Virus record (IMG/VR): IMGVR_UViG_3300027710_000020
Span: 17,856-81,855 of that record
Origin: a virus
Length of the DNA stretch: 64,000 bases
Strand: one strand, 5' to 3'
Shown here: positions 1 to 64,000 of the stretch, piece by piece
How positions within the stretch are numbered: the first letter of the stretch is position 1
Layout: every line of letters starts with the position of its first letter
Notes under the pieces: generated by a model
What the model was told of the DNA's origin: nothing
Seen by the model: the letters and a program-made list of their open reading frames with translations, nothing else
Databases searched by the model: none
Program-made: the position numbers and the translations under genes

Positions 1-1
1 A

Positions 2-58
2 AGAAAAAGATTAGAGCTTGCCGATTCAGAAAGTGGACTCTGGGAAGAAATTCAATGA
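2..58 (+). CDS. C-terminal end of an upstream gene (partial)
   Basis: An open frame runs in from the left edge and ends at a TGA whose bases overlap the ATG of the next gene (ATGA, start at 55). Eighteen residues are visible, charged and without a recognisable motif (ending ESGLWEEIQ). The stop/start overlap is the arrangement used by many gene pairs in this genome, which supports it being a real coding tail. Function unknown. Confidence 0.6.
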   Translation, partial: RKRLELADSESGLWEEIQ

Positions 59-612
59 TTTACTTTTTATTTGATCCAGAAGATAAAACGGAGAAAAATA
101 ATTACATCCAGCATATTGGTGAATGGAGCAATTTGCTCGTAGGGGCAGTAGATGAAAGCCAGATGCTGTATATGAACCTTCCAAAAATGACGGTGGTAAC
201 AAAAGAAGTTGCTCTTGCGTATCAGTTTGTTGGAAAGTATAAAGGCTATATAAAGCTTAGGCCAAACACCTTACATTTATCACAACTAGAGGGTAAGCCA
301 TTTGAGCAGGTAGAGGGTAAGTTTAAGTATACCTTGACTGAAGAAGATAAACAGAATGCATGCCTTTTCCAAAAAGCTGCAATGATATTCATGCTAGAAA
401 AATACTATTCAAATAAACTTTTGTTATTAAAATCTACACCAGAGTTTTTAAAGCAGGACGACTATAAATGTGAAAAGTACCACTTAAATAAAAAGAATGA
501 AATCTATCAAAAGATCATCTCTTGCCAAGATTGGGTAGAAGCTGGTATACTATTAAATAATCATTTTGGCGTTCATTATGATGCGGATACTTTATCAAAA
601 ATAGATTTGTAG
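55..612 (+). CDS. Hypothetical protein, 185 aa
   Basis: Not recognised. The protein is soluble in appearance, with no signal peptide or membrane segment, and is rich in Lys, Tyr and Leu. A central helical-looking part (about residues 100-125) is followed by a Lys/Tyr-rich C-terminus. The ATG overlaps the stop of the upstream gene, and the stop lies five bases before the methyltransferase fusion at 618, so the two are probably translated from one message. Codon use is AT-rich (AAA, TTA, AGA), like the glycosyltransferase genes near 39-40 kb. A link to surface or host modification is only a guess from the neighbour. Confidence 0.75.
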   Translation: MIYFLFDPEDKTEKNNYIQHIGEWSNLLVGAVDESQMLYMNLPKMTVVTKEVALAYQFVGKYKGYIKLRPNTLHLSQLEGKPFEQVEGKFKYTLTEEDKQNACLFQKAAMIFMLEKYYSNKLLLLKSTPEFLKQDDYKCEKYHLNKKNEIYQKIISCQDWVEAGILLNNHFGVHYDADTLSKIDL

Positions 613-617
613 GATAA

Positions 618-2264
618 ATGTTTAGCGTACCACTAAACCCCAAGCTAACTGAAAATCAGTTAAATGAGTTTATTTCTTTTCTAAAAGAATATAAGTCATT
701 TATATATGACTTTTATTTTACCTGTAGGGTATCTCCTTTTGACCAAGACGCCATGGGTGATGTATTTAACGGCGGAGAAGAAGACCATAATTATCTTATA
801 GGCCTGGCCTTACATATTCAAAACGAGACTGGGGTAACCGCTTCTGCCGTTTTTAATAATATACAAGTTAGACCCTCTCAACAGAATTTAGATTTGTTTA
901 TAGAAAACTTTAGACCCGTATACGATTCGGGTATTAAGTCAGCAACAATACCTCACACACACTGGATGGCAACAGGACAAATAAAAAAGGCATTTCCAGA
1001 TCTATTTGTAAAAAATACCATTCTCAGAAATGTGTCAGAGCCAAGGGACATAGAGCACCTTGCAAAAGCTGGATTTGATTATATTAATCTTGATAGAGAT
1101 TTAATGCGTGATCACGAGAAGCTAAAGCGTTTTAAAAAAGCTAAATCTCAGTTCGGCGTTAAGATATCCTTGCTTGCCAATGAAGGGTGCTACGGCGGAT
1201 GCGTAATGATGGATGAGCATTATCAGTTTAATAATACTAGAACAGACGGACCTCAATATTTTAATGACCCAATAAGCAGAGTGTCTTGTCCGAAATGGGA
1301 TCATGAAGATTTTGCCGTATCTTTAAAGACAGCCAATTTCCCACCATGGCGTGAAGACTGGCAAGAGTTTATAGACGACCTAGGAATTGATGTTATTAAG
1401 ATGCACGGAAGAGAGTCGCATGTCCGCCTAAAAGAAACTATGGATATAATCAAAAGATATGCAAACAATGAAGAAATTCTATTTGATAGCTTTAATGATT
1501 TTATTGAAGAGACCAATATGGTTGACAAGCCTATTGCCATCTGGCGTAATAAGATCAAAAATTGTAAATTTGATTGCTGGGATTGTGGTTATTGTGACAA
1601 AATAATGGCTGCAAAATATGGCAATCATATTAGTCCAAAGGTCGCCATTGTTGCACAGCAATTAGTTGATTCTGTAAATAACCCAATTGAAATTAATATA
1701 CCAGGTTTAACATCGACTAGAGTTCAGTCATTAATAAATGGTTTGGCTAAGTCTTCTTCTAAATACCTCGAAATTGGTTCTTATCAGGGTGCTACAGCCG
1801 CTGCAGCATTGAGTGGCAATAACTTGCAGGCATACTTCGTAGACACCTGGCAGGAGGCTCCACAGGCCGTAAGAGAAGGGTGGGAAACACCAGACACCAA
1901 TTCCTTAGAAGAGTTTAAGAAAAATATTAATCCATACAAAGGTAATAATAAAGTATTTATATCTAATTCAGATATGTTTAAGGTTAACCTAAAGCCTATA
2001 TCGGATATTGATCTTTTCTTTTATGATGGACCTCACGACTTTGAGTCTACAAAAAATGCAGTAAAGTATTATTCCGCAACTTTTGCCCAACAGTCTATTT
2101 TAATATTTGATGACGCAAACTGGACGGATGTTGTAAAAGGTGCCCATAAGGGAATACTTGAATCAGGATTAAAAATATTATATAGTAAGAAGATATTAAA
2201 TTCATTAGAGTCTGATACGGACTGGTGGAACGGCTTATACATAGTTGTTGTAAGCAAAGAATAG
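618..2264 (+). CDS. Fusion of a U32-peptidase-like domain and a class I SAM methyltransferase
   Basis: The first ~330 of 548 residues resemble the U32 peptidase/UbiU-UbiV group: a barrel-like run with a cysteine segment NEGCYGGC near residue 187 and a second cysteine cluster CWDCGYC near 320. Proteins of that family bind a 4Fe-4S cluster through conserved cysteines and often act in oxygen-independent hydroxylation or RNA modification rather than proteolysis. Residues ~365-548 look like a Methyltransf_24-type domain, with motif I LEIGSYQGAT near 384, an acidic FYDGPHD motif near 470 and FDDANW near 497. The two-domain join is seen directly; substrate and reaction are unknown. Alternatives are a tRNA/rRNA or surface-glycan modifying enzyme. 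Confidence 0.7.
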   Translation: MFSVPLNPKLTENQLNEFISFLKEYKSFIYDFYFTCRVSPFDQDAMGDVFNGGEEDHNYLIGLALHIQNETGVTASAVFNNIQVRPSQQNLDLFIENFRPVYDSGIKSATIPHTHWMATGQIKKAFPDLFVKNTILRNVSEPRDIEHLAKAGFDYINLDRDLMRDHEKLKRFKKAKSQFGVKISLLANEGCYGGCVMMDEHYQFNNTRTDGPQYFNDPISRVSCPKWDHEDFAVSLKTANFPPWREDWQEFIDDLGIDVIKMHGRESHVRLKETMDIIKRYANNEEILFDSFNDFIEETNMVDKPIAIWRNKIKNCKFDCWDCGYCDKIMAAKYGNHISPKVAIVAQQLVDSVNNPIEINIPGLTSTRVQSLINGLAKSSSKYLEIGSYQGATAAAALSGNNLQAYFVDTWQEAPQAVREGWETPDTNSLEEFKKNINPYKGNNKVFISNSDMFKVNLKPISDIDLFFYDGPHDFESTKNAVKYYSATFAQQSILIFDDANWTDVVKGAHKGILESGLKILYSKKILNSLESDTDWWNGLYIVVVSKE

Positions 2265-2439
2265 ATTTTGTATCATATACGGATTCGAGCATATAAAAGA
2301 CCGTATTTTGCTACAAAGGCACACGTGCCTATTATATTTGTACGTCTTAATGACACGAATTAAGACCTCAAAGATGCTAGCGCTTGTGTTTATATAGGTA
2401 TCTAAATTAGATTTCTATAAATGCTGAAAGGTTATAAAG
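2265..2439 (+). other. Hairpin-rich intergenic region
   Basis: This 175-base gap holds three consecutive inverted repeats: ATACGG/CCGTAT (2277-2282 with 2301-2306), AGGCA/TGCCT around 2317-2330, and a perfect 8-bp stem GTCTTAAT/ATTAAGAC (2344-2351 with 2359-2366). None is followed by a long T run, so a simple Rho-independent terminator is not certain; the second is followed by an AT-rich stretch. A terminator cluster ending the upstream genes or a small structured RNA are both possible. Confidence 0.4.
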
Positions 2440-3390
2440 ATGGAAATTACACCCTCTTTGTTTTTAAATAATCAGCAGTTCTTAATACTGCTAGCGTCAG
2501 TAATGGCATTGTCCTTTGCTGCAAAGAAAACCCAGGTATTCCTGCCATTTTACAGCTGGATTGCCAAAAATGTTAAATCTAAAAGAGCAGTAGTTGCTCT
2601 TATTTCTCTGTTCTCTGGCGTACTGCCGATTTCAGGTCGTGTCGCTGTTTCGGCTGGTGCACTAGATACAATTGCCCCAGAAGATCAAAAGAAGCGTAAA
2701 AATTACGGAATCATTGATTACCTTTCTACGCATCATTTCTACTTTTGGTCACCACTAGAAGCAACAGTTCTTCTCCCAATGGCAGCACTAAGTATTAGTT
2801 ACTGGGAGTTGATGAGCAGACTTTGGCCACTTATTGCTACAACATTAATAGTAATCCTTTTCTATATATTTAAGATTTTAAAGGAAGATGATATTGAAAT
2901 TAATATCCCAGACAAGCCTTTAAAGAAAAGCGATAAGCAGCCATGGCAACTTGAGGCAGATGCAAAGCGTGATCGAAAGCAACTGCTTGATTATGCAAGA
3001 GTAATTCTATTTACTGGAATTGTTATTATCCTGAGCAATATTGTAAAGGCTAATTTTGATACAATAAATGCATGGGTAGAAAGTGCCCATAAAAATAATC
3101 TATTGATCCTAGTTGCCTTTGCTGGATTCTTGGCAAGTTTTGCCTTGGGAAGTTCTAGCAAGTTTGCTGGATTTGTCGTCCTCTCAGTAGGAGTATTTGG
3201 CATAGAAACTTTGCCGCTATTCTTTGCAGTCGACTACGCAGGATATATGTTGTCTCCAGCACACAAGTGTTTAGTTGTAGGTAAGAGCTACTTTAGAACC
3301 CCTCTCAAAGATTACTATAAGGCAATTTTTGCTTTGGTGATCCCAGTGGTCTTAATGGGCATAACCTTATACTATGGAGGAATTCTCTAA
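2440..3390 (+). CDS. Multi-pass membrane protein, possible permease
   Basis: The 316-residue protein has about eight hydrophobic segments (roughly residues 8-27, 45-65, 100-145, 185-203, 220-265 and 288-314) separated by a charged cytoplasmic-looking loop near 145-180 rich in Lys, Asp and Glu. A conserved-looking stretch SGVLPISGRVAVSAGALD sits near residues 66-83, between membrane segments, which is typical of a transporter re-entrant loop. No phage structural role is apparent, so it may alter host membrane transport during infection. A resemblance to DUF401-type permeases is only a weak impression. An SD-like GAAAGG precedes the ATG. Confidence 0.65.
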   Translation: MEITPSLFLNNQQFLILLASVMALSFAAKKTQVFLPFYSWIAKNVKSKRAVVALISLFSGVLPISGRVAVSAGALDTIAPEDQKKRKNYGIIDYLSTHHFYFWSPLEATVLLPMAALSISYWELMSRLWPLIATTLIVILFYIFKILKEDDIEINIPDKPLKKSDKQPWQLEADAKRDRKQLLDYARVILFTGIVIILSNIVKANFDTINAWVESAHKNNLLILVAFAGFLASFALGSSSKFAGFVVLSVGVFGIETLPLFFAVDYAGYMLSPAHKCLVVGKSYFRTPLKDYYKAIFALVIPVVLMGITLYYGGIL

Positions 3391-3401
3391 AATAATTGCT
3401 G

Positions 3402-3434
3402 TACCCCACTGGCCTAAAGAAGGCTGGTGGGGTA
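3402..3434 (+). terminator. 13-bp hairpin, terminator-like
   Basis: Bases 3402-3414 pair with 3422-3434 (11 Watson-Crick pairs and two G-T wobbles) around a 7-base loop. The stem is strong but the following sequence (TAATTAAGA) is not a T run. Bases 3401-3407 (GTACCCC) can instead pair with GGGGTAC at 3460-3466, so two exclusive folds exist. Confidence 0.5.
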
Positions 3435-3485
3435 TAATTAAGAGTGTTATAGGCAAGGCGGGGTACTAAACAATAAAAACAGTTA

Positions 3486-3494
3486 TGCTATAAT
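3486..3494 (+). promoter_or_regulatory. Extended -10 promoter TGCTATAAT for the fibre cluster
   Basis: TGCTATAAT is a perfect extended -10 element. It is followed by a short leader with AGGAG before the ATG at 3514. No good -35 hexamer is seen at the usual spacing, as expected for extended -10 promoters. Confidence 0.55.
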
Positions 3495-3513
3495 TCATAC
3501 ATAGGAGAACAAA

Positions 3514-3846
3514 ATGCCAGATTATTCAAGTTTATCATCACAAGTTGATCTTTTTAAGACAAAGGTAACAGCCCTGTCGAGTTCAACTCTAAATTCTCAG
3601 GACCTAGTCTTTCTAGCAAAGGCTCTAGAGTCAATGGGCAACCTCCTAGGAGTAAATGATATTGTTTCTGCTACATCATCGAAGGTGACAGAAATTCAAA
3701 CAGCTTCTTCTGGAGCTGTTGCAACAGTTAACACAGCAGGGTCTACACAGATCGTTGCAGTTAATTCGGCTGGAGCAGCAAACGTTGCTACCATCCAATC
3801 TTCGATAGATAACTACACAATTTATACAAACATGGGAGTAATTTAA
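3514..3846 (+). CDS. Small virion-like protein, Ala/Ser/Thr-rich
   Basis: This 110-residue protein has an N-terminal helical-looking part (to about residue 50) and then short AVATVNTAGS-like repeats typical of elongated fibre or neck segments. It is the first gene of the receptor-binding cluster and ends one base before the next ATG. AGGAGA precedes the start. A structural role at the fibre base or as a fibre trimerisation stalk is inferred from composition and position; no named family is recognised. Confidence 0.6.
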   Translation: MPDYSSLSSQVDLFKTKVTALSSSTLNSQDLVFLAKALESMGNLLGVNDIVSATSSKVTEIQTASSGAVATVNTAGSTQIVAVNSAGAANVATIQSSIDNYTIYTNMGVI

Positions 3847-3847
3847 T

Positions 3848-4165
3848 ATGGCAACAGTAAGCTTACCAAGCAGATTTTATGCAGATACACTACCTGCATC
3901 AGAAACATCAGTATACACAACACCAGCAGCACAGATCGATGTTATTACATCTATCACATTTGATAACCTAACAGATGCTACTAGAACAGTGACAATGAGA
4001 ATGGCAGGAAAGTTCTTTGTAAAGACCCTAGATGTTCCGCCTCGTGCTATTATTGTTCTTGATGTTAAGCAAGTTCTTAACACAGCAGAAAATATTCAGA
4101 TCAGTGCAAGTGCTGCAGACTCCGTCTCAGTCTTCATCTCTGGCGTAAAAATTACACAAGTATAA
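3848..4165 (+). CDS. Small beta-rich virion protein
   Basis: The 105 residues alternate hydrophobic and polar positions in the pattern of a small beta sandwich and end in VSVFISGVKI. The protein at 9266 has about the same length and ends in the similar VSIMVSGVEI, so the two are likely distant paralogues or share a fold. The gene sits between fibre genes. A capsid-decorating or fibre-attached role is inferred from this context only. Confidence 0.55.
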   Translation: MATVSLPSRFYADTLPASETSVYTTPAAQIDVITSITFDNLTDATRTVTMRMAGKFFVKTLDVPPRAIIVLDVKQVLNTAENIQISASAADSVSVFISGVKITQV

Positions 4166-4187
4166 TATAATTTAAGGGAGAAATACA

Positions 4188-5750
4188 ATGGCAGTTAATA
4201 CGACTACAAATCAGGTCTACATTCCTGGATTCGAAACAAACATCTCAGCTGTTGTTCAGCCAATTGCTTATACGACATCTGCTGCTGTATCAACATTGCA
4301 AAGTGCAATTCCAGGACAATTTTCAAGCCTAATTGGAAAAGTTGCAAATGCTGCTACATCAAGAACCAATACAGAGGTTTCTCCTTATCCAATGTTCGCT
4401 ATCTGGTCAAATCAAAATAATGATACTAAAGCTGGATATTCAATTATAAATTCTGATTTTCAAGTTGTTGCAACAAGCAGACTAAATAACCGTCAAGGTG
4501 GATGGACAGACGCAGCTCTATCAGATCTAAGTAACTGGTATGAAGATTACAGAGGCTGGACATATACAAACGGAAATATCGGTCAGGGTGGTAACACAAC
4601 TTATTCAGGCGCTGGAACAAATATGAATGGCCACGAAGGAAACCACCTCTACTCTTTCCAAACATTTGGAAATTACGGAAATACTAATTTTAATAGAGCA
4701 GGAGACTGGGGCCAGTTCACAAAACGATCTGGAACTATTATTGGTGTTCGTGGTGTTCGTCCAAGAATGAATCACTATTCGACAGACTCAACATTTCAAG
4801 TTAGAATGAGAGGATCTGTTTACGGTTTCGTAGATCAGGTAAATCTAAACTCAGCTACTTACGCAACTTGGGCGGGACGCACAAATCGTGGAATGTCTTC
4901 TTACAACGACAGAACTAAAACACTTGCAGTTGCTGAATCAAATACAGCAAATCAAATTCGCTTGCACGTATGGAAGAACACAAACCCATCATATGATTTA
5001 AATGCTAGCAATTACGAATCTGGAGACCTTCATTTATTCTTGTCAGAAGCAAAAACAGCGGGTCCTTCAGGAACAACAGCAAGTTATGCATTTTATGATT
5101 TTACATGGACATCAGCAGGCTCAGCAAATCCAGAGGCAGCTTATGTGATGAGATTAATTATGGGAGACAACGGAACAGTTGGCTTCTCAAGATTTTCTCC
5201 AGAAGGCAATGCTCAGCAATACGGATGGTTTATTCCATCTAATCCAGGTACACCAGGAAACAGTGGAACTGGAGCATTTACCGATAGCGGAGCGAACCTA
5301 GGAAATACAACATCTTATGGAATTAACCAAGGAGATACTTATGGAATTAGAACAAATATTTCATGGGACAATAACTGGGTAATTTCATACGCACCATATC
5401 ACTACTACCACAATGGAATTAACCTTCACTGTGTGTATACTCAAGATCCAACAAAATACTACACATGGAGAAATACAGACGGATCAGCGGGAACATCACC
5501 AGTTCCATTTGGAGAAAGCTCGTTTATAATGTGCTACTCCGTACAAAATGCAGATGGGCCAGGGCCACACCTATATTACGCAAACCCACAAGCAGCTTTT
5601 GAAAATGGATATAGAAATGATGGAACAACCATTGCTAATGGTGGAGACCTGCAGCCCTGGAACGTAACATTCTATTCTACTTTTGATACAATGTCTCACA
5701 CAACAATGTACCCACATATTTCAGTAGTACCACACTGGACAACGGTCTAA
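4188..5750 (+). CDS. Fibre / receptor-binding protein A
   Basis: This 520-residue protein has a helical N-terminus (about residues 1-60, EVSPYPMFAIW near 60-75) and a long aromatic- and Gly/Asn-rich beta body with frequent YxxY and W residues, as in carbohydrate-binding fibre tips. It is a paralogue of the adjacent 525-residue protein: shared blocks include the GRTNRGMSSYNDRTK region near residue 230, the VMGDNG-like block, TQDPTK and the C-terminal MYPHISVVPHW. It starts with ATG after AAGGGAGAA. Receptor recognition is inferred; no enzymatic motif is seen. Confidence 0.65.
   Translation: MAVNTTTNQVYIPGFETNISAVVQPIAYTTSAAVSTLQSAIPGQFSSLIGKVANAATSRTNTEVSPYPMFAIWSNQNNDTKAGYSIINSDFQVVATSRLNNRQGGWTDAALSDLSNWYEDYRGWTYTNGNIGQGGNTTYSGAGTNMNGHEGNHLYSFQTFGNYGNTNFNRAGDWGQFTKRSGTIIGVRGVRPRMNHYSTDSTFQVRMRGSVYGFVDQVNLNSATYATWAGRTNRGMSSYNDRTKTLAVAESNTANQIRLHVWKNTNPSYDLNASNYESGDLHLFLSEAKTAGPSGTTASYAFYDFTWTSAGSANPEAAYVMRLIMGDNGTVGFSRFSPEGNAQQYGWFIPSNPGTPGNSGTGAFTDSGANLGNTTSYGINQGDTYGIRTNISWDNNWVISYAPYHYYHNGINLHCVYTQDPTKYYTWRNTDGSAGTSPVPFGESSFIMCYSVQNADGPGPHLYYANPQAAFENGYRNDGTTIANGGDLQPWNVTFYSTFDTMSHTTMYPHISVVPHWTTV
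4846..4897 (+). repeat. 52-bp exact direct repeat, copy 1
   Basis: This 52-base segment recurs without a mismatch at 6421-6472, although the surrounding paralogous fibre genes have diverged strongly at the DNA level. It encodes the LNSATYATWAGRTNRGM region in both. Confidence 0.9.
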
Positions 5751-5759
5751 GGAGAAAAA

Positions 5760-7337
5760 ATGCCAAATAATACAGAAACAACCACTTCACAAATAATTGT
5801 TCCAGGTCTTGAATCTGCAATTGCAGCAATCATTACTCCAATTGCAAATGCAAATAATACAGCAATTTCAGCAACGTCAACAACAATTTCTCAACAGCTA
5901 TCAATAGTTGGAAATAAAGAGGCTTCTCCTGTAATATCAAGAAATAATACAGAAATTTCTCCTCTACCAACATTTGCTATCTGGACTAACGATAACAACG
6001 ATAAAGCTGGATTCAATATAATTAATTCAGATTTTCAATCTATTGGAACAAATGCAATGCCAGGCTGGTTAGCAGGATATCAGTCTCCAGAACTTTCTTC
6101 AATGCCAAACTGGTATGAAAGCTTTAGATCATACACATACACTCAAGGAAATTACGGTCAATCAACAGTAACTACATATTTCGGCGGATCGACTGTATGG
6201 GGTTCTGCCGATGGACACATGCTATACCGCCCTAATTTACATGGTGGTTTTGCTGGAAACTGGATGAATAGAGCAGACGATACTAATCAATATTTAATTA
6301 GATGCGGAACTATTATAGGAGCTTACGGTGTAAGACAACGTGTAAGCCATTACTCTAATGATGCAGAATTTAACATTAGACCTAGAGGTGCAGCATACGG
6401 ATATTTTGACAGAGTTTCTTTAAACTCAGCTACTTACGCAACTTGGGCGGGACGCACAAATCGTGGAATGTCATCTTACAATGATAGAACCAAAATGCTT
6501 GCTGTTGTAGAATCTACAACTGCTAATGCAATAAGACTTCACGTATGGAGAAATACAAGCTATAGCCTAAATGATTTTAGCCACAAGCCAGGGACACTTC
6601 ATAAGTTCCTGTCAGAAGCAAAAGCAGCAGGGCCACAAACAGGAAACCACTTAGCAACAGCAAAAAATTATGCATTCTATGACTTCACATGGGCGCAAGC
6701 TGGCTCAACAAGAGCAGAGCCTTCATATCACATGAAGATTGTAATGGGAGACAACGGTGTTGTAGGATTTGGAAGATTTAATCATGACGGTTATGCACAG
6801 AGATACGGATATTGGAACATGTCATCTCAAGGAACCGCTGGTAACTCAGGAATCGGTGCATTTACAGATACTGAAATCAACTTAGCAAACACAACGTCTT
6901 ATGGAATTGATCAATCAGAAACTTGGTATGGACAAAAGCACCATAATACATGGGATAATCAGTGGGTTGCAATTTATTCACCATATCACTTTTATGGAAA
7001 TGGAATTAACTGTCATATTGTAAATACTCAGGATCCAACAAAGCTATTCTATTTTAGAAATACAGATGGCTCTAATGGAACTGCAATTGTTCCGTTCAAG
7101 GAAGACAAGTTTATTTCAATATATACTGCTCAAAACGGAGATACTCCTGGGCCACATCTGTATCTTGTAGATCCAGGATCAGCTAATAAAAATTTGAGAA
7201 GAACAGATGGATCAACTCTATCATTTGGTGGAGATTTACAGCCGTATAACATAGTACACCATTATCAATTTGATACACACTCAAACACTACCCAATATCC
7301 GCATATCGTAAGTATGCCTCATTGGTCAAACCCGTAA
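5760..7337 (+). CDS. Fibre / receptor-binding protein B, paralogue of A
   Basis: This 525-residue protein is collinear with the preceding gene product. The N-terminus has the same ISPLPTFAIW block and the middle the same GRTNRGMSSYNDRTK block. The blocks MGDNGVVGF, TQDPTK and TQYPHIVSMPHW follow in the same order. The body is rich in Tyr, Trp, Asn and Gly. The ATG comes ten bases after the upstream stop, behind AAGGAGAAA. Tandem duplication followed by divergence is the simplest explanation, giving either a heteromeric fibre or two binding specificities. Function inferred. Confidence 0.65.
   Translation: MPNNTETTTSQIIVPGLESAIAAIITPIANANNTAISATSTTISQQLSIVGNKEASPVISRNNTEISPLPTFAIWTNDNNDKAGFNIINSDFQSIGTNAMPGWLAGYQSPELSSMPNWYESFRSYTYTQGNYGQSTVTTYFGGSTVWGSADGHMLYRPNLHGGFAGNWMNRADDTNQYLIRCGTIIGAYGVRQRVSHYSNDAEFNIRPRGAAYGYFDRVSLNSATYATWAGRTNRGMSSYNDRTKMLAVVESTTANAIRLHVWRNTSYSLNDFSHKPGTLHKFLSEAKAAGPQTGNHLATAKNYAFYDFTWAQAGSTRAEPSYHMKIVMGDNGVVGFGRFNHDGYAQRYGYWNMSSQGTAGNSGIGAFTDTEINLANTTSYGIDQSETWYGQKHHNTWDNQWVAIYSPYHFYGNGINCHIVNTQDPTKLFYFRNTDGSNGTAIVPFKEDKFISIYTAQNGDTPGPHLYLVDPGSANKNLRRTDGSTLSFGGDLQPYNIVHHYQFDTHSNTTQYPHIVSMPHWSNP
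6421..6472 (+). repeat. 52-bp exact direct repeat, copy 2
   Basis: Second copy of the segment at 4846-4897, in the same reading-frame position of the paralogous fibre gene. Confidence 0.9.
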
Positions 7338-7354
7338 GGAAAAGGAGAAATAAA

Positions 7355-7636
7355 ATGAAACTAAAGTTCTGTGGACCACAACATGTACCCGCAATCGACG
7401 TAGATGGAGAGCATGAAGTTGTTGAATCACAACTGCTTCATAGATTCACCCTAGTTGACGGAGTAGCTGTAGATAAGTATCCAGGAAAAACAGATCGTGA
7501 GATCATGGCAATTGAGCATGCAGAGGCTGTTGCTTCAGTAACAGCAGCACAAGAAGCATGGGATGAAGATGATTCTGAAACTAAAGGGCCAAGACCACAA
7601 TCTTTGCCAGAGTTGCATCTTCCAGAGGAGGAATAA
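7355..7636 (+). CDS. Hypothetical protein, 93 aa
   Basis: The start at 7355 was chosen because AAGGAG lies just upstream; an in-frame ATG at 7322 would overlap the fibre stop and add a basic leader. The 93 residues are acidic toward the C-terminus (DEDDSETKG, ending LPEEE). The N-terminal half (KLKFCGPQHVPAIDVDGEHEVVE) looks like a small beta domain. No family is recognised. It overlaps no neighbour and lies three bases before the next ATG, inside the virion-protein cluster. A small connector or fibre-associated protein is possible. Confidence 0.65.
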   Translation: MKLKFCGPQHVPAIDVDGEHEVVESQLLHRFTLVDGVAVDKYPGKTDREIMAIEHAEAVASVTAAQEAWDEDDSETKGPRPQSLPELHLPEEE

Positions 7637-7638
7637 GA

Positions 7639-8085
7639 ATGCCAATAACAAGCGTACCTCAACAGGTAACCCCAGGTCTTTGGACATACACATACCTTCA
7701 AGCACCTCTTAACGGACAAGCACGTCCATATCTTAATGTGCCATCAGCACAGCTAGATCTTGGAACAATTGCCGCTTCAGGAGTTGCAACATGCAACGTA
7801 GCACTTGCTAACGTATTTAAGATGGTTGCAGGCGGAAACTGCACAGTAGCATTTAGCAATATTCCAGCAACAGGAACAGAGCCAAAAGCACAATTCTGGC
7901 AGCTAGAAATTAAGGGTGGCGGTACCTTTACAGTTACATGGCCAGCATCAATTAAGTGGGATGGTGGAGGAGCTTCTAACGTAGCACCACTTCTATCTAC
8001 AAATACAACCGTTCTTAACTTTATGACAAGAGACGGTGGCACAACAATATTCGGTGCATACGCATTCGCTGATTTAAACGTTTAA
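7639..8085 (+). CDS. Virion/fibre protein with DGGTT-type C-terminal motif
   Basis: This 148-residue beta-rich protein contains a TWPASIKWDGG segment near residues 93-105 and FMTRDGGTTIFG near 130-142. That pair occurs in many phage fibre and virion proteins as the end of a beta-structured tip domain. The start is an ATG after GAGGAGGAA at the end of the upstream gene. A trimeric fibre tip or capsid fibre is inferred from the motif and the neighbours. Confidence 0.6.
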   Translation: MPITSVPQQVTPGLWTYTYLQAPLNGQARPYLNVPSAQLDLGTIAASGVATCNVALANVFKMVAGGNCTVAFSNIPATGTEPKAQFWQLEIKGGGTFTVTWPASIKWDGGGASNVAPLLSTNTTVLNFMTRDGGTTIFGAYAFADLNV

Positions 8086-8095
8086 AGGAGATAAT

Positions 8096-8551
8096 ATGTA
8101 CGCCATAGTAGAAGACAAAAAAGTAGTCGCTGTAGGCGCACTATCTCAACTTTTCCCAAATGTTTCTATCCCTCAATCAATAGATGAGAAGAAGTTTGCA
8201 AAAGAAAACGGTTTGCTAGAAGTAGTAACACCTGAGTTTGATGACTTTCAAGAAAAAGTAGTGCCTTGTGAACCATTTGTTAAGAGTGGCAAAGTATACG
8301 CACTAGAAGTACAGAAGATGTCAGATGAAGAAAAAACAGAAAATGTAAACGCACATATTAGCTTTGAGCTAATGTCTACAGCATGGGTTGAGAGTGACCC
8401 AGATATGGACAAGAAGTCTCTCGCAGCATGGAAAGATTATAGAAAGAAGATTTCTTCTTTTAAGAATAGCAAAGATGTATCCGAAATTACATGGCCTAAG
8501 AGACCATTAGTAGAACTAGAAAAAATAATGGAGGAAGATCCAATTGCTTAG
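8096..8551 (+). CDS. Tail-fibre-assembly-like protein
   Basis: The 151-residue protein ends in a segment AWKDYRKKISSF followed by ITWPKRP (about residues 113-140). This matches the W-x2-YR-x3 ... WPxxP pattern common at the C-terminus of phage tail-fibre assembly chaperones and DUF4376-like proteins. The N-terminal part (YAIVEDKKVVAVGALSQLFP) also fits this type. A chaperone role for the adjacent fibres is inferred. Its 3' end contains GGAGGA, which serves as ribosome-binding site for the next, overlapping gene. Confidence 0.5.
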   Translation: MYAIVEDKKVVAVGALSQLFPNVSIPQSIDEKKFAKENGLLEVVTPEFDDFQEKVVPCEPFVKSGKVYALEVQKMSDEEKTENVNAHISFELMSTAWVESDPDMDKKSLAAWKDYRKKISSFKNSKDVSEITWPKRPLVELEKIMEEDPIA

Positions 8552-9257
8552 TAATAATATTATCTTTAGAAGAAATAGATTCACCTTGTCTGGATTGCAG
8601 CTATGGCTAGATGCTGGTCTTCCATCTACAATTACAAGGGACGGACTTGGAAAAGTTTCACAATGGAATGACAAGTCTGGTTTGGCTAGACATTGCGTTC
8701 AAGCAACTGCAGCAGCACAACCAACATTTCAAGCAACAGGTATAGCAGGACTTCCAGCAATTAACTTTGATGGAGTAGATGACTTTCTACCATTCTCAGA
8801 TCAAACACTCTCATGGATCGCCTCATCTTCCTTTACAGTTATTTATGTTGCATCAAAGCCAGCAAATGCAAACACATATGTAATTGGTGGAACGAACTCA
8901 GGAACAAGAAATAATCTTATTGCTGGATACGTATCTTCAAACACATTTAAGTTTGGTTTCGGTAACGATGATCAAAATGCTATTGTTCCAGTAGGACTAT
9001 CAGGAACACCAGAAATTTATACACTTGTTTATAGCAATGTTGACAACTCACGTAGAGTTAGAAGAAATGGTGTTGACGTAGCAGTCGGTGCATCTTCAGG
9101 CGGGCTAACAAGCATGACAGGACAAGTAATCGGAAGATACTCTGCAACATTCGGAGCATTTAAGATTGGCGAATTGCTTATTTACAACAGAGCCCTTACC
9201 GTGGGTGAATATATCTCAATCGAAAGAGATCTTATCTCTAAATGGGCAATTAGCTAG
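8544..9257 (+). CDS. Concanavalin A-like lectin-fold virion protein
   Basis: Translation appears to start at a TTG (8544) that overlaps the upstream stop, with GGAGGA about ten bases before it. The 237 residues contain LQLWLDAG near residue 13, WNDKSG near 35, a NFDGVDDFL block near 75 and a C-terminal GELLIYNRALTVGE. This is the usual order of a LamG/concanavalin jelly-roll domain found in phage fibre proteins. Carbohydrate or host-surface binding is inferred. The TTG start is less certain than an ATG, but no other start precedes the conserved N-terminus. Confidence 0.7.
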   Translation: MLSNNIIFRRNRFTLSGLQLWLDAGLPSTITRDGLGKVSQWNDKSGLARHCVQATAAAQPTFQATGIAGLPAINFDGVDDFLPFSDQTLSWIASSSFTVIYVASKPANANTYVIGGTNSGTRNNLIAGYVSSNTFKFGFGNDDQNAIVPVGLSGTPEIYTLVYSNVDNSRRVRRNGVDVAVGASSGGLTSMTGQVIGRYSATFGAFKIGELLIYNRALTVGEYISIERDLISKWAIS

Positions 9258-9265
9258 GAGACCAA

Positions 9266-9592
9266 ATGGCATATAATCCATCACGATTTATTGGGCCAGT
9301 TCTTCTAAGCACAACAAACTCAAATCTAAAATCATTTACTAACAAGGCTATTGTTAAGAGCATATTTACGGCCAACACATTTAATGGCCCAATTGCCTTT
9401 AGCCTTTATTTAGTTCCAAGTGGACAAACACCAGGTCTATCAAATAGAATCTTCGGTGACGTTCTTCTTGCAGAAAACACATCAAGATCAACAGAGACTA
9501 CGCTAATTGTTAATGCTGGAGAATCTATCTGGGCATCAGCAAATGTCGCTGGCGGAGTAAGCATTATGGTTTCTGGGGTAGAAATAGTTTAA
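9266..9592 (+). CDS. Small beta-rich virion protein, similar to the 3848 product
   Basis: The 108-residue product resembles the 105-residue protein at 3848 in length, beta-strand pattern and C-terminus (VSIMVSGVEIV against VSVFISGVKITQV). It starts with ATG eight bases after the lectin gene, behind TAGGAGACC. A repeated small structural module of the virion surface is the most likely reading; no named family is recognised. Confidence 0.55.
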   Translation: MAYNPSRFIGPVLLSTTNSNLKSFTNKAIVKSIFTANTFNGPIAFSLYLVPSGQTPGLSNRIFGDVLLAENTSRSTETTLIVNAGESIWASANVAGGVSIMVSGVEIV

Positions 9593-9611
9593 AAGCTAGG
9601 CAATGAAGGGC

Positions 9612-9642
9612 TTGAGTAGTAAGCCTTTAAATATAGTATAAT
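9612..9642 (+). promoter_or_regulatory. Promoter TTGAGT-N19-TATAAT giving a predicted leaderless mRNA
   Basis: The -10 TATAAT (9637-9642) lies exactly six bases before the ATG at 9649, with a TTGAGT-like -35 at 9612-9617. Transcription would start at or next to the ATG. An 8-bp hairpin (9606-9613 with 9621-9628, one wobble) overlaps the -35 region and may end upstream transcription. Confidence 0.55.
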
Positions 9643-9648
9643 GGAATT

Positions 9649-11421
9649 ATGAGCTATCAGCTAAAGTTAATTAACGACTACCCAATCGGTTTCTGGCCAT
9701 TGGATGAGTCTTCAGGTACTATCGCTTCAGATGTCTCTGGGTGTGGAAATAGCGGAACTTATTCAGGCGGACTAACTACTGGATTAATCCCACTTGTTTC
9801 AGGCGGAGCAAATGGCTCTCTTATAACTAATACCAAGTACATTACATTACCCGTAACTAAAGACTATTATGGATCTGCCGCCGACGGCGGATTTGCAGAT
9901 ATCAATTCATCAGATAACGAGTTCTCGCTAGAAGTTTGGATGTATCCTAAGATCACAACATCTGGACTAACAACTATATTTGCAGACTCAACAAAAAATG
10001 TAGGTATTTTTTATGAAAAAGGAAACATAGTATTTAAACTTGAGGCGGAAAGACTTGATTATACCCTGCCTAATATTAGTCAATCTCATCATATTGTAGC
10101 CACGTACTCCATTGCAGAAATGTCTTTATATGTAGATGGCAAATTTGCAACAAGCAAGTCTTTAAATAATTATAAGTTTAGTAATGAAACAATTACATTA
10201 AAATTAGGGCCGACTGGAAATTCAGCAGATTCATTTATTGTAGATGCCCCAGCAGTATACAGGTATGCCCTAGGATTAGATAAAATTATAGAACACTTCA
10301 ACTACTCTGGAACAACATCTCCTTTTCAGGTTTCATACCCAAGCGGCGGGACCTTGTTTGAAATATATGATGATAGCGTAAGCAAACAATTTAATTTTGC
10401 TTATCCTGCCAACAAGCCCATAGAAATTTTTGCCTCAGAAGATTTAGTTTATAACACAGAAGAGAAATGTTTAGAAATTAAGAAAACGGCCTCTGCAGCC
10501 TCTAAGAGCGTAGTTGTCGTAGATGCTATAGGAATTCCTGCGGGATTCGACTTAGACTCCTCTAAGATAGAGTGGAACGGCGATAATGGGGTCTCTGTAA
10601 GAACTTCCACAGATGGGTCAACATGGCAAGCATGTGTTAATGGAGGAGCAATTCCTCAATTTAGATTAGGATCATTTAGCTCTGAAAGAACTCTTTATCT
10701 TGAGATAACATTTGCCTCATCAGATACAACTAAATTTATCCCAAAACTATATAGCCTGCTACTGTGCTTCTACAAAGACCAGATTCTTTATTCAATAAGC
10801 AACCCTGATTATATTTACACGATAGAGGGCACAGCGGGATTTACATCAAAAGACATTACTCTAGGAAGGGTTGCATATCCTATTTTGTCCCGACAAAAAT
10901 TAAACGGATTAACAACGGCGGGCGGATCAGGATTTAAAATAAATACCGCAGAATCAATTAGGACAATAGAGTTCTTTTTAACACTGTCAGACCTAACCTC
11001 AAATTCTATTTTATCAAGTACGGCAAATGGAGATTTTGTATCAGCAGGCTACTCTTGGGCTGCAAATGGAACTATTACTAAATCTAATATATCTGCTATT
11101 TATGTTAATGGTGTAGACAAGACATCTCAGACAAATATAAGTTCTGTATTTACCGCAAACGAGCTTTATCACGTTTTAATTGTAACAAACGGGGCAATTA
11201 CTGGAGAGGTTCTATTTAACCATAAATCAACAGGTGGGCCTTCCAGCCTATACCAATACATTTCTTACTACCCAGCAACCTTCTCAGCCCCCATGGCATT
11301 ATCTAATTACAACATGCATATCGGAAGATCAGCTACAATAGCAGATGATTCGTCCATGACATTGACAGAAAACTCCGTTGAGTTTTATGACAACGACTGG
11401 ATTGTGCTTCAAAACCAATAA
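9649..11421 (+). CDS. Large LamG-domain virion protein
   Basis: The 590-residue product opens with YPIGFWPLDESSGTIASD (residues 11-28), the classic start of a phage LamG/concanavalin-like domain. LEVWMYP near 97, VATYS near 145 and MSLYVDGKF near 150 follow. A beta-rich middle precedes a second concanavalin-like part, with IGRSATIADD near residue 560. No signal peptide is present, so it is most likely a virion component that binds host glycans. It has no SD, which agrees with a leaderless start. Confidence 0.7.
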   Translation: MSYQLKLINDYPIGFWPLDESSGTIASDVSGCGNSGTYSGGLTTGLIPLVSGGANGSLITNTKYITLPVTKDYYGSAADGGFADINSSDNEFSLEVWMYPKITTSGLTTIFADSTKNVGIFYEKGNIVFKLEAERLDYTLPNISQSHHIVATYSIAEMSLYVDGKFATSKSLNNYKFSNETITLKLGPTGNSADSFIVDAPAVYRYALGLDKIIEHFNYSGTTSPFQVSYPSGGTLFEIYDDSVSKQFNFAYPANKPIEIFASEDLVYNTEEKCLEIKKTASAASKSVVVVDAIGIPAGFDLDSSKIEWNGDNGVSVRTSTDGSTWQACVNGGAIPQFRLGSFSSERTLYLEITFASSDTTKFIPKLYSLLLCFYKDQILYSISNPDYIYTIEGTAGFTSKDITLGRVAYPILSRQKLNGLTTAGGSGFKINTAESIRTIEFFLTLSDLTSNSILSSTANGDFVSAGYSWAANGTITKSNISAIYVNGVDKTSQTNISSVFTANELYHVLIVTNGAITGEVLFNHKSTGGPSSLYQYISYYPATFSAPMALSNYNMHIGRSATIADDSSMTLTENSVEFYDNDWIVLQNQ

Positions 11422-11483
11422 TTTGTCACGTGGGTTGACAAAAAGCTGGACTTGAGTAGACAATAATGGTAAAATAAAGTCAT

Positions 11484-11825
11484 ATGGATATTAACAGAAC
11501 AAATAGCAAGATTCTTGAAGAAGAGTCGATACTTGGCATCTATGTCTGGGAAATGCCAGATGGCAGATGGATTGGAGATGATGATGGGAACTTTCTTTCG
11601 ATCACGTCCAAAAAAGGAAATAGAGCCAACATCGATGCTTTGGCTAGAGAAGTTCGCACGTTCGGCATATACGAAGGCGGGCCTAAATTTCTTTCCGCTA
11701 GAAGGAAAATTGATGATGAAGAATTTGAGCACCAAAAACAAAGACTCGATTGGGGACTAGTTCCTGATCCATTTGATATCGGTAACTATAAAGACGAAAT
11801 GAAAAAGCTAAAGGGGCTAAGATGA
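11484..11825 (+). CDS. Conserved hypothetical protein upstream of portal
   Basis: The 113-residue acidic protein contains GIYVWEMPDGRWIGDDDGN near residues 18-36 and a C-terminal LDWGLVPDPFDIGNYKDE segment. Proteins of this appearance are found directly upstream of portal genes in actinobacterial phages, but a function is not known to me. Its stop overlaps the portal start (ATGA). A TAAAAT -10-like hexamer (11470-11475) ends eight bases before the ATG, and no SD is seen, so it may be leaderless or nearly so. Confidence 0.7.
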   Translation: MDINRTNSKILEEESILGIYVWEMPDGRWIGDDDGNFLSITSKKGNRANIDALAREVRTFGIYEGGPKFLSARRKIDDEEFEHQKQRLDWGLVPDPFDIGNYKDEMKKLKGLR

Positions 11826-13405
11826 GCGCAGAATTTCTTGATGAAGACAACTCAGAAAATATAATTAATATTTCAAATAACGCAGACTGGTTCTCGCTAG
11901 AAAAAAATGAAACGACAACCGACCCATTTTTGGCAGGCCTAGAGGATCTTAAAAAGGTTAGAGGCCTAGGAACTTCGTTTAAGCGTAAGATGAATAGAGA
12001 ATTTTCTAAGTCGTTCACTGGCCGAGAAGAAACTGGAACACAGCAAAACCTATTGGCACAAGCAATTACTGGCTATGCAATGTTCGACTTGGTAGAACCT
12101 CCATACAACCTAGAGTATCTTTCAAAAGTATATGAGATTTCAACATACAACTATGCAGCAATTAATGCCAAGGTGGCAAACATTGTTGGTCTAGGATATG
12201 ATTTTATAGAAACAAAGAAAACAAATGATGCTATTGATTCACTTACAGATGAAAAGTCTCTTGAAAGAGCACGTAGAAAGCTAAGCAAATTAAGACAGGA
12301 TCTTCATGCGTGGCTTGATACAACAAATGATGAGGATACATTTACTCAAACATTAATTAAGGTGTTTACAGACTACGAAGCAACTGGAAATGGCTACATT
12401 GAAATAGGTAGAACCACTGCTGGAAATATTGGATATATCGGGCATATCCCAGCAAAGACTATGCGTGTGCGTAGACTTAGAGATGGCTTTATTCAATTGC
12501 TTTACGGAAAGGCAGTATTCTTTAACAACTTTGGAGACTCAGAAACAGAGAACCCAATTGCGGGACAAGAAGATCGCCCAAATGAAATTATTCATTTAAA
12601 GAAGTATACCCCAATGAACAACTACTACGGAGTTGCAGATATTATTGCAGCCCAGGTTTCTTTGGCGGGTAACGAACTGTCTGGAAGATATAACCTTGAT
12701 TACTTTGAAAACAAAGCGGTCCCAAGATATATCATTACAGTAAAGGGAGCAAAGCTTTCTCCAGAGTCAGAGCGTAAATTGCTTGAATTTTTCCAAGTTG
12801 GACTTAAAGGCAAGAACCACAGATCTCTATATATTCCGCTTCCAGGAGATACTCCAGACTCAAAAACCGAATTTAAAATGGAACCAGTTGAGGCCAACCC
12901 ACAGGAATCTTCATTTAATGTTTACCGCAAATCAAATAGAGATGAAATCCTATTGGCCCATCGTGTCCCAATTAATAAAATTGGAACCCCAGAGGGAGTT
13001 AATTTAGCAGTAGCAAGAGATGCGGATAAAACATTTAAAGAGCAGGTTTGCCGCCCAGCACAAATGATTTTAGAGAAAAAATTAAATAAAATATTTGAGG
13101 AAAAGACAGATGCGCTAACACTTAAATTTAATGAGTTAACTCTTACTGACGAAGATACCCAGTCCAAGATTGACGAAAGATATTTAAGAATGCAAGTAAT
13201 TACCCCTAATGAAGTTCGAATTAGAAAGGGCATGATTCCTCTTGAAGGCGGAGACGAAGTGGTAGATTTGAAGGGTCAGGATGCCGCAGAGCAAACAGCC
13301 CAAGCTGGAAATACTAGACAAAGATCCCAAGACCGACAGGCAACCGCCCCAGATAATTCTGGAGAAGGACGAAATGCCAAGGGCGACGGAAGACAGGTTG
13401 ACTAA
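11822..13405 (+). CDS. Portal protein
   Basis: The 527-residue product has the hallmarks of a phage portal (PBSX/HK97-like). An N-terminal helical region is followed by YNYAAINAKVANIVGLGYDF near residue 108, the TGNGYIEIGR strand near 187, and a HLKKYTPMNNYYGVADI segment near 260. The stem/wing part follows, with NIKxAVPRYIITVKGAKLS-like sequence near 297, and a hydrophilic C-terminal tail ends in repeated Gln/Gly/Asp. It forms the dodecameric ring at the capsid vertex through which DNA enters. The next gene is the prohead protease, the normal order. Confidence 0.9.
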   Translation: MSAEFLDEDNSENIINISNNADWFSLEKNETTTDPFLAGLEDLKKVRGLGTSFKRKMNREFSKSFTGREETGTQQNLLAQAITGYAMFDLVEPPYNLEYLSKVYEISTYNYAAINAKVANIVGLGYDFIETKKTNDAIDSLTDEKSLERARRKLSKLRQDLHAWLDTTNDEDTFTQTLIKVFTDYEATGNGYIEIGRTTAGNIGYIGHIPAKTMRVRRLRDGFIQLLYGKAVFFNNFGDSETENPIAGQEDRPNEIIHLKKYTPMNNYYGVADIIAAQVSLAGNELSGRYNLDYFENKAVPRYIITVKGAKLSPESERKLLEFFQVGLKGKNHRSLYIPLPGDTPDSKTEFKMEPVEANPQESSFNVYRKSNRDEILLAHRVPINKIGTPEGVNLAVARDADKTFKEQVCRPAQMILEKKLNKIFEEKTDALTLKFNELTLTDEDTQSKIDERYLRMQVITPNEVRIRKGMIPLEGGDEVVDLKGQDAAEQTAQAGNTRQRSQDRQATAPDNSGEGRNAKGDGRQVD

Positions 13406-13422
13406 CTCTACTCAACTGTTAT

Positions 13423-13451
13423 TTGCCTTTTTATCTATAAGTCGCTAAAAT
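13423..13451 (+). promoter_or_regulatory. Promoter TTGCCT-N17-TAAAAT before the protease gene
   Basis: A -35-like TTGCCT (13423-13428) and TAAAAT (13446-13451) are spaced by 17 bases. The ATG at 13459 follows after seven bases and lacks an SD, another likely leaderless or near-leaderless start. Confidence 0.5.
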
Positions 13452-13458
13452 TAAGCAT

Positions 13459-14808
13459 ATGAATATTGAAAAGTCTTTATGGACTAGCCATGGCAATGAC
13501 ATTAACTTGTCTGTACCTTTCACTAAAGTTAACCGTGAAAAGAGAACAGTGTCTGGCTTTGCAACGCTAGATAACGTAGATCAGACTGGAGATGTTGTAA
13601 CTGCAGAAGCAAGCATAAAAGCATTTGAAGGCTTTCGAGGAAACATTCGTGAGATGCACGGATCCCTTGCAGTTGGAAAGATGGTTTCTTTTAAGCCAGA
13701 AACTTTTTACGACCCAGCAACTAAAGAATTTTATAACGGAGTTTATGTAACAGCATACATTTCAAAAGGCGCACAAGACAGTTGGGAAAAAGTTCTAGAC
13801 GGAACTCTTTCAGGATTCTCAATCGGCGGAAAGATTAAAGAGTCAGATAACGAAGTTAATAAAGCTACAGGAAAATCTGTAAGATTTATTAAAGACTACG
13901 AATTGATGGAGCTATCAATTGTAGACTCACCAGCAAATGAGCTATGTAACATTCTTTCTATTCAGAAAGTAAATGGACAATACATCGCAAAGGGTATAGC
14001 AGTAGATGTTGTAACCGAAAATATTTTTTACTGTGAAGACAGTAACTCTGTTTTTATCTCAACAGAGAAGACATATGACTCACCAGTTTCTGGTAAGCCA
14101 GCACAACTAATTGGTTGGGTTGAGAGCTCAGATGTTAATAAAGCAAAAGAGATTGATAAGATTCTTGATGCATATAAGCACTCAAGATTTACGTTGCCTG
14201 AAACACAAACAATTGCAAAACAGGCAAACGCAGAAGGAGGTAATGAAATGTCAGATAATACAGAAAACGTAGTTGTTGAAGATGTTGCAGTAGAGGCACC
14301 AGCCGAAGCAGTAGCAGAAGAAACAGCCGTTGAAGATACAGCAGTAGTTGCAGATGATGCAGCTCCAGCTGAAGCTCCTGCAGAAGCAGTAGCAGAAGAC
14401 GTTCCTGCCGAGACTCTGGAAAAAGCAGCCGAAGTATCAGAAGATAAGGTTGATGAACCTGATTTTGCGAAGATGTTAGGCGATCTAAAAGGCTTTTTCT
14501 CAGAAACTCTAAATAAGGCATCTGAAGCAAATGCAGTACAAGTTACAGCAATCCAAGAGACTGTTGAAGCTTTTAGCAAGAGCGTAGATTCTAGAATTTC
14601 AGAGTTGGCAGAACAACACACAGTACTTTCAAGTGCTGTAAATGATATCAAGAACACGATTGATGGTGTACAAAAGCGTGTCGACGCAGTAGAATCAGAG
14701 ACTGCAATTAAGAAGTCTTCCGATCTTGGCCGATCAGAAGAAGTAACAATCAAAAAATCTAAATGGAACGGTTCTTTCCTCGGTTCCGTAAACGAAATAT
14801 TCAACTAA
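13459..14808 (+). CDS. Prohead protease fused to scaffold domain
   Basis: Residues ~10-170 form an S78-type (HK97 prohead) serine protease. The fold start RTVSGFATL, the His motif REMHGSLAVGK (His near 66), the catalytic Ser segment LSGFSIGG (near 118) and the ELSIVDSPAN motif near 155 are all seen. After a short linker comes an Ala/Glu/Val-rich acidic stretch (~270-320) and a coiled coil (~335-430), as expected for a scaffolding core. It would process scaffold and capsid during maturation. It lies between portal and major capsid genes. An internal ribosome-binding site within the gene probably also makes the scaffold alone. Confidence 0.85.
   Translation: MNIEKSLWTSHGNDINLSVPFTKVNREKRTVSGFATLDNVDQTGDVVTAEASIKAFEGFRGNIREMHGSLAVGKMVSFKPETFYDPATKEFYNGVYVTAYISKGAQDSWEKVLDGTLSGFSIGGKIKESDNEVNKATGKSVRFIKDYELMELSIVDSPANELCNILSIQKVNGQYIAKGIAVDVVTENIFYCEDSNSVFISTEKTYDSPVSGKPAQLIGWVESSDVNKAKEIDKILDAYKHSRFTLPETQTIAKQANAEGGNEMSDNTENVVVEDVAVEAPAEAVAEETAVEDTAVVADDAAPAEAPAEAVAEDVPAETLEKAAEVSEDKVDEPDFAKMLGDLKGFFSETLNKASEANAVQVTAIQETVEAFSKSVDSRISELAEQHTVLSSAVNDIKNTIDGVQKRVDAVESETAIKKSSDLGRSEEVTIKKSKWNGSFLGSVNEIFN
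14248..14808 (+). CDS. Nested scaffolding protein (internal in-frame start)
   Basis: Within the protease gene, an ideal ribosome-binding site GAAGGAGG (14234-14240) precedes an in-frame ATG at 14248. The product would be the last 186 residues: an acidic Ala/Glu-rich segment and a coiled coil, with no protease part. The lambda C/Nu3 pair uses the same nested design for protease and scaffold. The SD match and spacing are seen directly; production of the short form is inferred. Confidence 0.65.
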   Translation: MSDNTENVVVEDVAVEAPAEAVAEETAVEDTAVVADDAAPAEAPAEAVAEDVPAETLEKAAEVSEDKVDEPDFAKMLGDLKGFFSETLNKASEANAVQVTAIQETVEAFSKSVDSRISELAEQHTVLSSAVNDIKNTIDGVQKRVDAVESETAIKKSSDLGRSEEVTIKKSKWNGSFLGSVNEIFN

Positions 14809-14823
14809 GGTAGGTATAAAATA

Positions 14824-15873
14824 ATGAGCAATGAAACATTAGAAAAGGCCGTAAACGCTGGTACTCAGGTATCAACAGGATTCGGTTCCGCAACTGGTGG
14901 AACAGGAGTACACGTAGCTTCAGAAAATGGCAACGGTGGACTTCTTAACCCAGAACAGTCTGCTCGCTTCCTTGATTATATGTTCGACGCAACCGTTATC
15001 GGTAAGGTCGCACGTACAGTTCGTATGAAGTCAGACACAGCCGAGATTGACCGTATGTCCGTTGGTGAGAAGCTTATGAAGCTTGCAACCGAGGCAGACA
15101 ACACCGCAACAAACAGTGGTGTAACTTTCTCAAAAATCTCTTTAACAACAAAGAAACTCCGCATGGACTGGGAGCTTTCAACAGAATCTCTAGAAGATAA
15201 CATCGAAGGTGCAGATCTAGAAGATCACATTGCACGTTTGATGGCAACACAAGCAGGAAACGACATCGAAGATGTTCTTCTTAACGGTGATACAGCTCTT
15301 ACAGGAGATGCTCTTTACAAGTCATTTGATGGCGTTGTGAAGAAGGCAAAGGCATCAGGTCGTGTCGTAGACGCAGCTGGTGCTAACGTATCTCGTGAAG
15401 TATTCAACAAGGCACTTAAGGCTATGCCACGTAAGTACAAGCAACGTCGTGGAGACCTTCGCTTCCTTGCTGGATCAAACTTGATTCAAGATTTCCTATA
15501 TGCTAACAGCATTGGAACAAACCAAACAATTCCACAAGATATCGCTTCAAGCGTTATCCGTGGTGGAGTTGCACCACTAGGTGGACCTGCAGGATATGTG
15601 GCACCATTCGCATTCGGTATTCCGATTGTTGAAGTTCCACTTCTTTCAGAGACACAAACTGGAACACAATCAGGAGCATCAGGCTCACACGGAGATATCC
15701 ACTTGACATTCCCAAATAACGTAGTTATTGGTATCAAGCGTGATGTAACTGTCTACCGCTTCTTCCAGCCACGTAAGGACACAATTGAGTACACAATGTA
15801 TACTCGTGTTGGCGTTCAGATCGAGCAGGCAGACGCTTGGGTAGTTGTAAAGAACGTTAAGGTTGCTTCTTAA
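14824..15873 (+). CDS. Major capsid protein, HK97 fold
   Basis: The 349-residue product has the N-terminal block GGLLNPEQSARFLDYMFD (~40-57), the E-loop-like VRMKSDTAEIDRM region (~66-80), a TEADNT-KISLTTKKLRMDWELS stretch (~98-122) and the spine-helix/P-domain part around LEDHIARLMATQAGNDIEDVLLNG. The C-terminal A domain ends in KRDVTVYRFFQPRKDTIEYTMYTRVGVQ-like sequence. This pattern is typical of actinophage HK97-fold capsids. The gene avoids AGA and uses CGT/CGC for arginine throughout, unlike the fibre genes, as expected for the most highly expressed protein. A terminator follows. Confidence 0.9.
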   Translation: MSNETLEKAVNAGTQVSTGFGSATGGTGVHVASENGNGGLLNPEQSARFLDYMFDATVIGKVARTVRMKSDTAEIDRMSVGEKLMKLATEADNTATNSGVTFSKISLTTKKLRMDWELSTESLEDNIEGADLEDHIARLMATQAGNDIEDVLLNGDTALTGDALYKSFDGVVKKAKASGRVVDAAGANVSREVFNKALKAMPRKYKQRRGDLRFLAGSNLIQDFLYANSIGTNQTIPQDIASSVIRGGVAPLGGPAGYVAPFAFGIPIVEVPLLSETQTGTQSGASGSHGDIHLTFPNNVVIGIKRDVTVYRFFQPRKDTIEYTMYTRVGVQIEQADAWVVVKNVKVAS

Positions 15874-15895
15874 TTAATTTAAGATAAAACCCCCG

Positions 15896-15925
15896 AAAGG
15901 CCCCTAATTAATTTTAGGGGCTTTT
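15896..15925 (+). terminator. Rho-independent terminator after the capsid gene
   Basis: Stem GCCCCTAA (15900-15907) pairs with TTAGGGGC (15914-15921), extended by AAAG/TTTT pairing with one wobble. It has a 6-base loop and a short T tail. It follows the major capsid gene directly. Confidence 0.85.
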
Positions 15926-15941
15926 CATTTTAATTTATCAA

Positions 15942-15950
15942 TGCTATAAT
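15942..15950 (+). promoter_or_regulatory. Extended -10 promoter TGCTATAAT
   Basis: A perfect extended -10 lies just past the capsid terminator. Its leader contains AAAGGAGAA ahead of the ATG at 15976. It restarts transcription for the connector genes. Confidence 0.6.
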
Positions 15951-15975
15951 TAAAGGACCTAACAAAGGAGAATAT

Positions 15976-16383
15976 ATGTCATTTGAGACATTGAAAGTAG
16001 CAGAACTCAGAAAAGTTGCAGAGGACTTTGCAGTTGATACTGATGGAATTAAGAGTAAGGCAGATATTGTTGCCGCCCTTGCAGAAGAGGGAGTCACATG
16101 GTCTGTTTATCAAAAAACAATTAAAGATATTGAAGACGCCACAGACGAATTCAGCGAAAACGCAGAAGAGATTCTGCCTAGATTTAATCCAGATGCTCAG
16201 CCAGAAGATACGGTTCTAGTTAGAATGACTAGAGAAAATTTCAGGTATGATATACAAGGATTCACATTCACAAAAGAGCACCCATTTGTTGCAATGACAG
16301 AAGAAGATGCTCAAGAAATTTTTGACAAGGAGGAGGGTTTCCGCTTAGCAACTCCAAAGGAAGTTCAGGAGTACTACGCTTAA
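15976..16383 (+). CDS. Head-region protein with SAP/Rho-N-like N-terminus
   Basis: The first ~40 of 135 residues (FETLKVAELRKVAEDFAVD...SKADIVAALAEEG) match the helix-extended-helix pattern of SAP/Rho N-terminal domains. Such small modules often sit in phage head-connector genes. The remainder has a beta-rich part FRYDIQGFTFTKEHPFVAMTEEDAQEIF like phage capsid-stabilising or neck proteins. Position between the major capsid and connector genes suggests a head-completion role. The precise function is not known. Confidence 0.65.
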   Translation: MSFETLKVAELRKVAEDFAVDTDGIKSKADIVAALAEEGVTWSVYQKTIKDIEDATDEFSENAEEILPRFNPDAQPEDTVLVRMTRENFRYDIQGFTFTKEHPFVAMTEEDAQEIFDKEEGFRLATPKEVQEYYA

Positions 16384-16393
16384 CCTTTATTAA

Positions 16394-17374
16394 ATGGAAA
16401 TTCTAGTAGGTTCAAATTCACCAATAACACATAAAGTATTTTGGCAGGGACAGTTAACCGATGCAGACGGCACAGTAGGTGTTAAGGTATATGATATTAC
16501 AGAAGACCCATCAGTAACTCCAGCAATTAATCCAGGGATAATTCAAACAACCCTGACAGCAGTAAAGTCAGAGGTAGACGCAGGAACTTATTCTGTTTAT
16601 CTTCCATACGAATTTACAAAAAGACAGAGGCAGCTTAGATTTGTTTGGACCTATGCAGTAAATATGCAGGCAGCAAGTATAGAGCATAAAGTTTATGTTC
16701 AAACTCCATACACAGATTTAAGTCAAGCAGTTGACGCTTTGGGATTAGGGTCAGATTATTCAGATCCTAATACTAAGTCTTATTTTGAGCTATGCAACGC
16801 TGAAAGATATGCAAGAAAAGTAATTGAGGCATATACGGGACAGCAATTTTATTTGTATGACGATGTTCAAACAGTATACGGTGCCGACTCAGATGTATTG
16901 CCTTTGCCTTATAAAATCGCTGAGATACACGAGCTATATCAAAACGATGTACTTCTTGTAGATAAACTTAATAATATAAACAATTGGAATTATGACACAA
17001 TAATTTCAGAGAGCGGATTTGGAATCAGGGTTAACAGAGCAAATATGCTTGACAACACTGTGTACATAGCAAACGGCATGGTCCCTCCAACTATTAATGA
17101 TACCTGGGGAGGCTCATTTTCAAGCGGGTCTACATATCGGGTGCAAGGTAGGTTTGGATGGGAAGAAGTTCCAGATGAAGTTGATCTTGCATGTATTGAA
17201 TTGATGAGAGACTATTTCTCAAAGGATAAGGTCTGGCGTAATAAATACATGAAGTCTATAAAGACATTCGATTGGCAATTTGAGTACAATTCTGGTACCT
17301 ATTCAGGTACAGGTAATGTATATGCAGATCAGTTGCTATCGACATATGTTATAAATAAGATGGTTGTTATATAA
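16394..17374 (+). CDS. Head-tail connector/adaptor-like protein
   Basis: This 326-residue product has an N-terminal beta domain (~1-100) and then a helical part SYFELCNAERYARKVIEAYTGQQF (~130-155), of the kind found in gp6-like head-tail adaptors. The C-terminal helix DLACIELMRDYFSKDKVWRNKY (~260-282) also fits. The next gene starts on its final base. It is placed where the first connector ring protein is expected. Family assignment rests on layout and helix pattern rather than on a diagnostic motif. Confidence 0.6.
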   Translation: MEILVGSNSPITHKVFWQGQLTDADGTVGVKVYDITEDPSVTPAINPGIIQTTLTAVKSEVDAGTYSVYLPYEFTKRQRQLRFVWTYAVNMQAASIEHKVYVQTPYTDLSQAVDALGLGSDYSDPNTKSYFELCNAERYARKVIEAYTGQQFYLYDDVQTVYGADSDVLPLPYKIAEIHELYQNDVLLVDKLNNINNWNYDTIISESGFGIRVNRANMLDNTVYIANGMVPPTINDTWGGSFSSGSTYRVQGRFGWEEVPDEVDLACIELMRDYFSKDKVWRNKYMKSIKTFDWQFEYNSGTYSGTGNVYADQLLSTYVINKMVVI

Positions 17375-17802
17375 TGTATGATCTTGTTGAATCTATACTT
17401 ACTATGTTTATGGATGTCTATAAGCCAGTTGATTCGCAGGATCCAGACACAGGCTCAATAAAAAAAGAATGGCAGTATGACAGAACCGTATCGTGTAGCG
17501 CAAAAGGCAATATAAGCAATTCCGCTTCAACTATTACTAAAGACGGACAAGTATTTTCTAATAAATATAGAAATGAAGAGATGCTGCAAATTAGAACATC
17601 AGAACAAGTAACATTAAGAGAAAAGATTACAAACATTAGAGACTATGAGAATAATGTTATATGGGAAGAATTAAATTTTCCAACTAACACCCCTACGGTT
17701 TTTGAGGTAGTAGGAATAACTCCAATGACAGATCCGTTTGGCGGAATAGTGGGATATAACTCTACTGTCAAGAGATCGGAAAACCAGACAATTGGACAAT
17801 AG
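17374..17802 (+). CDS. Head-closure-like protein
   Basis: The 142-residue protein is beta-rich, with the YKPVDSQDPDTGSIKKEW start and an RTSEQVTLREKITNIRD centre typical of small stopper/head-closure proteins. It starts at the stop of the adaptor gene and its end overlaps the next start. The role as neck ring is inferred from size, composition and position between the adaptor and the tail-completion candidates. Confidence 0.55.
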   Translation: MYDLVESILTMFMDVYKPVDSQDPDTGSIKKEWQYDRTVSCSAKGNISNSASTITKDGQVFSNKYRNEEMLQIRTSEQVTLREKITNIRDYENNVIWEELNFPTNTPTVFEVVGITPMTDPFGGIVGYNSTVKRSENQTIGQ

Positions 17803-18574
17803 TACACTATTAGTTACGGCAGCCAGCGGTCTACAAAAGGGTATGTCTGGCACTAGCGGGACTATTTTAAAAGACAGCACAGTGGCACAAATATCTGCTG
17901 CAGTATATTATCATGCTCAAGTTGTGTCTAAACTAACAACAAGCAAGGCATTTGAAAAGAAATTCCAGTCTGTTATATTTAAACAAATAGATCAAGATTT
18001 TGGACTATATGTAGACTCTCAGTCAAGAATAAATCCTAAATCATTACACCATGTATATGAATGGAACAAGGTTGGAAATAAGGGATCTAGGCTATTTAAG
18101 TTAAGTGTCTTATCAACAGATGGCCTTTCATTTAAAATTTCTTCTAGCTTCTTGCCATCTAAATCAGCAGTGCCTAATGAATTTGGAAGTAGAAAACACG
18201 TATTTATTAGCAAAGCTTCTGTGATGGAAGCTGGAATGCCTCTAGTAATCCGCCCTAGGTTCGCAGAGCGCTTAGTATTTGAAACTAGTACTGGCGTAGT
18301 GTACATGCCTAAAGGCGCCTCTGTGACCGTTACAAGGCCAGGAGGAGGCAAGGCAACGGGAAGATTCCGAATAGCCTATGCACAATTCTTCACAGGCAAT
18401 TTAGTAAATTCATCAATTAAAAAATCTGGATTTCAGCAAATATTTAACTCATCATTAACTAAAGCAATGAGGGTTCCAGGCGATGTAAGAAAGGTTAAAT
18501 ATTCATTTAGTCCTAATACATTAAAAATGCAGGCGGACTCAGCATTAGAATTAGCATTTGGAGGGGCATCATGA
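17792..18574 (+). CDS. Tail-completion/neck protein candidate, TTG start
   Basis: The frame opens with a TTG at 17792 that overlaps the upstream stop; an ATG at 17843 is an alternative start, and neither has a strong SD. The 260 residues contain a RLVFETSTGVVYMPKGASVTV block near 162-182 and basic stretches. In head-to-tail gene order this position holds HK97 gp10-like or tail-completion proteins. No diagnostic motif is recognised. It overlaps the next gene by four bases. Confidence 0.55.
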   Translation: MDNSTLLVTAASGLQKGMSGTSGTILKDSTVAQISAAVYYHAQVVSKLTTSKAFEKKFQSVIFKQIDQDFGLYVDSQSRINPKSLHHVYEWNKVGNKGSRLFKLSVLSTDGLSFKISSSFLPSKSAVPNEFGSRKHVFISKASVMEAGMPLVIRPRFAERLVFETSTGVVYMPKGASVTVTRPGGGKATGRFRIAYAQFFTGNLVNSSIKKSGFQQIFNSSLTKAMRVPGDVRKVKYSFSPNTLKMQADSALELAFGGAS

Positions 18575-19080
18575 CAGATTATAAAGCAGACGTAATGATT
18601 GATTTAAGAAAGTTCCTATGGAGCCAGTTGAAATCAAATAACATTTTTGAACAAACTGATTACTATTCAGATAATATAGGGGAAGAGATTATCCCAATTA
18701 TTCCTGTACAGCAATCTCCAGAATTAAATCAATTCTTGAGCGGAAAGAAGCACATAGTCTATGACAAGATAGGTTTATCCTATGAAGAAAACTGGGCTAT
18801 ATGCTGTGAGCAAATTCTATTTACTATATACTCAACAGATGTTTCAGAAATCAATGAGATCAGAAACTTGATGACCGACCTATTTAGAAGAATGGATGAG
18901 TCTGCTAGGGATGCAAATGCCTACTCTGGCATATCTAAAAAGTTTAAATTCTTTAGCATATTCGTGGCCGACATTTCTCCAACTGCCCCATCAGAGGAGT
19001 TGGCAGGGTTCCTGTCCGCAGATGTGATCCTTGAGGTCAAATACGCAAGGCATATAGACACAGCTGGCCGATTCCTGTAA
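18571..19080 (+). CDS. Tail terminator-like protein
   Basis: The 169-residue protein begins with a helix DVMIDLRKFLWSQLKS, then IIPIIPVQQSPE. A beta strand with ENWAICCEQILFTIYSTDVSEINEIRNLMTDLFRRMDE follows (~70-110). The mixed alpha/beta pattern and its place just before the major tail protein match tail-terminator proteins that cap the tail tube. The ATG overlaps the preceding stop (ATGA). Assignment is by position and pattern. Confidence 0.6.
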   Translation: MTDYKADVMIDLRKFLWSQLKSNNIFEQTDYYSDNIGEEIIPIIPVQQSPELNQFLSGKKHIVYDKIGLSYEENWAICCEQILFTIYSTDVSEINEIRNLMTDLFRRMDESARDANAYSGISKKFKFFSIFVADISPTAPSEELAGFLSADVILEVKYARHIDTAGRFL

Positions 19081-19195
19081 TTTGCCTTTGGGCGAATTAT
19101 ACTCTATTATTGTACATAGAGGAAAGGCCTAGCCAGCCAAGATTTAATGATTTACAATTATATATATATATTTTGAAAACAGGAGGTACGAAATA

Positions 19196-19918
19196 ATGGC
19201 ATTTAACTCAGCCAAAAATATTCTTGTAGGAGCTTCACCGCTCTACATTTCAACAAGCGATTCAACAGTAACTGGATATAAGGAAAACCTTTTAGACAGA
19301 GCAACTGGTGGAATTACTTTTGCAGCAAGAACAAGAGCAGCAGCAGCCCTAGACGCATCTGCAGATGTTCGTAACGTAGGATTTACAAACAATGGTCTTC
19401 AGATCACTTACAATCCAACTTACGATTCAGTAACAGTAGATCAGCTTCTAGATACAGCAAAGCTTTTCAAGTCTGCTATGGAGGTTATGATTGCAACTGA
19501 AATGTCCGAAGGTACACTAGAAAACGTTCTAGTAGTATTCGGTCAAGGAGGAGCAACACTAACCAAGCAAGGAGCAGCAGGTGCTGCAACAGATGATTAC
19601 CCAACAAAGGGTGCAACTGGAGCAGACGACAAGACCCTTACATTGGGACTTGAGGCAGGATCACTTGGTATTGCCCCAACAGAACGTCAACTATTTGCAA
19701 TTGGTCAAGCACCAACAGTAGCAACTACAGCAACAGGAGAAGCAGACGCAACAACAGAGCGTGTATATTATGCACGTCGTGTTTTGTCAGTACAACAGTC
19801 ACAATTCTCACTTGCACGTAACGCAGCAACAACTTTCCCAGTAACATTCCGTCTTCTTCCAGACGCTAACTATAGCGGCTCAGAATACGGTAAGATTATT
19901 GACCGAGTTCTAGCTTAA
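19196..19918 (+). CDS. Major tail protein (tail tube)
   Basis: The 240-residue product is beta-rich, with a long insert of Gly/Ala/Thr (~120-150) and ends in SLARNAATTFPVTFRLLPDANYSGSEYGKI. This is the layout of a tail-tube subunit with a late strand and pliant loop. A strong AGGAGG lies upstream of the ATG and a strong terminator follows, as expected for an abundant structural protein. Arginine codons are mostly CGT/CGC, as in the capsid gene. The 115-base region before it holds a weak hairpin (AATTTGCC/GGCGAATT) and an AT-rich leader but no clear promoter. Confidence 0.75.
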   Translation: MAFNSAKNILVGASPLYISTSDSTVTGYKENLLDRATGGITFAARTRAAAALDASADVRNVGFTNNGLQITYNPTYDSVTVDQLLDTAKLFKSAMEVMIATEMSEGTLENVLVVFGQGGATLTKQGAAGAATDDYPTKGATGADDKTLTLGLEAGSLGIAPTERQLFAIGQAPTVATTATGEADATTERVYYARRVLSVQQSQFSLARNAATTFPVTFRLLPDANYSGSEYGKIIDRVLA

Positions 19919-19931
19919 ATAATTAAATAGG

Positions 19932-19957
19932 AAAAGCCCCCTTTTTGGGGGCTTTTT
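19932..19957 (+). terminator. Strong Rho-independent terminator after the major tail gene
   Basis: Ten-bp stem AAAAGCCCCC/GGGGGCTTTT (19932-19941 with 19947-19956), 5-base T loop and T tail. Confidence 0.92.
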
Positions 19958-19960
19958 CAT

Positions 19961-19989
19961 TTGTGCTGATAATCTGTATATGTTATAAT
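19961..19989 (+). promoter_or_regulatory. Promoter TTGTGC-N17-TATAAT with extended -10
   Basis: TTGTGC (19961-19966) and TGTTATAAT (-10 at 19984-19989) are spaced by 17 bases, just after the terminator. The leader carries TAGGAGG for the tail-chaperone gene. Confidence 0.65.
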
Positions 19990-20018
19990 AATTAAGACTA
20001 GATCCTAGGAGGATTAAA

Positions 20019-20351
20019 TTGGCAACAACAGTATATAGCGTAGAAGAACTAACGCTTCAGAATGGCTCAACAGTTAAGTTGAAGCCATTAAGCATTAAAG
20101 AGCTAAGAAAATTTATGCTCGTATTACAGGCAGCAAGCGATTCAACTACAGAAGATCAAACACTTAATGTGTTAATTGATGCGGTTGCAGTAGCACTTGA
20201 AAAACAACTACCAGATTTGGTAGCAGATAGAGATGCACTAGAAGATGCACTTGACGTCCCCACAATCAATCGTATACTTGAGGTATGCGGTGGGATTAAG
20301 ATGGACGACCCAAACCTTCTAGCGGCAGCGGTTCTGGCTGGTCAGAACTAG
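20019..20351 (+). CDS. Tail assembly chaperone, short form (G-like)
   Basis: The 110-residue protein starts at TTG (20019), preceded by a perfect AGGAGG. It is a compact helical protein (LTLQNGSTVKLKPLSIKELRKFM start, RILEVCGGIKMDDPNLL near the end) typical of tail-assembly chaperones that sit between the tube and tape-measure genes. Near its 3' end lies a CCCAAAC slippery site in the correct phase. Ribosomes that do not slip stop at 20351 and make this short form, which chaperones the tape measure during tail assembly. Confidence 0.8.
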   Translation: MATTVYSVEELTLQNGSTVKLKPLSIKELRKFMLVLQAASDSTTEDQTLNVLIDAVAVALEKQLPDLVADRDALEDALDVPTINRILEVCGGIKMDDPNLLAAAVLAGQN

Positions 20352-20686
20352 ATTTAGCCGCTTTAGAGGGTGAAGTATTTCTTCTGGGACACTGGAAGAA
20401 TTACGAAGAACTAGAAGAAAGTCTTTCAATGCCAGAACTTATTCAAACATTGAAATCTTTTAAGAAACAAAAGTCGGAAGACAGAAAGTTTACGGCAAGT
20501 CTTAAGGGAATAGATTTAGATGTAGATGAGGAAGACTCCGAACCACAGGCAAAAACTTTTGACGATGTTAAAAGAAAAGCCCTAGGTATAGAAGCTTCAG
20601 GTGATGATATAGTTTCCCTACAAGGAAGCTTAGCAGCACAAGCAGGGTTTGGAATTGGAGCAGGTCTAGGCTACACAAAGGAGTAA
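20019..20686 (+). CDS. Tail assembly chaperone, -1 frameshift extended form (G-T-like)
   Basis: A -1 slip at 20309-20315 joins the first 99 codons to a second frame that runs to 20686, giving a predicted 222 residues. The junction reads PNP then SSGSGSGWSELDLAALEGE. The downstream half contains HWKNYEELEESLSMPELIQTLKSFKKQ, the usual T-domain composition. The continuous open second frame upstream of its first ATG (20429) and the correctly phased heptamer support frameshifting rather than a separate gene. The extension is thought to contact the tail tube while the short form coats the tape measure. Confidence 0.85.
20309..20362 (+). promoter_or_regulatory. Programmed -1 frameshift signal
   Basis: The slippery heptamer C CCA AAC (20309-20315) is in the phase of the short chaperone. 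Five bases later a 6-bp stem AGCGGC/GCCGCT (20321-20326 with 20357-20362) encloses a second perfect stem GTTCTG/CAGAAC (20331-20336 with 20343-20348). Spacing and nested stem fit a stimulatory structure. Confidence 0.8.
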
Positions 20687-20697
20687 TGTAAAGATAA

Positions 20698-23600
20698 ATG
20701 GCTGATGAAAATATTGTAACTAATATAGTTGCTAATGCAGATTTCTCAGGTCTTATTGCAGATGTCAATAAGGTTGCAGCCTCTCTTTCAAAACTTCAAG
20801 CACAAATAATTCAATCGGACGCAAGACTTGCAAGCCAAGTAGCGACGATGAACAGATCCTTTGGTGAAAACCTAAGAAGAACTGGTCAGTTTGCAACACA
20901 CTTTGTTACCTTAACATCGGATGTTGAAAAGTTTGGCACCAACCTAGACAGGGGCCAAATGAAACTGAAGCAGTATTTTCAGACATTTAGTGAGCACACA
21001 AGGACGCAAGGCGGTTTAATCAGAGATCTTGCTAAGCAGCAAGTAGCATTACAAAATGCAATCATTCAGCCAATGGGTAAAAATGCTCAGGGGCTTATGC
21101 AATACAGCGTACATATTCCACAGGGTCTTGATGCTGTAAAAAACAAAACCGCTTTAGCAAGACAAGAACTACAGATTATGAACAAGGTTGTTCAAGATGG
21201 TGGAGTTCAACTTATTAACTGGGGTAAAAATACTCAGTGGGCAGGTCGTCAGTTAACAGTAGGACTTACAGTACCTCTTGCGGCATTTGGTAAAGCTGCA
21301 GCAGATGCATTTAGAATGGCAGATGCAGAGTTAGTCAGACTTACAAAAGTATACGGCGGAGTAGCAGCAACATCCGCAGCAGATCTTGAAAAAGTAAGAA
21401 GAGAAGTTACCCAAACAGCTAAAGAGATTTCAAAGGCATACGGAGTTTCATTTAAAGATACAATTACTCTTGCTGCAGATATTGCAGCAACTGGTAAGCA
21501 GGGCGATGAGCTTCTTAATTCTGTTAAAGAAACAAGTAGACTTGCTGTGCTTGGAGAAGTAGATAGACAAGAAGCAATGAAGGCCACCCTGGCAATTCAA
21601 ACTACATTCAAGCAAAATACAGATCAACTTTCTGATTCTATTAACTTTCTCAACTCAGTTGAAAACCAAACATCAACAACTCTTAATGACTTAGTAGAAG
21701 CAATTCCAAAAGCTGGTCCAGTTATCCAAGGTTTGGGCGGAAGCGTACAGGACTTAGCATTGTATTTAACTGCAATGAAGGAAGGCGGAATTAATGCTTC
21801 AGAAGGAGCTAACGCTCTCAAATCAGCACTAGCATCTTTAATTAATCCTACAAAGGTAGCAAAAGAAAAGTTTTCTGAAATGGGAATTGACCTAGGTGGA
21901 ATTGTAGCAAAGAATGCTGGAGATTTAACAGGAACACTTTTTGCTCTTCAAGCAGCACTAGATAATCTAGATCCACTACAAAAGCAACAAGCAATTGAAC
22001 AGTTGTTTGGTAAGTTCCAGTTCTCTAGACTTAATGCTTTGTTTGCAAACCTAGGCAAGCAAGGAAGTCAGACTCTTCAGGTAATGGATTTAATGAAAGC
22101 AAGTTCTCAAGAATTGTCACAGGTAGCAGGTCGAGAGTTATCAATGGTAACAGAGTCTGCTTCTGGAAAGTACAAGAGAGCGGTAGAAGGCTTAAAAGCA
22201 GATCTTGCAGGAGTTGGTGACGAGTTCCTAAAGATTCAAACATTCTTTATTAATGTTGTAGATGGAATTATTAAATTTATAAATAAATTGCCAGACCCAA
22301 TTAAATCTTTGTTAACATTTGTTACAGGATTTACTGCAATCATCGGACCAGTAATTATGTTAACAGGTGTACTTGCTAACTTCTTTGGATATATAATTAA
22401 AGGAGCGTCACACTTCAGGGCCTTGTTTAAAGGTGGAGAAGGATGGAAGATGCTTACGCCAGAGATTTTGGCAGCACAAAAAGCAGGATCACTTGTTGAG
22501 GCTACATTCTATAGTGATGCTCAAGCAGCCACAGTATTAAAAACTGCAATTGCAGGCCTCGTAACAGAATTTGAATTACTTCAATCTAAAGCTATGACGG
22601 GTGCAGTATCTGCAGCACCAACAATTTCAACCTTGGCGGGTAACGTTGTTAAGGGCAGCGGGGCAAGAGTTGTTGATCCAAATCACCCACTAATTAGCCC
22701 AGAAGATACAAGATCAATGTCTCATCTTAATCCAGTTGCTGGAATGACGATAGATCAAAAATCAACACAAACAATTTTCGGAGTAGTACCTGGGGCACCA
22801 AAAGTAAATCAAAAGATTGGAAATAATCCTCAGATGTATATGGATGGCGATCTTCCAAAGATTCCAGGCTTAACATCAATAGGCGGAGCATCAACAGGTA
22901 TTGTTGCAGCAGAAGCAGCCAAGTGGCATGCAATGACAGGTGCACTTGCAATGCAATCACAAGAAGAAATTGCTTTGCTTAAAAAAGAAGTTGCGTCTAC
23001 AGGCTTAATAACATCATCTTTATCTGATTCATATCAGGCATTACTTCCTACAATGACAGAGCTTACTGCAAATGCTGCAAAACAATCAGCAGCAATTGTT
23101 GCACAGCTACAGGCTGGCAAGCTAACAGTAGATCAAGCAAGAGCTAAGATTATTCAATTAAATGCTCAGGTAGAATCTATGATTGCACAGGCTTCTGTAG
23201 ATATTGCGGGCCAACAAGGAAGAACAATTGGGCTAACAACAGTTCCTCTGCTGAATCAGCCAGTTGTAAATGCGGCTGGAAAGTCTAATATGAAAGAGCT
23301 TCTTCGCCCAGGAAGAACTAGAAGCCTTCTTAATAAAATTGCACAAGGTCTAGGTGTAAAAACATTTGGCGCTGGATACAGCACAGAAACAACTATTCCA
23401 AAAAGATTAAATGCAGGAAATATTGTACCAGGAACAGGTAATACGGATACAGTTCCTGCAATGCTTACTCCAGGAGAATTTGTTGTAAACAAAGAAGCAA
23501 CAGCAGCAAATCTGCCATTGCTTCAAGCAATAAATGGTGGAAAGGGAGTCGGTGGCCCTAATTTTAATAAAGGTGGAAAAGCTTTAAGACTTCAAAGAAC

Positions 23601-26600
23601 TCATATAACAGATGATTTAAGTGGTCTAGCTTTACTATTACCCGCATGGCTAAATCTAGGAGTTAATTCTAATGGTAATGGTTTAACGGGAAGTCAAATT
23701 TCTTCTGGAATCAAAGAAACTTTACAAGCTGGATATGATCCAAATGACTTGATGAATGAAGCAACTGTTACTTTGGGTGGAGATAGAAGTCAGTCATCAA
23801 GAAGAACTAAAGCAGCTTTAGAAAAACTAATTGCTTCTTTAGAAAGTCCAGAAAATTCAAATAGAATGATTGGTGGCAGGTCAGACCCATTCGGATTTGA
23901 AAGGCTTGCAAAAGAAATCTACAGGCCAGCACTTCGTGGAATTAAAATTGACGGGGCAAGAGCTGGCGGAAGAAGAAATTTATTTTCTGCAGCATCTCAA
24001 ATATTTACTGAAAGATCATCTCCAAATATTACTAGAGATGAAGCAATATCCCGTGGTCTTATTCCTGGTACAAAAACTGGAAGCAAAGAAAGAGGGCAAA
24101 TTGTTACTAGACGAGGCGGAAGACTATCTTGGGTTTCTCAAAATAGAACAATTGGATCTTCAATGCCATTATGGGCAAGAGGAACAAATCTAGGAACATT
24201 ACTAACCACATCAAGTGGTATTAGTCATGCTCTCAAAATACTTAAAAGAAATTCTGGAGGAATGATACCAGGATATAATGCTGGTGGAGTTATCGGAAAT
24301 GTATTAAAGGGAACAGCTTTTAAAAATGTAGGAGCTAAGTTTGGAAAAATAGGAGATAAGTGGGGTGCCACTTCCTTATCTATTGGTATGGGTAAAAGAT
24401 TATTTGGAAGCTCTGGCCTAACACCTAAAGCACAAAACTTAATGTATGGCAAGATGATTGAAAATCTTGAAAAAGAAAGACCATACGGATACGTAAAGGA
24501 TGCTCAGGGAAGTCTTCAAAAAGCCTTAGAGCCAGATATTGTAGATACACTTCTTAAATCTGCCGCTGGGGATGTCCTTAGCACAGGAGGAAAAAGTTTA
24601 AGTAAAATAGATAGAGAGATATTGAGAACCAAGTTTGCAAACTGGGATTCAAAGTCATGGACACCTGCAACTACTAAAGTAAGAAAACAAATGTTTGGAA
24701 TGAACAAGGGCGGAATGGTTCCAGGAGTTCAATACTTTAATAGAGGCGGACAGGTAAAGGGAATTCAGTACTTTAACAAAGGAACTAAAAAGCCAGTTCA
24801 GCCAATAACATTCGGATCTGCTTATAGGCAAGAAAGAGCAAAGGGTAATATCGGAGCTGGAATGATGAGCTCTGGACCAATGGCTGGTATGGGTATTGGC
24901 ATGGGAATGGGTATGGCGGGACAAGCAATTGGCGGACAAGCAGGACAACTTATGCAGTTTGCATCAGTACTTCCAATGCTTGCTCCTAATATGCTAGGAT
25001 CTTTAGGTAAGCTTGCTGGAGGATTTAAAGGTGTTGGCGGCGCAGCAGGAATTGCTGGTAAAGCAATTGGAATGGCAATGAGATTTGCACTAGGACCTAT
25101 TGGCTTACTTCTTACAGCACTTACTGCGGGATATGCAATATTTAAGAAGTTCCAAAAAGAACGAGAGCAGGATAGAGTTGAAAAAACTAACTCAGTTGGA
25201 ATTACTGAAAAGTCTGCAGCTGAAGCGGGAATCAAATACAACAATCTTTCTAATTCTATTAAAGCGGTTAATGATCAACTTGAGCTAACTAGAGCAAAGG
25301 GAAGAAATGCATATGAAGCCCTTAACTCAGCGGGAGTTCAAGGTCTAACTCTAAGCATTAAAGAGTTAAGAGCAGGAATAAAGAATGCAAAAGAAAACCA
25401 AAAAGAACTAGTTGGAACCTTTACAGACATAGACGTATCTGGAGATGCTAACAAGCAGGCAAAAGTTACTGAAATTGCTACTAACTTAAAGGCACAATTT
25501 ATAGCAGCAGGTATTTCTGCCCAAGAGGCAACAAATAAAATCTATGCAATTATATCTGCATCAGATAAAGCCGATATGGCATTTAACGCAATATCAAGCA
25601 AGGGCTTTAGAGAAATTACAGATTCTGCATCAGCGGCAATTGCTATGGTTAAAACTTTAAATAAAAATATGTATGACCCAGCTTCTGCAGGATACGATAC
25701 AGACGTACTATATGGAAAAGATTTAGGTGTAGTTATTTCAAATACTACAGATGCTCTTGATGATAATTTACAAACATTAATGAAAACTAAAAAAGAAAAC
25801 GGAGAATTGATGACACAGCAAGAAGCTATGTCAGAAATCCTAGCTAGCATTAATGAAAAAGAAGGATCTAAGCTAACACTAACTCAGGCGCAGATTAATT
25901 CTCTTAAAGAAACACACCCAGCACTTGCTGAAATACTTAATCAGTCAGACAATGTTGCAGGAATGTATTCTAAATGGCGACTACTTCTTTCTGGAGTCAG
26001 AACTGATTTAAAGAATATAACATCCGAGCAAGCCCAAGCACTAGTAGCATTTGAGGCAGCATTAGATTCTGCCTTAGCCGCTTCGGAAGCAAAGTCTTCA
26101 GGAAGCGGAATTGCAGCTAAATCACAAAAGTCTATTGTTGCTTTGCAAAAATTAATTGCATCTGGTGGAGCCAAAGCGGCGGCTAATGCACAAAAAACTC
26201 AAGATCAGATTAAAGAAGAAATTAAACTTATTGACAAAAAAATTGATAAGATTAATGAAGAGGCTGATGCCCGAAAGAAAGCACTTGAGGCTGCTCAGGA
26301 TAAAGAAAACCTATCTCTTGAAATTCAAAAAGCTCAATTGGAATACGCAGACAAAATGGCTGCAGGAGATATGGCTGGAGCAGCACAGGCACAACTAAAG
26401 ATTAAGCAGCTTGTTGGGGAAAGAGAAAACCAAAAGGCTATTGATGCAATTGAAGAAAATAGAGCTAAGCGTGAAAAAGAATTAATTGCTCAAAGAGAAA
26501 AACTGCAAGCTCAGTCAGATAAGACTGCAAAAAATTTAACTAATGCTCAAAACAATGCTACTTCAGCAGGCGAAAGAATGAATAAGGTTGATCAGTATCA

Positions 26601-27558
26601 AAACGAATACCAGAGACTAGTAAAAGAACAAGCTAGAATAGATGTAATTCTAGAAAAGGATCCGTCAAACAAACAAGCATTAAAGGATCAACAAGAGCTA
26701 GTAAGAGGACCTTTAGGAGATCTTGCAAAACAAATTGCTGCAGACTCAAAAGGATCTGATAAGGTTTTAGCAGCAGAGCTAAAGAAAATATTTACTGGAA
26801 CATTAATTAATGAAAAGGGAGAGTCTCTTGCAGGTAGAGTTATGACTGCGACTCATCCAAAGGGATCGGCTACCTACAAAGCTGGTGCAGCAGATGCAGC
26901 ATTAAAACAAGATTCAGCAGCTGCACTTGCAAATGCTAAGGCCATCACAGGAGGAAAAACTCTTGCAGATCTTTATAATGCATATATGGGAATAGGACCA
27001 GCTGGCTCTAAGACTAAAGATACTGCATTTGAAGTTACAAAAACAACAACTAAGACTGGCGTGTCACTTGGAGGAAATACCAATAAGGGCGGTCTTGAGC
27101 AATGGGCTAAAGAGCAAATTGTTAGAGAGTATAATTTACAGCCAGGACAATTCTTTAAATACAACGGGAAAACATATAAGGTAAACTCTGCAACTGATAT
27201 TATTAGACAGAAATGGGGAGGCGGACCATTTGCTGCTGGAGATCTGTTAAGGGTAAATGATAGAATTAATTCCCTGGGTGCACAGCAAGAAGGTATATTG
27301 ATGAAACCTAATTTCTCAGGAACAATTTATCCTAATGTTGCAACAATGCCACAATACGATGTTCCTTCATACTCTACAACAGGTGGATTCAAGAGTGGTA
27401 CCACAAGTTCAAGTAGCTCTAATGTTACTATTAATGCTACACTTAATTTTGGAGAATCTCCTAAGAGTGGTAGAGAACTTTGGAAAGAATTTAAGCAGAT
27501 TGCTAAAGCCGAAGGCGCAAAAGTTGGAGAAAATATTGTTATCGGGGGATCATATTAA
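20698..27558 (+). CDS. Tape measure protein
   Basis: This is the longest gene (2286 residues). The N-terminal ~530 residues are helical and include a TP901-type tape-measure core with AFGKAAADAFRMADAE near 200 and FKQNTDQLSDSINFLN near 307. A hydrophobic segment follows at ~535-570, then a GTGNTDTVPAMLTPGEFVVN motif near 912-931. Several Gly-rich NKGG/GGMIPGYNAGG loops occur (~955, 1184, 1335), with another hydrophobic block at ~1460-1485 and a long Lys/Glu/Ala coiled coil (~1830-1960). It sets tail length and may help DNA pass the membrane. The gene follows the chaperone pair as expected. Confidence 0.92.
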   Translation: MADENIVTNIVANADFSGLIADVNKVAASLSKLQAQIIQSDARLASQVATMNRSFGENLRRTGQFATHFVTLTSDVEKFGTNLDRGQMKLKQYFQTFSEHTRTQGGLIRDLAKQQVALQNAIIQPMGKNAQGLMQYSVHIPQGLDAVKNKTALARQELQIMNKVVQDGGVQLINWGKNTQWAGRQLTVGLTVPLAAFGKAAADAFRMADAELVRLTKVYGGVAATSAADLEKVRREVTQTAKEISKAYGVSFKDTITLAADIAATGKQGDELLNSVKETSRLAVLGEVDRQEAMKATLAIQTTFKQNTDQLSDSINFLNSVENQTSTTLNDLVEAIPKAGPVIQGLGGSVQDLALYLTAMKEGGINASEGANALKSALASLINPTKVAKEKFSEMGIDLGGIVAKNAGDLTGTLFALQAALDNLDPLQKQQAIEQLFGKFQFSRLNALFANLGKQGSQTLQVMDLMKASSQELSQVAGRELSMVTESASGKYKRAVEGLKADLAGVGDEFLKIQTFFINVVDGIIKFINKLPDPIKSLLTFVTGFTAIIGPVIMLTGVLANFFGYIIKGASHFRALFKGGEGWKMLTPEILAAQKAGSLVEATFYSDAQAATVLKTAIAGLVTEFELLQSKAMTGAVSAAPTISTLAGNVVKGSGARVVDPNHPLISPEDTRSMSHLNPVAGMTIDQKSTQTIFGVVPGAPKVNQKIGNNPQMYMDGDLPKIPGLTSIGGASTGIVAAEAAKWHAMTGALAMQSQEEIALLKKEVASTGLITSSLSDSYQALLPTMTELTANAAKQSAAIVAQLQAGKLTVDQARAKIIQLNAQVESMIAQASVDIAGQQGRTIGLTTVPLLNQPVVNAAGKSNMKELLRPGRTRSLLNKIAQGLGVKTFGAGYSTETTIPKRLNAGNIVPGTGNTDTVPAMLTPGEFVVNKEATAANLPLLQAINGGKGVGGPNFNKGGKALRLQRTHITDDLSGLALLLPAWLNLGVNSNGNGLTGSQISSGIKETLQAGYDPNDLMNEATVTLGGDRSQSSRRTKAALEKLIASLESPENSNRMIGGRSDPFGFERLAKEIYRPALRGIKIDGARAGGRRNLFSAASQIFTERSSPNITRDEAISRGLIPGTKTGSKERGQIVTRRGGRLSWVSQNRTIGSSMPLWARGTNLGTLLTTSSGISHALKILKRNSGGMIPGYNAGGVIGNVLKGTAFKNVGAKFGKIGDKWGATSLSIGMGKRLFGSSGLTPKAQNLMYGKMIENLEKERPYGYVKDAQGSLQKALEPDIVDTLLKSAAGDVLSTGGKSLSKIDREILRTKFANWDSKSWTPATTKVRKQMFGMNKGGMVPGVQYFNRGGQVKGIQYFNKGTKKPVQPITFGSAYRQERAKGNIGAGMMSSGPMAGMGIGMGMGMAGQAIGGQAGQLMQFASVLPMLAPNMLGSLGKLAGGFKGVGGAAGIAGKAIGMAMRFALGPIGLLLTALTAGYAIFKKFQKEREQDRVEKTNSVGITEKSAAEAGIKYNNLSNSIKAVNDQLELTRAKGRNAYEALNSAGVQGLTLSIKELRAGIKNAKENQKELVGTFTDIDVSGDANKQAKVTEIATNLKAQFIAAGISAQEATNKIYAIISASDKADMAFNAISSKGFREITDSASAAIAMVKTLNKNMYDPASAGYDTDVLYGKDLGVVISNTTDALDDNLQTLMKTKKENGELMTQQEAMSEILASINEKEGSKLTLTQAQINSLKETHPALAEILNQSDNVAGMYSKWRLLLSGVRTDLKNITSEQAQALVAFEAALDSALAASEAKSSGSGIAAKSQKSIVALQKLIASGGAKAAANAQKTQDQIKEEIKLIDKKIDKINEEADARKKALEAAQDKENLSLEIQKAQLEYADKMAAGDMAGAAQAQLKIKQLVGERENQKAIDAIEENRAKREKELIAQREKLQAQSDKTAKNLTNAQNNATSAGERMNKVDQYQNEYQRLVKEQARIDVILEKDPSNKQALKDQQELVRGPLGDLAKQIAADSKGSDKVLAAELKKIFTGTLINEKGESLAGRVMTATHPKGSATYKAGAADAALKQDSAAALANAKAITGGKTLADLYNAYMGIGPAGSKTKDTAFEVTKTTTKTGVSLGGNTNKGGLEQWAKEQIVREYNLQPGQFFKYNGKTYKVNSATDIIRQKWGGGPFAAGDLLRVNDRINSLGAQQEGILMKPNFSGTIYPNVATMPQYDVPSYSTTGGFKSGTTSSSSSNVTINATLNFGESPKSGRELWKEFKQIAKAEGAKVGENIVIGGSY

Positions 27559-28040
27559 TGGCAAGCACAGTATATTTACCAGTAGGCTCACTTCTATATG
27601 TTGATACGTCTGCCACAGACACCCCTACTTGGGTAAAGCTTTCAGAGCATAATAGACAGCCAATGTCTATTAATCAAAACCGCATTCAAAAAGTAATAAG
27701 AATGAGCAACGGAACCCTCAGAAAGTTTTTTATTGCAGATAAAAGAGAGTTTAGCACGTCATGGAGTATGCTCCCATCCTTTTCAAATATGACTGTAGAT
27801 GCAGGATACGGAGCAATAGATTTAAAATCATATTTTGAGGGCACTAAAGGCCAAGGTGTTTTTAAACTTAAGATAGTATATGGTAAGAATCAAACAACAC
27901 CATTTGCAGATAGGGAAGAAGTCGTATTGGTTTCTTTTACGTCTTGCAGTTTTGAGGTAGTAAAAAGAAATGTTAAGGATTCTTCAAGCGATCCAGCTCA
28001 AGAATTTTGGAATGTATCTATTGCAATGGAACAAGTATAA
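27558..28040 (+). CDS. Distal-tail-like protein
   Basis: The 160-residue beta-rich protein starts on the last base of the tape-measure gene (TAATG) and ends with a TAATG overlap to the next. It has NRQPMSINQNRIQKVIRMSNG near 31-51 and a C-terminal QEFWNVSIAMEQV strand. Size and place between the tape measure and hub candidates fit a distal tail protein ring, but there is no unmistakable motif. A second, minor tail-tube-like protein is an alternative. Confidence 0.55.
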   Translation: MASTVYLPVGSLLYVDTSATDTPTWVKLSEHNRQPMSINQNRIQKVIRMSNGTLRKFFIADKREFSTSWSMLPSFSNMTVDAGYGAIDLKSYFEGTKGQGVFKLKIVYGKNQTTPFADREEVVLVSFTSCSFEVVKRNVKDSSSDPAQEFWNVSIAMEQV

Positions 28041-30280
28041 TGATTACCACAGTACCCTCATCAAATAATGCTACTGTTCAAAATCTATTTAAGCAGAAAT
28101 CATCTGTTAAAATAAACATAGGCTGCACAATAGAGTACAACATGAACTCTATGCTTGATAATATTACTGTAACATACCCATCTACAATGGATCAATATTA
28201 TGCAAAGTCAGAGAACGGTAAAGTCAATACTTACAAAAAGCTTTTCCCAGTTGATTCAATCATCAAACCGTTTAGGCCTTTATTTTCTGGAGTCAAGTAT
28301 CTTATTTGGACCAACTCCCAAACAGACACTCCTGCAAATAGTTTTTATGCTCCAAGAACATTAACCTATCCACGAACAACATCTCCACAGACAGACGGAT
28401 ACGAGTCTGCCGCTACTACGCTATACCCAAGACTGTACTACCCTGGAGTAACAACTGCATACAAGTATTGGGTAACACCAATAAACCAAAATGCAGATAT
28501 AAGCGTTAACTACTCTATTACTTCTGCAACAATTAAAGAAGCTTCTTCTTCAGGTTCTGTTGTAACATACACAACGTTAAACAATCATGGATTTTCTTCA
28601 GGACAAACAGTCACGATCACTGGTCTTTCAACAGCAGCTTTTAATTTATCTTCAAGCGTAATTGCTTCTACACCAAGCCCGACATCTTTTACTATTGCTT
28701 CATCTGCTACAGGGGCCTGGGCAAGGGGGCAAACAGCAACAGCAACATTGTCTACAGCAACAAAGCCTGCTGTATCAAATAAGATAGTTGCAAGATTTGA
28801 AAAAACTCATGCGTTTCCAAGCAACTATACAATAACAATTACATATTCAGATTCAACAACAGCAACAGTGGGGCCATCACCAGTAGACCTGTCTGGTCAG
28901 ATTGTGCTATATTATAATGGAACTGCCTGGACTTCAACAGAGCCTTCCGTTTATGCTACACCTAAACTAATTAAATCTATTCGTCTTCAAGCAACAAACC
29001 CAAACGGCGGAAAAGTATTAGGGGTTATTGAGCTATCAGCAAGATGGATAAAGGATATATCTGCAGACATAGTTTCTCTTGATATTGAAAAAGAGTCTTC
29101 TTCAAGCTCAGAAGACATACTGCCTGTCGGAAAGATCACTGCAAACAGCCTAAGCATAGACATTGTTAAATATAACCAATCTGCACTTGAATACATTTCT
29201 TACAATAGAGAAGCAAGTTTTGATATAACAAAAACTTATATGGTCAAGAATGCAGAATTAAAACCTTACTTTTCAGTATATCATTCCGCTGGAAATTATG
29301 GTTCAGCAGGAGATTTATATGACAAGGTGCCACAAGGATCATTTTATATAGATTCCTGGACAATAGGAGATACTGGAGAGGTTTCTTTAAACGCACTAGA
29401 TGCTGCCAAATATTTAATGGATACTGTAGCTCCAGATATTTTATGTGAGTCATATCCAGTAACTAGTATTATCAGAAGGCTCCTAGACTCTATAGGGTTT
29501 ACAAGCTACGAGATTAGAACTGAAACAGATGATAAGTCTATCCCAGTTATTAATTATTGGTGGACAACAGGGTCTAAAACAGTTTGGCAAGCCCTTCAAG
29601 AGCTGTGCCGTGATATACAAATGAATGCTTTCTTTGATGAAAATAATATTTTGCAGTTTGCAAGTCGTGATTATATTTATAAAAAGGCAGGCATCGACTG
29701 GGAATTTACTTACGAAACAGATGGAACAACTCTTGCTAATATAATTGATTTTAATAAACAAGAAATTCCTTCTGCAAACCAAGTTAAAATCTTATGGCAA
29801 AGTCAGCTTACATCGAACTACGCTGGAAACTCAGGAGATCTGTGGACAGATGAAGTATCCTACCTAAGTGCTGGTGGATTAAGGTCAAGCATAGCAGCAG
29901 ACACATCTCCAGAAAATACAATACTTGCAGTTGATGTAGAAACCCTAGACGACTATAGCAGCGCAACGTTGTATAATTTTACAGGATATGTTATGATTGA
30001 TTCAGAAATAATTGAATACGATGCAATACAGTATCAGTACACCCCAATTGGCTCAACTACGTCGCAAAATGTTTGGATTACTTCATCATCAGATGTAAAT
30101 AAGTATAGATATTTATCAAGACCAGGTTATGATTACATAACAAAAGAAACATTTTTTAGACCGACAGGTTTATACCGAGTAAAGACAAGAGGAGCATTTG
30201 GAACAACCCCAGCATATCATGCAGCCTCTGCCCTCACTGGGTTAGCGGACTGGTCTCAAAGAAAGGCTACGTGGGAATAA
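28040..30280 (+). CDS. Tail hub / minor tail protein
   Basis: The start at 28040 overlaps the previous stop; an upstream in-frame ATG at 28007 would overlap much more. The 746-residue product has a beta-rich N-terminal half with a Ser/Thr-rich Ig-like insert (~155-245). The C-terminal half carries DSIGFTSYEIRTETDDKSIP near 490, WQALQELCRDIQMNAFFDEN near 516-536 and a RDYIYKKAG segment. Actinophage minor tail proteins after the tape measure commonly show this WQALQEL...FFDE pattern. A baseplate hub role is inferred. Confidence 0.65.
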   Translation: MITTVPSSNNATVQNLFKQKSSVKINIGCTIEYNMNSMLDNITVTYPSTMDQYYAKSENGKVNTYKKLFPVDSIIKPFRPLFSGVKYLIWTNSQTDTPANSFYAPRTLTYPRTTSPQTDGYESAATTLYPRLYYPGVTTAYKYWVTPINQNADISVNYSITSATIKEASSSGSVVTYTTLNNHGFSSGQTVTITGLSTAAFNLSSSVIASTPSPTSFTIASSATGAWARGQTATATLSTATKPAVSNKIVARFEKTHAFPSNYTITITYSDSTTATVGPSPVDLSGQIVLYYNGTAWTSTEPSVYATPKLIKSIRLQATNPNGGKVLGVIELSARWIKDISADIVSLDIEKESSSSSEDILPVGKITANSLSIDIVKYNQSALEYISYNREASFDITKTYMVKNAELKPYFSVYHSAGNYGSAGDLYDKVPQGSFYIDSWTIGDTGEVSLNALDAAKYLMDTVAPDILCESYPVTSIIRRLLDSIGFTSYEIRTETDDKSIPVINYWWTTGSKTVWQALQELCRDIQMNAFFDENNILQFASRDYIYKKAGIDWEFTYETDGTTLANIIDFNKQEIPSANQVKILWQSQLTSNYAGNSGDLWTDEVSYLSAGGLRSSIAADTSPENTILAVDVETLDDYSSATLYNFTGYVMIDSEIIEYDAIQYQYTPIGSTTSQNVWITSSSDVNKYRYLSRPGYDYITKETFFRPTGLYRVKTRGAFGTTPAYHAASALTGLADWSQRKATWE

Positions 30281-31992
30281 TGGCAGCATATAGAGAATTT
30301 GAACCTTACGTGTCACAGTCAACAACTAACATAGGTGGCATACCAGAAATTACTTTTGCTTCAACATCCTCAATTTCCGTAAAAGTTTCTAAAACTAATA
30401 TGACAACTGAGCCAGTAAATTACTCTGCCACGTACTATAAGCTGGATGCCTCTGGCAATATTGTTGCTGGAACATCTCAAACTGTAACGAAGACCACAAA
30501 TCCATTTACTATAGAAAACCTTTCAACTAATCAGCCTTATGCAATTTCAGTAAAAGCATATGACGGAACACGGTTTGGAAATGTTGCATACAGAACATTT
30601 ACTACTCCAATTGAGTACAATGTAGCAGGATACAAAGGCATGGTGGTAGATCCGACAAAAGCGGCGGCTGCAAAATCATTTTTACGACTAACTAATAACT
30701 CGACGAGTGCAAAAGAATACTCAGTAGCCTATAGAACATTTAATGCAATATCTTTGCCAACAAGTACTCTGTCCTACTCTGGCCTACCCTCTTACATTCA
30801 AGAAGAATACGCATCATACGCAAAAAGCCATTACGCATTTGGCACAAAAATGTTTTTAGATTCTACTATCGATAGAACAAGGCAATCCGCAGGACTAGGG
30901 TTTTTTGTGGATGGGCAAGGCAATGATGGATATTATATTTTTATTAATAGCACAGAAACAGCAGGCGCTGTCAATAAAAAAGAAGTTAGAATTTGTAAAG
31001 TAAAAGGCGGAGACATACGTGTATTAAATGATAGTCAAAAAAATACAGTAACAAGCCTCAATGGCGTATACGGAGGAAGGTCCTATGACATTGATGTTAA
31101 AGTCAAGGTGCAGCTATCAAGCATTAAGATTAATGTATACATAAATGGATTCTTAATTACTGCCACAGACAGCTCGGGAATGTATGAAGACGAAGACGGT
31201 AAAAAAACTGTCAATCAAATGCTAAAGCCAACAAAAACAATTGCTCTTGCGTGTAAATATGGCGAGGCAATATTTGATTATGTATACGGTACAGATATAG
31301 AAGAAAAGAAATATAATGATTCTGAATTTGTAAGCAACATGTATAGGGGCGCATTTTCTAATGATTATTTAAATATTGGTTTTGGTGATATCATATATAA
31401 TAATTCTGCAGAGCAAGATAATGCTGCTAAGCCTGCAGCCATAGATGAATTTGGAACTTCAGTTAGAGAGATAAGAAAAGTTTCTTTAAGATATAATAGT
31501 GCCCCAGCATACCCAATTAAATTCTCAACAGGGTTAAATACGTCTGTAAAAATATTAGGATCAAAGGTTAGTAATTTTGGCGGGGAGACATACGTATTGA
31601 ATAATAGCTCTGCTCTTACTCCATTAAATGATGAAAAGGCAGCAACGTTTTATTTATACGGAGACACTATTGCCCCGTCTGGAACTTTAGAGTATAACTC
31701 AGATGTTTTGTCAGAGTATATAAATCAAGAGCCAATAATATTTGAGTCCTCTTGGCTGCAAAATCTTTCAGATGTAGAAGCACTTGGCACTTGGATTAAA
31801 AACAGCATTGTAAATAAAGGCAAACTAATTAATTTATCAGTATTTGGAAATCCATTTATTGCCGTTGGCGACATTGTTTCTGTTAAATATTTGTATCAAG
31901 GCCTAGACGGAACACAAAAATTCATAGTTACAAATGTTAGGCATACGTTTAACGAAGGACTAGATACGGAGATCACATGTCGATCATTATAG
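30280..31992 (+). CDS. Tail tip protein with fibronectin- and concanavalin-like parts
   Basis: The ATG at 30280 overlaps the upstream stop (TAATG). Of 570 residues, ~20-105 look like a fibronectin type III module (TIENLSTNQPYAISVKAYDG). Residues ~180-330 look like a concanavalin-like domain (GLGFFVDGQGNDGYYIFIN, INVYINGFLI). The C-terminal AVGDIVSVKYLYQGLDGTQKFIVTNVRHTFNEG resembles the end of hub or tail-lysozyme-like baseplate proteins. It probably works with the preceding hub protein at the tail tip. Exact role unproven. Confidence 0.6.
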   Translation: MAAYREFEPYVSQSTTNIGGIPEITFASTSSISVKVSKTNMTTEPVNYSATYYKLDASGNIVAGTSQTVTKTTNPFTIENLSTNQPYAISVKAYDGTRFGNVAYRTFTTPIEYNVAGYKGMVVDPTKAAAAKSFLRLTNNSTSAKEYSVAYRTFNAISLPTSTLSYSGLPSYIQEEYASYAKSHYAFGTKMFLDSTIDRTRQSAGLGFFVDGQGNDGYYIFINSTETAGAVNKKEVRICKVKGGDIRVLNDSQKNTVTSLNGVYGGRSYDIDVKVKVQLSSIKINVYINGFLITATDSSGMYEDEDGKKTVNQMLKPTKTIALACKYGEAIFDYVYGTDIEEKKYNDSEFVSNMYRGAFSNDYLNIGFGDIIYNNSAEQDNAAKPAAIDEFGTSVREIRKVSLRYNSAPAYPIKFSTGLNTSVKILGSKVSNFGGETYVLNNSSALTPLNDEKAATFYLYGDTIAPSGTLEYNSDVLSEYINQEPIIFESSWLQNLSDVEALGTWIKNSIVNKGKLINLSVFGNPFIAVGDIVSVKYLYQGLDGTQKFIVTNVRHTFNEGLDTEITCRSL

Positions 31993-32001
31993 TCGACTAA
32001 A

Positions 32002-32010
32002 TGATATAAT
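32002..32010 (+). promoter_or_regulatory. Extended -10 promoter TGATATAAT giving a predicted leaderless mRNA
   Basis: The -10 TATAAT (32005-32010) ends exactly six bases before the ATG at 32017, which has no SD. An AGTCGACT palindrome (31991-31998) lies just upstream in the spacer region, and the same palindrome occurs in the promoter before the terminase genes. Confidence 0.6.
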
Positions 32011-32016
32011 AATAAA

Positions 32017-32817
32017 ATGACACAAGACGCTAATAGAGTTGATGGTAAATCGGTTGTTGTTGGACCTCCAATTGTTTTGCCAAAAAATTCTCCTGACCGT
32101 GTTTTTTTAAGAAAAACAGTAGGAATAGATATTGAAGAAGGCTCTAAATCAGATGTAGCAAGTCCATTTATTACAGGATCTGGATCAGGATCTTCAGGAT
32201 CTTCAGGCTCTTCTACAAGTCTTGCAGATAAAAAATTACCACCAGATCCAAATCTACCAGCAGAGATTATAGATATTCCTCAGTTAACAGATATAGAAAA
32301 TATAACATATCAACAATATTTTGATACATTTAATTCTATTAGAATCAAAGCAATTATTAAAATTAGAAATTCAAGTAAAGATAAAAAGAATGTAGTGGGA
32401 GTAGACGCAAGAAGCCAGCAGAGTAATCAAGCTCCAGCATTAAGCATACCTACCCCAGTAGCATTTATTGCTCCTTCTCCTTCGGTTCCTTCAGTTGCTT
32501 TCGATAGAACTGGAACGGCACTGGCTTGGGGATGGAACAACGTATCTGGATTAGGATCTTATGAGTCAGTTACTTATCAGTGGGAAATAAGATCATCTTC
32601 AAGCGTTACGAGTACAAAAATAAGTTCAGGAACAAAGTCTTATGTCTCTGGCGGATTACTAGCAATAGGAGATAGCGGAAAGACTAGAAATTATAGAGTT
32701 AGCTCAGCGCAAGGAGATACAGCGGCAACTCCTTCTCAAAGATGGCTAAGAGTTAGGGCGGTTGTTTTGGCAACAGACGGCAAAACATATTATTCAGGAT
32801 ATTCTACACCAATCTAA
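32017..32817 (+). CDS. Fibre-associated virion protein
   Basis: The 266-residue product has a Gly/Ser-rich linker GSGSGSSGSSGSS near residues 51-63. A proline-rich acidic segment and a FDTFNSIRIKAIIKIRN helix come next (~108-124). The C-terminal Ig-like domain contains GTALAWGWNNVSGLGSYE near 167-184. No enzyme motif is seen. It likely links the tail tip and the large fibres that follow. It lacks an SD and appears leaderless. Confidence 0.55.
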   Translation: MTQDANRVDGKSVVVGPPIVLPKNSPDRVFLRKTVGIDIEEGSKSDVASPFITGSGSGSSGSSGSSTSLADKKLPPDPNLPAEIIDIPQLTDIENITYQQYFDTFNSIRIKAIIKIRNSSKDKKNVVGVDARSQQSNQAPALSIPTPVAFIAPSPSVPSVAFDRTGTALAWGWNNVSGLGSYESVTYQWEIRSSSSVTSTKISSGTKSYVSGGLLAIGDSGKTRNYRVSSAQGDTAATPSQRWLRVRAVVLATDGKTYYSGYSTPI

Positions 32818-32825
32818 GGGGAATC

Positions 32826-33749
32826 ATGATAAAGGGAACATACATATATTACCAAGACGGCCAAGAGATATACAGGTCTAAAAATGTTATTACCAAATAC
32901 GGTAAAAGATTTTTTACAAACCTTATAGCTGGAAGAGATTCGTTTACATCTAAATCCATGGCTTTTGGAATTGATAGTGCATCAGCAACAGACGCAGACA
33001 CAAGGCTGGGATTTGAATTTTATCGAACTCCAGTAGAGTTTGGTAGCACTGATATACAATCGTTAAATGACACTACCACTTATTCTGTAGTTTATAAAAC
33101 TACAATTCCTCAAGACGTATCGGGTTATATTACAGAAGTAGGAATCTACCCAGAGTTTAGAGACTCTATTAGTTCTTACGATAGCAAATTTATTGCAGAT
33201 TTTGAAAGTCAGCTAGACTGGACAAATAATCCATCTATATCTTCAAATAATTCTAGGGTTGGTCAGTATACTTTAAATATGTCCTCAAACGGAACATCGG
33301 CAAAAGAATATAAAAGCAATGTACAACAAATAGACTTATCAGGTTATAGCGTAAATGATACTCTTAGATTAGCTTACTTTAAACAAGATGCAAATTTAAG
33401 CAATATTATTATTAAATTTTATAGCTCTCCAGACAACTATTACTCTGTCACTATTACTCCAGAGGCGGGCACTGGATATAAGATAACTCCTGGAATACTC
33501 TTAAGCAATCTTTTTTCAAATGCTAGCACATTAAATGTAGATCCTTCTAATATCAATCAGATAGGAATTACAATTACTCCAGCAGGGGGAACATCTACCT
33601 CAGTAGATATGGATGCATTAAGAATTAACGATGAAGATACATTTAGTCCAGATTTTGGTTTAATAAGTAGGTCAGTATTGTCTACACCACTTATGAAGTT
33701 ATCTGGAAGACAGGTAGAAGTTGAATACAGATTGGATTTAGGATTCTAA
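32826..33749 (+). CDS. Tail fibre/baseplate wedge-like protein
   Basis: This 307-residue product begins IKGTYIYYQDGQEIYRSKNVITKYGKRFFTNLIAG, a beta start followed by a helix often seen at the N-terminus of phage fibre proteins that join the baseplate. The middle (~125-250) is a jelly-roll-like domain with WTNNPSISSNNSRVGQYTLNMSSNG. It ends in VEVEYRLDLGF. The ATG follows AAGGGGAATC. It stands between the Ser-rich fibre protein and the large FN3 fibre. Exact role inferred. Confidence 0.55.
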   Translation: MIKGTYIYYQDGQEIYRSKNVITKYGKRFFTNLIAGRDSFTSKSMAFGIDSASATDADTRLGFEFYRTPVEFGSTDIQSLNDTTTYSVVYKTTIPQDVSGYITEVGIYPEFRDSISSYDSKFIADFESQLDWTNNPSISSNNSRVGQYTLNMSSNGTSAKEYKSNVQQIDLSGYSVNDTLRLAYFKQDANLSNIIIKFYSSPDNYYSVTITPEAGTGYKITPGILLSNLFSNASTLNVDPSNINQIGITITPAGGTSTSVDMDALRINDEDTFSPDFGLISRSVLSTPLMKLSGRQVEVEYRLDLGF

Positions 33750-33750
33750 A

Positions 33751-36264
33751 ATGGCTTTTGAAGATCTAGGTGACTATAGCGTAGGCGCTGCTGGCAGCGA
33801 TACGTTTGACGTTGTCATCCCAGATTTAGACCCAGGGAGAACAGTTCCTATCCAATTTAGATGGAAATTTGCAGACGGGTCGTATGGTCTGTGGTCTGCC
33901 TCTAAGAATCTTATTACTCCAGAAATTTCTAGACCAGAGGCAAGCAATGTAACTTCTGTATGGAACGGAATTAATTTAGAAATATCGTGGGAAGCCCCAT
34001 TACTTTCTACTCTATTTACTATTTATATAACTTCGGGAGCAGTTACAGTTCCTTTTGCATATTCTATTGATAAAACAAAACCTCAACAAAAAGCTATCAT
34101 CTCGTCACAAGAATTAATTAATAACTTTGCAGGCGTTCTTCCAACTACCCTGACTGGTTTATTAAAAACAGTCTATATAGATACATCAACTACTGGAACA
34201 GCATTTGCAATACCTCCATATGCGGATGCAATTAGCGGACAAAATGTTTCTGACTCAGATTGGTCAGTGCTTTCTGTATCAAATGGATTTACAGTTTCGT
34301 GGGCTGGTGCATTGGTCTCTTCCCCTACATACAACTACACAGAGGTTTACACTTCATCTTCTCAAGCTGGCACATACGACCTGGTATATTCTGGCAAGGG
34401 GCCAGCAATTATAACGGTTGCGTCTTTATCTACAAATTATATTAAAATTAAACACGTATCTATCACGGGATTAAAATCTAATTTTTCAATTGTTAAAGAG
34501 GCAGTGCCATTCGATCCAATAGTTTTTGACAGTACTCCACCAGTTAATACTTTTAACGTGGGCACTACTACGTTAACTGATGATTCAAATGGGTTATTTT
34601 CTTTTGACAAAAAAGTTTTGTTTACATGGACAGAAAATGCAGACGCTAGCACATCTGGATATAGAATAAGATTTAGAATAGCTGGCTCTAATTCTTCTTA
34701 TACCTATATGTCTGTTCCAGGTAAAGACAAAACATCTTCTTACATATATGGTCTTAAAGGCGGAAAGTCTTATGAGATTGCAGTAAGTACATTTGATATT
34801 TATGGCAATACTAATGAAACTCAATGGCGTACTTATCAGGACATAGTAGTTCCAGTAAGTAATTCTCTTTTACCAGATGTTGCAATCACAGCTGGAGATA
34901 TGAAATTAGGATATGGAATCAGTTCAGATAATTCCAAAAAGGGCCTTTACATTGCCCCAGATAACTACTGGTATGTTCAAGGAAATACAAACGTATCAAG
35001 TGCTGCATACTTATCAGTTGGTGGTGCGACAGATAAACTTGTGTGGGACGGAACAAGCCTATCAGTAACTGGAACTATCAATGCCAATGCTGGTAATTTT
35101 ACTGGTGCTATACAGGTTGGAAGTGCTACAGCATATGGTCAATTTAAACTTAATACTCCAACGGGCACCAAAATTGAAATGGGAGCTTTTACGAATGCTC
35201 AAGGCGCATACACAGGTGGAGTTGGTATTCAAGGAACAGATGCAAGTGGAACCCTATTTCAGCTAGACACGGCGTCTGGAATTACCGTTAATAAAGGATC
35301 AATCGGCGGATGGACAATTACATCTACTGCCATCACTAAGGCTAACACATCTTTAGGTTCAGATGGATCTATTACTGCGGGAGCTGCGGGTCAGTTTACA
35401 GTAACAGCAGCGGGAGGACTTACTGCAACATCTGCTGATATAACAGGTGTTATAAAAGCTTCCAGCGGATATCTGGGTAACACTACAAGCGGATGGCAAA
35501 TAAATTCAGAAACAATTACATCAAAAGCTGGATCTACAAATGGAGTAATTACTTTAAACTCTAACACTGGAACTATTTCTGGCGGGCTTATAACTGGAAC
35601 TAAAGTTACTGGAACTACAATTGAGGGCGGTACAATTACTGGAGCTACAATTAACCTTAGTGGAAAACAGACAGCAAGTACAAACACATCTGGAGGTCAG
35701 ACAGAAACTTCAGATGACTCTACAAGATTAAACTTTACTAATGTGAGATATACAATAATGCCAGCATCCCAAACTACTACAGAATATGTATCTATCCCTA
35801 CATATGACCCAGTAACTGATGAGTGGGGCTCAACTACAAGCACTAATACCATTGTATCAAATACAGTAAAGTTTACAGATAACCTATTTGAAGGAGGGCT
35901 CCCAGATTCAGCATTTTATTACGGAGAGACCTGGTATGCATCAGGAACTTCAGGTGGCGCAGTAACAAACTATGTAAACTATCTTGGTGGTCTAGGGTAC
36001 ATGGGATTTGAAATAAGAGCCAATACTACCGAAAAGGGATTCTACTTTATAGGAGATAGCACTATAGCTGGGCAAAACTGGGGTGTAGCACATTACACTA
36101 CTTCTTCAAAAGATCAACCAGCTATGCTACAAACAGATGCAACTGGAAAGGTAACACGAGGAAGAGCAATTTTTACTACAGGCTCAAGCTCTACAACCAT
36201 CCTAGGTTCAACCTGGAATAGCGTCGGTCAAAACGGCGACCTAGCGTTTAGCACGAATAATTAA
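33751..36264 (+). CDS. Large fibronectin-repeat tail fibre with beta-helical tip
   Basis: The 837-residue protein begins with a fibronectin-like region (about residues 1-370, several W-x-P and YxIAVS-type strands such as GKSYEIAVSTFDIYGN). A Gly/Thr/Asn repeat part then resembles a trimeric beta-helix (LVWDGTSLSVTGTINANAGNF near 430, repeated G-x-I-T-G-T from ~560 to 640). The C-terminal 190 residues look like a globular tip. This layout is typical of phage central or side tail fibres that contact the host. No catalytic motif is apparent. Confidence 0.65.
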   Translation: MAFEDLGDYSVGAAGSDTFDVVIPDLDPGRTVPIQFRWKFADGSYGLWSASKNLITPEISRPEASNVTSVWNGINLEISWEAPLLSTLFTIYITSGAVTVPFAYSIDKTKPQQKAIISSQELINNFAGVLPTTLTGLLKTVYIDTSTTGTAFAIPPYADAISGQNVSDSDWSVLSVSNGFTVSWAGALVSSPTYNYTEVYTSSSQAGTYDLVYSGKGPAIITVASLSTNYIKIKHVSITGLKSNFSIVKEAVPFDPIVFDSTPPVNTFNVGTTTLTDDSNGLFSFDKKVLFTWTENADASTSGYRIRFRIAGSNSSYTYMSVPGKDKTSSYIYGLKGGKSYEIAVSTFDIYGNTNETQWRTYQDIVVPVSNSLLPDVAITAGDMKLGYGISSDNSKKGLYIAPDNYWYVQGNTNVSSAAYLSVGGATDKLVWDGTSLSVTGTINANAGNFTGAIQVGSATAYGQFKLNTPTGTKIEMGAFTNAQGAYTGGVGIQGTDASGTLFQLDTASGITVNKGSIGGWTITSTAITKANTSLGSDGSITAGAAGQFTVTAAGGLTATSADITGVIKASSGYLGNTTSGWQINSETITSKAGSTNGVITLNSNTGTISGGLITGTKVTGTTIEGGTITGATINLSGKQTASTNTSGGQTETSDDSTRLNFTNVRYTIMPASQTTTEYVSIPTYDPVTDEWGSTTSTNTIVSNTVKFTDNLFEGGLPDSAFYYGETWYASGTSGGAVTNYVNYLGGLGYMGFEIRANTTEKGFYFIGDSTIAGQNWGVAHYTTSSKDQPAMLQTDATGKVTRGRAIFTTGSSSTTILGSTWNSVGQNGDLAFSTNN

Positions 36265-36273
36265 GGTAAGATC

Positions 36274-38580
36274 ATGCCAAAAGCATATTTAAAGAAAGAC
36301 GTAAGCGGCACAAGCAAATGGGTAGAGCTTAAGAAGATATACTTAAAAAAGAATGGAAATTGGACATCTTTAGCTACTGTGTATGTAAAAAAACTTGTGG
36401 GCACTACAAGCAAATGGGTGCAAGTTTTTTTGGGTGCTGGCCCATCACTTAATAGCTCTCCAACAATTACTCCAAGATTGGGCGGAAAAACATTTGATAT
36501 ATATGACAGCACAAATGGAAGCTGGGATGGCGCAACTACCTTTACTAGACAGTGGGTTAGATCAGACGCAGAAGCAGGCCCATTCGTAGCCATTGGTGCA
36601 GCAACTTCAGCGGCATACACAACAACATCAGATGATGATGGTAAATGGATAACAGTAACTGTACGTGCATCAGACGGCACACTTTTTAACGAAGCAAATG
36701 CTACACCAGTTAAAATAGTTAAGTATGCTCCAGTATCACTAACAACTAATGGAGGATATTATATTGGCGTAACATCACCTGGATCCCCACAACCTGGACA
36801 GACTGTAGGTATATTTAAGCAAACAGACCCAGATTGGAAAGCAACTACAGATAGGACAAATGATACATCACCAGACTCATCTCTTTTTGAGTACGAATGG
36901 AAGTGGGAGGACACTGGAGCCATACGCACAGACTACACCAGCAGCACGTATTTAATTTCAAATGATGATTTAGGACACAAGATATCAGGAAGAATTAAAG
37001 CTGTAAATACTGGTGGATCAACATTCAGTGCTTGGGCTACTCCGACTGGTACAATTGCAACAGCCCCAGTAATTGTTACGATGCCATCATGGAAAACAAC
37101 TGGTGTGCAAATTGGCAATACAATAACAGCAAATACTGGAACATACTCACCAGAGCCAGACAAAGTTTATTGGACGTTCCAGTACTATAATACTAACCGT
37201 TCAGCCTGGATACCTATATACAAATCTGATGGGACAGTACTGGGTAGCGGAACTGATACATCACATAACCAAGATCACTCGGTAGTTATACCAGCAAAAT
37301 TTTATCTTGACGGAACAAGCACTAATGTGACCGCTGTAGGTAAATTAATTAGACTTGTTACCGATTCCTCACTTGGATCAGCTGTGTCTCTACAGCATAG
37401 CACTCCAAACTTAGGGCCAATAACTGCAGTTGTAGAGACTCTTGAAAATAGAGTACCTACTGCTGTTTCTAATATATATAGAAGAATAGACGGAACCTGG
37501 ACAAAATTTGGAACTGCTACTACCAACGTAACTCTTCTTTGGTTAAATACCAGACTTAGAAATACCAGTACACAGGGAACTGCAAAACATGTGTTTTATA
37601 CAACAGATGCAGAAGATAAAACTACAGATTTTTTTAATGACATTGGAGGAACTGGACTTACCATGACCTCTTATAGATTCGGGGTTCAGGCACATGGTAT
37701 AGGCGATTACACTGGAGATGACTTTTGGTCGATAGGAACAGAAGATGAAGGGGATTATTCTGAAAATACATCTAACGTAAATCCACAGTTCCCATCTAGA
37801 CCCACTGGATTTACAGCAACAAGAATGTCTAATAGCAGAATTGATTTGGCTTGGAATGCAGCAGGAGGATCACCAACTAATTACCATTTATATTATAGTA
37901 CTGTGGGAGATTATAGTGACATTATAGATAAAAACACTACAGAAGATTATGAAATAGGAAATGTAACTAGCTCTAATAGAACTGGTTTAGCTGCAAATAC
38001 ACAATACTGGTGGTGGGTTCGTTCAAAGAACGCTACTGGAGTAAGCAGATGGTCAGCATTTGCAACAGCAACAACTGAAGCAAATCCTACTACAACTACT
38101 ACGACTACCACTACTACGACTACCACCACTACCACCACTACTACTACGACTACGCCCGCACCTACCACTACAACTACTACGCCCGCACCTACCACTACAA
38201 CTACTACGGCTGCACCTACTACGACTACCACTACTACGCCTGCACCAGTTACTCCTGCATTTACAGTTAACTCAGTGGGTAGATCTAAGAGTGGAAGAAC
38301 CTTGACTGGAACTTGGACTTACAGCATAACAGACAATGTTTATTTTATGTGGTGGAATACAAGAATAAATAATGCAACAACAAGCGGTGTTGCAAGACAC
38401 AATGCATTTAGCTCAACAATAACAGACACGACAGACTCTTATACTGATTGCGTTAATGGATCTTATCAGTTTGGTGTTCAAGGATACGGATTTAGACTAA
38501 CAGACTATACAGACATCTTTACAAATGGAACCTCAGATCGTGGTGCGTATAGATATTCTTCATCAATAACTATTCCATAA
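36274..38580 (+). CDS. Tail fibre with duplicated domain and Thr/Pro mucin-like linker
   Basis: The 768-residue protein opens with short KKxxxTSKWV repeats (~1-45) and then several Ig-like modules. A domain near ~410-510 (WLNTRLRN, SYRFGVQAHG) is followed by a fibronectin type III domain (~510-600). A threonine/proline tract spans ~605-660, made of runs of Thr broken by PAP. The final domain ~664-768 (WWNTRINN, SYQFGVQGYG) is an obvious copy of the 410-510 domain. The Thr/Pro tract resembles a mucin or cellulosome-type O-glycosylated linker. Two glycosyltransferase genes follow it, so the linker is the best candidate substrate. Receptor binding is inferred. Confidence 0.7.
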   Translation: MPKAYLKKDVSGTSKWVELKKIYLKKNGNWTSLATVYVKKLVGTTSKWVQVFLGAGPSLNSSPTITPRLGGKTFDIYDSTNGSWDGATTFTRQWVRSDAEAGPFVAIGAATSAAYTTTSDDDGKWITVTVRASDGTLFNEANATPVKIVKYAPVSLTTNGGYYIGVTSPGSPQPGQTVGIFKQTDPDWKATTDRTNDTSPDSSLFEYEWKWEDTGAIRTDYTSSTYLISNDDLGHKISGRIKAVNTGGSTFSAWATPTGTIATAPVIVTMPSWKTTGVQIGNTITANTGTYSPEPDKVYWTFQYYNTNRSAWIPIYKSDGTVLGSGTDTSHNQDHSVVIPAKFYLDGTSTNVTAVGKLIRLVTDSSLGSAVSLQHSTPNLGPITAVVETLENRVPTAVSNIYRRIDGTWTKFGTATTNVTLLWLNTRLRNTSTQGTAKHVFYTTDAEDKTTDFFNDIGGTGLTMTSYRFGVQAHGIGDYTGDDFWSIGTEDEGDYSENTSNVNPQFPSRPTGFTATRMSNSRIDLAWNAAGGSPTNYHLYYSTVGDYSDIIDKNTTEDYEIGNVTSSNRTGLAANTQYWWWVRSKNATGVSRWSAFATATTEANPTTTTTTTTTTTTTTTTTTTTTTPAPTTTTTTPAPTTTTTTAAPTTTTTTTPAPVTPAFTVNSVGRSKSGRTLTGTWTYSITDNVYFMWWNTRINNATTSGVARHNAFSSTITDTTDSYTDCVNGSYQFGVQGYGFRLTDYTDIFTNGTSDRGAYRYSSSITIP
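38152..38205 (+). repeat. Two exact 27-bp tandem repeats in the Thr linker
   Basis: The 27-base unit (9 codons, encoding TPAPTTTTT) occurs at 38152-38178 and 38179-38205 without a mismatch. Further degenerate ACT/ACC/ACG repeats flank it from about 38086 to 38247. The unit length keeps the reading frame, so copy number could vary without truncating the fibre. Confidence 0.85.
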
Positions 38581-38588
38581 GGAGAAAT

Positions 38589-39011
38589 ATGACAAAAAAA
38601 GATGACCTAAATAGAATTAAAGAAATTGAAGCTCAGCAATTATTACTTATTCCAGAGATTAAAATTCTTCGATCTTCTGTAAATAGTAATGCTCAAGACG
38701 ATACCCCGTTAGAGATATTGGAAGAAAAAATTGATGAGATTAATCTGCTTCGAAAAGAAAAAGCCTTATTGCTTTTAAATTTGGGATTTCAAATAGTTGG
38801 AGTAAGCATAGATGAGCCTTTAGCTGATACCGAAATGTGGAAACAAATAGAACTTGAAAAGGCATCACTGGAAGTATCTAATTCAAGATACTCGCTATGT
38901 ACAAATTGCCCAGAATTTGTTACAATATCTAAACAGTGTAAAGCACTCGGTGTGTTTGCAGAAGAGTATTCATCAATTGAATCTTCAAGTTGTCCTATAG
39001 GGAATTGGTAA
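38589..39011 (+). CDS. Hypothetical helical protein with C-terminal cysteines
   Basis: The first ~95 of 140 residues are helical and charged (coiled-coil-like). The C-terminus has four cysteines (CTNCPEF near 105, then single cysteines near 118 and 136) that could bind zinc or an iron-sulfur cluster. It sits between the Thr-rich fibre and the glycosyltransferase genes and overlaps the next start by one base (TAATG). Function unknown; an accessory to fibre modification is only a positional guess. Confidence 0.6.
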   Translation: MTKKDDLNRIKEIEAQQLLLIPEIKILRSSVNSNAQDDTPLEILEEKIDEINLLRKEKALLLLNLGFQIVGVSIDEPLADTEMWKQIELEKASLEVSNSRYSLCTNCPEFVTISKQCKALGVFAEEYSSIESSSCPIGNW

Positions 39012-39877
39012 TGTCAAAAATAGCTATCACTGCTTTTGTAGATAAAGGCGGAAGCTTTGTAGATGAAGTTAATCAAATGACTTTAAGTGGCAGAAGATTA
39101 GACAATAGGTTTACCTTTGTTATATTTGCTGAGCCTGAAATATGCGGCAGTATAAAAAAAAGACACAATGTATTAGTATATGAATACGAGTCTCCAAAAG
39201 ATACATACTACGAAACATATAGATATGCCAAGTCCCTGGAATTTTTAAAATCTAATAGTCACATATTAAAAGAATATGATTATTTAATAAAAACAGACAC
39301 AGACGTTTTTGTTACTGAGAATTTAAATAAGTATATATTTGATGAAAAAATATCTTTCAGGCCTGGATTTTATTCTTTAACTGAAAGATGTACCGAACAG
39401 ACTTACGAGCTGGCAAATAAATTTAATTATATTAATTATAAAAAAATGTTTAATGCTGGGGCTACCCTCATAGGCCCATCTTCAGACATCATTAATGTAA
39501 TGAATCTTTCTGATATTTTATGCAAAGACATATTTTATTATTTGTGCCCAAATGGCAGGTACGGAGATACAATAGAAGACACCTGGCTAAAGTCCTTGTA
39601 TTCTGGCACATCAACATTAATAGCTACTGAAATTGTAGTTTCTTCTTTATTTGATTCAAAAAAGTTTATTATTACAGATTCTATTGATGCTAATTGTTTT
39701 TCTGAAGATAGCCTAGATGGCATATTCCATATACATCAATGGCACGGAGAAGGAATGTATTCAAAATTTGATGCTAGGGACGGACATTACGACAATATGA
39801 ATTACGGAGACCCAGATACGATATCTGGGTACTGCCTGAATATATTTCTAGAAAATAAAAGGGAAATAAATGTCTAG
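39011..39877 (+). CDS. Glycosyltransferase-like protein (DUF7164-type)
   Basis: The ATG at 39011 overlaps the upstream stop. The 288 residues form a GT-A-like fold: a beta/alpha start AITAFVDKGGSFV, FTFVIFAEPE near 37, and a DYLIKTDTDVFV segment near 92-103 whose DTD can serve as the metal-binding DxD. A FNAGATLIGPS region near 150 and a histidine-rich IFHIHQWHGEGMYS end follow. The appearance matches phage DUF7164 proteins. The donor sugar and acceptor are unknown. Its place directly after the Thr-rich fibre suggests fibre or host-surface modification. Codon use is very AT-rich. Confidence 0.65.
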   Translation: MSKIAITAFVDKGGSFVDEVNQMTLSGRRLDNRFTFVIFAEPEICGSIKKRHNVLVYEYESPKDTYYETYRYAKSLEFLKSNSHILKEYDYLIKTDTDVFVTENLNKYIFDEKISFRPGFYSLTERCTEQTYELANKFNYINYKKMFNAGATLIGPSSDIINVMNLSDILCKDIFYYLCPNGRYGDTIEDTWLKSLYSGTSTLIATEIVVSSLFDSKKFIITDSIDANCFSEDSLDGIFHIHQWHGEGMYSKFDARDGHYDNMNYGDPDTISGYCLNIFLENKREINV

Positions 39878-40772
39878 CATATTTGTACAGATATCTTCTT
39901 TTCAAGATCGTGAACTCCCATTAACTATACTCGATTGTATCGATAAGTCCTCTGGCGAACATACAATTAATTTTGGAGTTTTTAATTGTTATTTCAAAGA
40001 AGATAAGATTAATATTCCTGATTTCAAAAACATTAAGTTTGAAGAAGCAGTTGCTCCAGATAAAATCGGGGTTGGCATAGGAAGATTTATAGCCAACTCT
40101 TTTTATGATGGAGAAGACTATTATTTGCAAATTGATTCACATAGCAGGTTTGAAAAAGACTGGGACAAGTATTTAATATCAGACTATTTATATTATAAAG
40201 AAGCAGGACTTAATCCAATACTAACGACATATCCAGCAGTTTATCTTTACGAAGAAGGCAAGATTAAGTATTTGCCAAACGATGATACTCCATACATAGG
40301 GTATCCAAATACCCCAGAGGCTCAGGCTCAGTTTTTAAAAGATAAGATATTGCCACAAGCATCTATGCATAATAAAGAAGGAAATATATTCACAAAAGGA
40401 GTTTCTGGTGCACAAATATTTGGCCCAGGGGATCTTCATATGATTGAGCCCAACAAGAAAATATTGCACTGGGGAGAAGAGACATTATACTCAGTTAGAT
40501 TTTATACACATGGATACGACCTTTTAATACCTAGAAAAAATAATATATATCACTTATATTATAACGCAGATAATGAAGATATGAGCATGAGAAAGCTACC
40601 AGGTAATTATTTTAAAAAAGAAACTGACGATCTTCTGGTAGACTCCCTGGCAGAGTTGTCTAGGATCGTGGATAATAATGTGATAGGGTATCAAGCGTTA
40701 GGGTCTAAAAGAGGGCTTGACGAATACGAAAGATATGCTAATATTAACTTTAAGACTGGAAGAATAGGATAA
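39870..40772 (+). CDS. Skp1-type GlcNAc-transferase-like glycosyltransferase
   Basis: The 300-residue product begins SIFVQISSFQDRELPLTILD (residues 2-21), the signature start of the PF11397 (GlcNAc) family. GEDYYLQIDSHSRFEKDWD near 84-102 supplies the DxH nucleotide-sugar motif, and SGAQIFGPG near 175 and LHWGEETLYSVRFYTHGYDL near 200-219 also match. Characterised eukaryotic members add GlcNAc to hydroxyproline of Skp1. The gene overlaps the preceding glycosyltransferase by eight bases. With a prolyl-hydroxylase-like gene at 60108 and a Thr/Pro-rich fibre upstream, protein O-glycosylation is plausible. Confidence 0.75.
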   Translation: MSSIFVQISSFQDRELPLTILDCIDKSSGEHTINFGVFNCYFKEDKINIPDFKNIKFEEAVAPDKIGVGIGRFIANSFYDGEDYYLQIDSHSRFEKDWDKYLISDYLYYKEAGLNPILTTYPAVYLYEEGKIKYLPNDDTPYIGYPNTPEAQAQFLKDKILPQASMHNKEGNIFTKGVSGAQIFGPGDLHMIEPNKKILHWGEETLYSVRFYTHGYDLLIPRKNNIYHLYYNADNEDMSMRKLPGNYFKKETDDLLVDSLAELSRIVDNNVIGYQALGSKRGLDEYERYANINFKTGRIG

Positions 40773-40773
40773 A

Positions 40774-41058
40774 ATGAATACAGAGTTTTCAGCAGAAGAT
40801 GCTTTAAGATTTGCGGAGATTGAAAAACAACAGGCAATTGTCATGAACGCAATTAACGCAATTATCGGATCGATTAATCCATATGAAGAGGGTGAAGACC
40901 AGATACCAATTTTAAAAAAGGCTAATGATGAAATGAAGTCTTTGATAGTTGAAAAAGTTAAAATAGGGCGTAAGAACGGGGTTCTGGTTAAAGTGTTGCC
41001 TGATGGCGTTAAGCACGATCCCTTTCCCGAAGACCCTAGTAGCCAGCAAGACCAATAA
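40774..41058 (+). CDS. Small helical protein, 94 aa
   Basis: The 94 residues are mostly helical (FSAEDALRFAEIEKQQAIVMNAINAII near 5-31) with a Lys-rich middle and an acidic proline-containing end (DPFPEDPSSQQDQ). It has no membrane segment. It follows the glycosyltransferase after one base. Not recognised. Confidence 0.6.
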   Translation: MNTEFSAEDALRFAEIEKQQAIVMNAINAIIGSINPYEEGEDQIPILKKANDEMKSLIVEKVKIGRKNGVLVKVLPDGVKHDPFPEDPSSQQDQ

Positions 41059-41059
41059 A

Positions 41060-41068
41060 TGATATAAT
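41060..41068 (+). promoter_or_regulatory. Extended -10 promoter TGATATAAT
   Basis: The sequence AAATGATATAATAA is identical to the promoter at 32000-32013. Here a 16-base leader with AAGGAGG precedes the ATG at 41085. Confidence 0.55.
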
Positions 41069-41084
41069 AAGAAAAGGAGGAATT

Positions 41085-41303
41085 ATGGCAACCACACTCA
41101 CAAAAGAAGAAAAAACAATTATTATTGATCAACATATTAAGAGCTTAGACTTTTCAATTTACGGATTAGAATTAGAAGTAATTCAATACGAGGCGGGATC
41201 AACCGTAGACCCAGAAGGTCTAGAAAGAATAAACAACAACCTTAGCACCTTGAATGCAAAAAGGGATGCTCTAAATGCAGAGAAGTCCTCACTAGTCGAA
41301 TAG
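41085..41303 (+). CDS. Small coiled-coil protein, 72 aa
   Basis: The product is charged and helical throughout (TKEEKTIIIDQHIKSLDFS start, LERINNNLSTLNAKRDALNAE end), with heptad-like leucines. A perfect AAGGAGG lies upstream. It precedes a second coiled-coil peptide of similar length. Function unknown; the pair may be paired helices of a virion or lysis-related complex. Confidence 0.6.
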   Translation: MATTLTKEEKTIIIDQHIKSLDFSIYGLELEVIQYEAGSTVDPEGLERINNNLSTLNAKRDALNAEKSSLVE

Positions 41304-41310
41304 GAATAAA

Positions 41311-41484
41311 ATGGCAGAGAAGATTGAGCTGGTAGTTACAGCTTTGCAACAAAGAATAGGCGAAATTGTCTCAAATTATGAGACTCAGATTGCTATCCTT
41401 CGTGCAGAAATTACAAAAATGACAGAAGAAAAGCAAGAAAAAGAAAAAGCGGTAGAAGAATACGAAAATTCTTTACCTTTATAG
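41311..41484 (+). CDS. Small coiled-coil protein, 57 aa
   Basis: An ATG at 41311, eight bases after the previous stop, opens 57 codons to TAG at 41482-41484. The peptide is helical and charged (VVTALQQRIGEIVSNYETQI, then a Glu/Lys-rich segment), ending NSLPL. Heptad spacing of hydrophobics predicts a coiled coil. There is no signal sequence, so a spanin role is unlikely. Not recognised. Confidence 0.6.
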   Translation: MAEKIELVVTALQQRIGEIVSNYETQIAILRAEITKMTEEKQEKEKAVEEYENSLPL

Positions 41485-41495
41485 GGAGATAAAAT

Positions 41496-41942
41496 ATGGC
41501 AACAAATGAGTTTATACCCGTTACCTTTAATGACGGCGAGCCTTTGGATCCCACAAAGCTCAATAAGCTAGTACAAAATATAAATAATATATATCAGTCC
41601 AACGCCTTATCTTTATCTAATGCAGGAGCTGGCGCAGGAACAACTCTTCAGGTTCCAGTAATATTTACTTATAGATATACTTTTCAAAATGTTAAAGCAG
41701 CTGCAGCAGCGCAAACGCATACTTTTAATTTTAATGGTAAATTCACTCCAGAAGATTTAAATGCAGGAAAAGTGTTTGTTACCACTGGAATAACAAATGC
41801 AATAGGAGACAATGACAACGTTAACGTTGCCATATCAGACGTAAAAACAGGAGCACCAAAGATCTTTTGCAGCATGACTGGAACGGGAACAAGAAATGTG
41901 TCCGTAGATGTCATAGCTATATGCATGAAGGATATAATTTAG
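41496..41942 (+). CDS. Virion protein, beta-rich
   Basis: The 148-residue protein has an N-terminal attachment-like segment (FIPVTFNDGEPLDPTKLNKLVQNIN, ~5-30) that phage fibre and decoration proteins often use. A beta-rich domain follows, with TFNFNGKFTPEDLNAG near 78 and NVSVDVIAICMKDI at the end. It is the last gene before the early/replication block. A fibre or capsid decoration role is inferred from pattern. Confidence 0.55.
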   Translation: MATNEFIPVTFNDGEPLDPTKLNKLVQNINNIYQSNALSLSNAGAGAGTTLQVPVIFTYRYTFQNVKAAAAAQTHTFNFNGKFTPEDLNAGKVFVTTGITNAIGDNDNVNVAISDVKTGAPKIFCSMTGTGTRNVSVDVIAICMKDII

Positions 41943-41945
41943 CCC

Positions 41946-41973
41946 TTGACAAGTCCCACAAATATGTTACAAT
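41946..41973 (+). promoter_or_regulatory. Consensus promoter TTGACA-N16-TGTTACAAT with operator-like palindrome
   Basis: TTGACA (41946-41951) and an extended -10 TACAAT (41968-41973) are spaced by 16 bases. A perfect inverted repeat TGTTACA/TGTAACA (41965-41971 with 41977-41983) overlaps the -10 and the start point, as an operator would. It is placed to drive the replication genes. Confidence 0.7.
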
Positions 41974-41985
41974 TACTGTAACATC

Positions 41986-42010
41986 AAAGTCACGTACCCG
42001 TGACTTTTTT
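41986..42010 (+). terminator. Hairpin with T tail in the 5' leader of the replication block
   Basis: Perfect 9-bp stem AAAGTCACG/CGTGACTTT (41986-41994 with 41999-42007), 4-base loop and a run of six T (42005-42010). It lies between the promoter start point and the ATG at 42028, so it may end late transcription from upstream or act as an attenuator. Confidence 0.8.
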
Positions 42011-42027
42011 ACATATTAAGGTAGAAA

Positions 42028-42828
42028 ATGAGCAACGATTTAAAGTGGATGTTATCATCCGACCAGCAGTTCCCGTATCAAGATGATAAGATGATCGCCC
42101 TTTGGTTTAAGGTTATGAAGTGGTTTAAGCCAGACGTTGTTGACTACCTCGGCGATACAGATGATCAGGCATGTTATAGCAAGTATACAGAAGGCAAGTC
42201 TGCAGAGTTTTTAAACTATCATAAGAATGATAGCAAGGATCTAATTGTTCCAATGATGCGCCATGAAGCAAAGGGTGCACGAGACTTTTATGCTAAGACA
42301 AGAGAAATGCTTCCTGATGCACAATTGTTTTCAGCTCTAGGCAATCACGACATCCGAGTATTTAATTATGTAGATGCAAAACTTCCAGAGTATATTTCTG
42401 AGGTAACTCCAGAATCTATGTGGAGCCTAGATTCATTGGGATATGAATATATTTATTACAACGAATTGCCTAAGCGTCGCTTTGGAGATATTCACGTACA
42501 CCATGGACTTTCAATTGCAGCAGGCGGAGCAGTAAGAAAGGATATGGAAGACCTACAGGTTTCACTTATACGTGGACACTCACACAGAATTGCCTCACAT
42601 ATGGTAACATATGAACTTAGAAATGGTGGCGAAGGAGAAACACTTCGTGGATATGAAATTGGTCACATGTGTGATGAGAAGAGTGATGGAATGAAGTACA
42701 GCCAGCACCACGATTGGCAAAAGGGATTTGCTGTTGCTCATATTGTAAATGATTATCCTCACATTCAAATGATCCACGTATCACCAGACTATTCATGCGT
42801 TGTTGATGGAAAGGTATTTACCTTATAA
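42028..42828 (+). CDS. Calcineurin-like metallophosphoesterase
   Basis: The 266 residues carry the family motifs in order: SSDQQFP near 10 (first Asp), DYLGDTDDQ near 38-46, SALGNHDIRVF near 101-111, HVHHG near 153 and RGHSHR near 181. These bind two metal ions and cleave phosphoesters; the substrate in phages of this type is unknown (nucleic acid or nucleotide). The first motif has Gln where a His is usual (D-Q-Q), a variation seen in phage members. It heads the replication block behind its own promoter and hairpin. Confidence 0.8.
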   Translation: MSNDLKWMLSSDQQFPYQDDKMIALWFKVMKWFKPDVVDYLGDTDDQACYSKYTEGKSAEFLNYHKNDSKDLIVPMMRHEAKGARDFYAKTREMLPDAQLFSALGNHDIRVFNYVDAKLPEYISEVTPESMWSLDSLGYEYIYYNELPKRRFGDIHVHHGLSIAAGGAVRKDMEDLQVSLIRGHSHRIASHMVTYELRNGGEGETLRGYEIGHMCDEKSDGMKYSQHHDWQKGFAVAHIVNDYPHIQMIHVSPDYSCVVDGKVFTL

Positions 42829-43013
42829 TGTGGTGTGGAAAATGCAGAGGCAGGGTTTTTGTAGATAGAGTATTTTCTCAAAAGCTACATGTAGAGTTAT
42901 TTTGTATCATGTGCGGCAAACGCTGGATGTGCAATAAAGAGACGAGTGCTTTCGGAAGATGGCTAGAAAAAAAAGAAACAGCAACCTTAAAAAACTACGG
43001 TATTTCTTCTTAA
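42828..43013 (+). CDS. Small zinc-ribbon protein
   Basis: The 61-residue product contains CGKC near residue 3 and CIMCGKRW near 26, a four-cysteine zinc ribbon. The C-terminal half is helical and Lys-rich. It begins on the last base of the phosphoesterase gene (TAATG), and its 3' end overlaps the next start by 55 bases. A DNA- or RNA-binding regulator is likely; no specific target can be named. Confidence 0.65.
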   Translation: MWCGKCRGRVFVDRVFSQKLHVELFCIMCGKRWMCNKETSAFGRWLEKKETATLKNYGISS

Positions 43014-43441
43014 ACGATAAAATACATAAAGTTATTAGGTCGTCCAGATCAAAGGATGAATTAGTCGCTTGGTGCTATCCAGATAAAAAAAGAGTTATGT
43101 ACTCATACTCACAGGTCGATAAGAATATGGGTAAGGCTTACGGCATGAAAGATGTTTCGGCATTATTAAATAAACATACTGTTACCCTGCATGATTATAT
43201 TTTAGACGGGAAAATTAAAGCCCCTCAAAAAATATACCCTATAGGAGATCCAGATAACAAGCATTGGTCTAAGTATATGTTTTGTGAAAAAGATATATTA
43301 GATCTGCATGAGTTTATATTAGATTCAGGACACTCTGGAAATGTTCCTTCAAGAACAGAGCTTATAGGTCTTCTCAAACACAACATTATATTGTATACTA
43401 AGACAGATAGCGGATTTATACCAGTATGGAAGGCGGAATAA
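42959..43441 (+). CDS. Helix-turn-helix DNA-binding protein (MerR/excisionase-like)
   Basis: The 160-residue product has a basic start (MARKKRNSNLKKLRYF) and a KDELVAWCYPDKKRVMYSYS region at ~32-51. An AYGMKDVSALLNKHTVTLHDYILDGKIKAPQ segment at ~60-90 reads as a MerR/Xis-type helix-turn-helix with wing. This predicts sequence-specific DNA binding, perhaps as a replication or transcription factor. Its ATG lies inside the preceding zinc-ribbon gene and its stop overlaps the next ATG. Confidence 0.7.
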   Translation: MARKKRNSNLKKLRYFFLNDKIHKVIRSSRSKDELVAWCYPDKKRVMYSYSQVDKNMGKAYGMKDVSALLNKHTVTLHDYILDGKIKAPQKIYPIGDPDNKHWSKYMFCEKDILDLHEFILDSGHSGNVPSRTELIGLLKHNIILYTKTDSGFIPVWKAE

Positions 43442-43551
43442 TGGCAAGTAGCAGAATTGTAATTTGCCCAGTTTGTAATAAAGAATTAGAAGTCAGATCA
43501 GATTTTGCCCATATGACATTATCTAACCATACAAATAAGGAGCACAAGTGA
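43441..43551 (+). CDS. 36-residue C2H2-like zinc finger
   Basis: The ATG overlaps the upstream stop (TAATG). The 36 codons encode CPVCNKELE near residues 9-17, and FAHMTLSNHTNKEHK at the end supplies histidines, so a single C2H2-type finger is likely. It ends overlapping the GTG start of the next gene. Too short for routine gene finding but clearly fitted between its neighbours. Confidence 0.65.
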   Translation: MASSRIVICPVCNKELEVRSDFAHMTLSNHTNKEHK

Positions 43552-43751
43552 CAACGAGAGTTAAGGTGGACCTGTCGTTCACACGCAATTTGGGTAACTA
43601 CGAAAGCATTAAAATAGGTGTTGGCGTTGAAGACGATCTCCGTTCTGGAGAAAGTGTTGATGCAGCAACAGAAAGAGTTTATAAGTTTGTCGAAGATAAG
43701 CTTATTCAAAAGACTCGTGAGGTAGAAGAAGAGCTCAAGAGTGGCAAATGA
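43548..43751 (+). CDS. Conserved hypothetical protein, 67 aa, GTG start
   Basis: It starts with GTG (43548), overlapping the zinc finger stop (GTGA), with AAGGAG upstream. The sequence VKVDLSFTRNLGNYESIKIGVGVEDDL is beta-rich, followed by a charged helix (AATERVYKFVEDKLIQKTREVEEELKSG). Small proteins of this look are common next to replication genes in actinophages. A nucleic-acid-related or single-strand-binding accessory role is possible but unproven. Confidence 0.65.
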   Translation: MTTRVKVDLSFTRNLGNYESIKIGVGVEDDLRSGESVDAATERVYKFVEDKLIQKTREVEEELKSGK

Positions 43752-44058
43752 AAAAGAGCCGTACGTCCTAATTGGATTGTACCTTTCACTTTACAAAGAG
43801 AAGTATAACAAGTCCCTTACTGTAAATAAGTTTAGAGAAAAGTGGGCTATGAATGATGTAATTGAAAGCGTTGGATTTCAACGTGCTCAGGAACTTTTGA
43901 TATACTACTTCTCTACCAACAAGCAGGGACACCCATTAAATTTTTTCTATAACAATTTTGATAGGATAGACGCTTTAAATAAAGAAATTAAGAAAGATAA
44001 GTTTAACCGTAGCATTCTACTGAATGAGACTAAGAAGATGGTGGAGGGCGAAGAGTGA
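43741..44058 (+). CDS. Hypothetical protein next to helicase, possible loader
   Basis: The GTG at 43741 overlaps the upstream gene and the end overlaps the helicase start. The 105 residues are helical (VLIGLYLSLYKEKYNKSLTVNKFREKWAMNDVI near 9-41) and basic. Phage helicase loaders are often small helical proteins encoded directly upstream of the DnaB-like helicase, so this is a candidate, but no motif proves it. Confidence 0.6.
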   Translation: MANEKEPYVLIGLYLSLYKEKYNKSLTVNKFREKWAMNDVIESVGFQRAQELLIYYFSTNKQGHPLNFFYNNFDRIDALNKEIKKDKFNRSILLNETKKMVEGEE

Positions 44059-45323
44059 ATACAGAAGCAACACTAATCTCTGCTGTATGCAAGAATAAAG
44101 ATATCAGCACACTACTTGCGGATAACGTAGACGATCTCTTTACATCACATAGAGATATCTGGGAAAGCCTAAAGTCATACTACTATAAGTTTAAAGCAGT
44201 TCCTGAAGCAGGCGTTCTTATGGAACGACATAAAGACTTTGAGCCAGTTGAGGCAAAAGCAGAGACTGGGTATTACTTAGACATATTAAAGAATGAGTTT
44301 ATCTCTAACAAGCTTAAGACAATTATTATGCGTGGAGGGTCTGCTCTCAAAGAAGATGCAGCATCAAGAGTTCTTGCACAAATGCAGAGTGACCTTGCTG
44401 GACTAAGCCGATACACAAATAACGTAAGAGACTTAGATATTATTGATGTTGAGAATGCTGCACGACATTATCAAGCAGTTAAAGAGCGTTCATCTGTAAT
44501 GGGCGGAGCCCCAGGAATCCTTACAGGATTTGAAGCGATTGACAAAGCATATCCAACAGGCATGGCTCCAGGACATTTAATTGTAGCAATCGGTTGGCCA
44601 GGAAAGGGTAAGACTTGGTTTACATCATATCTTGCTTGTAAGGCGTGGGAGCAAGGCTTTAAGCCAATGATCGTATCTCTTGAAATGTCTCCAGAGAATA
44701 TGCGTGACCGTATCTTTACTATGCTTGGCTCTGGTATATTCCGTGCAAGTGATTTGTCAAAGGGTGATATTAACATTGATGATTTCCGCAGTTGGGGAAA
44801 CAAGAAGTTTGAGGGAAAGAATAGTTTTGTTCTTATCTCAAATGAAGGTGCATCAGAAGTTACTCCTGCAACTATTCAAGGCAAGATAGATCAACATAAG
44901 CCAGACTTAGTTATTCTAGATTACCATCAGCTATTTAATGATAACAAGCGTTCTAACTCTGAAGTAGAAAGAAATAGAAACGTTTCTCGTGAGTTCAAGA
45001 TGCTTGCGGTGTCTAACAACATTCCTATTATTGATATTACTGCTGCAACAGCAGACGATATCTCTGATCAAGATAATCCGCCAATGATGAGCCAAGTTGC
45101 TTGGTCGAAGGCAATTGAGTATGATGCTGATATGGCCTTAGCCGTTCACAGATACCCACAAACTAATATGATTGAGATTGTTTCTCGTAAGAATAGACAC
45201 GGTCATGATTTTAATTTCTACCTAGACTGGGATATCAACCGTGGTATCGTCAAGGAAATCTACGAGAATCCATTCCAAAAAGATGAACCACAAACAGATA
45301 AAAAGATTTCAAGTAAGGGTTGA
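44055..45323 (+). CDS. dnaB: Replicative DNA helicase, DnaB-like
   Basis: The 422-residue protein starts at GTG (44055). It has an N-terminal helical domain (~1-130) and a RecA-fold ATPase. Walker A AIGWPGKGKTWF lies near 177-188, the SLEMS motif near 217-221 and Walker B LVILDYHQLF near 284-293; an NIPIIDIT strand (~321) and a SRKNRHG motif near 377 follow. DnaB-type helicases unwind the fork as hexamers. The primase and polymerase genes lie just downstream, giving a phage-encoded replisome. Confidence 0.88.
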   Translation: MNTEATLISAVCKNKDISTLLADNVDDLFTSHRDIWESLKSYYYKFKAVPEAGVLMERHKDFEPVEAKAETGYYLDILKNEFISNKLKTIIMRGGSALKEDAASRVLAQMQSDLAGLSRYTNNVRDLDIIDVENAARHYQAVKERSSVMGGAPGILTGFEAIDKAYPTGMAPGHLIVAIGWPGKGKTWFTSYLACKAWEQGFKPMIVSLEMSPENMRDRIFTMLGSGIFRASDLSKGDINIDDFRSWGNKKFEGKNSFVLISNEGASEVTPATIQGKIDQHKPDLVILDYHQLFNDNKRSNSEVERNRNVSREFKMLAVSNNIPIIDITAATADDISDQDNPPMMSQVAWSKAIEYDADMALAVHRYPQTNMIEIVSRKNRHGHDFNFYLDWDINRGIVKEIYENPFQKDEPQTDKKISSKG

Positions 45324-45582
45324 GTTTGCTGACGATTCTGGTATACCTAGATTAAAATACCAGTACGAAAGCATGCTTGTCCACGACATGAGAAGCAAGG
45401 GCTATGTAAGAGTGCTTGACATAGACACCAACTTTTCAGTACAATTTGACGGACAAACGTGGGTGTTCTTAATGACACTCTACGGAGTATACGTAGGAAA
45501 GAAGAAGGCATGGCTATCAGAGGGTATAACGCAAGGAAAATTGATTCCACGCAATATGCGCCCAACCATATCAAGTCAGTAA
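45283..45582 (+). CDS. Conserved hypothetical protein, 99 aa
   Basis: Start at ATG 45283, 41 bases inside the helicase gene; the frame continues to 45582 and overlaps the primase start by 73 bases. The product FQVRVEFADDSGIPRLKYQYESMLVHDMRSKG, then VQFDGQTWVFLMTLYGVYVGKKKAW, resembles small replication-block proteins of related phages. No function known. Overlap on both sides is unusual but the sequence is protein-like. Confidence 0.65.
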   Translation: MNHKQIKRFQVRVEFADDSGIPRLKYQYESMLVHDMRSKGYVRVLDIDTNFSVQFDGQTWVFLMTLYGVYVGKKKAWLSEGITQGKLIPRNMRPTISSQ

Positions 45583-46508
45583 TAAAAGCTTTAGGCTTAG
45601 ATATAGTTGCGGAACCAGGCAATGAGGTTATGTTTTACTGCCCTTTTCATTCCAATAGACACACTGCAAGTTGCTGTATTAACAAATCTTCAGGGGCATG
45701 GCTATGCTTTAATCCATCATGTGGAGAGTCTGGAACATTAACTGAGTTAGTTAGACGTGTGCTACACAAGAATGACTTTGAAGCAATTAGATTTATTGCA
45801 ACACAAGAGCAAGCCGCTCTTAATAATTTTGATGAGATTATGGCAAATATGTTTGAAGAGAAGCCAGACTTCGAAGAGTTTTCACAAGAGACTTTAGATA
45901 GACTTCATACAGATCTTCTAGCAAGCCAAAGCGCAAAAGACTATCTTAAATCAAGAAGTATTAATGAGGATTCTATGAACCATTTTGGATTAGGATACTC
46001 TACTTCAATGAATATGGTTATTACTCCTGTGCATAGTCCAGACGGAACACCAATAGGTTTAGTGGGAAGATCAATCGAGGGCAAGTCATTTAAAAATAGT
46101 ACCAACCTGCCTAAGAGCAAAACATTATTTAACGTTCACCGTGCAAAGAAAATTGGTGAGAATGTTATTGTAGTTGAATCCAACTTTGATGCAATTAGAA
46201 TACATCAAGCTGGGTTTCCAAATGTGGTTGCCGTCCTTGGTGGTATATTATCCACAGAACAGCAAAAACTTTTAAATAGATATTTTAATAAAATAACTGT
46301 AATGACAGACGCAGATTTGGCTGGCAGAGAGCTAGGCTTGAGCATAGCCAATAGATTAAAAAATAAAGACCTCTTGTGGGCTTCCCATGAATATGGTAAG
46401 ATATATCCACATGATGCAAAAGATGCTGGCGACATGACTGATGAAGAAATTAAAACCTGTATTAAAAATGCAGTATCAGACATAGAGTACCGATCTTGGA
46501 CCCCATAA
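45510..46508 (+). CDS. dnaG: DNA primase, DnaG-like (CHC2 zinc + TOPRIM)
   Basis: The ATG at 45510 was preferred over 45459 because AAGAAGG lies just upstream and the conserved region begins soon after. In 332 residues, a CHC2 zinc-binding domain comes first (CPFH near 44, SCCINKSSGAWLCFNPSCG near 53-71), then the TOPRIM core with VVVESNFDAIR near 220, VLGG near 242 and MTDADLAGRE near 266. Primase lays down RNA primers for the phage polymerase. The enzyme is shorter than cellular DnaG and lacks the C-terminal helicase-binding domain. Confidence 0.85.
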   Translation: MAIRGYNARKIDSTQYAPNHIKSVIKALGLDIVAEPGNEVMFYCPFHSNRHTASCCINKSSGAWLCFNPSCGESGTLTELVRRVLHKNDFEAIRFIATQEQAALNNFDEIMANMFEEKPDFEEFSQETLDRLHTDLLASQSAKDYLKSRSINEDSMNHFGLGYSTSMNMVITPVHSPDGTPIGLVGRSIEGKSFKNSTNLPKSKTLFNVHRAKKIGENVIVVESNFDAIRIHQAGFPNVVAVLGGILSTEQQKLLNRYFNKITVMTDADLAGRELGLSIANRLKNKDLLWASHEYGKIYPHDAKDAGDMTDEEIKTCIKNAVSDIEYRSWTP

Positions 46509-46560
46509 TAAAACAAACTAAAGATGGATATACACCATCAACTATATGAAATGAGGAAAC

Positions 46561-47226
46561 ATGGGAATAGTAAAAGGGTTGAAAGACCTTAACAAAGTAA
46601 TGGACAAGCCACAGTCTTCAGGTGGAGACGGTACTAAGGCTCGTTGGGTTAAGCTAGAAGATGCAGAAAGCGTTAAAGTCCGTTTTCTTCAAGAACTTGA
46701 TCCAGACTCACCTACATATGATGAAAAGCTAGGTCTAGGATTTATTGCAGTAGAACACACAAATCCAAAAGACTATCGTCGCAAGGCCCTATGCACAATG
46801 GACGATCAAGGCAAGTGTTACGGTTGCGAACAACACCGCAAGGACTATAAGGCAGGATGGAAGGGTCGTTCACGACTTTACATTAATGTTCTTGTAGATG
46901 ATGGCAAGGAAGATCCTTATGTAGGAATCTTGTCTCAGGGTTCAAGTGGAAAGACAATCACACCGACACTAATTGAGTACGCTGGAGAAATGGGAAGCAT
47001 TACTAACCTAATGTGGCGCATTAAGCGTACTGGCACAAAGACAGACACAAGCTACACAATTATCCCACTTGCAAAAGATGAAACACCATTTGATGGCTCA
47101 TCACTTGAGCTTTATCAGCTTGAGGATACAGCAGTGCGTGACATGCCATACACAGAGCAAGAAGCATTTTTTGCTGGTGAAGCAAATGGCGAAGAGTCTA
47201 CTTCTTCAAGTAGCGTAGACTGGTAA
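46561..47226 (+). CDS. ssDNA-binding protein, gp32-like
   Basis: The 221-residue product has a KARWVKLEDAESVKVRFLQEL start, a zinc-type segment ALCTMDDQGKCYGCEQHRKD near 76-95 and an OB-like LYINVLVDDGKEDPYVGILSQG region near 107-128. It ends in an acidic/Ser tail finishing VDW. T4 gp32-type proteins share an OB fold with an inserted zinc and an acidic C-terminus that contacts replication partners. The place between primase and polymerase supports this role. Confidence 0.7.
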   Translation: MGIVKGLKDLNKVMDKPQSSGGDGTKARWVKLEDAESVKVRFLQELDPDSPTYDEKLGLGFIAVEHTNPKDYRRKALCTMDDQGKCYGCEQHRKDYKAGWKGRSRLYINVLVDDGKEDPYVGILSQGSSGKTITPTLIEYAGEMGSITNLMWRIKRTGTKTDTSYTIIPLAKDETPFDGSSLELYQLEDTAVRDMPYTEQEAFFAGEANGEESTSSSSVDW

Positions 47227-47249
47227 TAGGTTAAGAGGCGGAGAGTTAA

Positions 47250-50200
47250 ATGAAATTTACACATCTACATGTGCATTCCTACTATTCATTAATGGATGGT
47301 CTTAACTCTCCCCTCGAACTTGTTCAAGCGGCAAAAGCAGCGGGACAAACAGCAATAGCTATTACAGATCACGGAACATTATCTTCACACCGTGAAATGC
47401 AAATTGCATGCAAAGAAGAAGGCATTAAGCCAATCCTTGGAGTAGAAGCATACATATCTCCAACAGATAGATTCGATAAGTCTTCAAAGACAGATAAATC
47501 TATTCAGGCATACAACCACATTATCCTACTGGCAAAGAACAAAAAGGGATTAGAGAATATTAATGCTCTTCAAGAGCTTGCTTGGAACGAAGGCTTTTAT
47601 CATAAGCCAAGAATTGACAGAGAAGTATTAGATCAATATAGCGAAGGCATCATTGTTTTGAGCGGATGTCTTAATGGATTAATTAGTAAGGCTATCGATA
47701 GAGGCAGTCTCGATGAGGCTAGAACTCTACTTGAAGGATTTAAGAAGACCTTTGGCCCAGACTTTTATGTTGAGGTTCAATCACATAACCCTGAGCCAAT
47801 TAACTCTGCCCTATTAGAATTGGCGGATGAACTTAAAATTAAGGCGGTGGCAACAGGAGATGCTCACTTTGCTAAAGAAGAAGATAGAGTCTTAGAAGAA
47901 GCAATGCTTATATTATCAACATCCCCCAAGATAGATAAGGATGCTGATTTTGAAATGTCTAGACAGATTAAAGATATTAATGAGAGATTAAATTACCTAT
48001 ATCCAGACCGTAGAATATCCTTTCAGGACTACAATTTATTTATTCAATCAAGGTCTGAAATTGAATCTGACTTCAATAAGGCTGGGATTACTCGTACAGA
48101 TATATATGATAATACCATGGAAATTGCTGAGAAAATTGGAGAATACGATTTTAACAGTGGTTTAGACCTTCTACCCGTACCCAAGACGGATGCCGACCAG
48201 AAACTGGCTCAGATGGCCTCTGAAGGCCTTAAAAGGCTAGGTCTGGCAGAGTCTCAAGTCTACATTGATAGGCTTAATGAGGAGTTATCTGTAATTAAAG
48301 ATAAGTCTTTTGCTTCTTATTTCTTGGTTGTTGCAGACATGATTAACTGGGCAAAGGAAAATAATATTAGGGTAGGTCCAGGTCGTGGATCTGCCGCTGG
48401 CTCGCTGGTATGTTATTCGCTAGGAATTACAGATGTAGACCCAATTAAATATGATTTATTGTTCTTCCGTTTTATTAACCCAGAGCGTAATGATTTTCCA
48501 GATATTGATACAGACTTTGAAGACCGTCGTCGTAAAGAAGTTAAAGATTATTTAAAGAAGAAGTTTAAGCATGTTGCATCTATTTCTACATACACTTACT
48601 TTAAAGATAAGGGTGTAATAAGAGATGCTGCTCGTGTATTTATGGTTCCTCTTTCAGATGTTAACCGTGCAATGAAGTCTATTGATACCTTCGAAGACTT
48701 TGTTGATTCACCAAACACTAAAGAGTTTAGAACTAAGTATCCTGAAGTCCTATGGCTTGCAGATAGACTGCGTGGAAGAATTAGATCTGTTGGCGTACAC
48801 GCTGCAGGTGTTGTAGTTGCAAAAGATGATTTAAGAAAGTATGCTCCTGTTGAATCAAGAGCTGATGCAAGTGATTTAGTATCAGGTAGAATTCCTGTCG
48901 TTGCATACGATATGGATACGGTTGCGGATATAGGTCTTATCAAACTAGATGCACTAGGACTTAAGACCTTGTCTGTAATTTCAGATACCCTTGCTTCAAT
49001 TAAAAAGCGTTCAGGTAAAGACATTAATCTTTCCGAGTTAACACTTGACGATCCAGATGTTTATAAGGTTCTAAGCGAAGGCTATACAAAGGGAGTGTTT
49101 CAAGCAGAAGCAACCCCATATACTAATTTGCTAATCAAGATGGGCGTAGATAAATTTGAAGATCTTGCTGCATCAAACGCATTAGTTCGTCCAGGAGCTA
49201 TGAATACAGTAGGTGCTTCTTATATTAAGCGTAAACACGGTAATGAAGCAGTCCAGTTTATTCATCCAATTATGAAGCCTTTTACCGAGAATACATATGG
49301 TGTTATTATATATCAGGAGCAGGTTATGCAGGCATGCGTACACCTGGGCGGTATGACTTGGTCAGAGGCTGATAAGGTCCGCAAGATTATTGGAAAGAAG
49401 AAAGATGCAAAAGAGTTCGACCAATTCAAAGATAGGTTTATTGCTGGGGCTTCAAAACACATTTCTAAGAAGCAAGCCGAAACGCTCTGGCATACTTTTG
49501 AAGCGCATGCTGGTTATTCTTTTAACCGCTCCCATGCTGTTGCTTACTCTATGCTTAGTTATTATACTGCTTGGCTTAAGTTTTATTATCCACTTGAGTT
49601 CATGTTTTCGATTCTTAAAAACGAAAATGACAAGGACAAAAGAACAGAGTATCTGATTGAGGCTAAGAGATTAAAGTTAAGTATTAAGCTTCCACATGTC
49701 AACGAGTCTGATGTATTCTTTTCTTTAAAGGAAGACTCGATTAGATTTGGTCTCGGAGAAGTAAAGTTTATTTCAGATAGTATTGCAAACAAAATTATTG
49801 ATCAAAGACCATTTGCTTCTTACTCAGAGTTTATTGATAAGGCTTCTAAAAAAGGTAGCGGAATCAATAGCCGTGCTATCTCTGCTTTAAATGCAATTGG
49901 TGGAGCGGCATTTCCAGACAACCCTAGAAGCGGAAATGAAAAAGATAGTTATTACGAATACCTAGGCATACCTACATTTAACCTAGAAGGAATTCCCCCA
50001 CGTATTAAATCTCAAGCAAGACCTATTGAAGAGTTTGAAGATTTAGGATCCTTCGTTATGTTTGGTATGGTGAAATCAATCAAGCGTGGAAATGGCTGGG
50101 CACGTATTGAGTTGGTAGATGAAACAGGATCTATTGGCCTATTCCATACAGAGCAAACTCAAATTGAGACTGGTCAGATGTATTTTATTCTTGTTGGAGA

Positions 50201-50519
50201 CAATAGAATTGCTCGTTATGTAAAGGTAAGCGATATTGATCCAACTGGATCTAATTCATTTGTAGATTATTTATACAAGAAGCAATATGATCTTGACGAA
50301 GATGAGTATGTTGTAGTAGACTTTACTCCGTATGTAACTAAAGCTGGAAAAACAATGAGTCACATAATTCTTTCAAACTCACAAAAAGAATTGACTAGAG
50401 TAATTGCTTTTCCCACGATGTATAAGATGTCCCTTGCTAAAATGCGAGAAGGAATGAAATGTAAGGTTGTTCTGTCTACGTTGGACGATGGAACTTTAAT
50501 GGTAAAGGAAATAAAATGA
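47250..50519 (+). CDS. dnaE: DNA polymerase III alpha subunit
   Basis: The 1089-residue protein begins with a PHP domain (HLHVHSYYSLMDG near 4-16, AITDHGTLSSH near 37-47). The polymerase core follows, with VGPGRGSAAGSLVCY near 375-389 and the catalytic PDIDTDFEDRRR near 416-427. The EDLAASNALVRPG and GVIIYQEQVM motifs are near 640 and 683, and helix-hairpin-helix and OB regions lie toward the C-terminus. This is a DnaE-type replicative polymerase, rather than the family A enzyme of many phages. Length is near that of bacterial DnaE. Confidence 0.95.
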   Translation: MKFTHLHVHSYYSLMDGLNSPLELVQAAKAAGQTAIAITDHGTLSSHREMQIACKEEGIKPILGVEAYISPTDRFDKSSKTDKSIQAYNHIILLAKNKKGLENINALQELAWNEGFYHKPRIDREVLDQYSEGIIVLSGCLNGLISKAIDRGSLDEARTLLEGFKKTFGPDFYVEVQSHNPEPINSALLELADELKIKAVATGDAHFAKEEDRVLEEAMLILSTSPKIDKDADFEMSRQIKDINERLNYLYPDRRISFQDYNLFIQSRSEIESDFNKAGITRTDIYDNTMEIAEKIGEYDFNSGLDLLPVPKTDADQKLAQMASEGLKRLGLAESQVYIDRLNEELSVIKDKSFASYFLVVADMINWAKENNIRVGPGRGSAAGSLVCYSLGITDVDPIKYDLLFFRFINPERNDFPDIDTDFEDRRRKEVKDYLKKKFKHVASISTYTYFKDKGVIRDAARVFMVPLSDVNRAMKSIDTFEDFVDSPNTKEFRTKYPEVLWLADRLRGRIRSVGVHAAGVVVAKDDLRKYAPVESRADASDLVSGRIPVVAYDMDTVADIGLIKLDALGLKTLSVISDTLASIKKRSGKDINLSELTLDDPDVYKVLSEGYTKGVFQAEATPYTNLLIKMGVDKFEDLAASNALVRPGAMNTVGASYIKRKHGNEAVQFIHPIMKPFTENTYGVIIYQEQVMQACVHLGGMTWSEADKVRKIIGKKKDAKEFDQFKDRFIAGASKHISKKQAETLWHTFEAHAGYSFNRSHAVAYSMLSYYTAWLKFYYPLEFMFSILKNENDKDKRTEYLIEAKRLKLSIKLPHVNESDVFFSLKEDSIRFGLGEVKFISDSIANKIIDQRPFASYSEFIDKASKKGSGINSRAISALNAIGGAAFPDNPRSGNEKDSYYEYLGIPTFNLEGIPPRIKSQARPIEEFEDLGSFVMFGMVKSIKRGNGWARIELVDETGSIGLFHTEQTQIETGQMYFILVGDNRIARYVKVSDIDPTGSNSFVDYLYKKQYDLDEDEYVVVDFTPYVTKAGKTMSHIILSNSQKELTRVIAFPTMYKMSLAKMREGMKCKVVLSTLDDGTLMVKEIK

Positions 50520-50758
50520 CAGAAGAAATAAAGCCTGATATTAATCAAGTGCAGGCTCAACTAACAGCCAGCAAGGTGCTGGTTGCAATTCTAGAGACAC
50601 TGGGCCAAGTAAGAGTTGAGACCAAAACCTTGGTTGGCGCAGAAAATAAAGATAAAGAGCTTGTTGTAGATTACGATGAGAATGGACCAGCGTTTATATT
50701 TAAATTAAATGTTCCAGAACATACCAATAAGGAAGAATTAATTAATGACTTCGAATAG
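50516..50758 (+). CDS. Hypothetical protein, 80 aa
   Basis: The ATG overlaps the polymerase stop (ATGA). The 80 residues contain a helix VQAQLTASKVLVAILETLGQV near 12-32, and the second half is acidic (LVVDYDENGPAFIFKLNVPEH). The end overlaps the MazG start. No family recognised; position suggests a role near replication or nucleotide metabolism. Confidence 0.6.
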   Translation: MTEEIKPDINQVQAQLTASKVLVAILETLGQVRVETKTLVGAENKDKELVVDYDENGPAFIFKLNVPEHTNKEELINDFE

Positions 50759-51092
50759 CATAGTAACAGAATATGGACTAGATGCTCTTTCAGCAGTTCT
50801 TCATGAGACTGCAATTGAAAAAGGATTTTGGGATGGAACAATTAACCACGACAAGGTTGGCAATAAGCTAGCCTTAGTTCATTCTGAGGTAACAGAAGTT
50901 CTTGAAGCAATTAGAAAAAACAAAAGCTCGGAAGAAGTTGTTGAGGAAATGGCAGATGTAATTATCAGACTGCTAGACATTTATGCAGCAATGAGAAATT
51001 CAGGAGATTTAATTCATAGCCTAGATGAAATTCTAGAAAAGAAAATTAATATAAATAAAGAACGGCCAAGGCTTCACGGCAATTTATTTTAA
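50745..51092 (+). CDS. MazG-like nucleotide pyrophosphohydrolase
   Basis: The 115-residue product has the all-alpha NTP-PPase layout: an N-terminal helix, then LALVHSEVTEVLEA near 45-58 and VVEEMADVIIRLLD near 65-79, which supply the metal-binding ExxE and ExxD motifs. Such enzymes remove a pyrophosphate from nucleotides (dNTP or ppGpp-like) and are frequent in phages. It overlaps the preceding gene and ends the polymerase operon before the recA promoter. Confidence 0.8.
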   Translation: MTSNSIVTEYGLDALSAVLHETAIEKGFWDGTINHDKVGNKLALVHSEVTEVLEAIRKNKSSEEVVEEMADVIIRLLDIYAAMRNSGDLIHSLDEILEKKININKERPRLHGNLF

Positions 51093-51101
51093 TGCTATAC
51101 T
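51093..51101 (+). promoter_or_regulatory. Extended -10 promoter TGCTATACT before recA
   Basis: A TGCTATACT element begins directly at the MazG stop. Transcription would start near 51108 and give a short leader with AAGAGAGAG before the ATG at 51122. Confidence 0.5.
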
Positions 51102-51121
51102 ATAAAAAAGAGAGAGTATAA

Positions 51122-52126
51122 ATGAGCGTAGATATTGATAACATATTGGCAAAACTAGATCCGAAGACAAGGGCAAGAGTTCAATCAGCGCAGGATGTGC
51201 AGGTTGAAAAGCAACTAACACCCAGCATTGGATTAAATTTTGCATTGCGTGGCGGATTGGGATACGGTAGACAGGTCCTTGTATGGGGCAATAAGTCTGC
51301 TGGTAAATCTTCTTTTTGCTTACAGATGATTGCTCTTGCACAAAAAGAAGGTAAGACGTGTGCTTGGATTGATGCAGAAGCTTCTTACGATCAGTCATGG
51401 GCCGAGCAACTAGGAGTAGATTCATCTTCCCTTATTTACTCTCCAGCAAAAACCGTTAATGATATGGTTGATGTTGCTACTAAGCTAATGGATGCAGGCG
51501 TTGACCTTATTGTAGTAGATTCTATATCTGCATTGCTGCCTGCTATTTATTTTGAAAAAGATGGAAATGAAATGAAAGATTTGCAAGATACAAAGCAAAT
51601 CGGCGCTGAAGCAAAGGATATGACCCACGCAGTCAAAATGTTAAACTATGCAAACAAAAACACACTACTTGTTCTCATCTCACAACAACGAAATCAGTTT
51701 GGATCTATGCATGCTAGTCACATCCCCACGGGTGGCATGGCAGTCAAGTTCTTCTCTTCCACTGTCATCAAGCTCTGGTCGTCTGAAGCTGAAGCGAATG
51801 CTATTAAGGCTGGCATTAAGGTTGGCGACAAGATCATTGAACAAAGAGTTGGAAGGCCAGTTAACTGGATTATTGATTACAACAAACTCGGCCCCCCAAA
51901 TCTATCGGGACAATACGACTTCTACTACCAAGGGAACGTTCTTGGTGTAGATAGCGTTGGAGAAACTCTAGATGTTGCAGAAATGTGCGGTATAGTAGAA
52001 AAAGGTGGAGCATGGTATACAGTAAATGGAGAACGTTTTCAAGGACGTGCAAAGGCTGTAGCGTATTTAAAGGAAAATCAAGATGTTGTAGACAAATTAA
52101 TAGGCGAGATAAATGCCAAACATTAA
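51122..52126 (+). CDS. recA: RecA-like recombinase
   Basis: The 334 residues contain Walker A WGNKSAGKSSFC near 54-65, a WIDAEASYD block near 79-87 and Walker B DLIVVDSISALLP near 127-139. The L1/L2 DNA-binding loops are represented by a LLVLISQQRNQF segment near 179-190 and GGMAVKFFSS near 204. It forms filaments on single-stranded DNA for recombination or repair. It is part of a local recombination set with the Cas4-like and RuvC-like nucleases downstream. Confidence 0.9.
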   Translation: MSVDIDNILAKLDPKTRARVQSAQDVQVEKQLTPSIGLNFALRGGLGYGRQVLVWGNKSAGKSSFCLQMIALAQKEGKTCAWIDAEASYDQSWAEQLGVDSSSLIYSPAKTVNDMVDVATKLMDAGVDLIVVDSISALLPAIYFEKDGNEMKDLQDTKQIGAEAKDMTHAVKMLNYANKNTLLVLISQQRNQFGSMHASHIPTGGMAVKFFSSTVIKLWSSEAEANAIKAGIKVGDKIIEQRVGRPVNWIIDYNKLGPPNLSGQYDFYYQGNVLGVDSVGETLDVAEMCGIVEKGGAWYTVNGERFQGRAKAVAYLKENQDVVDKLIGEINAKH

Positions 52127-52301
52127 TGAGTTTCTTGGTAAACCAGAGCGTATCTTTTCTCCAGAGCTTGAGAAAATAGGCGGAACAAAGCCTTGCAACA
52201 AGTGTGAAAAAGATTCTACAGAGTATTATTGGGATGCATCTACTATGACCATATCTTGGGAGTGCCCAGACGGACATAAGAATTCATATGTGGTTGGATA
52301 A
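52113..52301 (+). CDS. Small zinc-ribbon protein, 62 aa
   Basis: It overlaps the end of recA by 14 bases and its stop touches the next ATG. Residues PCNKCEKDSTEYYWD near 27-41 and SWECPDGHKNSY near 47-58 form a C-x2-C...C-x3-H zinc-binding pattern. Function unknown. Confidence 0.65.
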   Translation: MPNINEFLGKPERIFSPELEKIGGTKPCNKCEKDSTEYYWDASTMTISWECPDGHKNSYVVG

Positions 52302-52606
52302 TGTCAGAAAGATCAGAAGTAAAACGTGATGGGGCCAAGGCTCAAAAGAATAGCGGAAGAGGAGATTATCAAAAAGGTGATGCTCAATGGAAGCAATTCC
52401 TTGTTGATTATAAAGAAGCAGGAACATCATTCAATTTAAATAAAGATAACTGGGCAAAGATTTGTACAGATACCTTTAAGGTGAATAGAAATATGCATCC
52501 AGCATTAAAGATTATTATAGGGGCAGAGTCTAAGGTTAGACTAGGCATTATTGAGTGGTCAGTTCTTGAAGAGTTGATCGAGTTTTATGAGGAGAACCAT
52601 GAGTGA
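52301..52606 (+). CDS. Small predicted PD-(D/E)XK nuclease-like protein
   Basis: The 101-residue product has a basic N-terminus with SGRGDYQKGDAQWKQFLVDY (~18-37) followed by KEA. The GDA acidic residue and the VDYKE strand (D-x-K) fit a minimal PD-(D/E)XK nuclease core, and the gene lies among recombination genes. This reading is an inference from the pattern; a non-enzymatic DNA-binding protein is the alternative. The end overlaps the next start. Confidence 0.45.
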   Translation: MSERSEVKRDGAKAQKNSGRGDYQKGDAQWKQFLVDYKEAGTSFNLNKDNWAKICTDTFKVNRNMHPALKIIIGAESKVRLGIIEWSVLEELIEFYEENHE

Positions 52607-52934
52607 TAAGAACACGCTAGAACTTATTAGTGACATAACAGAGTTTAACGACCTTCACGAGTTTATGAAGGACGAACATCTAGACAAGGCCTTGGCTATT
52701 GTTGTAAAACTTCTCATGAACCCTGATGTGCCTTCTGCAAAGGCACCTCATTTAATTATGGAGCTTCAGGCTATGTCTACAAAATTTGCAGTGCTTGCAT
52801 CTGTATACTCTACAATTGCTAAGGACAAAGCTGGAACAGTAAATAATAACAAGAAGAACATATATTATTCAGTAAAGGAGTCCATAGACAAACTTGTAGA
52901 TGCACTTAAGTATGTCGTTAGGTATAATTCATAA
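52599..52934 (+). CDS. Hypothetical helical protein, 111 aa
   Basis: The ATG at 52599 is preferred because GAGGAG lies just upstream; an in-frame ATG at 52587 has no SD. The protein is helical with LHEFMKDEHLDKALAIVVKLLMNP near 20-43 and a C-terminal helix VKESIDKLVDALKYVVRY. It is followed at once by the Cas4-like nuclease. Function unknown; a partner of that nuclease or of RecA is possible. Confidence 0.6.
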   Translation: MSDKNTLELISDITEFNDLHEFMKDEHLDKALAIVVKLLMNPDVPSAKAPHLIMELQAMSTKFAVLASVYSTIAKDKAGTVNNNKKNIYYSVKESIDKLVDALKYVVRYNS

Positions 52935-53726
52935 ATGGCTAGAGAAATTGTAAAAAACCTTAAGTTTAAAAAGCACACTGGGAAGTTCTTTGATCCAGAG
53001 TTATTTGCTCAACTGCTTGATGAGTCATATCGAAATACTAAACGTGCAGATGGAGAGATGACCAAGAAGTCATTTAGTCCAAGTTCTTTGGGCTACGGCC
53101 ACGGCAAGTGCCCTAGATATTGGTACATGGCATTCTCTGGTGCAGTCTTTATTGATGATAACGATGCAGTTGCGGTTGCCAACATGGCACAGGGAACTCA
53201 GGCCCATGAGAGATTGCAAAAGCTTATTTCTACTATGCCACAGTGGAGAGCGGAAGAAGAAGAGATTGTTAATGAGTATCCACCAATCAGAGGATTCATA
53301 GATCTTATTATGGAGTACGATGGCGAGACAGTAATAGGTGAAATTAAAACGGCTAAGCAAGAGGTTTGGGATACCAGACAGTCAGAGATGAAGCCTACAG
53401 ATAACCATATGCTACAGCTTCTTACTTATATGAAGTTAAAAAATGCTAAGGAAGGATTCTTCCTATATGAGAATAAGAATACACAAGAAATACTAGTTAT
53501 TCCAATCTCTATGAATGAAAAGAATACAAAGATTATTGAGCACACCTTTGCCTGGCTGTGCGAAGTCTGGGATAACTTTAAGGATGGAGATCTTCCAAAG
53601 AGACCAGAAGGTGCAACTAAATCAAAGATGCCTTGTACTTACTGCCCAGTTAAGAAAGAATGCTATGCAAAGAATGGTCCTGTAGGCACAGTTGAAATTG
53701 ATTTGTTCTCGGTGCCTAGTCTATGA
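52935..53726 (+). CDS. Cas4/RecB-like PD-(D/E)XK nuclease
   Basis: In 263 residues, GTQAHERLQKLI near 91-102 is motif I, GFIDLIMEYDG near 120-130 and VIGEIKTAKQEVW near 132-144 supply the D...ExK active site, and QLLTYMKLK near 160 is the QxxxY-type motif. A cysteine at CPRYWY near 57 and the CTYCPVKKEC cluster near 235-244 can hold the 4Fe-4S cluster typical of Cas4/AddB nucleases. It probably resects or processes DNA ends for RecA. No cas genes or arrays are nearby, so a CRISPR link is not supported. Confidence 0.82.
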   Translation: MAREIVKNLKFKKHTGKFFDPELFAQLLDESYRNTKRADGEMTKKSFSPSSLGYGHGKCPRYWYMAFSGAVFIDDNDAVAVANMAQGTQAHERLQKLISTMPQWRAEEEEIVNEYPPIRGFIDLIMEYDGETVIGEIKTAKQEVWDTRQSEMKPTDNHMLQLLTYMKLKNAKEGFFLYENKNTQEILVIPISMNEKNTKIIEHTFAWLCEVWDNFKDGDLPKRPEGATKSKMPCTYCPVKKECYAKNGPVGTVEIDLFSVPSL

Positions 53727-54001
53727 TCTGTGCTAACTCAACCTGCAAAAAAGATTTTGATCCAAAAACTCATAATCAAAAATATTGCGCCGATGAATGT
53801 TGTAGAATTGCTACTAACCGAAGAATTATGGAAAAGTATTATGAGCGTAAAGCAATTAGAAATGGTGCAGAGCGACCATGCGCTAAATGTAAGCAGCAAC
53901 TAAGTAGATACAACAAGGGAGATTTCTGCGCTATATGCGAAAAGAATATTAACCTTGAAAATAAAAGCAAATTGTTTAGGATGATAGATGACATTAGCTA
54001 G
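53723..54001 (+). CDS. Double zinc-finger protein, 92 aa
   Basis: Two cysteine clusters are seen: ICANSTCKKDFDPKTHNQKY with CADECC (~2-27) and PCAKCKQQLSRYNKGDFCAICEK (~51-73). A basic helix RRIMEKYYERKAIRNG lies between them. This suggests a small DNA- or RNA-binding protein. It overlaps both the nuclease before it and the resolvase after it. Confidence 0.65.
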   Translation: MICANSTCKKDFDPKTHNQKYCADECCRIATNRRIMEKYYERKAIRNGAERPCAKCKQQLSRYNKGDFCAICEKNINLENKSKLFRMIDDIS

Positions 54002-54554
54002 TCTAAAGAAGACTCAGGCAAATAGGGTTTTAGGCATAGACGCCTCTACTAACTCTATTGCTTTCTGCTTAATGGAAAATGATATTCCATTAAAGTGGGG
54101 CAAGGTTAACTTAATAGGCGAAGATATATATGACAAGATCCATGATGCAAAAAACAAAATGCATTCTATGCTTGAAGAATTAAAGTCAGATTATATTGTT
54201 GTTGAAGGTGCAGTATTTGTTAAGTCTGCAGATGCTGTAATTAAATTATCATATGTTTATGGAGTGGTCATAGCGGAGTTAATGTCTACTGGGGCAAAGG
54301 TAATAACAATAGCCCCCTCATCTTGGCAGGCATATATAGGAAATAAGAACCCCACTAAAGAAGAAAAGCAGATGATAAGAGCACAAAACCCAGGTTATGC
54401 AGACTCGTGGTATCAAAACAAATTAAGAAATATGAGAAAGCAGAGGACTGCTGACTACTTTAACAAGAAGTATAATTTAAACGTGTTAGATTTTGACGTT
54501 GCAGATAGTTTTGGGATTGCACATTATGCTAATAAGGTGTTGACAGAACGATGA
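53988..54554 (+). CDS. RuvC-like Holliday junction resolvase
   Basis: The 188-residue protein has an RNase H-like fold: GIDASTNSIAFCLM near 17-30 (first catalytic Asp), YIVVEGAVF near 67-75 (Glu), IAPSSWQ near 104 and DVADSFGIAHY near 170-180 (last Asp motif). These fit RuvC-type nucleases that resolve branched DNA before packaging. Its start overlaps the zinc-finger gene and its stop overlaps the ATG of the 48-residue HTH peptide. Confidence 0.8.
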   Translation: MTLASLKKTQANRVLGIDASTNSIAFCLMENDIPLKWGKVNLIGEDIYDKIHDAKNKMHSMLEELKSDYIVVEGAVFVKSADAVIKLSYVYGVVIAELMSTGAKVITIAPSSWQAYIGNKNPTKEEKQMIRAQNPGYADSWYQNKLRNMRKQRTADYFNKKYNLNVLDFDVADSFGIAHYANKVLTER

Positions 54555-54697
54555 AGCTATATCAAAGTAAAGATTGGTTACACAGAAGATATATAATTCA
54601 AAAGAAAACTATAACGGAAATTGCCGAAGAGTGTAAAGTCTCTGCTATGACTATTCAGAGATACCTAGATCAGTTTGGATTAATTAAAAAACGATGA
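54551..54697 (+). CDS. 48-residue helix-turn-helix protein
   Basis: The ATG overlaps the resolvase stop and the TGA overlaps the next ATG. The 48 residues read as a resolvase/transposase-type HTH: RYIIQKKTITEIAEECKVS followed by MTIQRYLDQFGLIKKR, with the recognition helix in the second part. It is complete, short and stand-alone. It may be a DNA-binding regulator or accessory of the resolvase. Confidence 0.7.
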   Translation: MKLYQSKDWLHRRYIIQKKTITEIAEECKVSAMTIQRYLDQFGLIKKR

Positions 54698-55251
54698 GAG
54701 TTTATGAGGGAAGCAACAGCCAAGCTGGCCAAGAGTCGTTTGTTCTTAGTTATTTAAAAGAAAAAAGAAACGGATACTATTTAGAGATTGGCGGTTATCA
54801 TTCTAAAGATGATAGCAATACATATCTTCTAGAAACACAGTATGCGTGGTCTGGGGTAGCACTAGAGATAGACAAAGCAAGATCAGATGAATACAATTTA
54901 AATAGATCTAATATATGTTTAACTACTGATGCAACTACTTTTAACTACCTAGATTATCTTCAAGAAAATAATTTTCCAGACCGTATAGACTATTTACAAA
55001 TAGATATTGAGCCTGCATTTCAGTCTTTAAAAGCTCTAGAGGCCTTACCCCTTGACAGATATAGGTTCTCTGTTGTAACATTTGAACACGACCTTTATGC
55101 AGATCAAAACAACTTGCTGATAAAGGAAAAGGCAAAAGAGATATTTAAAAAGTTTAACTACGTTCTTGTAAAAGAAAATGTAGAGCACGAGGGAAAGATA
55201 TTTGAAGACTGGTGGGTCGATTCAAGTATATATAACAAAGATGAGGAATAA
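54694..55251 (+). CDS. FkbM-like SAM methyltransferase
   Basis: The 185-residue product has SQAGQESFVLSYL near 8-20, motif I GYYLEIGGYHSKDDSNT near 26-42, the post-I acidic VALEIDK near 53 and a YLQIDIEPAF strand near 108-117. VVTFEHDLYAD near 128 follows. This is the layout of Methyltransf_21/FkbM proteins, which methylate sugars or polyketide hydroxyls. A glycan or small-molecule substrate is expected. It could modify phage or host surface sugars. Confidence 0.75.
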   Translation: MRVYEGSNSQAGQESFVLSYLKEKRNGYYLEIGGYHSKDDSNTYLLETQYAWSGVALEIDKARSDEYNLNRSNICLTTDATTFNYLDYLQENNFPDRIDYLQIDIEPAFQSLKALEALPLDRYRFSVVTFEHDLYADQNNLLIKEKAKEIFKKFNYVLVKENVEHEGKIFEDWWVDSSIYNKDEE

Positions 55252-55252
55252 A

Positions 55253-55585
55253 ATGGCGGCATATCCAGAAAAAGAAAAAGGTTTTCAGATGTGGGTAACA
55301 GACCTGCAACTGATGGCAACATCTGCTCCATCGGGTAATAAGATTATTACACAATGTCTTGAAATAGCAGGAATGCTAATTGAAAAGAATATATCTTACG
55401 GGGACTCAGCGCTTAGTCCAATTCGTATATTTTCTCAGGCGGACAATCAAGAGCAGATTAAAATCCGTATTGATGATAAGATAAATAGAATTAAGAATGG
55501 ATCTGGCTTTGCTGGAGACAATGATATTGATGACATGATAGGATATTTAATTCTCCTTAAGATTGCTAAAGCTAATTCTAATTGA
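55253..55585 (+). CDS. DUF1599-like nucleotide-modification/MazG-related protein
   Basis: The start at 55253 follows GAGGAATAAA; an earlier in-frame ATG at 55202 would overlap the methyltransferase gene deeply. In 110 residues, MLIEKNISYGDSALSP near 42-57, IKIRIDDKINRIKNG near 72-86 and DIDDMIGYLILLKIA near 93-107 match the DUF1599 pattern (KNxDYGD, RxxDKLxRL, D-xx-D). Relatives are all-alpha and linked to nucleotide pyrophosphohydrolysis. The stop overlaps the -35 region of the terminase promoter. Confidence 0.68.
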   Translation: MAAYPEKEKGFQMWVTDLQLMATSAPSGNKIITQCLEIAGMLIEKNISYGDSALSPIRIFSQADNQEQIKIRIDDKINRIKNGSGFAGDNDIDDMIGYLILLKIAKANSN

Positions 55586-55610
55586 CATTTTAGTCGACTG
55601 AAAGTATAAT
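55582..55610 (+). promoter_or_regulatory. Perfect consensus sigma70 promoter for the terminase genes
   Basis: TTGACA (55582-55587) and TATAAT (55605-55610) are separated by exactly 17 bases. The terminase small-subunit ATG (55617) begins six bases after the -10, predicting a leaderless mRNA. The spacer holds the palindrome AGTCGACT (55592-55599), also present before the promoter at 32002. Confidence 0.88.
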
Positions 55611-55616
55611 ATACTT

Positions 55617-56153
55617 ATGAGCGAAATAGAATTGTCACAGCATTTTGACAGAATGAATAGGGTAGTAGAAGAACTCCTTAAAGGAAGCACCCCTACACAG
55701 ATCGCCACAATTACTGGAATCCAGCGCAAAGAAGTCCTTGAGCTTATTGATGACTGGAAAGATGTAGTACACAACGATAGCAACATCAGAGATCGTGCCA
55801 AAGAAGCTATATCTGGTGCTGATCAACATTACGCAATGCTTATTAAAGAGGCGTGGAAGACCGTAGAAGACGCAGATCAGTCAGGACAGCTGGCAGTTAA
55901 GTCGGGAGCCTTAAAGCTTATTGCTGATATAGAGACCAAAAGAATAGCCATGCTTCAGTCAATCGGAGTCCTTGAGAATAATGAGATTGCATCTCAGATT
56001 GCAGAGACGGAACGTAAACAAGATATTCTTGTTAAGATATTAAAAGAAGCTACGGCAACATGTCCTAAGTGTAAGATGGAAGTTGCAAAACGATTGTCCC
56101 AAATCACTGGAGTAATTGAATCAGTTCCAGTAGAGGAAGCCGATGTCGTTTGA
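55617..56153 (+). CDS. terS: Terminase small subunit
   Basis: The 178-residue protein has an N-terminal HTH-like region (KGSTPTQIATITGIQRKEVLELIDDW ~22-47), a central coiled-coil oligomerisation segment (~60-130) and a cysteine pair CPKC near 149. It overlaps the large-subunit start by eleven bases, the usual terS-terL order. It recognises phage DNA and regulates the packaging motor. Translation would start at the transcript 5' end because no SD fits in the six-base gap. Confidence 0.75.
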   Translation: MSEIELSQHFDRMNRVVEELLKGSTPTQIATITGIQRKEVLELIDDWKDVVHNDSNIRDRAKEAISGADQHYAMLIKEAWKTVEDADQSGQLAVKSGALKLIADIETKRIAMLQSIGVLENNEIASQIAETERKQDILVKILKEATATCPKCKMEVAKRLSQITGVIESVPVEEADVV

Positions 56154-57945
56154 GTTTGCTGATCTTATCGACATGCTCGATGGAGAGGAGTTCGATGAAA
56201 AACCAGTCGATCTTAAAACGTTTGTTAGAAGTCCAGAATACCTTGGGCTTCCAGAGCTTTCCGACTATCAGTACACGCTTATCGAAAAAAGTTCGCAAAT
56301 CTACAAAGAGTCAACACTCATCAAGCTATTTGGAGAAGAAGAAGGAAGAATAAGATTTAAACAGACTGCTAATGAAGTAGTTGCTCAGCTCGGAAAAGGT
56401 TCTGGAAAAGATTACTGCTCAACAATTGCAGTAGCATACATTGTATATCTTTTGTTATGCCTAAAAGATCCAGCAACATATTATGGCAAACCTCCAGGAG
56501 ATAGCATTGACATTATCAATATTGCTATCAACGCTCAGCAGGCAAGCAACGTTTTCTTTAAAGGATTTAAGACACGCATCGACAAGTCACCTTGGTTTGC
56601 TGGAAAGTATAACGACAAAGCTTCAGAAGTTAAATTTGATAAGGCTATTACAGTACACTCAGGTCACTCAGAACGTGAAGCCTGGGAAGGATATAACGTT
56701 ATAGTAGTTATCCTTGATGAGATTTCAGGCTTTGCAATTGAAAATACAACAGGTCACGATCAGGCAAAAACAGGTGCAGGTATATATGATATGTACCGTG
56801 CATCAGTGGACTCCCGTTTTCCAGACTTTGGCAAGGTAATACTTTTGTCTTTCCCAAGATACAAAAACGATTACATACAGCAAAGATATAATGCCGTTGT
56901 TGCAGAAGTTGAAACCGTTATTCGTGATCATGAATTTAAGATGGACGAGGACCTACCAGACGGGACTGTTGGCAATGAGTTTGAGATTCAATGGGAAGAA
57001 GATCACATAATCTCATATAAAATACCAAAAGTTTATGCTTTAAAAAGGCCTACTTGGGAAGTAAACCCAGTTAGAAGCATTAATGATTTTAAGGTTGCAT
57101 TCTTTACTAACCCTCTTGATGCCCTGTCACGTTTTGCCTGCATGCCACCAGATGCTGTAGATGCATTCTTTAAATCAAAAGAGAAGGTCGAGAAGGCATT
57201 TAATAAAGCGCACCTTGCGGTAGATAACTTTGGCAGACTAGAAGATTGGTTCTTGCCAGATCCAGATAAAGAATATTTTATACACGTTGACCTTGCTCAA
57301 AAGCATGACCACTGTGCCGTTGCAATGGCACATGTTAACAAATGGGTAAATGTAAAAGTAACAGATACTTATTCACAGCCAGCTCCAATTGTAGAAATAG
57401 ATGCTGTCAGATTTTGGACACCAACAAAAGATAAGTCTGTAGACTTTACTGAAGTTAAAGATTATATTCTTTCATTGAAAACACGAGGATTTAAAATTCG
57501 TGTATGTACCTTTGACAGATGGAATTCACATGATATGATGCAACAACTAAAACAATACGGCATCAATACAGAAATTCTATCTGTCGCTAAAAAGCATTAT
57601 GACGATATGGCAATGGTTGTTGCTGAAGAAAGAGTAATTGGTCCGCATATTCCTTTGCTAATTGATGAGCTATTGCAATTAAGAATTATGCGAGATAGGG
57701 TAGACCACCCAAGAAAAGGCTCAAAAGACTTGGCGGATGCAGTTTGTGGATCAATTTATAACTCAATAAGTAGAAGTAAGTTTGATACAAATCAAGAAGT
57801 AAATATACATACATATGAATCTATGAGCTACGACAATGATTTTGGAACAGAAAATGACGGAGAAACTAACTCCTATAATCTTATAAGGGCACCAAGAATG
57901 CCAGAAAATTTAAGAGACGCAATGGACAGGATGCAAATACTATGA
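56143..57945 (+). CDS. terL: Terminase large subunit (packaging ATPase/nuclease)
   Basis: The 600-residue product has the ATPase Walker A LGKGSGKDYC near 83-92 and Walker B VVILDEISGF near 189-198. The RNase H-like nuclease follows: FIHVDLAQKHDHCAVAM near 379-395 (first Asp), RVCTFDRWNSHDMMQQL near 453-469 (second) and KDLADAVCGSI near 527-537 (last). It powers DNA translocation through the portal and cuts the concatemer. Packaging type (cos or headful) cannot be read from the motifs alone. Confidence 0.93.
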   Translation: MSFEFADLIDMLDGEEFDEKPVDLKTFVRSPEYLGLPELSDYQYTLIEKSSQIYKESTLIKLFGEEEGRIRFKQTANEVVAQLGKGSGKDYCSTIAVAYIVYLLLCLKDPATYYGKPPGDSIDIINIAINAQQASNVFFKGFKTRIDKSPWFAGKYNDKASEVKFDKAITVHSGHSEREAWEGYNVIVVILDEISGFAIENTTGHDQAKTGAGIYDMYRASVDSRFPDFGKVILLSFPRYKNDYIQQRYNAVVAEVETVIRDHEFKMDEDLPDGTVGNEFEIQWEEDHIISYKIPKVYALKRPTWEVNPVRSINDFKVAFFTNPLDALSRFACMPPDAVDAFFKSKEKVEKAFNKAHLAVDNFGRLEDWFLPDPDKEYFIHVDLAQKHDHCAVAMAHVNKWVNVKVTDTYSQPAPIVEIDAVRFWTPTKDKSVDFTEVKDYILSLKTRGFKIRVCTFDRWNSHDMMQQLKQYGINTEILSVAKKHYDDMAMVVAEERVIGPHIPLLIDELLQLRIMRDRVDHPRKGSKDLADAVCGSIYNSISRSKFDTNQEVNIHTYESMSYDNDFGTENDGETNSYNLIRAPRMPENLRDAMDRMQIL

Positions 57946-58190
57946 GCACGTATCAAGAAAAAGCAAAAGAATGCAAGTGTTGTGGAAAGCATGTTCCGCT
58001 ACCTACTGTATTAAAAGAATATAATGGAATAGTTCTTTGCCCAACTACATTCTCTAATGTAATTGAGTATAAGAGAATATGGAAGCTAGCTGGACATAGG
58101 CCAATGGGAAATATTAGAAAACATTTTTCTGAATACGTACAGCAAATAGTTGAATCAACTATTGACAAAAATGAAGACGGCACGTTATAA
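57942..58190 (+). CDS. Small zinc-binding protein, 82 aa
   Basis: It overlaps terL by four bases (ATGA). ECKCCGKHVPLP near 10-21 and VLCPTTFSN near 31-39 could form a zinc ribbon, and the rest is helical and basic. It lies where some phages carry an HNH endonuclease next to the terminase, but no HNH motif is present here. Its last codons contain the tRNA-cluster promoter. Confidence 0.6.
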   Translation: MSTYQEKAKECKCCGKHVPLPTVLKEYNGIVLCPTTFSNVIEYKRIWKLAGHRPMGNIRKHFSEYVQQIVESTIDKNEDGTL

Positions 58191-58191
58191 T
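58162..58191 (+). promoter_or_regulatory. Consensus promoter TTGACA-N18-TATAAT for the tRNA cluster
   Basis: Both hexamers are perfect (58162-58167 and 58186-58191) with an 18-base spacer. The predicted start (~58198) lies just before the first tRNA at 58202. Confidence 0.8.
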
Positions 58192-58201
58192 AGACTTCTA
58201 A

Positions 58202-58275
58202 GCAACAATAGCTTAGTTGGTTAAAGCCCCGAACTCATAATTCGGTAATCGTAGGTTCAAGTCCTACTTGTTGCA
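58202..58275 (+). tRNA. tRNA with CAT anticodon (elongator Met or Ile2)
   Basis: The cloverleaf is complete: acceptor GCAACAA/TTGTTGC, D stem GCTT/AAGC, anticodon stem CCGAA/TTCGG with loop CTCATAA, and T stem GTAGG/CCTAC. The anticodon is CAT. The G1-C72 pair argues against an initiator. CCA is not encoded. If the host lysidine enzyme modifies it, it could decode ATA, which is frequent here. Confidence 0.93.
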
Positions 58276-58287
58276 CGAAAGGTAAAT

Positions 58288-58596
58288 ATGCACAGCGAAG
58301 ACAGAATGGAATATTATATTTCAATAGGTGCAATAGAGTTGGCTGGTATGGACTCAGACGGCGAATTTATATTTAATATAACAGACAAAGCAAAAGTCCT
58401 TGCCCCAGAGTTATGGAAAGCTCACCAAGAGCACGTTGATGAATCTTTGGTTGAACTATATAATAAAGGATTAATTAGTGTTACTTATAATGACGATCTT
58501 GAAGCAGTAATTGAAATGTCAGATGAAGGAAAAAAGCTAGCAAAAGAATTTGGTTTAATTCAAATGGACATGGATACCGATATTCCAAATGATTAA
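58288..58596 (+). CDS. Hypothetical protein within the tRNA cluster, 102 aa
   Basis: The 102-residue acidic protein (EDRMEYYISIGAIELAGMDSDG start; ELWKAHQEHVDESLVELYNKGLIS helix ~51-74) is preceded by AAAGG. It separates the first tRNA from the other three. The VIEMSDEGKKLAKEFG end looks like a small winged-helix-type pattern, though weak. No family recognised with confidence. Confidence 0.65.
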   Translation: MHSEDRMEYYISIGAIELAGMDSDGEFIFNITDKAKVLAPELWKAHQEHVDESLVELYNKGLISVTYNDDLEAVIEMSDEGKKLAKEFGLIQMDMDTDIPND

Positions 58597-58601
58597 GTTA
58601 G

Positions 58602-58674
58602 GCCTTCGTAGCTCAGGGGATAGAGCGAGACTCTTCTAAGGTCTGCGTCGCAGGTTCGATTCCTGCCGAGGGCA
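58602..58674 (+). tRNA. tRNA-Arg (TCT)
   Basis: Acceptor GCCTTCG/CGAGGGC, D stem GCTC/GAGC, anticodon stem AGACT/GGTCT with loop CTTCTAA, T stem GCAGG/CCTGC. Anticodon TCT reads AGA/AGG, the arginine codons preferred by most phage genes here outside the capsid and tail-tube genes. CCA not encoded. Confidence 0.94.
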
Positions 58675-58678
58675 CAAT

Positions 58679-58752
58679 GCGGATGTTGCATATTGGTAGT
58701 GCCTCTGCCTTCCAAGCAGAAGGGGTGAGTTCGATTCTCATCATCCGCTCCA
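58679..58752 (+). tRNA. tRNA-Gly (TCC), CCA encoded
   Basis: Acceptor GCGGATG/CATCCGC, anticodon stem TCTGC/GCAGA with loop CTTCCAA (anticodon TCC), T stem GTGAG/CTCAT, discriminator T and an encoded CCA. It reads GGA, the most visible glycine codon in this genome. It lies four bases after tRNA-Arg. Confidence 0.92.
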
Positions 58753-58753
58753 T

Positions 58754-58824
58754 TTCTCACTCGTCCAACGGCAGGACATCGCCCTTTGGAGGCGAGAATC
58801 GTGGTTCGAATCCATGGTGAGAAG
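58754..58824 (+). tRNA. tRNA-Gln (TTG)
   Basis: Acceptor TTCTCAC/GTGAGAA, D stem GTCC/GGAC, anticodon stem TCGCC/GGCGA with loop CTTTGGA (anticodon TTG), T stem CGTGG/CCATG with a wobble. It reads CAA. It starts one base after the preceding tRNA, so the three are processed from one transcript. CCA not encoded. Confidence 0.9.
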
Positions 58825-58833
58825 CTAAAAAAA

Positions 58834-58842
58834 TGATATACT
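58834..58842 (+). promoter_or_regulatory. Extended -10 promoter TGATATACT
   Basis: It lies just after the tRNA cluster. The leader contains AAGGAGAAC before the ATG at 58877. Confidence 0.5.
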
Positions 58843-58876
58843 AATCATAAGCAGTACAAAAAATAAGGAGAACAAG

Positions 58877-59086
58877 ATGAACGTTTTAAAAAAGCTTAAG
58901 GATTTTTTTGGAGTTAAAGAAGATGTCTATTCTGTAAACATAGATGAGATTTTAGCACCAGCCAAGAAGGCTGCCAAGAAAGCTCCAGCAAAGAAGGTAG
59001 CCAAGAAGGCTCCTGCAAAAAAGACAGCTAAAAAGGCACCAGTCAAGAAGGTGGCTAAGAAAGCGCCAAATAAGAAGGCTAAGTAA
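58877..59086 (+). CDS. Histone H1-tail-like Lys/Ala/Pro repeat protein
   Basis: The 69-residue protein has a short ordered N-terminus (LKKLKDFFGVKEDVYSVNIDEI) and then a repetitive basic tail of AKKAPAKK units to its end. Such tails occur in eukaryotic H1 and in the C-termini of actinobacterial HU and similar DNA-compacting proteins. DNA binding by the tail is very likely from charge. A phage DNA-condensing or host-nucleoid-acting protein is inferred. It overlaps the nuclease gene that follows (TAATG). Confidence 0.75.
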   Translation: MNVLKKLKDFFGVKEDVYSVNIDEILAPAKKAAKKAPAKKVAKKAPAKKTAKKAPVKKVAKKAPNKKAK

Positions 59087-59490
59087 TGTTTGAGTACTAC
59101 GTTAAAAAGGTTACAAAGGTTGTAGACGGAGATACCATCGATGTAGATATTGATCTTGGATTTGATATCTCATTTAGCTCACGAGTTAGGTTGGCGGGAA
59201 TAGATACTCCTGAAAGCCGTACTACAGACAAAATGGAAAAAGCGCTTGGCCTTGAATCTAAAGAGTATTTAAAGAAAGCAATTGATGCATCTAAGACTGT
59301 TGTTATTAAAACAGAAAAAATGGACTCATCAGAAAAATACGGGCGTATCCTTGGATGGCTATTCTTAGATGGATCTAAAGTATCAGTTAATGAACAAATG
59401 ATTGCCGATGGATATGCCTGGGGATACCTAGGGGATACCAAGGTAAAGGACTTTGAAGCACTTGCTAAAGTAAGGGCTAAGAAGAAATAG
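59086..59490 (+). CDS. Staphylococcal-type (SNase-like) nuclease
   Basis: The 134 residues begin KVTKVVDGDTIDVDIDLG (~6-23). They continue with VRLAGIDTPESR near 37-48 (catalytic Arg and Asp region), ALGLESKEYL near 59-68 (Glu) and EKYGRILGWLF near 85-95 (second Arg). QMIADGYAWGYLG near 107-119 completes the OB-fold thermonuclease. No signal peptide is seen, so it acts inside the host, possibly on host DNA. It is paired with the histone-tail-like protein. Confidence 0.88.
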   Translation: MFEYYVKKVTKVVDGDTIDVDIDLGFDISFSSRVRLAGIDTPESRTTDKMEKALGLESKEYLKKAIDASKTVVIKTEKMDSSEKYGRILGWLFLDGSKVSVNEQMIADGYAWGYLGDTKVKDFEALAKVRAKKK

Positions 59491-59516
59491 ACAAAATATA
59501 AATATTTTGCTATAAT
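59488..59516 (+). promoter_or_regulatory. Promoter TAGACA-N17-TATAAT before hsp20
   Basis: TAGACA (59488-59493) and TGCTATAAT (-10 at 59511-59516) are spaced by 17 bases. The transcript would start in or near the left arm of the 11-bp leader hairpin. Confidence 0.65.
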
Positions 59517-59552
59517 AATATATGGATCGCTCATTAGAGGGTCCATATATTA
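59516..59552 (+). promoter_or_regulatory. 11-bp inverted repeat in the hsp20 5' leader
   Basis: TAATATATGGA (59516-59526) pairs perfectly with TCCATATATTA (59542-59552) around a 15-base loop. It lies upstream of the AAAGGGG SD (59568-59574). It does not cover the SD directly. It overlaps the -10, so a protein-binding site is possible as well as an RNA hairpin. Confidence 0.55.
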
Positions 59553-59578
59553 ATTTATTCGCTTGAAAGGGGAATATA

Positions 59579-59995
59579 ATGGTAACACAATTCGCAATGG
59601 ATCTATTCAATGATCCTTTTTTTATTGGCTTCAACAGGGACCTAGCCCGTCTAAATACTGCACACAAAATCAACTCTCAGTCATATCCTCCATATGATCT
59701 TCTTAAACTAGATGAAGACACATATAGGCTATCTCTTGCTATTGCAGGATTTACCAAGGAAGATATCAGTGTCTCAGTAGACAATGGAACACTTATTATT
59801 AAGGGTGAAATTGTAGAAGTTACAGATGCAGAAGTTGTTCACAAAGGAATTGCTGGCAGAAAGTTCGTCAGATCTTTTGCTTTAGGTGAATACATGGAAG
59901 TGTCTGGTGCAGAGCTAAAGGATGGTCTTCTACATATTAATGTGGATCGTATTGTTCCAGAAGAAAAGAAGCCTAAAACAATTAAAATCAAGTAA
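59579..59995 (+). CDS. Small heat shock protein Hsp20/IbpA-like
   Basis: The 138-residue product has a YPPYDLLKLDEDTYRLSLAIAGFTKEDI alpha-crystallin start (~36-63), GTLIIKGEIVE near 71-81, a GIAGRKFVRSFALGEYMEV segment near 91-109 and GLLHINVDRIVPEEKKPKTIKI at the end. Hsp20 proteins hold unfolding proteins in an ATP-independent way. Phage versions are thought to help capsid folding or host stress. The gene has its own promoter and a hairpin leader. Confidence 0.9.
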   Translation: MVTQFAMDLFNDPFFIGFNRDLARLNTAHKINSQSYPPYDLLKLDEDTYRLSLAIAGFTKEDISVSVDNGTLIIKGEIVEVTDAEVVHKGIAGRKFVRSFALGEYMEVSGAELKDGLLHINVDRIVPEEKKPKTIKIK

Positions 59996-59997
59996 GG

Positions 59998-60003
59998 TAT
60001 AAT
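59998..60003 (+). promoter_or_regulatory. -10 element TATAAT before a structured leader
   Basis: A perfect -10 (GGTATAAT) overlaps the end of hsp20. The predicted start (~60010) is at the first stem of the structured leader. No good -35 is seen. Confidence 0.5.
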
Positions 60004-60007
60004 AGAA

Positions 60008-60077
60008 ATCTGCACCCCGTCACTGGGGAGTCGCAGATAGCGGGCCGTTACCCGCAGGATGGACCTGAGCATGTCCT
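60008..60077 (+). ncRNA. Structured leader RNA upstream of the oxygenase gene
   Basis: The region folds into three successive hairpins. The first is ATCTGC/GCAGAT (60008-60013 with 60033-60038) enclosing CCCC/GGGG (60015-60018 with 60025-60028). The second is GCGGG/CCCGC (60040-60044 with 60051-60055). The third is GGAC/GTCC (60061-60064 with 60073-60076). Much of it is G/C-rich in an AT-rich genome and non-coding. I do not recognise a known riboswitch. A cis-regulatory element of the oxygenase or a stand-alone small RNA are both possible. Confidence 0.55.
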
Positions 60078-60107
60078 CAAACTGCTCTTTATTATTAAAG
60101 GAGAATT

Positions 60108-60866
60108 ATGGAAATCTTAGAAACTGCAATACCTCAAGTTCAGATTATTAAAAATTTTATTAGCCCAGAAGAGGTAGAAACTATTAACTCTGCTCTATGT
60201 TCTCTTTCCGAATCTGACTGGAATTCTTTTGATGCAGAAAGACGAATTCAAAGATATAAGGATTTAAAGAAAAATAAAGCTGAAATTTCAGGAAGCAACC
60301 CTACTGGTAGAAAAGATGCCTGGGACGGAATGACTATAGGAACAACAGATATTCAACAAGCTAGACTTATGTACCCAAACTTTCCACTAGACCTTGTTTT
60401 TGATATGGAAAAGAGAATGCAATCTACTGCTGAAGAAATGTTTGGAGAAGATCTGCTAGTCCAGCTATCGGGACTTCATAGATGGAGAGTTGGTAGACTT
60501 CAGGAGCCACACATTGATTACTTTGACCCAGAGGAAGAGTATGATTGGGAAGAGCTAGCTAATTATAGGATATGGCCAGAAAGCGCAGAAAAGTTTGGTA
60601 AAACATTTTTTGATAAACATTATTCAAGCTTAGTTTATTTTAATGACGACTATGTAGGCGGATCTCTTTACATGCCACAATACGATTTTGAAATTCAGCC
60701 AGAGCCAGGAATGCTTATTTCATTTAAGGGAGACTCAAAGCATCTTCATGGTGTTCGTGAGATAACAGCAGGAGTCAGACATACGCTTTCTGTTTTTTGG
60801 ACTAAGAAATCTTGGTATGAAATTCCAGGAAACTCACAAGTTTTTCCAGGAAGACACCCAAAATAA
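60108..60866 (+). CDS. 2OG-Fe(II) oxygenase, prolyl 4-hydroxylase-like
   Basis: The 252-residue protein has an early FISPEEVETINSALCSL segment (~17-33). The iron/2OG core is EPHIDYFDPEEEYDW (~137-151, HxD motif), SLVYFNDDYVGGSLYMP (~178-194), PGMLISFKGDSKHLHGVR (~205-222, distal His) and a GVRHTLSVFW end with the 2OG-binding Arg near 226-235. This matches P4H-type dioxygenases that hydroxylate proline or similar residues. Together with the GlcNAc-transferase-like gene at 39870 it suggests protein modification. Other substrates (nucleic acid, small molecule) are possible. Confidence 0.82.
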   Translation: MEILETAIPQVQIIKNFISPEEVETINSALCSLSESDWNSFDAERRIQRYKDLKKNKAEISGSNPTGRKDAWDGMTIGTTDIQQARLMYPNFPLDLVFDMEKRMQSTAEEMFGEDLLVQLSGLHRWRVGRLQEPHIDYFDPEEEYDWEELANYRIWPESAEKFGKTFFDKHYSSLVYFNDDYVGGSLYMPQYDFEIQPEPGMLISFKGDSKHLHGVREITAGVRHTLSVFWTKKSWYEIPGNSQVFPGRHPK

Positions 60867-60868
60867 AA

Positions 60869-61057
60869 ATGCCAGTATACGAATACAAATGCTCATATGA
60901 TGATGCACATGCAACAATGTCAGTGCACAGGTCTATTGTTGATGATGACCCAGGCTATACATGCGTTGAATGTGAGTCGGAAATGACTAGACACTTCACA
61001 CCTTTTGGAATACAGTTTAAAGGTAATGGCTTTTATAAAACAGATAATCCTAAATAG
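60869..61057 (+). CDS. FmdB-type zinc ribbon protein
   Basis: The 62-residue protein starts MPVYEYKCSYDDAH, has YTCVECESEMTR near 30-41 and ends GIQFKGNGFYKTDNPK. This is the FmdB regulatory-protein pattern with a zinc ribbon. Two residues after a purine-rich site, it follows the oxygenase closely. Function of phage FmdB-like proteins is unknown. Confidence 0.78.
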   Translation: MPVYEYKCSYDDAHATMSVHRSIVDDDPGYTCVECESEMTRHFTPFGIQFKGNGFYKTDNPK

Positions 61058-61062
61058 TTAAG

Positions 61063-61071
61063 TGGTATAAT
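61063..61071 (+). promoter_or_regulatory. Extended -10 promoter TGGTATAAT
   Basis: A perfect -10 with a TG extension precedes a ~40-base leader. The TAGGAG SD near 61101 is partly in a small TAGG/CCTA inverted repeat before the TTG start. Confidence 0.5.
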
Positions 61072-61114
61072 TATTAAGTAGGCAAAGATATTGCATTACT
61101 TAGGAGATACCTAG

Positions 61115-63508
61115 TTGACTAGAAAGTTACAGTATACCTTAACCAGCCTTTTTATAATCGGCTGGCTCTTTCTTTTTGCGCCAAGTAATGCCCATGCTGA
61201 GGAAGTTACAGTTCAGGTAACACCAGCAAATCCATCTTCAGATACCGCCACAGCAACCACTCCTATTACAGTTGAGACAGTTGCAGCTAAGGTCGAGACA
61301 GCAGAAACAACACTACAAGCGGCAGCCCAGGCACAAGGCAATGCGATCATATCTACAATTCAAGCAAATGTGCCAAACACAGATACTCAGACTGCTACTC
61401 AAATTGCTACAACTCAAGAGCCAATTAAGGCAGCAGTTGAATCAGCAACAGTTAAGGTGCAAGAGGCTAACACTGCAATACAGTCTGCTGAGACAGCAGT
61501 TACAGTTGCAGCGACAGCCCAAACAGCAGTTGAATCACAAACTGCAGTAGTTGCCACAGCAACAACAAATCTAAATAATGCTCAAACAAATTTGAATACA
61601 GTAACACAACAGGTTGAATCACAAACTGCTGTAGTTGCTACAGACACCACAAACCTTTCCGCAGCCCAAGCTGCTGCAGATGCTTCAGCCGTAGAAACCA
61701 CAACTAATGGAATTGAAGTAACGACATACGCATCCCCTGGCGGACAGCAGCCCCCACTTCCAGCAGAAAATGCAACACCACTTTCAACAACAACAGTTCC
61801 TTATATTGCTCACCAATTTGGAAGCGGACAGGTATTTAATTCTGGGCGGGTAGACAATGTAATTGTTAAATTTGAAGGAACTATTACCGTTCCAGAAGAA
61901 GCAGTAACGGTAAAATATGCAATTCATTCAGATGATGGCGCAAAGATGTATGTCGATGGGCAGCTTGCAATCAATGAGTGGATTGATAAGGGCGGGGGTT
62001 GGAGTCAATATTCTCCAACCTACAACACAGATGTAGATAAACAACAGGACTTTACCATTTGGTACTATGAAAATGGTGGAGCATCACAAGTTATACTTGG
62101 CTGGCTAATAATGAGACAAGATGGAAGCGGATATTTTACTACTCCAAATCAAACAGCATTTGCAACTACAATAGTAACAAAAGATCCAGTATTAGTTGCC
62201 GCAGTTGCCACCGCACAGACAACTCTTAACACTGATACTGCAGTACTTAATACTCTTACTACACAGAAGACTGCAGCAGAAGCAGTAGTTGTAGATAAAA
62301 CAGAGGTCAAAGCAGCAGAAGTTGCTACACTGAATCAGCTTACAGAAACTGCTACAGTAACAGTTCAAACAGCAGATGCCCTTGCTAATACAGCAACAAC
62401 AAAGGTAAATGAAGCAGTAACTGCAATGACAAATGCAGCACAGGTTACAGTTAATTATTATGCAGAGCAACAAGCAGCAGCACAAGCCGCTGCAAATGCC
62501 GCAGCAGAGGCTGCAGCAGCACAAGCAGCACAAGAAGCAGCAGCAGCGGAAGCTGCAGCACAAAGAGCAGCTGCACAAGCAGCAGCAGCAGAAGCAGCCG
62601 CCAAGGCAGCAGCGGAAGCTGCAGCAAAGGCAGAAGCAGAAGCCAAAGCAGCAGCGGAAGCTGCAGCAAAGGCAGAAGCAGAAGCTAAAGCCGCAGAGGA
62701 AGCAGCAGCTAAGGCTGAAGCAGACCGTGTAGCCGCAGAAGAAGCCGCTGCTAAAGCAGAGGCTGATCGTATAGCAGCAGAAGAAGCAGCAGCGCAAGCA
62801 GAACAAGAAGCTAAAGAACAAGCTGAAGCAGATGCAAAAGCGGAAGCGGATAGGTTAGAGGCAGAGGCTAAAGCGGCAGCGCAAGCAGAAGCAGATGCTA
62901 AAGCAGAAGCAGAAGCTAAAGCACAAGAAGCGGCAGATGCAAAAGCGGAAGCTGAAGCAAAAGCTGCAGAGTTAGAAGCGGCTAAAGCAGAGGCGGAAGA
63001 ATTAAAGAAAGCAGCAGAAGAAGGCAAACTAACTGAAGAGCAAAAGGAAGTTGTTGTAGAAAAACTTCTTGAGTCGATTAAGCCTGGAGAAACAGTTTCA
63101 TCTGCAGATATAAAAGCAGCAGGCGTATCATATTCTGATTTGCCACCAGCAACACCAGTAGATGTTCGTACTGATGAAAATGGAAATGCTGTTGTAATTA
63201 CTGCAGCCGTTGCTGCCCAAGTAGAATTATTACAAAACCCAGGAGCGCTGGTGGAAGAACTGTTTACAAACCCAGCAGCAGCATTGGCTGCATTTGGAAG
63301 CATAGGTGCGGATATGTCAGATGAAGAAAGAGAAGAAGCAACAGATATGGTGGTTGCTACAGTTGTAGCAGCAGGTGCAGCAATTAACGCAGCAGCAGTT
63401 GCCACAGGAGGGGCCACTGGAAGTGGCACAGGAGGCGGAGGAAGTTCTGGTGGGGGTGGCGCTTCAGGTGCCAATTCACCAGGTTCACGAGGAGGAAGAA
63501 AATGGTAA
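61115..63508 (+). CDS. Secreted Ala-rich coiled-coil protein with PA14-like domain
   Basis: The start is TTG (61115) after TAGGAGATACC. The 797-residue product has a signal peptide (LTSLFIIGWLFLFAPSNAHA, cleavage near 28) and Ala/Thr/Gln helical repeats (~40-200). A PA14/GLEYA-like domain follows (VKFEGTITVPE near 249, AIHSDDGAKMYVDG near 269-282, WYYENGG near 311). A very long Ala/Glu/Lys coiled coil (~450-640), a conserved-looking VEELFTNPAAALAAFGS region (~713) and a Gly-rich tail complete it. It is probably exported to the envelope. Binding of host surface sugars, superinfection control or a role in release are possible; none is shown. Confidence 0.68.
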   Translation: MTRKLQYTLTSLFIIGWLFLFAPSNAHAEEVTVQVTPANPSSDTATATTPITVETVAAKVETAETTLQAAAQAQGNAIISTIQANVPNTDTQTATQIATTQEPIKAAVESATVKVQEANTAIQSAETAVTVAATAQTAVESQTAVVATATTNLNNAQTNLNTVTQQVESQTAVVATDTTNLSAAQAAADASAVETTTNGIEVTTYASPGGQQPPLPAENATPLSTTTVPYIAHQFGSGQVFNSGRVDNVIVKFEGTITVPEEAVTVKYAIHSDDGAKMYVDGQLAINEWIDKGGGWSQYSPTYNTDVDKQQDFTIWYYENGGASQVILGWLIMRQDGSGYFTTPNQTAFATTIVTKDPVLVAAVATAQTTLNTDTAVLNTLTTQKTAAEAVVVDKTEVKAAEVATLNQLTETATVTVQTADALANTATTKVNEAVTAMTNAAQVTVNYYAEQQAAAQAAANAAAEAAAAQAAQEAAAAEAAAQRAAAQAAAAEAAAKAAAEAAAKAEAEAKAAAEAAAKAEAEAKAAEEAAAKAEADRVAAEEAAAKAEADRIAAEEAAAQAEQEAKEQAEADAKAEADRLEAEAKAAAQAEADAKAEAEAKAQEAADAKAEAEAKAAELEAAKAEAEELKKAAEEGKLTEEQKEVVVEKLLESIKPGETVSSADIKAAGVSYSDLPPATPVDVRTDENGNAVVITAAVAAQVELLQNPGALVEELFTNPAAALAAFGSIGADMSDEEREEATDMVVATVVAAGAAINAAAVATGGATGSGTGGGGSSGGGGASGANSPGSRGGRKW

Positions 63509-63684
63509 GAATAATAAAGAATATCCTAAAAGATATGGTTGACCAAGCATGGACCCTTCTTGGTATGTTTATTGCTTGGGTAGTTCTGGACGGAAGTGCA
63601 AAGACTATTGTTGGTTATGGAATCATGGCAACAACTGCTCTTTGGATAATTACAAGTCCTATTAGAAATAAAAACTCAGAGTAG
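63502..63684 (+). CDS. Small two-helix membrane protein, holin-like
   Basis: The ATG overlaps the end of the PA14-like gene (ATGG TAA context). The 60 residues hold two hydrophobic segments (~13-31 and ~35-52) and charged ends (MVRIIKNILKDM, RNKNSE). This is the size and layout of a class II holin, but small phage membrane proteins of other kinds look alike. A possible lysis role is supported by the lipoprotein and another membrane gene just downstream. Confidence 0.55.
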   Translation: MVRIIKNILKDMVDQAWTLLGMFIAWVVLDGSAKTIVGYGIMATTALWIITSPIRNKNSE

Positions 63685-63686
63685 GG

Positions 63687-63692
63687 TATAAT
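63687..63692 (+). promoter_or_regulatory. -10 element TATAAT six bases before an ATG
   Basis: TATAAT (63687-63692) precedes the ATG at 63699 by exactly six bases; no SD is present, so a leaderless transcript is predicted. Confidence 0.5.
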
Positions 63693-63698
63693 AGTGGT

Positions 63699-63914
63699 AT
63701 GAGGAAATTAATCACTATTGCCCTATCTGGGCTATTAATGCTATCATTAACTGGATGCGATTCTTTAAACAGATACCGCTATCCCTGCCAAGATCCTAAA
63801 AATTGGGAAATTGCAGAATGTAATCCTCCAGAATGTGAAGCTTCACAGACTTGTACAAAGGATGTAATAAAGGTTACACCTACTACACCAGAACAGGAAA
63901 TAACAAATGGCTAA
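63699..63914 (+). CDS. Lipoprotein, 71 aa, cysteine-rich
   Basis: The N-terminus is a lipoprotein signal (RKLITIALSGLLMLSLTGC, lipobox LTGC at ~16-19). The mature part starts CDSLNRYRYPCQDPKNWE and has further cysteines CNPPEC and C near 60, so it would be anchored to the host membrane outer face. Small lipoproteins of this NRYRYPC kind recur in aquatic phages near lysis genes. A spanin-like or superinfection-immunity role is possible. Start is consistent with a leaderless mRNA. Confidence 0.7.
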   Translation: MRKLITIALSGLLMLSLTGCDSLNRYRYPCQDPKNWEIAECNPPECEASQTCTKDVIKVTPTTPEQEITNG

Positions 63915-64000
63915 AGAAAGATTAACGGCTGCAGACCTAGATGCTCGTTTAAAGTTTATTTTAGGAATAACGCTGGGAAGCATTCTGTTTCTAACAGCAA
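63907..64000 (+). CDS. Membrane protein, partial, runs off the right edge
   Basis: The ATG at 63907 overlaps the lipoprotein stop. The 31 visible residues are MAKERLTAADLDARLKFILG followed by a hydrophobic segment ITLGSILFLTA, the start of a transmembrane helix. Its place after the holin-like and lipoprotein genes suggests a membrane or lysis-related protein. It is truncated by the end of the window. Confidence 0.6.
   Translation, partial: MAKERLTAADLDARLKFILGITLGSILFLTA

Follow-up and report, generated by a model that had tools for sequence, protein, structure and literature searches.

The 64,000-nucleotide stretch of DNA analysed here, from a metagenomic freshwater phage (IMG/VR record IMGVR_UViG_3300027710_000020, positions 17,856 to 81,855; hereafter, the window) carries a tail-fibre gene with a Thr/Pro-rich linker and, downstream of it, glycosyltransferase-like genes, which raises the question whether a bacterial virus encodes enzymes that glycosylate its own fibre and, if so, on which residue. 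A preliminary description had proposed that an oxygenase encoded elsewhere in the same genome provides hydroxyproline as the attachment point. All the genes that it named were located at the positions it gave (Table 1), and their families, neighbours and relatives were examined with regard to both parts of this proposal.

The fibre and the genes behind it

The fibre gene is preceded by tail genes and followed by metallophosphoesterase and DnaB genes, as in Stanwilliamsviridae. The Thr/Pro linker that had been placed at approximately residues 605-660 is indeed present, with the layout T22-PAP-T6-PAP-T6-AAP-T7-PAP; Thr accounts for 41 of its first 50 residues, compared to 16% of the rest of the protein, so that the segment has the Thr run with nearby Pro that characterizes mucin-type acceptors. 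The linker lies between a region with a weak Ig/fn3-type Pfam match (residues 535-602) and the distal domain, which is 36.5% identical to an upstream segment of the same fibre (E = 9e-9, internal BLASTP).

Table 1 Features of the fibre locus and the distant oxygenase gene (positions are those of the window)
Feature	Position	Strand	Basis
Tail-fibre protein, 768 aa, last tail-module gene	36274..38580	+	ORF
Mucin-like linker, fibre residues 606-658, proposed glycosylation substrate	38089..38247	+	Thr content, 27-bp units
Distal fibre domain, residues 675-768	38296..38577	+	Paralogue of fibre residues 403-504
140-aa protein with C-terminal Cys motif (CxxCP..C..CPIGNW)	38589..39011	+	phrog_13558, DUF6171-like
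GT1, DUF7164, DTD motif, predicted GT-A glycosyltransferase	39011..39877	+	Pfam profile
GT2, PF11397 (GlcNAc transferase, GT60-like)	39870..40772	+	Pfam profile, conserved motifs
GT2 DxH motif, D89-S-H91	40134..40142	+	D89 and H91 invariant in alignment
2OG-Fe(II) oxygenase, prolyl-hydroxylase-like, action on the window fibre only putative	60108..60866	+	PF13640

Both glycosyltransferase assignments of the preliminary description hold. GT1, for which a DxD motif had been noted, matches the DUF7164 profile (E = 1.8e-21, 76.5 bits with a cut-off of 27), contains the motif in the form DTD and gives a weak Galactosyl_T match. A PDB search with its sequence returned antibodies and other chance matches only, and a low-confidence structural model (pLDDT 58.5, pTM 0.65) yielded GT6/ABO-type transferases as the top PDB matches (probability 1.00, E = 3e-5, TM 0.41-0.49). 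GT2 matches PF11397, which we take to be the Pfam family matching GT60, far above threshold (E = 3.4e-33, 116 bits with a cut-off of 21), and the residues D89xH91 and E203-E204, which form motifs of catalytic type, are invariant across 15 relatives, as are W98-D99; a PDB sequence search with GT2 gave no match. Among cultured phages, no match to GT1 was detected, and GT2 matched only proteins of two Stenotrophomonas phages, at 23% identity. We propose that GT2 would be the initiating enzyme acting on Thr and GT1 a second, chain-extending enzyme.

The small gene between the fibre and the two glycosyltransferases does not figure in the preliminary description. Its Cys motif was found in 18 of 26 enzyme-bearing slots (defined below) and in 10 of 118 others, in counts that are not deduplicated, and we propose that the protein may be an accessory of the modification cassette.

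Threonine runs and neighbouring glycosyltransferases

Within the lineage, we compared slots, that is, the intervals that follow the last fibre gene and extend to the metallophosphoesterase gene. PF11397 is present in 5 of the 6 slots with Thr-run fibres vs 3 of the 85 others (Fisher p = 7e-6, with linker classes assigned once the table was in view), and a single one of the 71 linker-free slots holds any such enzyme. The pairing was seen in a first set and again in a second (L398, L431), and in L318 DUF7164 again lies beside PF11397 and a Thr-run fibre. The fibres of the window/L159, L196, L398, L431 and L318 show little or no detectable similarity, and the PF11397 proteins of these phages are 39-58% identical despite 95% identity between the metallophosphoesterases of the window and L196, suggesting several origins or transfers of the pairing.

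For a second comparison, 110 loci were chosen solely by the DNA pattern of a Thr run, and 26 random loci served as the control. With family profiles built from the neighbours themselves, a glycosyltransferase was recognised within 2.5 kb of 55 of the 110 Thr-run loci and of none of the random ones (35 of 70 when gene clusters at 50% identity are counted), leaving about half of the Thr-run loci with none recognised nearby. Glycosyltransferases are the commonest neighbour families and account for 55 of the 234 genes at 0-1 kb, a contribution that falls to 0 beyond 5 kb downstream. The families paired with Thr runs comprise PF11397, GT2 (here as a family name), DUF7164 and a GT-A family that gave nothing in a Pfam search even at E = 10 and is assigned by its UGGT- and glycogenin-like fold; the carrier proteins are unrelated. 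A provisional label for the Pfam-less family, 'HPAT-like', was not confirmed and is not claimed here.

The third comparison ran in the reverse direction, from enzyme to acceptor. Among cultured phages selected by one such GT-A family, 15 of 16 have Thr-rich tails (phage 9183 being a weak case), mostly on the product of the gene just upstream, which is often the major capsid or major tail protein, and the tails recur at the exact C-termini of these proteins beside a glycosyltransferase. A natural experiment is provided by two Lactococcus phages. CHPC836 encodes the enzyme and carries tails (TTTTTTQATTTTTSHA / STTTTTTTHA) on its capsid and major tail proteins, whereas bIL286, with 92% and 91% identical capsid and major tail proteins, respectively, has neither the enzyme nor the tails. 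In the stretches examined, phiFL3A, phiFL4A, bIL309 and TP901-1 likewise have no enzyme and no Thr runs.

Thus, as judged from gene sequences, glycosyltransferases accompany Thr runs much more often than the background would give in each of three tests, namely lineage slots, pattern-picked loci and enzyme-picked cultured phages, and this co-occurrence across genomes speaks in favour of an acceptor-transferase link.

Two explanations would break this link. The slot, whose gene content varies, is a hot spot for swapping, and fibre C-termini might have been exchanged as a block with downstream genes whose products modify host glycans or another protein. The preliminary description had regarded glycosyltransferases conserved without a Thr/Pro fibre as evidence against its proposal, and one relative, L004, fits that description, with a 76-77% identical PF11397 protein and a fibre lacking the Thr linker, but the C-terminal part of this fibre has been replaced. 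In cellular bacteria, PF11397 relatives lie beside Thr runs in 1 of 43 cases, which implies that the family has other acceptors too. However, the pairing recurs with unrelated glycosyltransferase families and unrelated carrier proteins, and block transfer from one end fails for CHPC836 because two separate genes located approximately 2.4 kb apart, those for the capsid and major tail proteins, acquire Thr tails along with the enzyme. We regard such hitch-hiking as unlikely. Under the other explanation, the Thr run is neutral, a product of repeat slippage that serves as a flexible spacer only, and the enzymes are unrelated cargo. The linker DNA does contain a partly repeated 27-bp unit and its length differs among relatives, but the Thr codons are mixed (ACT 22, ACG 8, ACC 8, ACA 3), and neither the scarcity of enzymes in linker-free neighbouring slots nor the exact C-terminal position of Thr tails next to glycosyltransferase genes is what slippage would lead one to expect, so we give this explanation hardly any credence.

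Hydroxyproline as a proposed attachment point

The label of a prolyl-4-hydroxylase-like enzyme given to the gene at 60108 fares less well. To call this 2OG oxygenase prolyl-hydroxylase-like is fair but weak, with a PF13640 score at threshold (27.5 bits, cut-off 27), and in a PDB sequence search its top match is prolyl 3-hydroxylase 1 (E = 8.6e-6), followed by a bacterial P4H; no match was found among cultured phages. If this oxygenase hydroxylated the prolines of the PAP units, the PF11397 enzyme could add GlcNAc to hydroxyproline, as in Skp1. The window linker does contain prolines, and the closest relatives found of the window oxygenase (41% identity over nearly the full length) lie immediately behind fibres of sister phages (L201-L206) whose linkers contain PPVNPPSPP or PPASSPP. 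However, the linker has few Pro alongside its 41 Thr, the oxygenase gene is 19 kb away from the glycosyltransferases, so that the Skp1-type linkage of hydroxylase with transferase and substrate is not seen in the window, and 2OG genes are found in 36 of the 50 lineage records, with as many as 13 matches in one record, within 2.5 kb of only 1 of the 110 Thr-run loci and in none of the 6 Thr-run slots of the lineage. Given how widespread 2OG genes are in the lineage and how seldom they lie beside Thr runs, hydroxyproline on the window fibre was rejected as the leading idea, and we consider it quite improbable as the attachment point. Of the pathway originally suggested, the action of the adjoining glycosyltransferases on the mucin-like linker is thus supported by co-occurrence, and the hydroxyproline acceptor is not.

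Unexpectedly, the same idea gains support in the sister phages. There, all 5 slots with a Pro-repeat fibre have a 2OG gene behind it (p = 5e-6), and in L421 a (PPVV)n fibre is followed by two PF13640 oxygenases, GT61 and PF11397. These arrangements tentatively suggest a modular code, which we hold to be possible rather than probable, whereby the low-complexity linker of a fibre is matched to the enzyme gene behind it, Thr runs to glycosyltransferases and Pro or NTI repeats to 2OG oxygenases; some sisters, such as L421, might hydroxylate and then glycosylate prolines, which would give bacterial viruses an equivalent of the chemistry known from plant extensins and Skp1.

A proposed phage mucin-type system and its known counterparts

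The reading that we favour, and consider likely, is that, in the window cassette, the phage encodes a system for the mucin-type O-glycosylation of a virion protein, in which GT2 adds HexNAc to linker Thr and GT1 extends it, with no part for hydroxyproline. From the genes and their relatives we infer which residue accepts the sugar, which sugar this is, in what order the enzymes act and what the modification does in the virion, as follows. The acceptor would be the disordered Thr run of the fibre, interrupted by PAP/AAP units. Once the fibre is translated, GT2 would place an N-acetylhexosamine directly onto linker threonines, most likely alpha-GlcNAc with UDP-GlcNAc as the donor, and GT1 would attach a further hexose to this sugar, probably assisted by the small Cys-motif protein. 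The glycosylated linker may then form a sugar-coated stalk, stiff and resistant to proteases, that joins the fn3-like region to the distal domain.

By analogy, the closest known chemistry would be that of the alpha-GlcNAc-Thr mucin of Trypanosoma cruzi. A T. cruzi GT60 enzyme related to PF11397 transfers alpha-GlcNAc onto Thr in KPPTTTTTTTTKPP (PMC3769586), and a PF11397 enzyme would accordingly need no hydroxyproline; the family relation is taken in part from PMC8724618. The GT60 alpha-GlcNAc transferases (T. cruzi TcOGNT-2, Dictyostelium Gnt2) resemble the system proposed here in the use of Thr runs with nearby Pro and of a nucleotide-sugar donor, and in GT60 systems, too, other transferases add further sugars (PMC3769586, PMC8724618). 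However, these enzymes belong to the eukaryotic Golgi and modify secreted mucins, whereas the window enzyme is a phage gene product, known from its sequence, encoded beside its presumed virion substrate. The Skp1 prolyl-hydroxylase/Gnt1 system shares a related initiating transferase family and a 2OG enzyme in the same genome, and both enzymes occur together behind the L421 fibre, but the window differs in the distance of its oxygenase and in a linker that is mostly Thr.

Among phages, Che8 and Rita of mycobacteria are said to encode glycosyltransferases that glycosylate virion proteins (PMC11256854, citing Freeman 2023); these are capsid proteins in another phage group, and no description of a Thr-run substrate or of its adjacency to the enzyme was found. 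The Streptomyces phage Blueeyedbeauty (Stanwilliamsviridae) has a DnaB 67% identical to that of the window and the same order from tail genes to metallophosphoesterase, helicase, primase, SSB and DNA polymerase, but no annotated glycosyltransferase in the slot, those annotated lying elsewhere. A search of literature that includes few subscription journals gave no account of phage Thr tails encoded beside a glycosyltransferase, which is weak evidence of novelty.

To our knowledge, reports of virion glycosylation concern only a small number of phages. If the proposed reading is correct, bacterial viruses use mucin-type chemistry, and a Thr run with a neighbouring glycosyltransferase gene would be a signature that predicts both a glycosylated virion protein and its enzyme, in phages of freshwater actinobacteria-like hosts, Enterococcus, Lactococcus, Lactobacillus, Staphylococcus and Chryseobacterium. 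CHPC836 and bIL286 are a cultured pair in which this prediction is testable, and the Pro-repeat/2OG pairs, if borne out, would add phage protein hydroxylation.

The fibre locus and its enzymes

Within the window, which comes from a virus record of 81,855 bases, tail genes are followed by those for a metallophosphoesterase, DnaB helicase, primase and DNA polymerase, the same order as in Streptomyces phage Blueeyedbeauty (Stanwilliamsviridae), and the DnaB proteins are 67% identical; given these likenesses, the host is probably an actinobacterium. The fibre linker is encoded by mixed Thr codons, and the distal domain beyond it is a paralogue of residues 403-504 of the same fibre. Downstream, on the same strand and with overlapping or narrowly spaced gene ends, lie genes for three proteins: one of 140 aa with a Cys motif, one of the DUF7164 family and one of the PF11397 family. 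The Cys-motif type recurs in enzyme-bearing loci of the lineage, the motif also forms the C-terminus of a glycosyltransferase family 2 protein (locus L308), and such proteins are possible accessories of modification cassettes.

Features of the window and of comparison loci (L-numbers)
Feature	Location	Remarks
Fibre, last tail gene	36274-38580	768 aa
Ig/fn3-like region of fibre	residues 535-602	N-terminal side of linker
Thr/Pro linker of fibre	residues 606-658	T22-PAP-T6-PAP-T6-AAP-T7-PAP
Small Cys-motif protein	38589-39011	CxxCP..C..CPiGkW
DUF7164 protein	39011-39877	
PF11397 protein	39870-40772	
Histone-like protein	58877-59086	small, AKKAPAKK repeats, near 2OG gene; conceivably another substrate candidate
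2OG-Fe(II) oxygenase (2OG)	60108	isolated gene
PA14-domain protein	61115-63508	797 aa, apparent signal peptide, long Ala-rich region; downstream of 2OG gene
Pro-repeat cassette	L421:1291-8745	(PPVV)n fibre, GT61, two PF13640 oxygenases, DUF6065, methyltransferase, PF11397
Fibres with long (NTI)n, (NTV)n or (ATQNTI)n repeats and a Hint-like domain at the end	L171:3833-8505; L212; L412:5495-8706; L213:2884-8685	one to three 2OG oxygenases behind each
Radical SAM/SPASM-type protein	L084:6357-7361; L196:5947-6957; L239:7151-8155	right before PF11397 in several Thr-run loci

The DUF7164 model, of low confidence, matches ABO-type GT6 transferases, which extend a sugar; for this reason, the PF11397 enzyme would act first and the DUF7164 enzyme second. 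D89xH91 and E203-E204 are kept among relatives of the PF11397 protein, whose family we take to coincide with GT60. The GT60 enzyme of T. cruzi transfers alpha-GlcNAc onto Thr of KPPTTTTTTTTKPP using UDP-GlcNAc and Mn2+ (PMC3769586), and the Dictyostelium Skp1 initiating enzyme, with hydroxyproline as acceptor, is related to the Golgi mucin-type enzyme (PMC8724618).

Linkers and enzymes across the lineage

We read the slot between the last fibre gene and the metallophosphoesterase in 80 loci picked by the latter, blind to fibre and enzyme, and in 80 retrieved with a diverged metallophosphoesterase query (one common to both sets); merging similar fibres left 91 distinct slots. PF11397 was present in 5 of the 6 Thr-run slots versus 3 of the 85 others (p=7e-6), and 2OG in 5/5 Pro-repeat (not FFPP) slots versus 5/86 others (p=5e-6), p-values that are only descriptive because the linker classes were written after the table was seen. 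The sixth Thr-run slot (L190) has an Ala/Thr-rich stretch, positioned differently and unlike the other linkers. All four slots with NTI/NTV-repeat fibres contained 2OG, an enzyme of any kind occurred in 1 of the 71 linker-free slots and 1 of the 5 with FFPP linkers, and none was found in the L409 slot (Pro/Asp/Phe/Thr linker). Fibres with (FFPP)n linkers (L173, L175, L176, L193, L200, L209, L427) mostly precede enzyme-free slots. Both pairings seen in the first set reappeared in the second (Thr-run/PF11397 in L398 and L431; Pro-repeat/2OG in L404, L410 and L421). From one member to another, Thr-run fibres are mostly unrelated, and the PF11397 genes diverge far more than the core gene, which argues for several acquisitions of the pairing.

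Close relatives of the PF11397 protein lie on four contigs, three of which (100%, 90% and 90% identity) also encode DUF7164 and a fibre with a Thr run. In the fourth, L004 (76-77%), both are missing; its fibre resembles that of the window over the first ~245 residues only (56%), so the C-terminal part has been replaced. DUF7164 and PF11397 also stand together behind a Thr-run fibre in the far more distant L318 (metallophosphoesterase 49%).

Thr runs and glycosyltransferases in other phages

A search with two DNA patterns that describe interrupted Thr runs, blind to neighbours, yielded 210 stretches. Their commonest neighbour families were a Pfam-less family (41 loci, counted in a single group with the radical SAM proteins to which a fusion links it), glycosyltransferase family 2 (33) and PF11397 (15); by Pfam search, PF11397 occurred in 5 of 50 Thr-run records, close relatives of the window left out. 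The Pfam-less family has a confidently predicted GT-A fold (pLDDT 95.7; top PDB matches UGGT and glycogenin). A glycosyltransferase was found within 2.5 kb in 55 of the 110 loci with at least 2 kb downstream (35/70 gene clusters at 50% identity) and in 0/26 random contigs. Per successive kb downstream, glycosyltransferase genes numbered 55/234, 19/140, 4/93, 1/90, 3/76 and then 0, and this fall inside 6 kb is independent of the derivation of neighbour profiles from genes within 6 kb of Thr runs. In L257 and L325 the radical SAM/SPASM-type protein and the GT-A family form a fusion, and an NAD-dependent epimerase often lies behind PF11397 in Thr-run loci. Bacteria such as SAR86 and Magnetococcales also have PF11397 relatives (L461-L503), of which 1/43 neighboured a Thr run.

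Conversely, 74 records of the phage collection belong to the Pfam-less family, and clear Thr-rich stretches were present in 15 of the 16 loci read, mostly on the gene immediately upstream. They lie on the major tail protein (phiFL1A, phiFL2A, EfsPF36), the capsid (4995_1, TTTTTTKPTTTTTTTQA), orf13 and the capsid protein (1706 and P1046) or small proteins (PLE3, Iacchus, SA2); 521B has (TTVAP)n, and phage 9183 is a weak case, with 8 Thr in the 16 residues ending its major tail protein. Of the single comparisons, the best sets CHPC836, with Thr tails on capsid and major tail protein and the enzyme gene behind the capsid gene, against bIL286, which has neither tails nor enzyme although the two proteins are 92% and 91% identical, respectively. 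The other hand-picked controls (phiFL3A, phiFL4A, bIL309, TP901-1) likewise had neither within the stretches examined.

The acceptor residue

The preliminary description had proposed that a prolyl 4-hydroxylase-like enzyme (P4H) and PF11397 may glycosylate hydroxyproline on the fibre. The nearest relatives found of the window 2OG protein do directly follow Pro-repeat fibres (PPVNPPSPP or PPASSPP), and L421, a candidate hydroxyproline-glycosylation cassette, joins 2OG with PF11397 (E 1e-19). However, 2OG genes occur in 36/50 lineage records, so that the window gene proves little, and 2OG lies near a Thr run in 1/110 loci; hydroxyproline on the window fibre is thus unlikely. In several records (G057, G085, G090 and others) 2OG matches are many, up to 13 per record, and often clustered.

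Co-occurrence bore out the association of Thr runs with glycosyltransferases in lineage slots, pattern-selected loci and cultured phages. No account of such a pairing as a system general to phages was found in the literature searched; GT60-type chemistry and the glycosylation of phage virions were already known, each on its own. What stands of the original proposal is that the adjacent enzymes probably glycosylate the fibre, on Thr itself, as these sequence comparisons suggest, whereas the P4H/PF11397 pathway, given the Pro-repeat neighbours of the window 2OG relatives and the L421 gene set, may exist in a sister phage instead.
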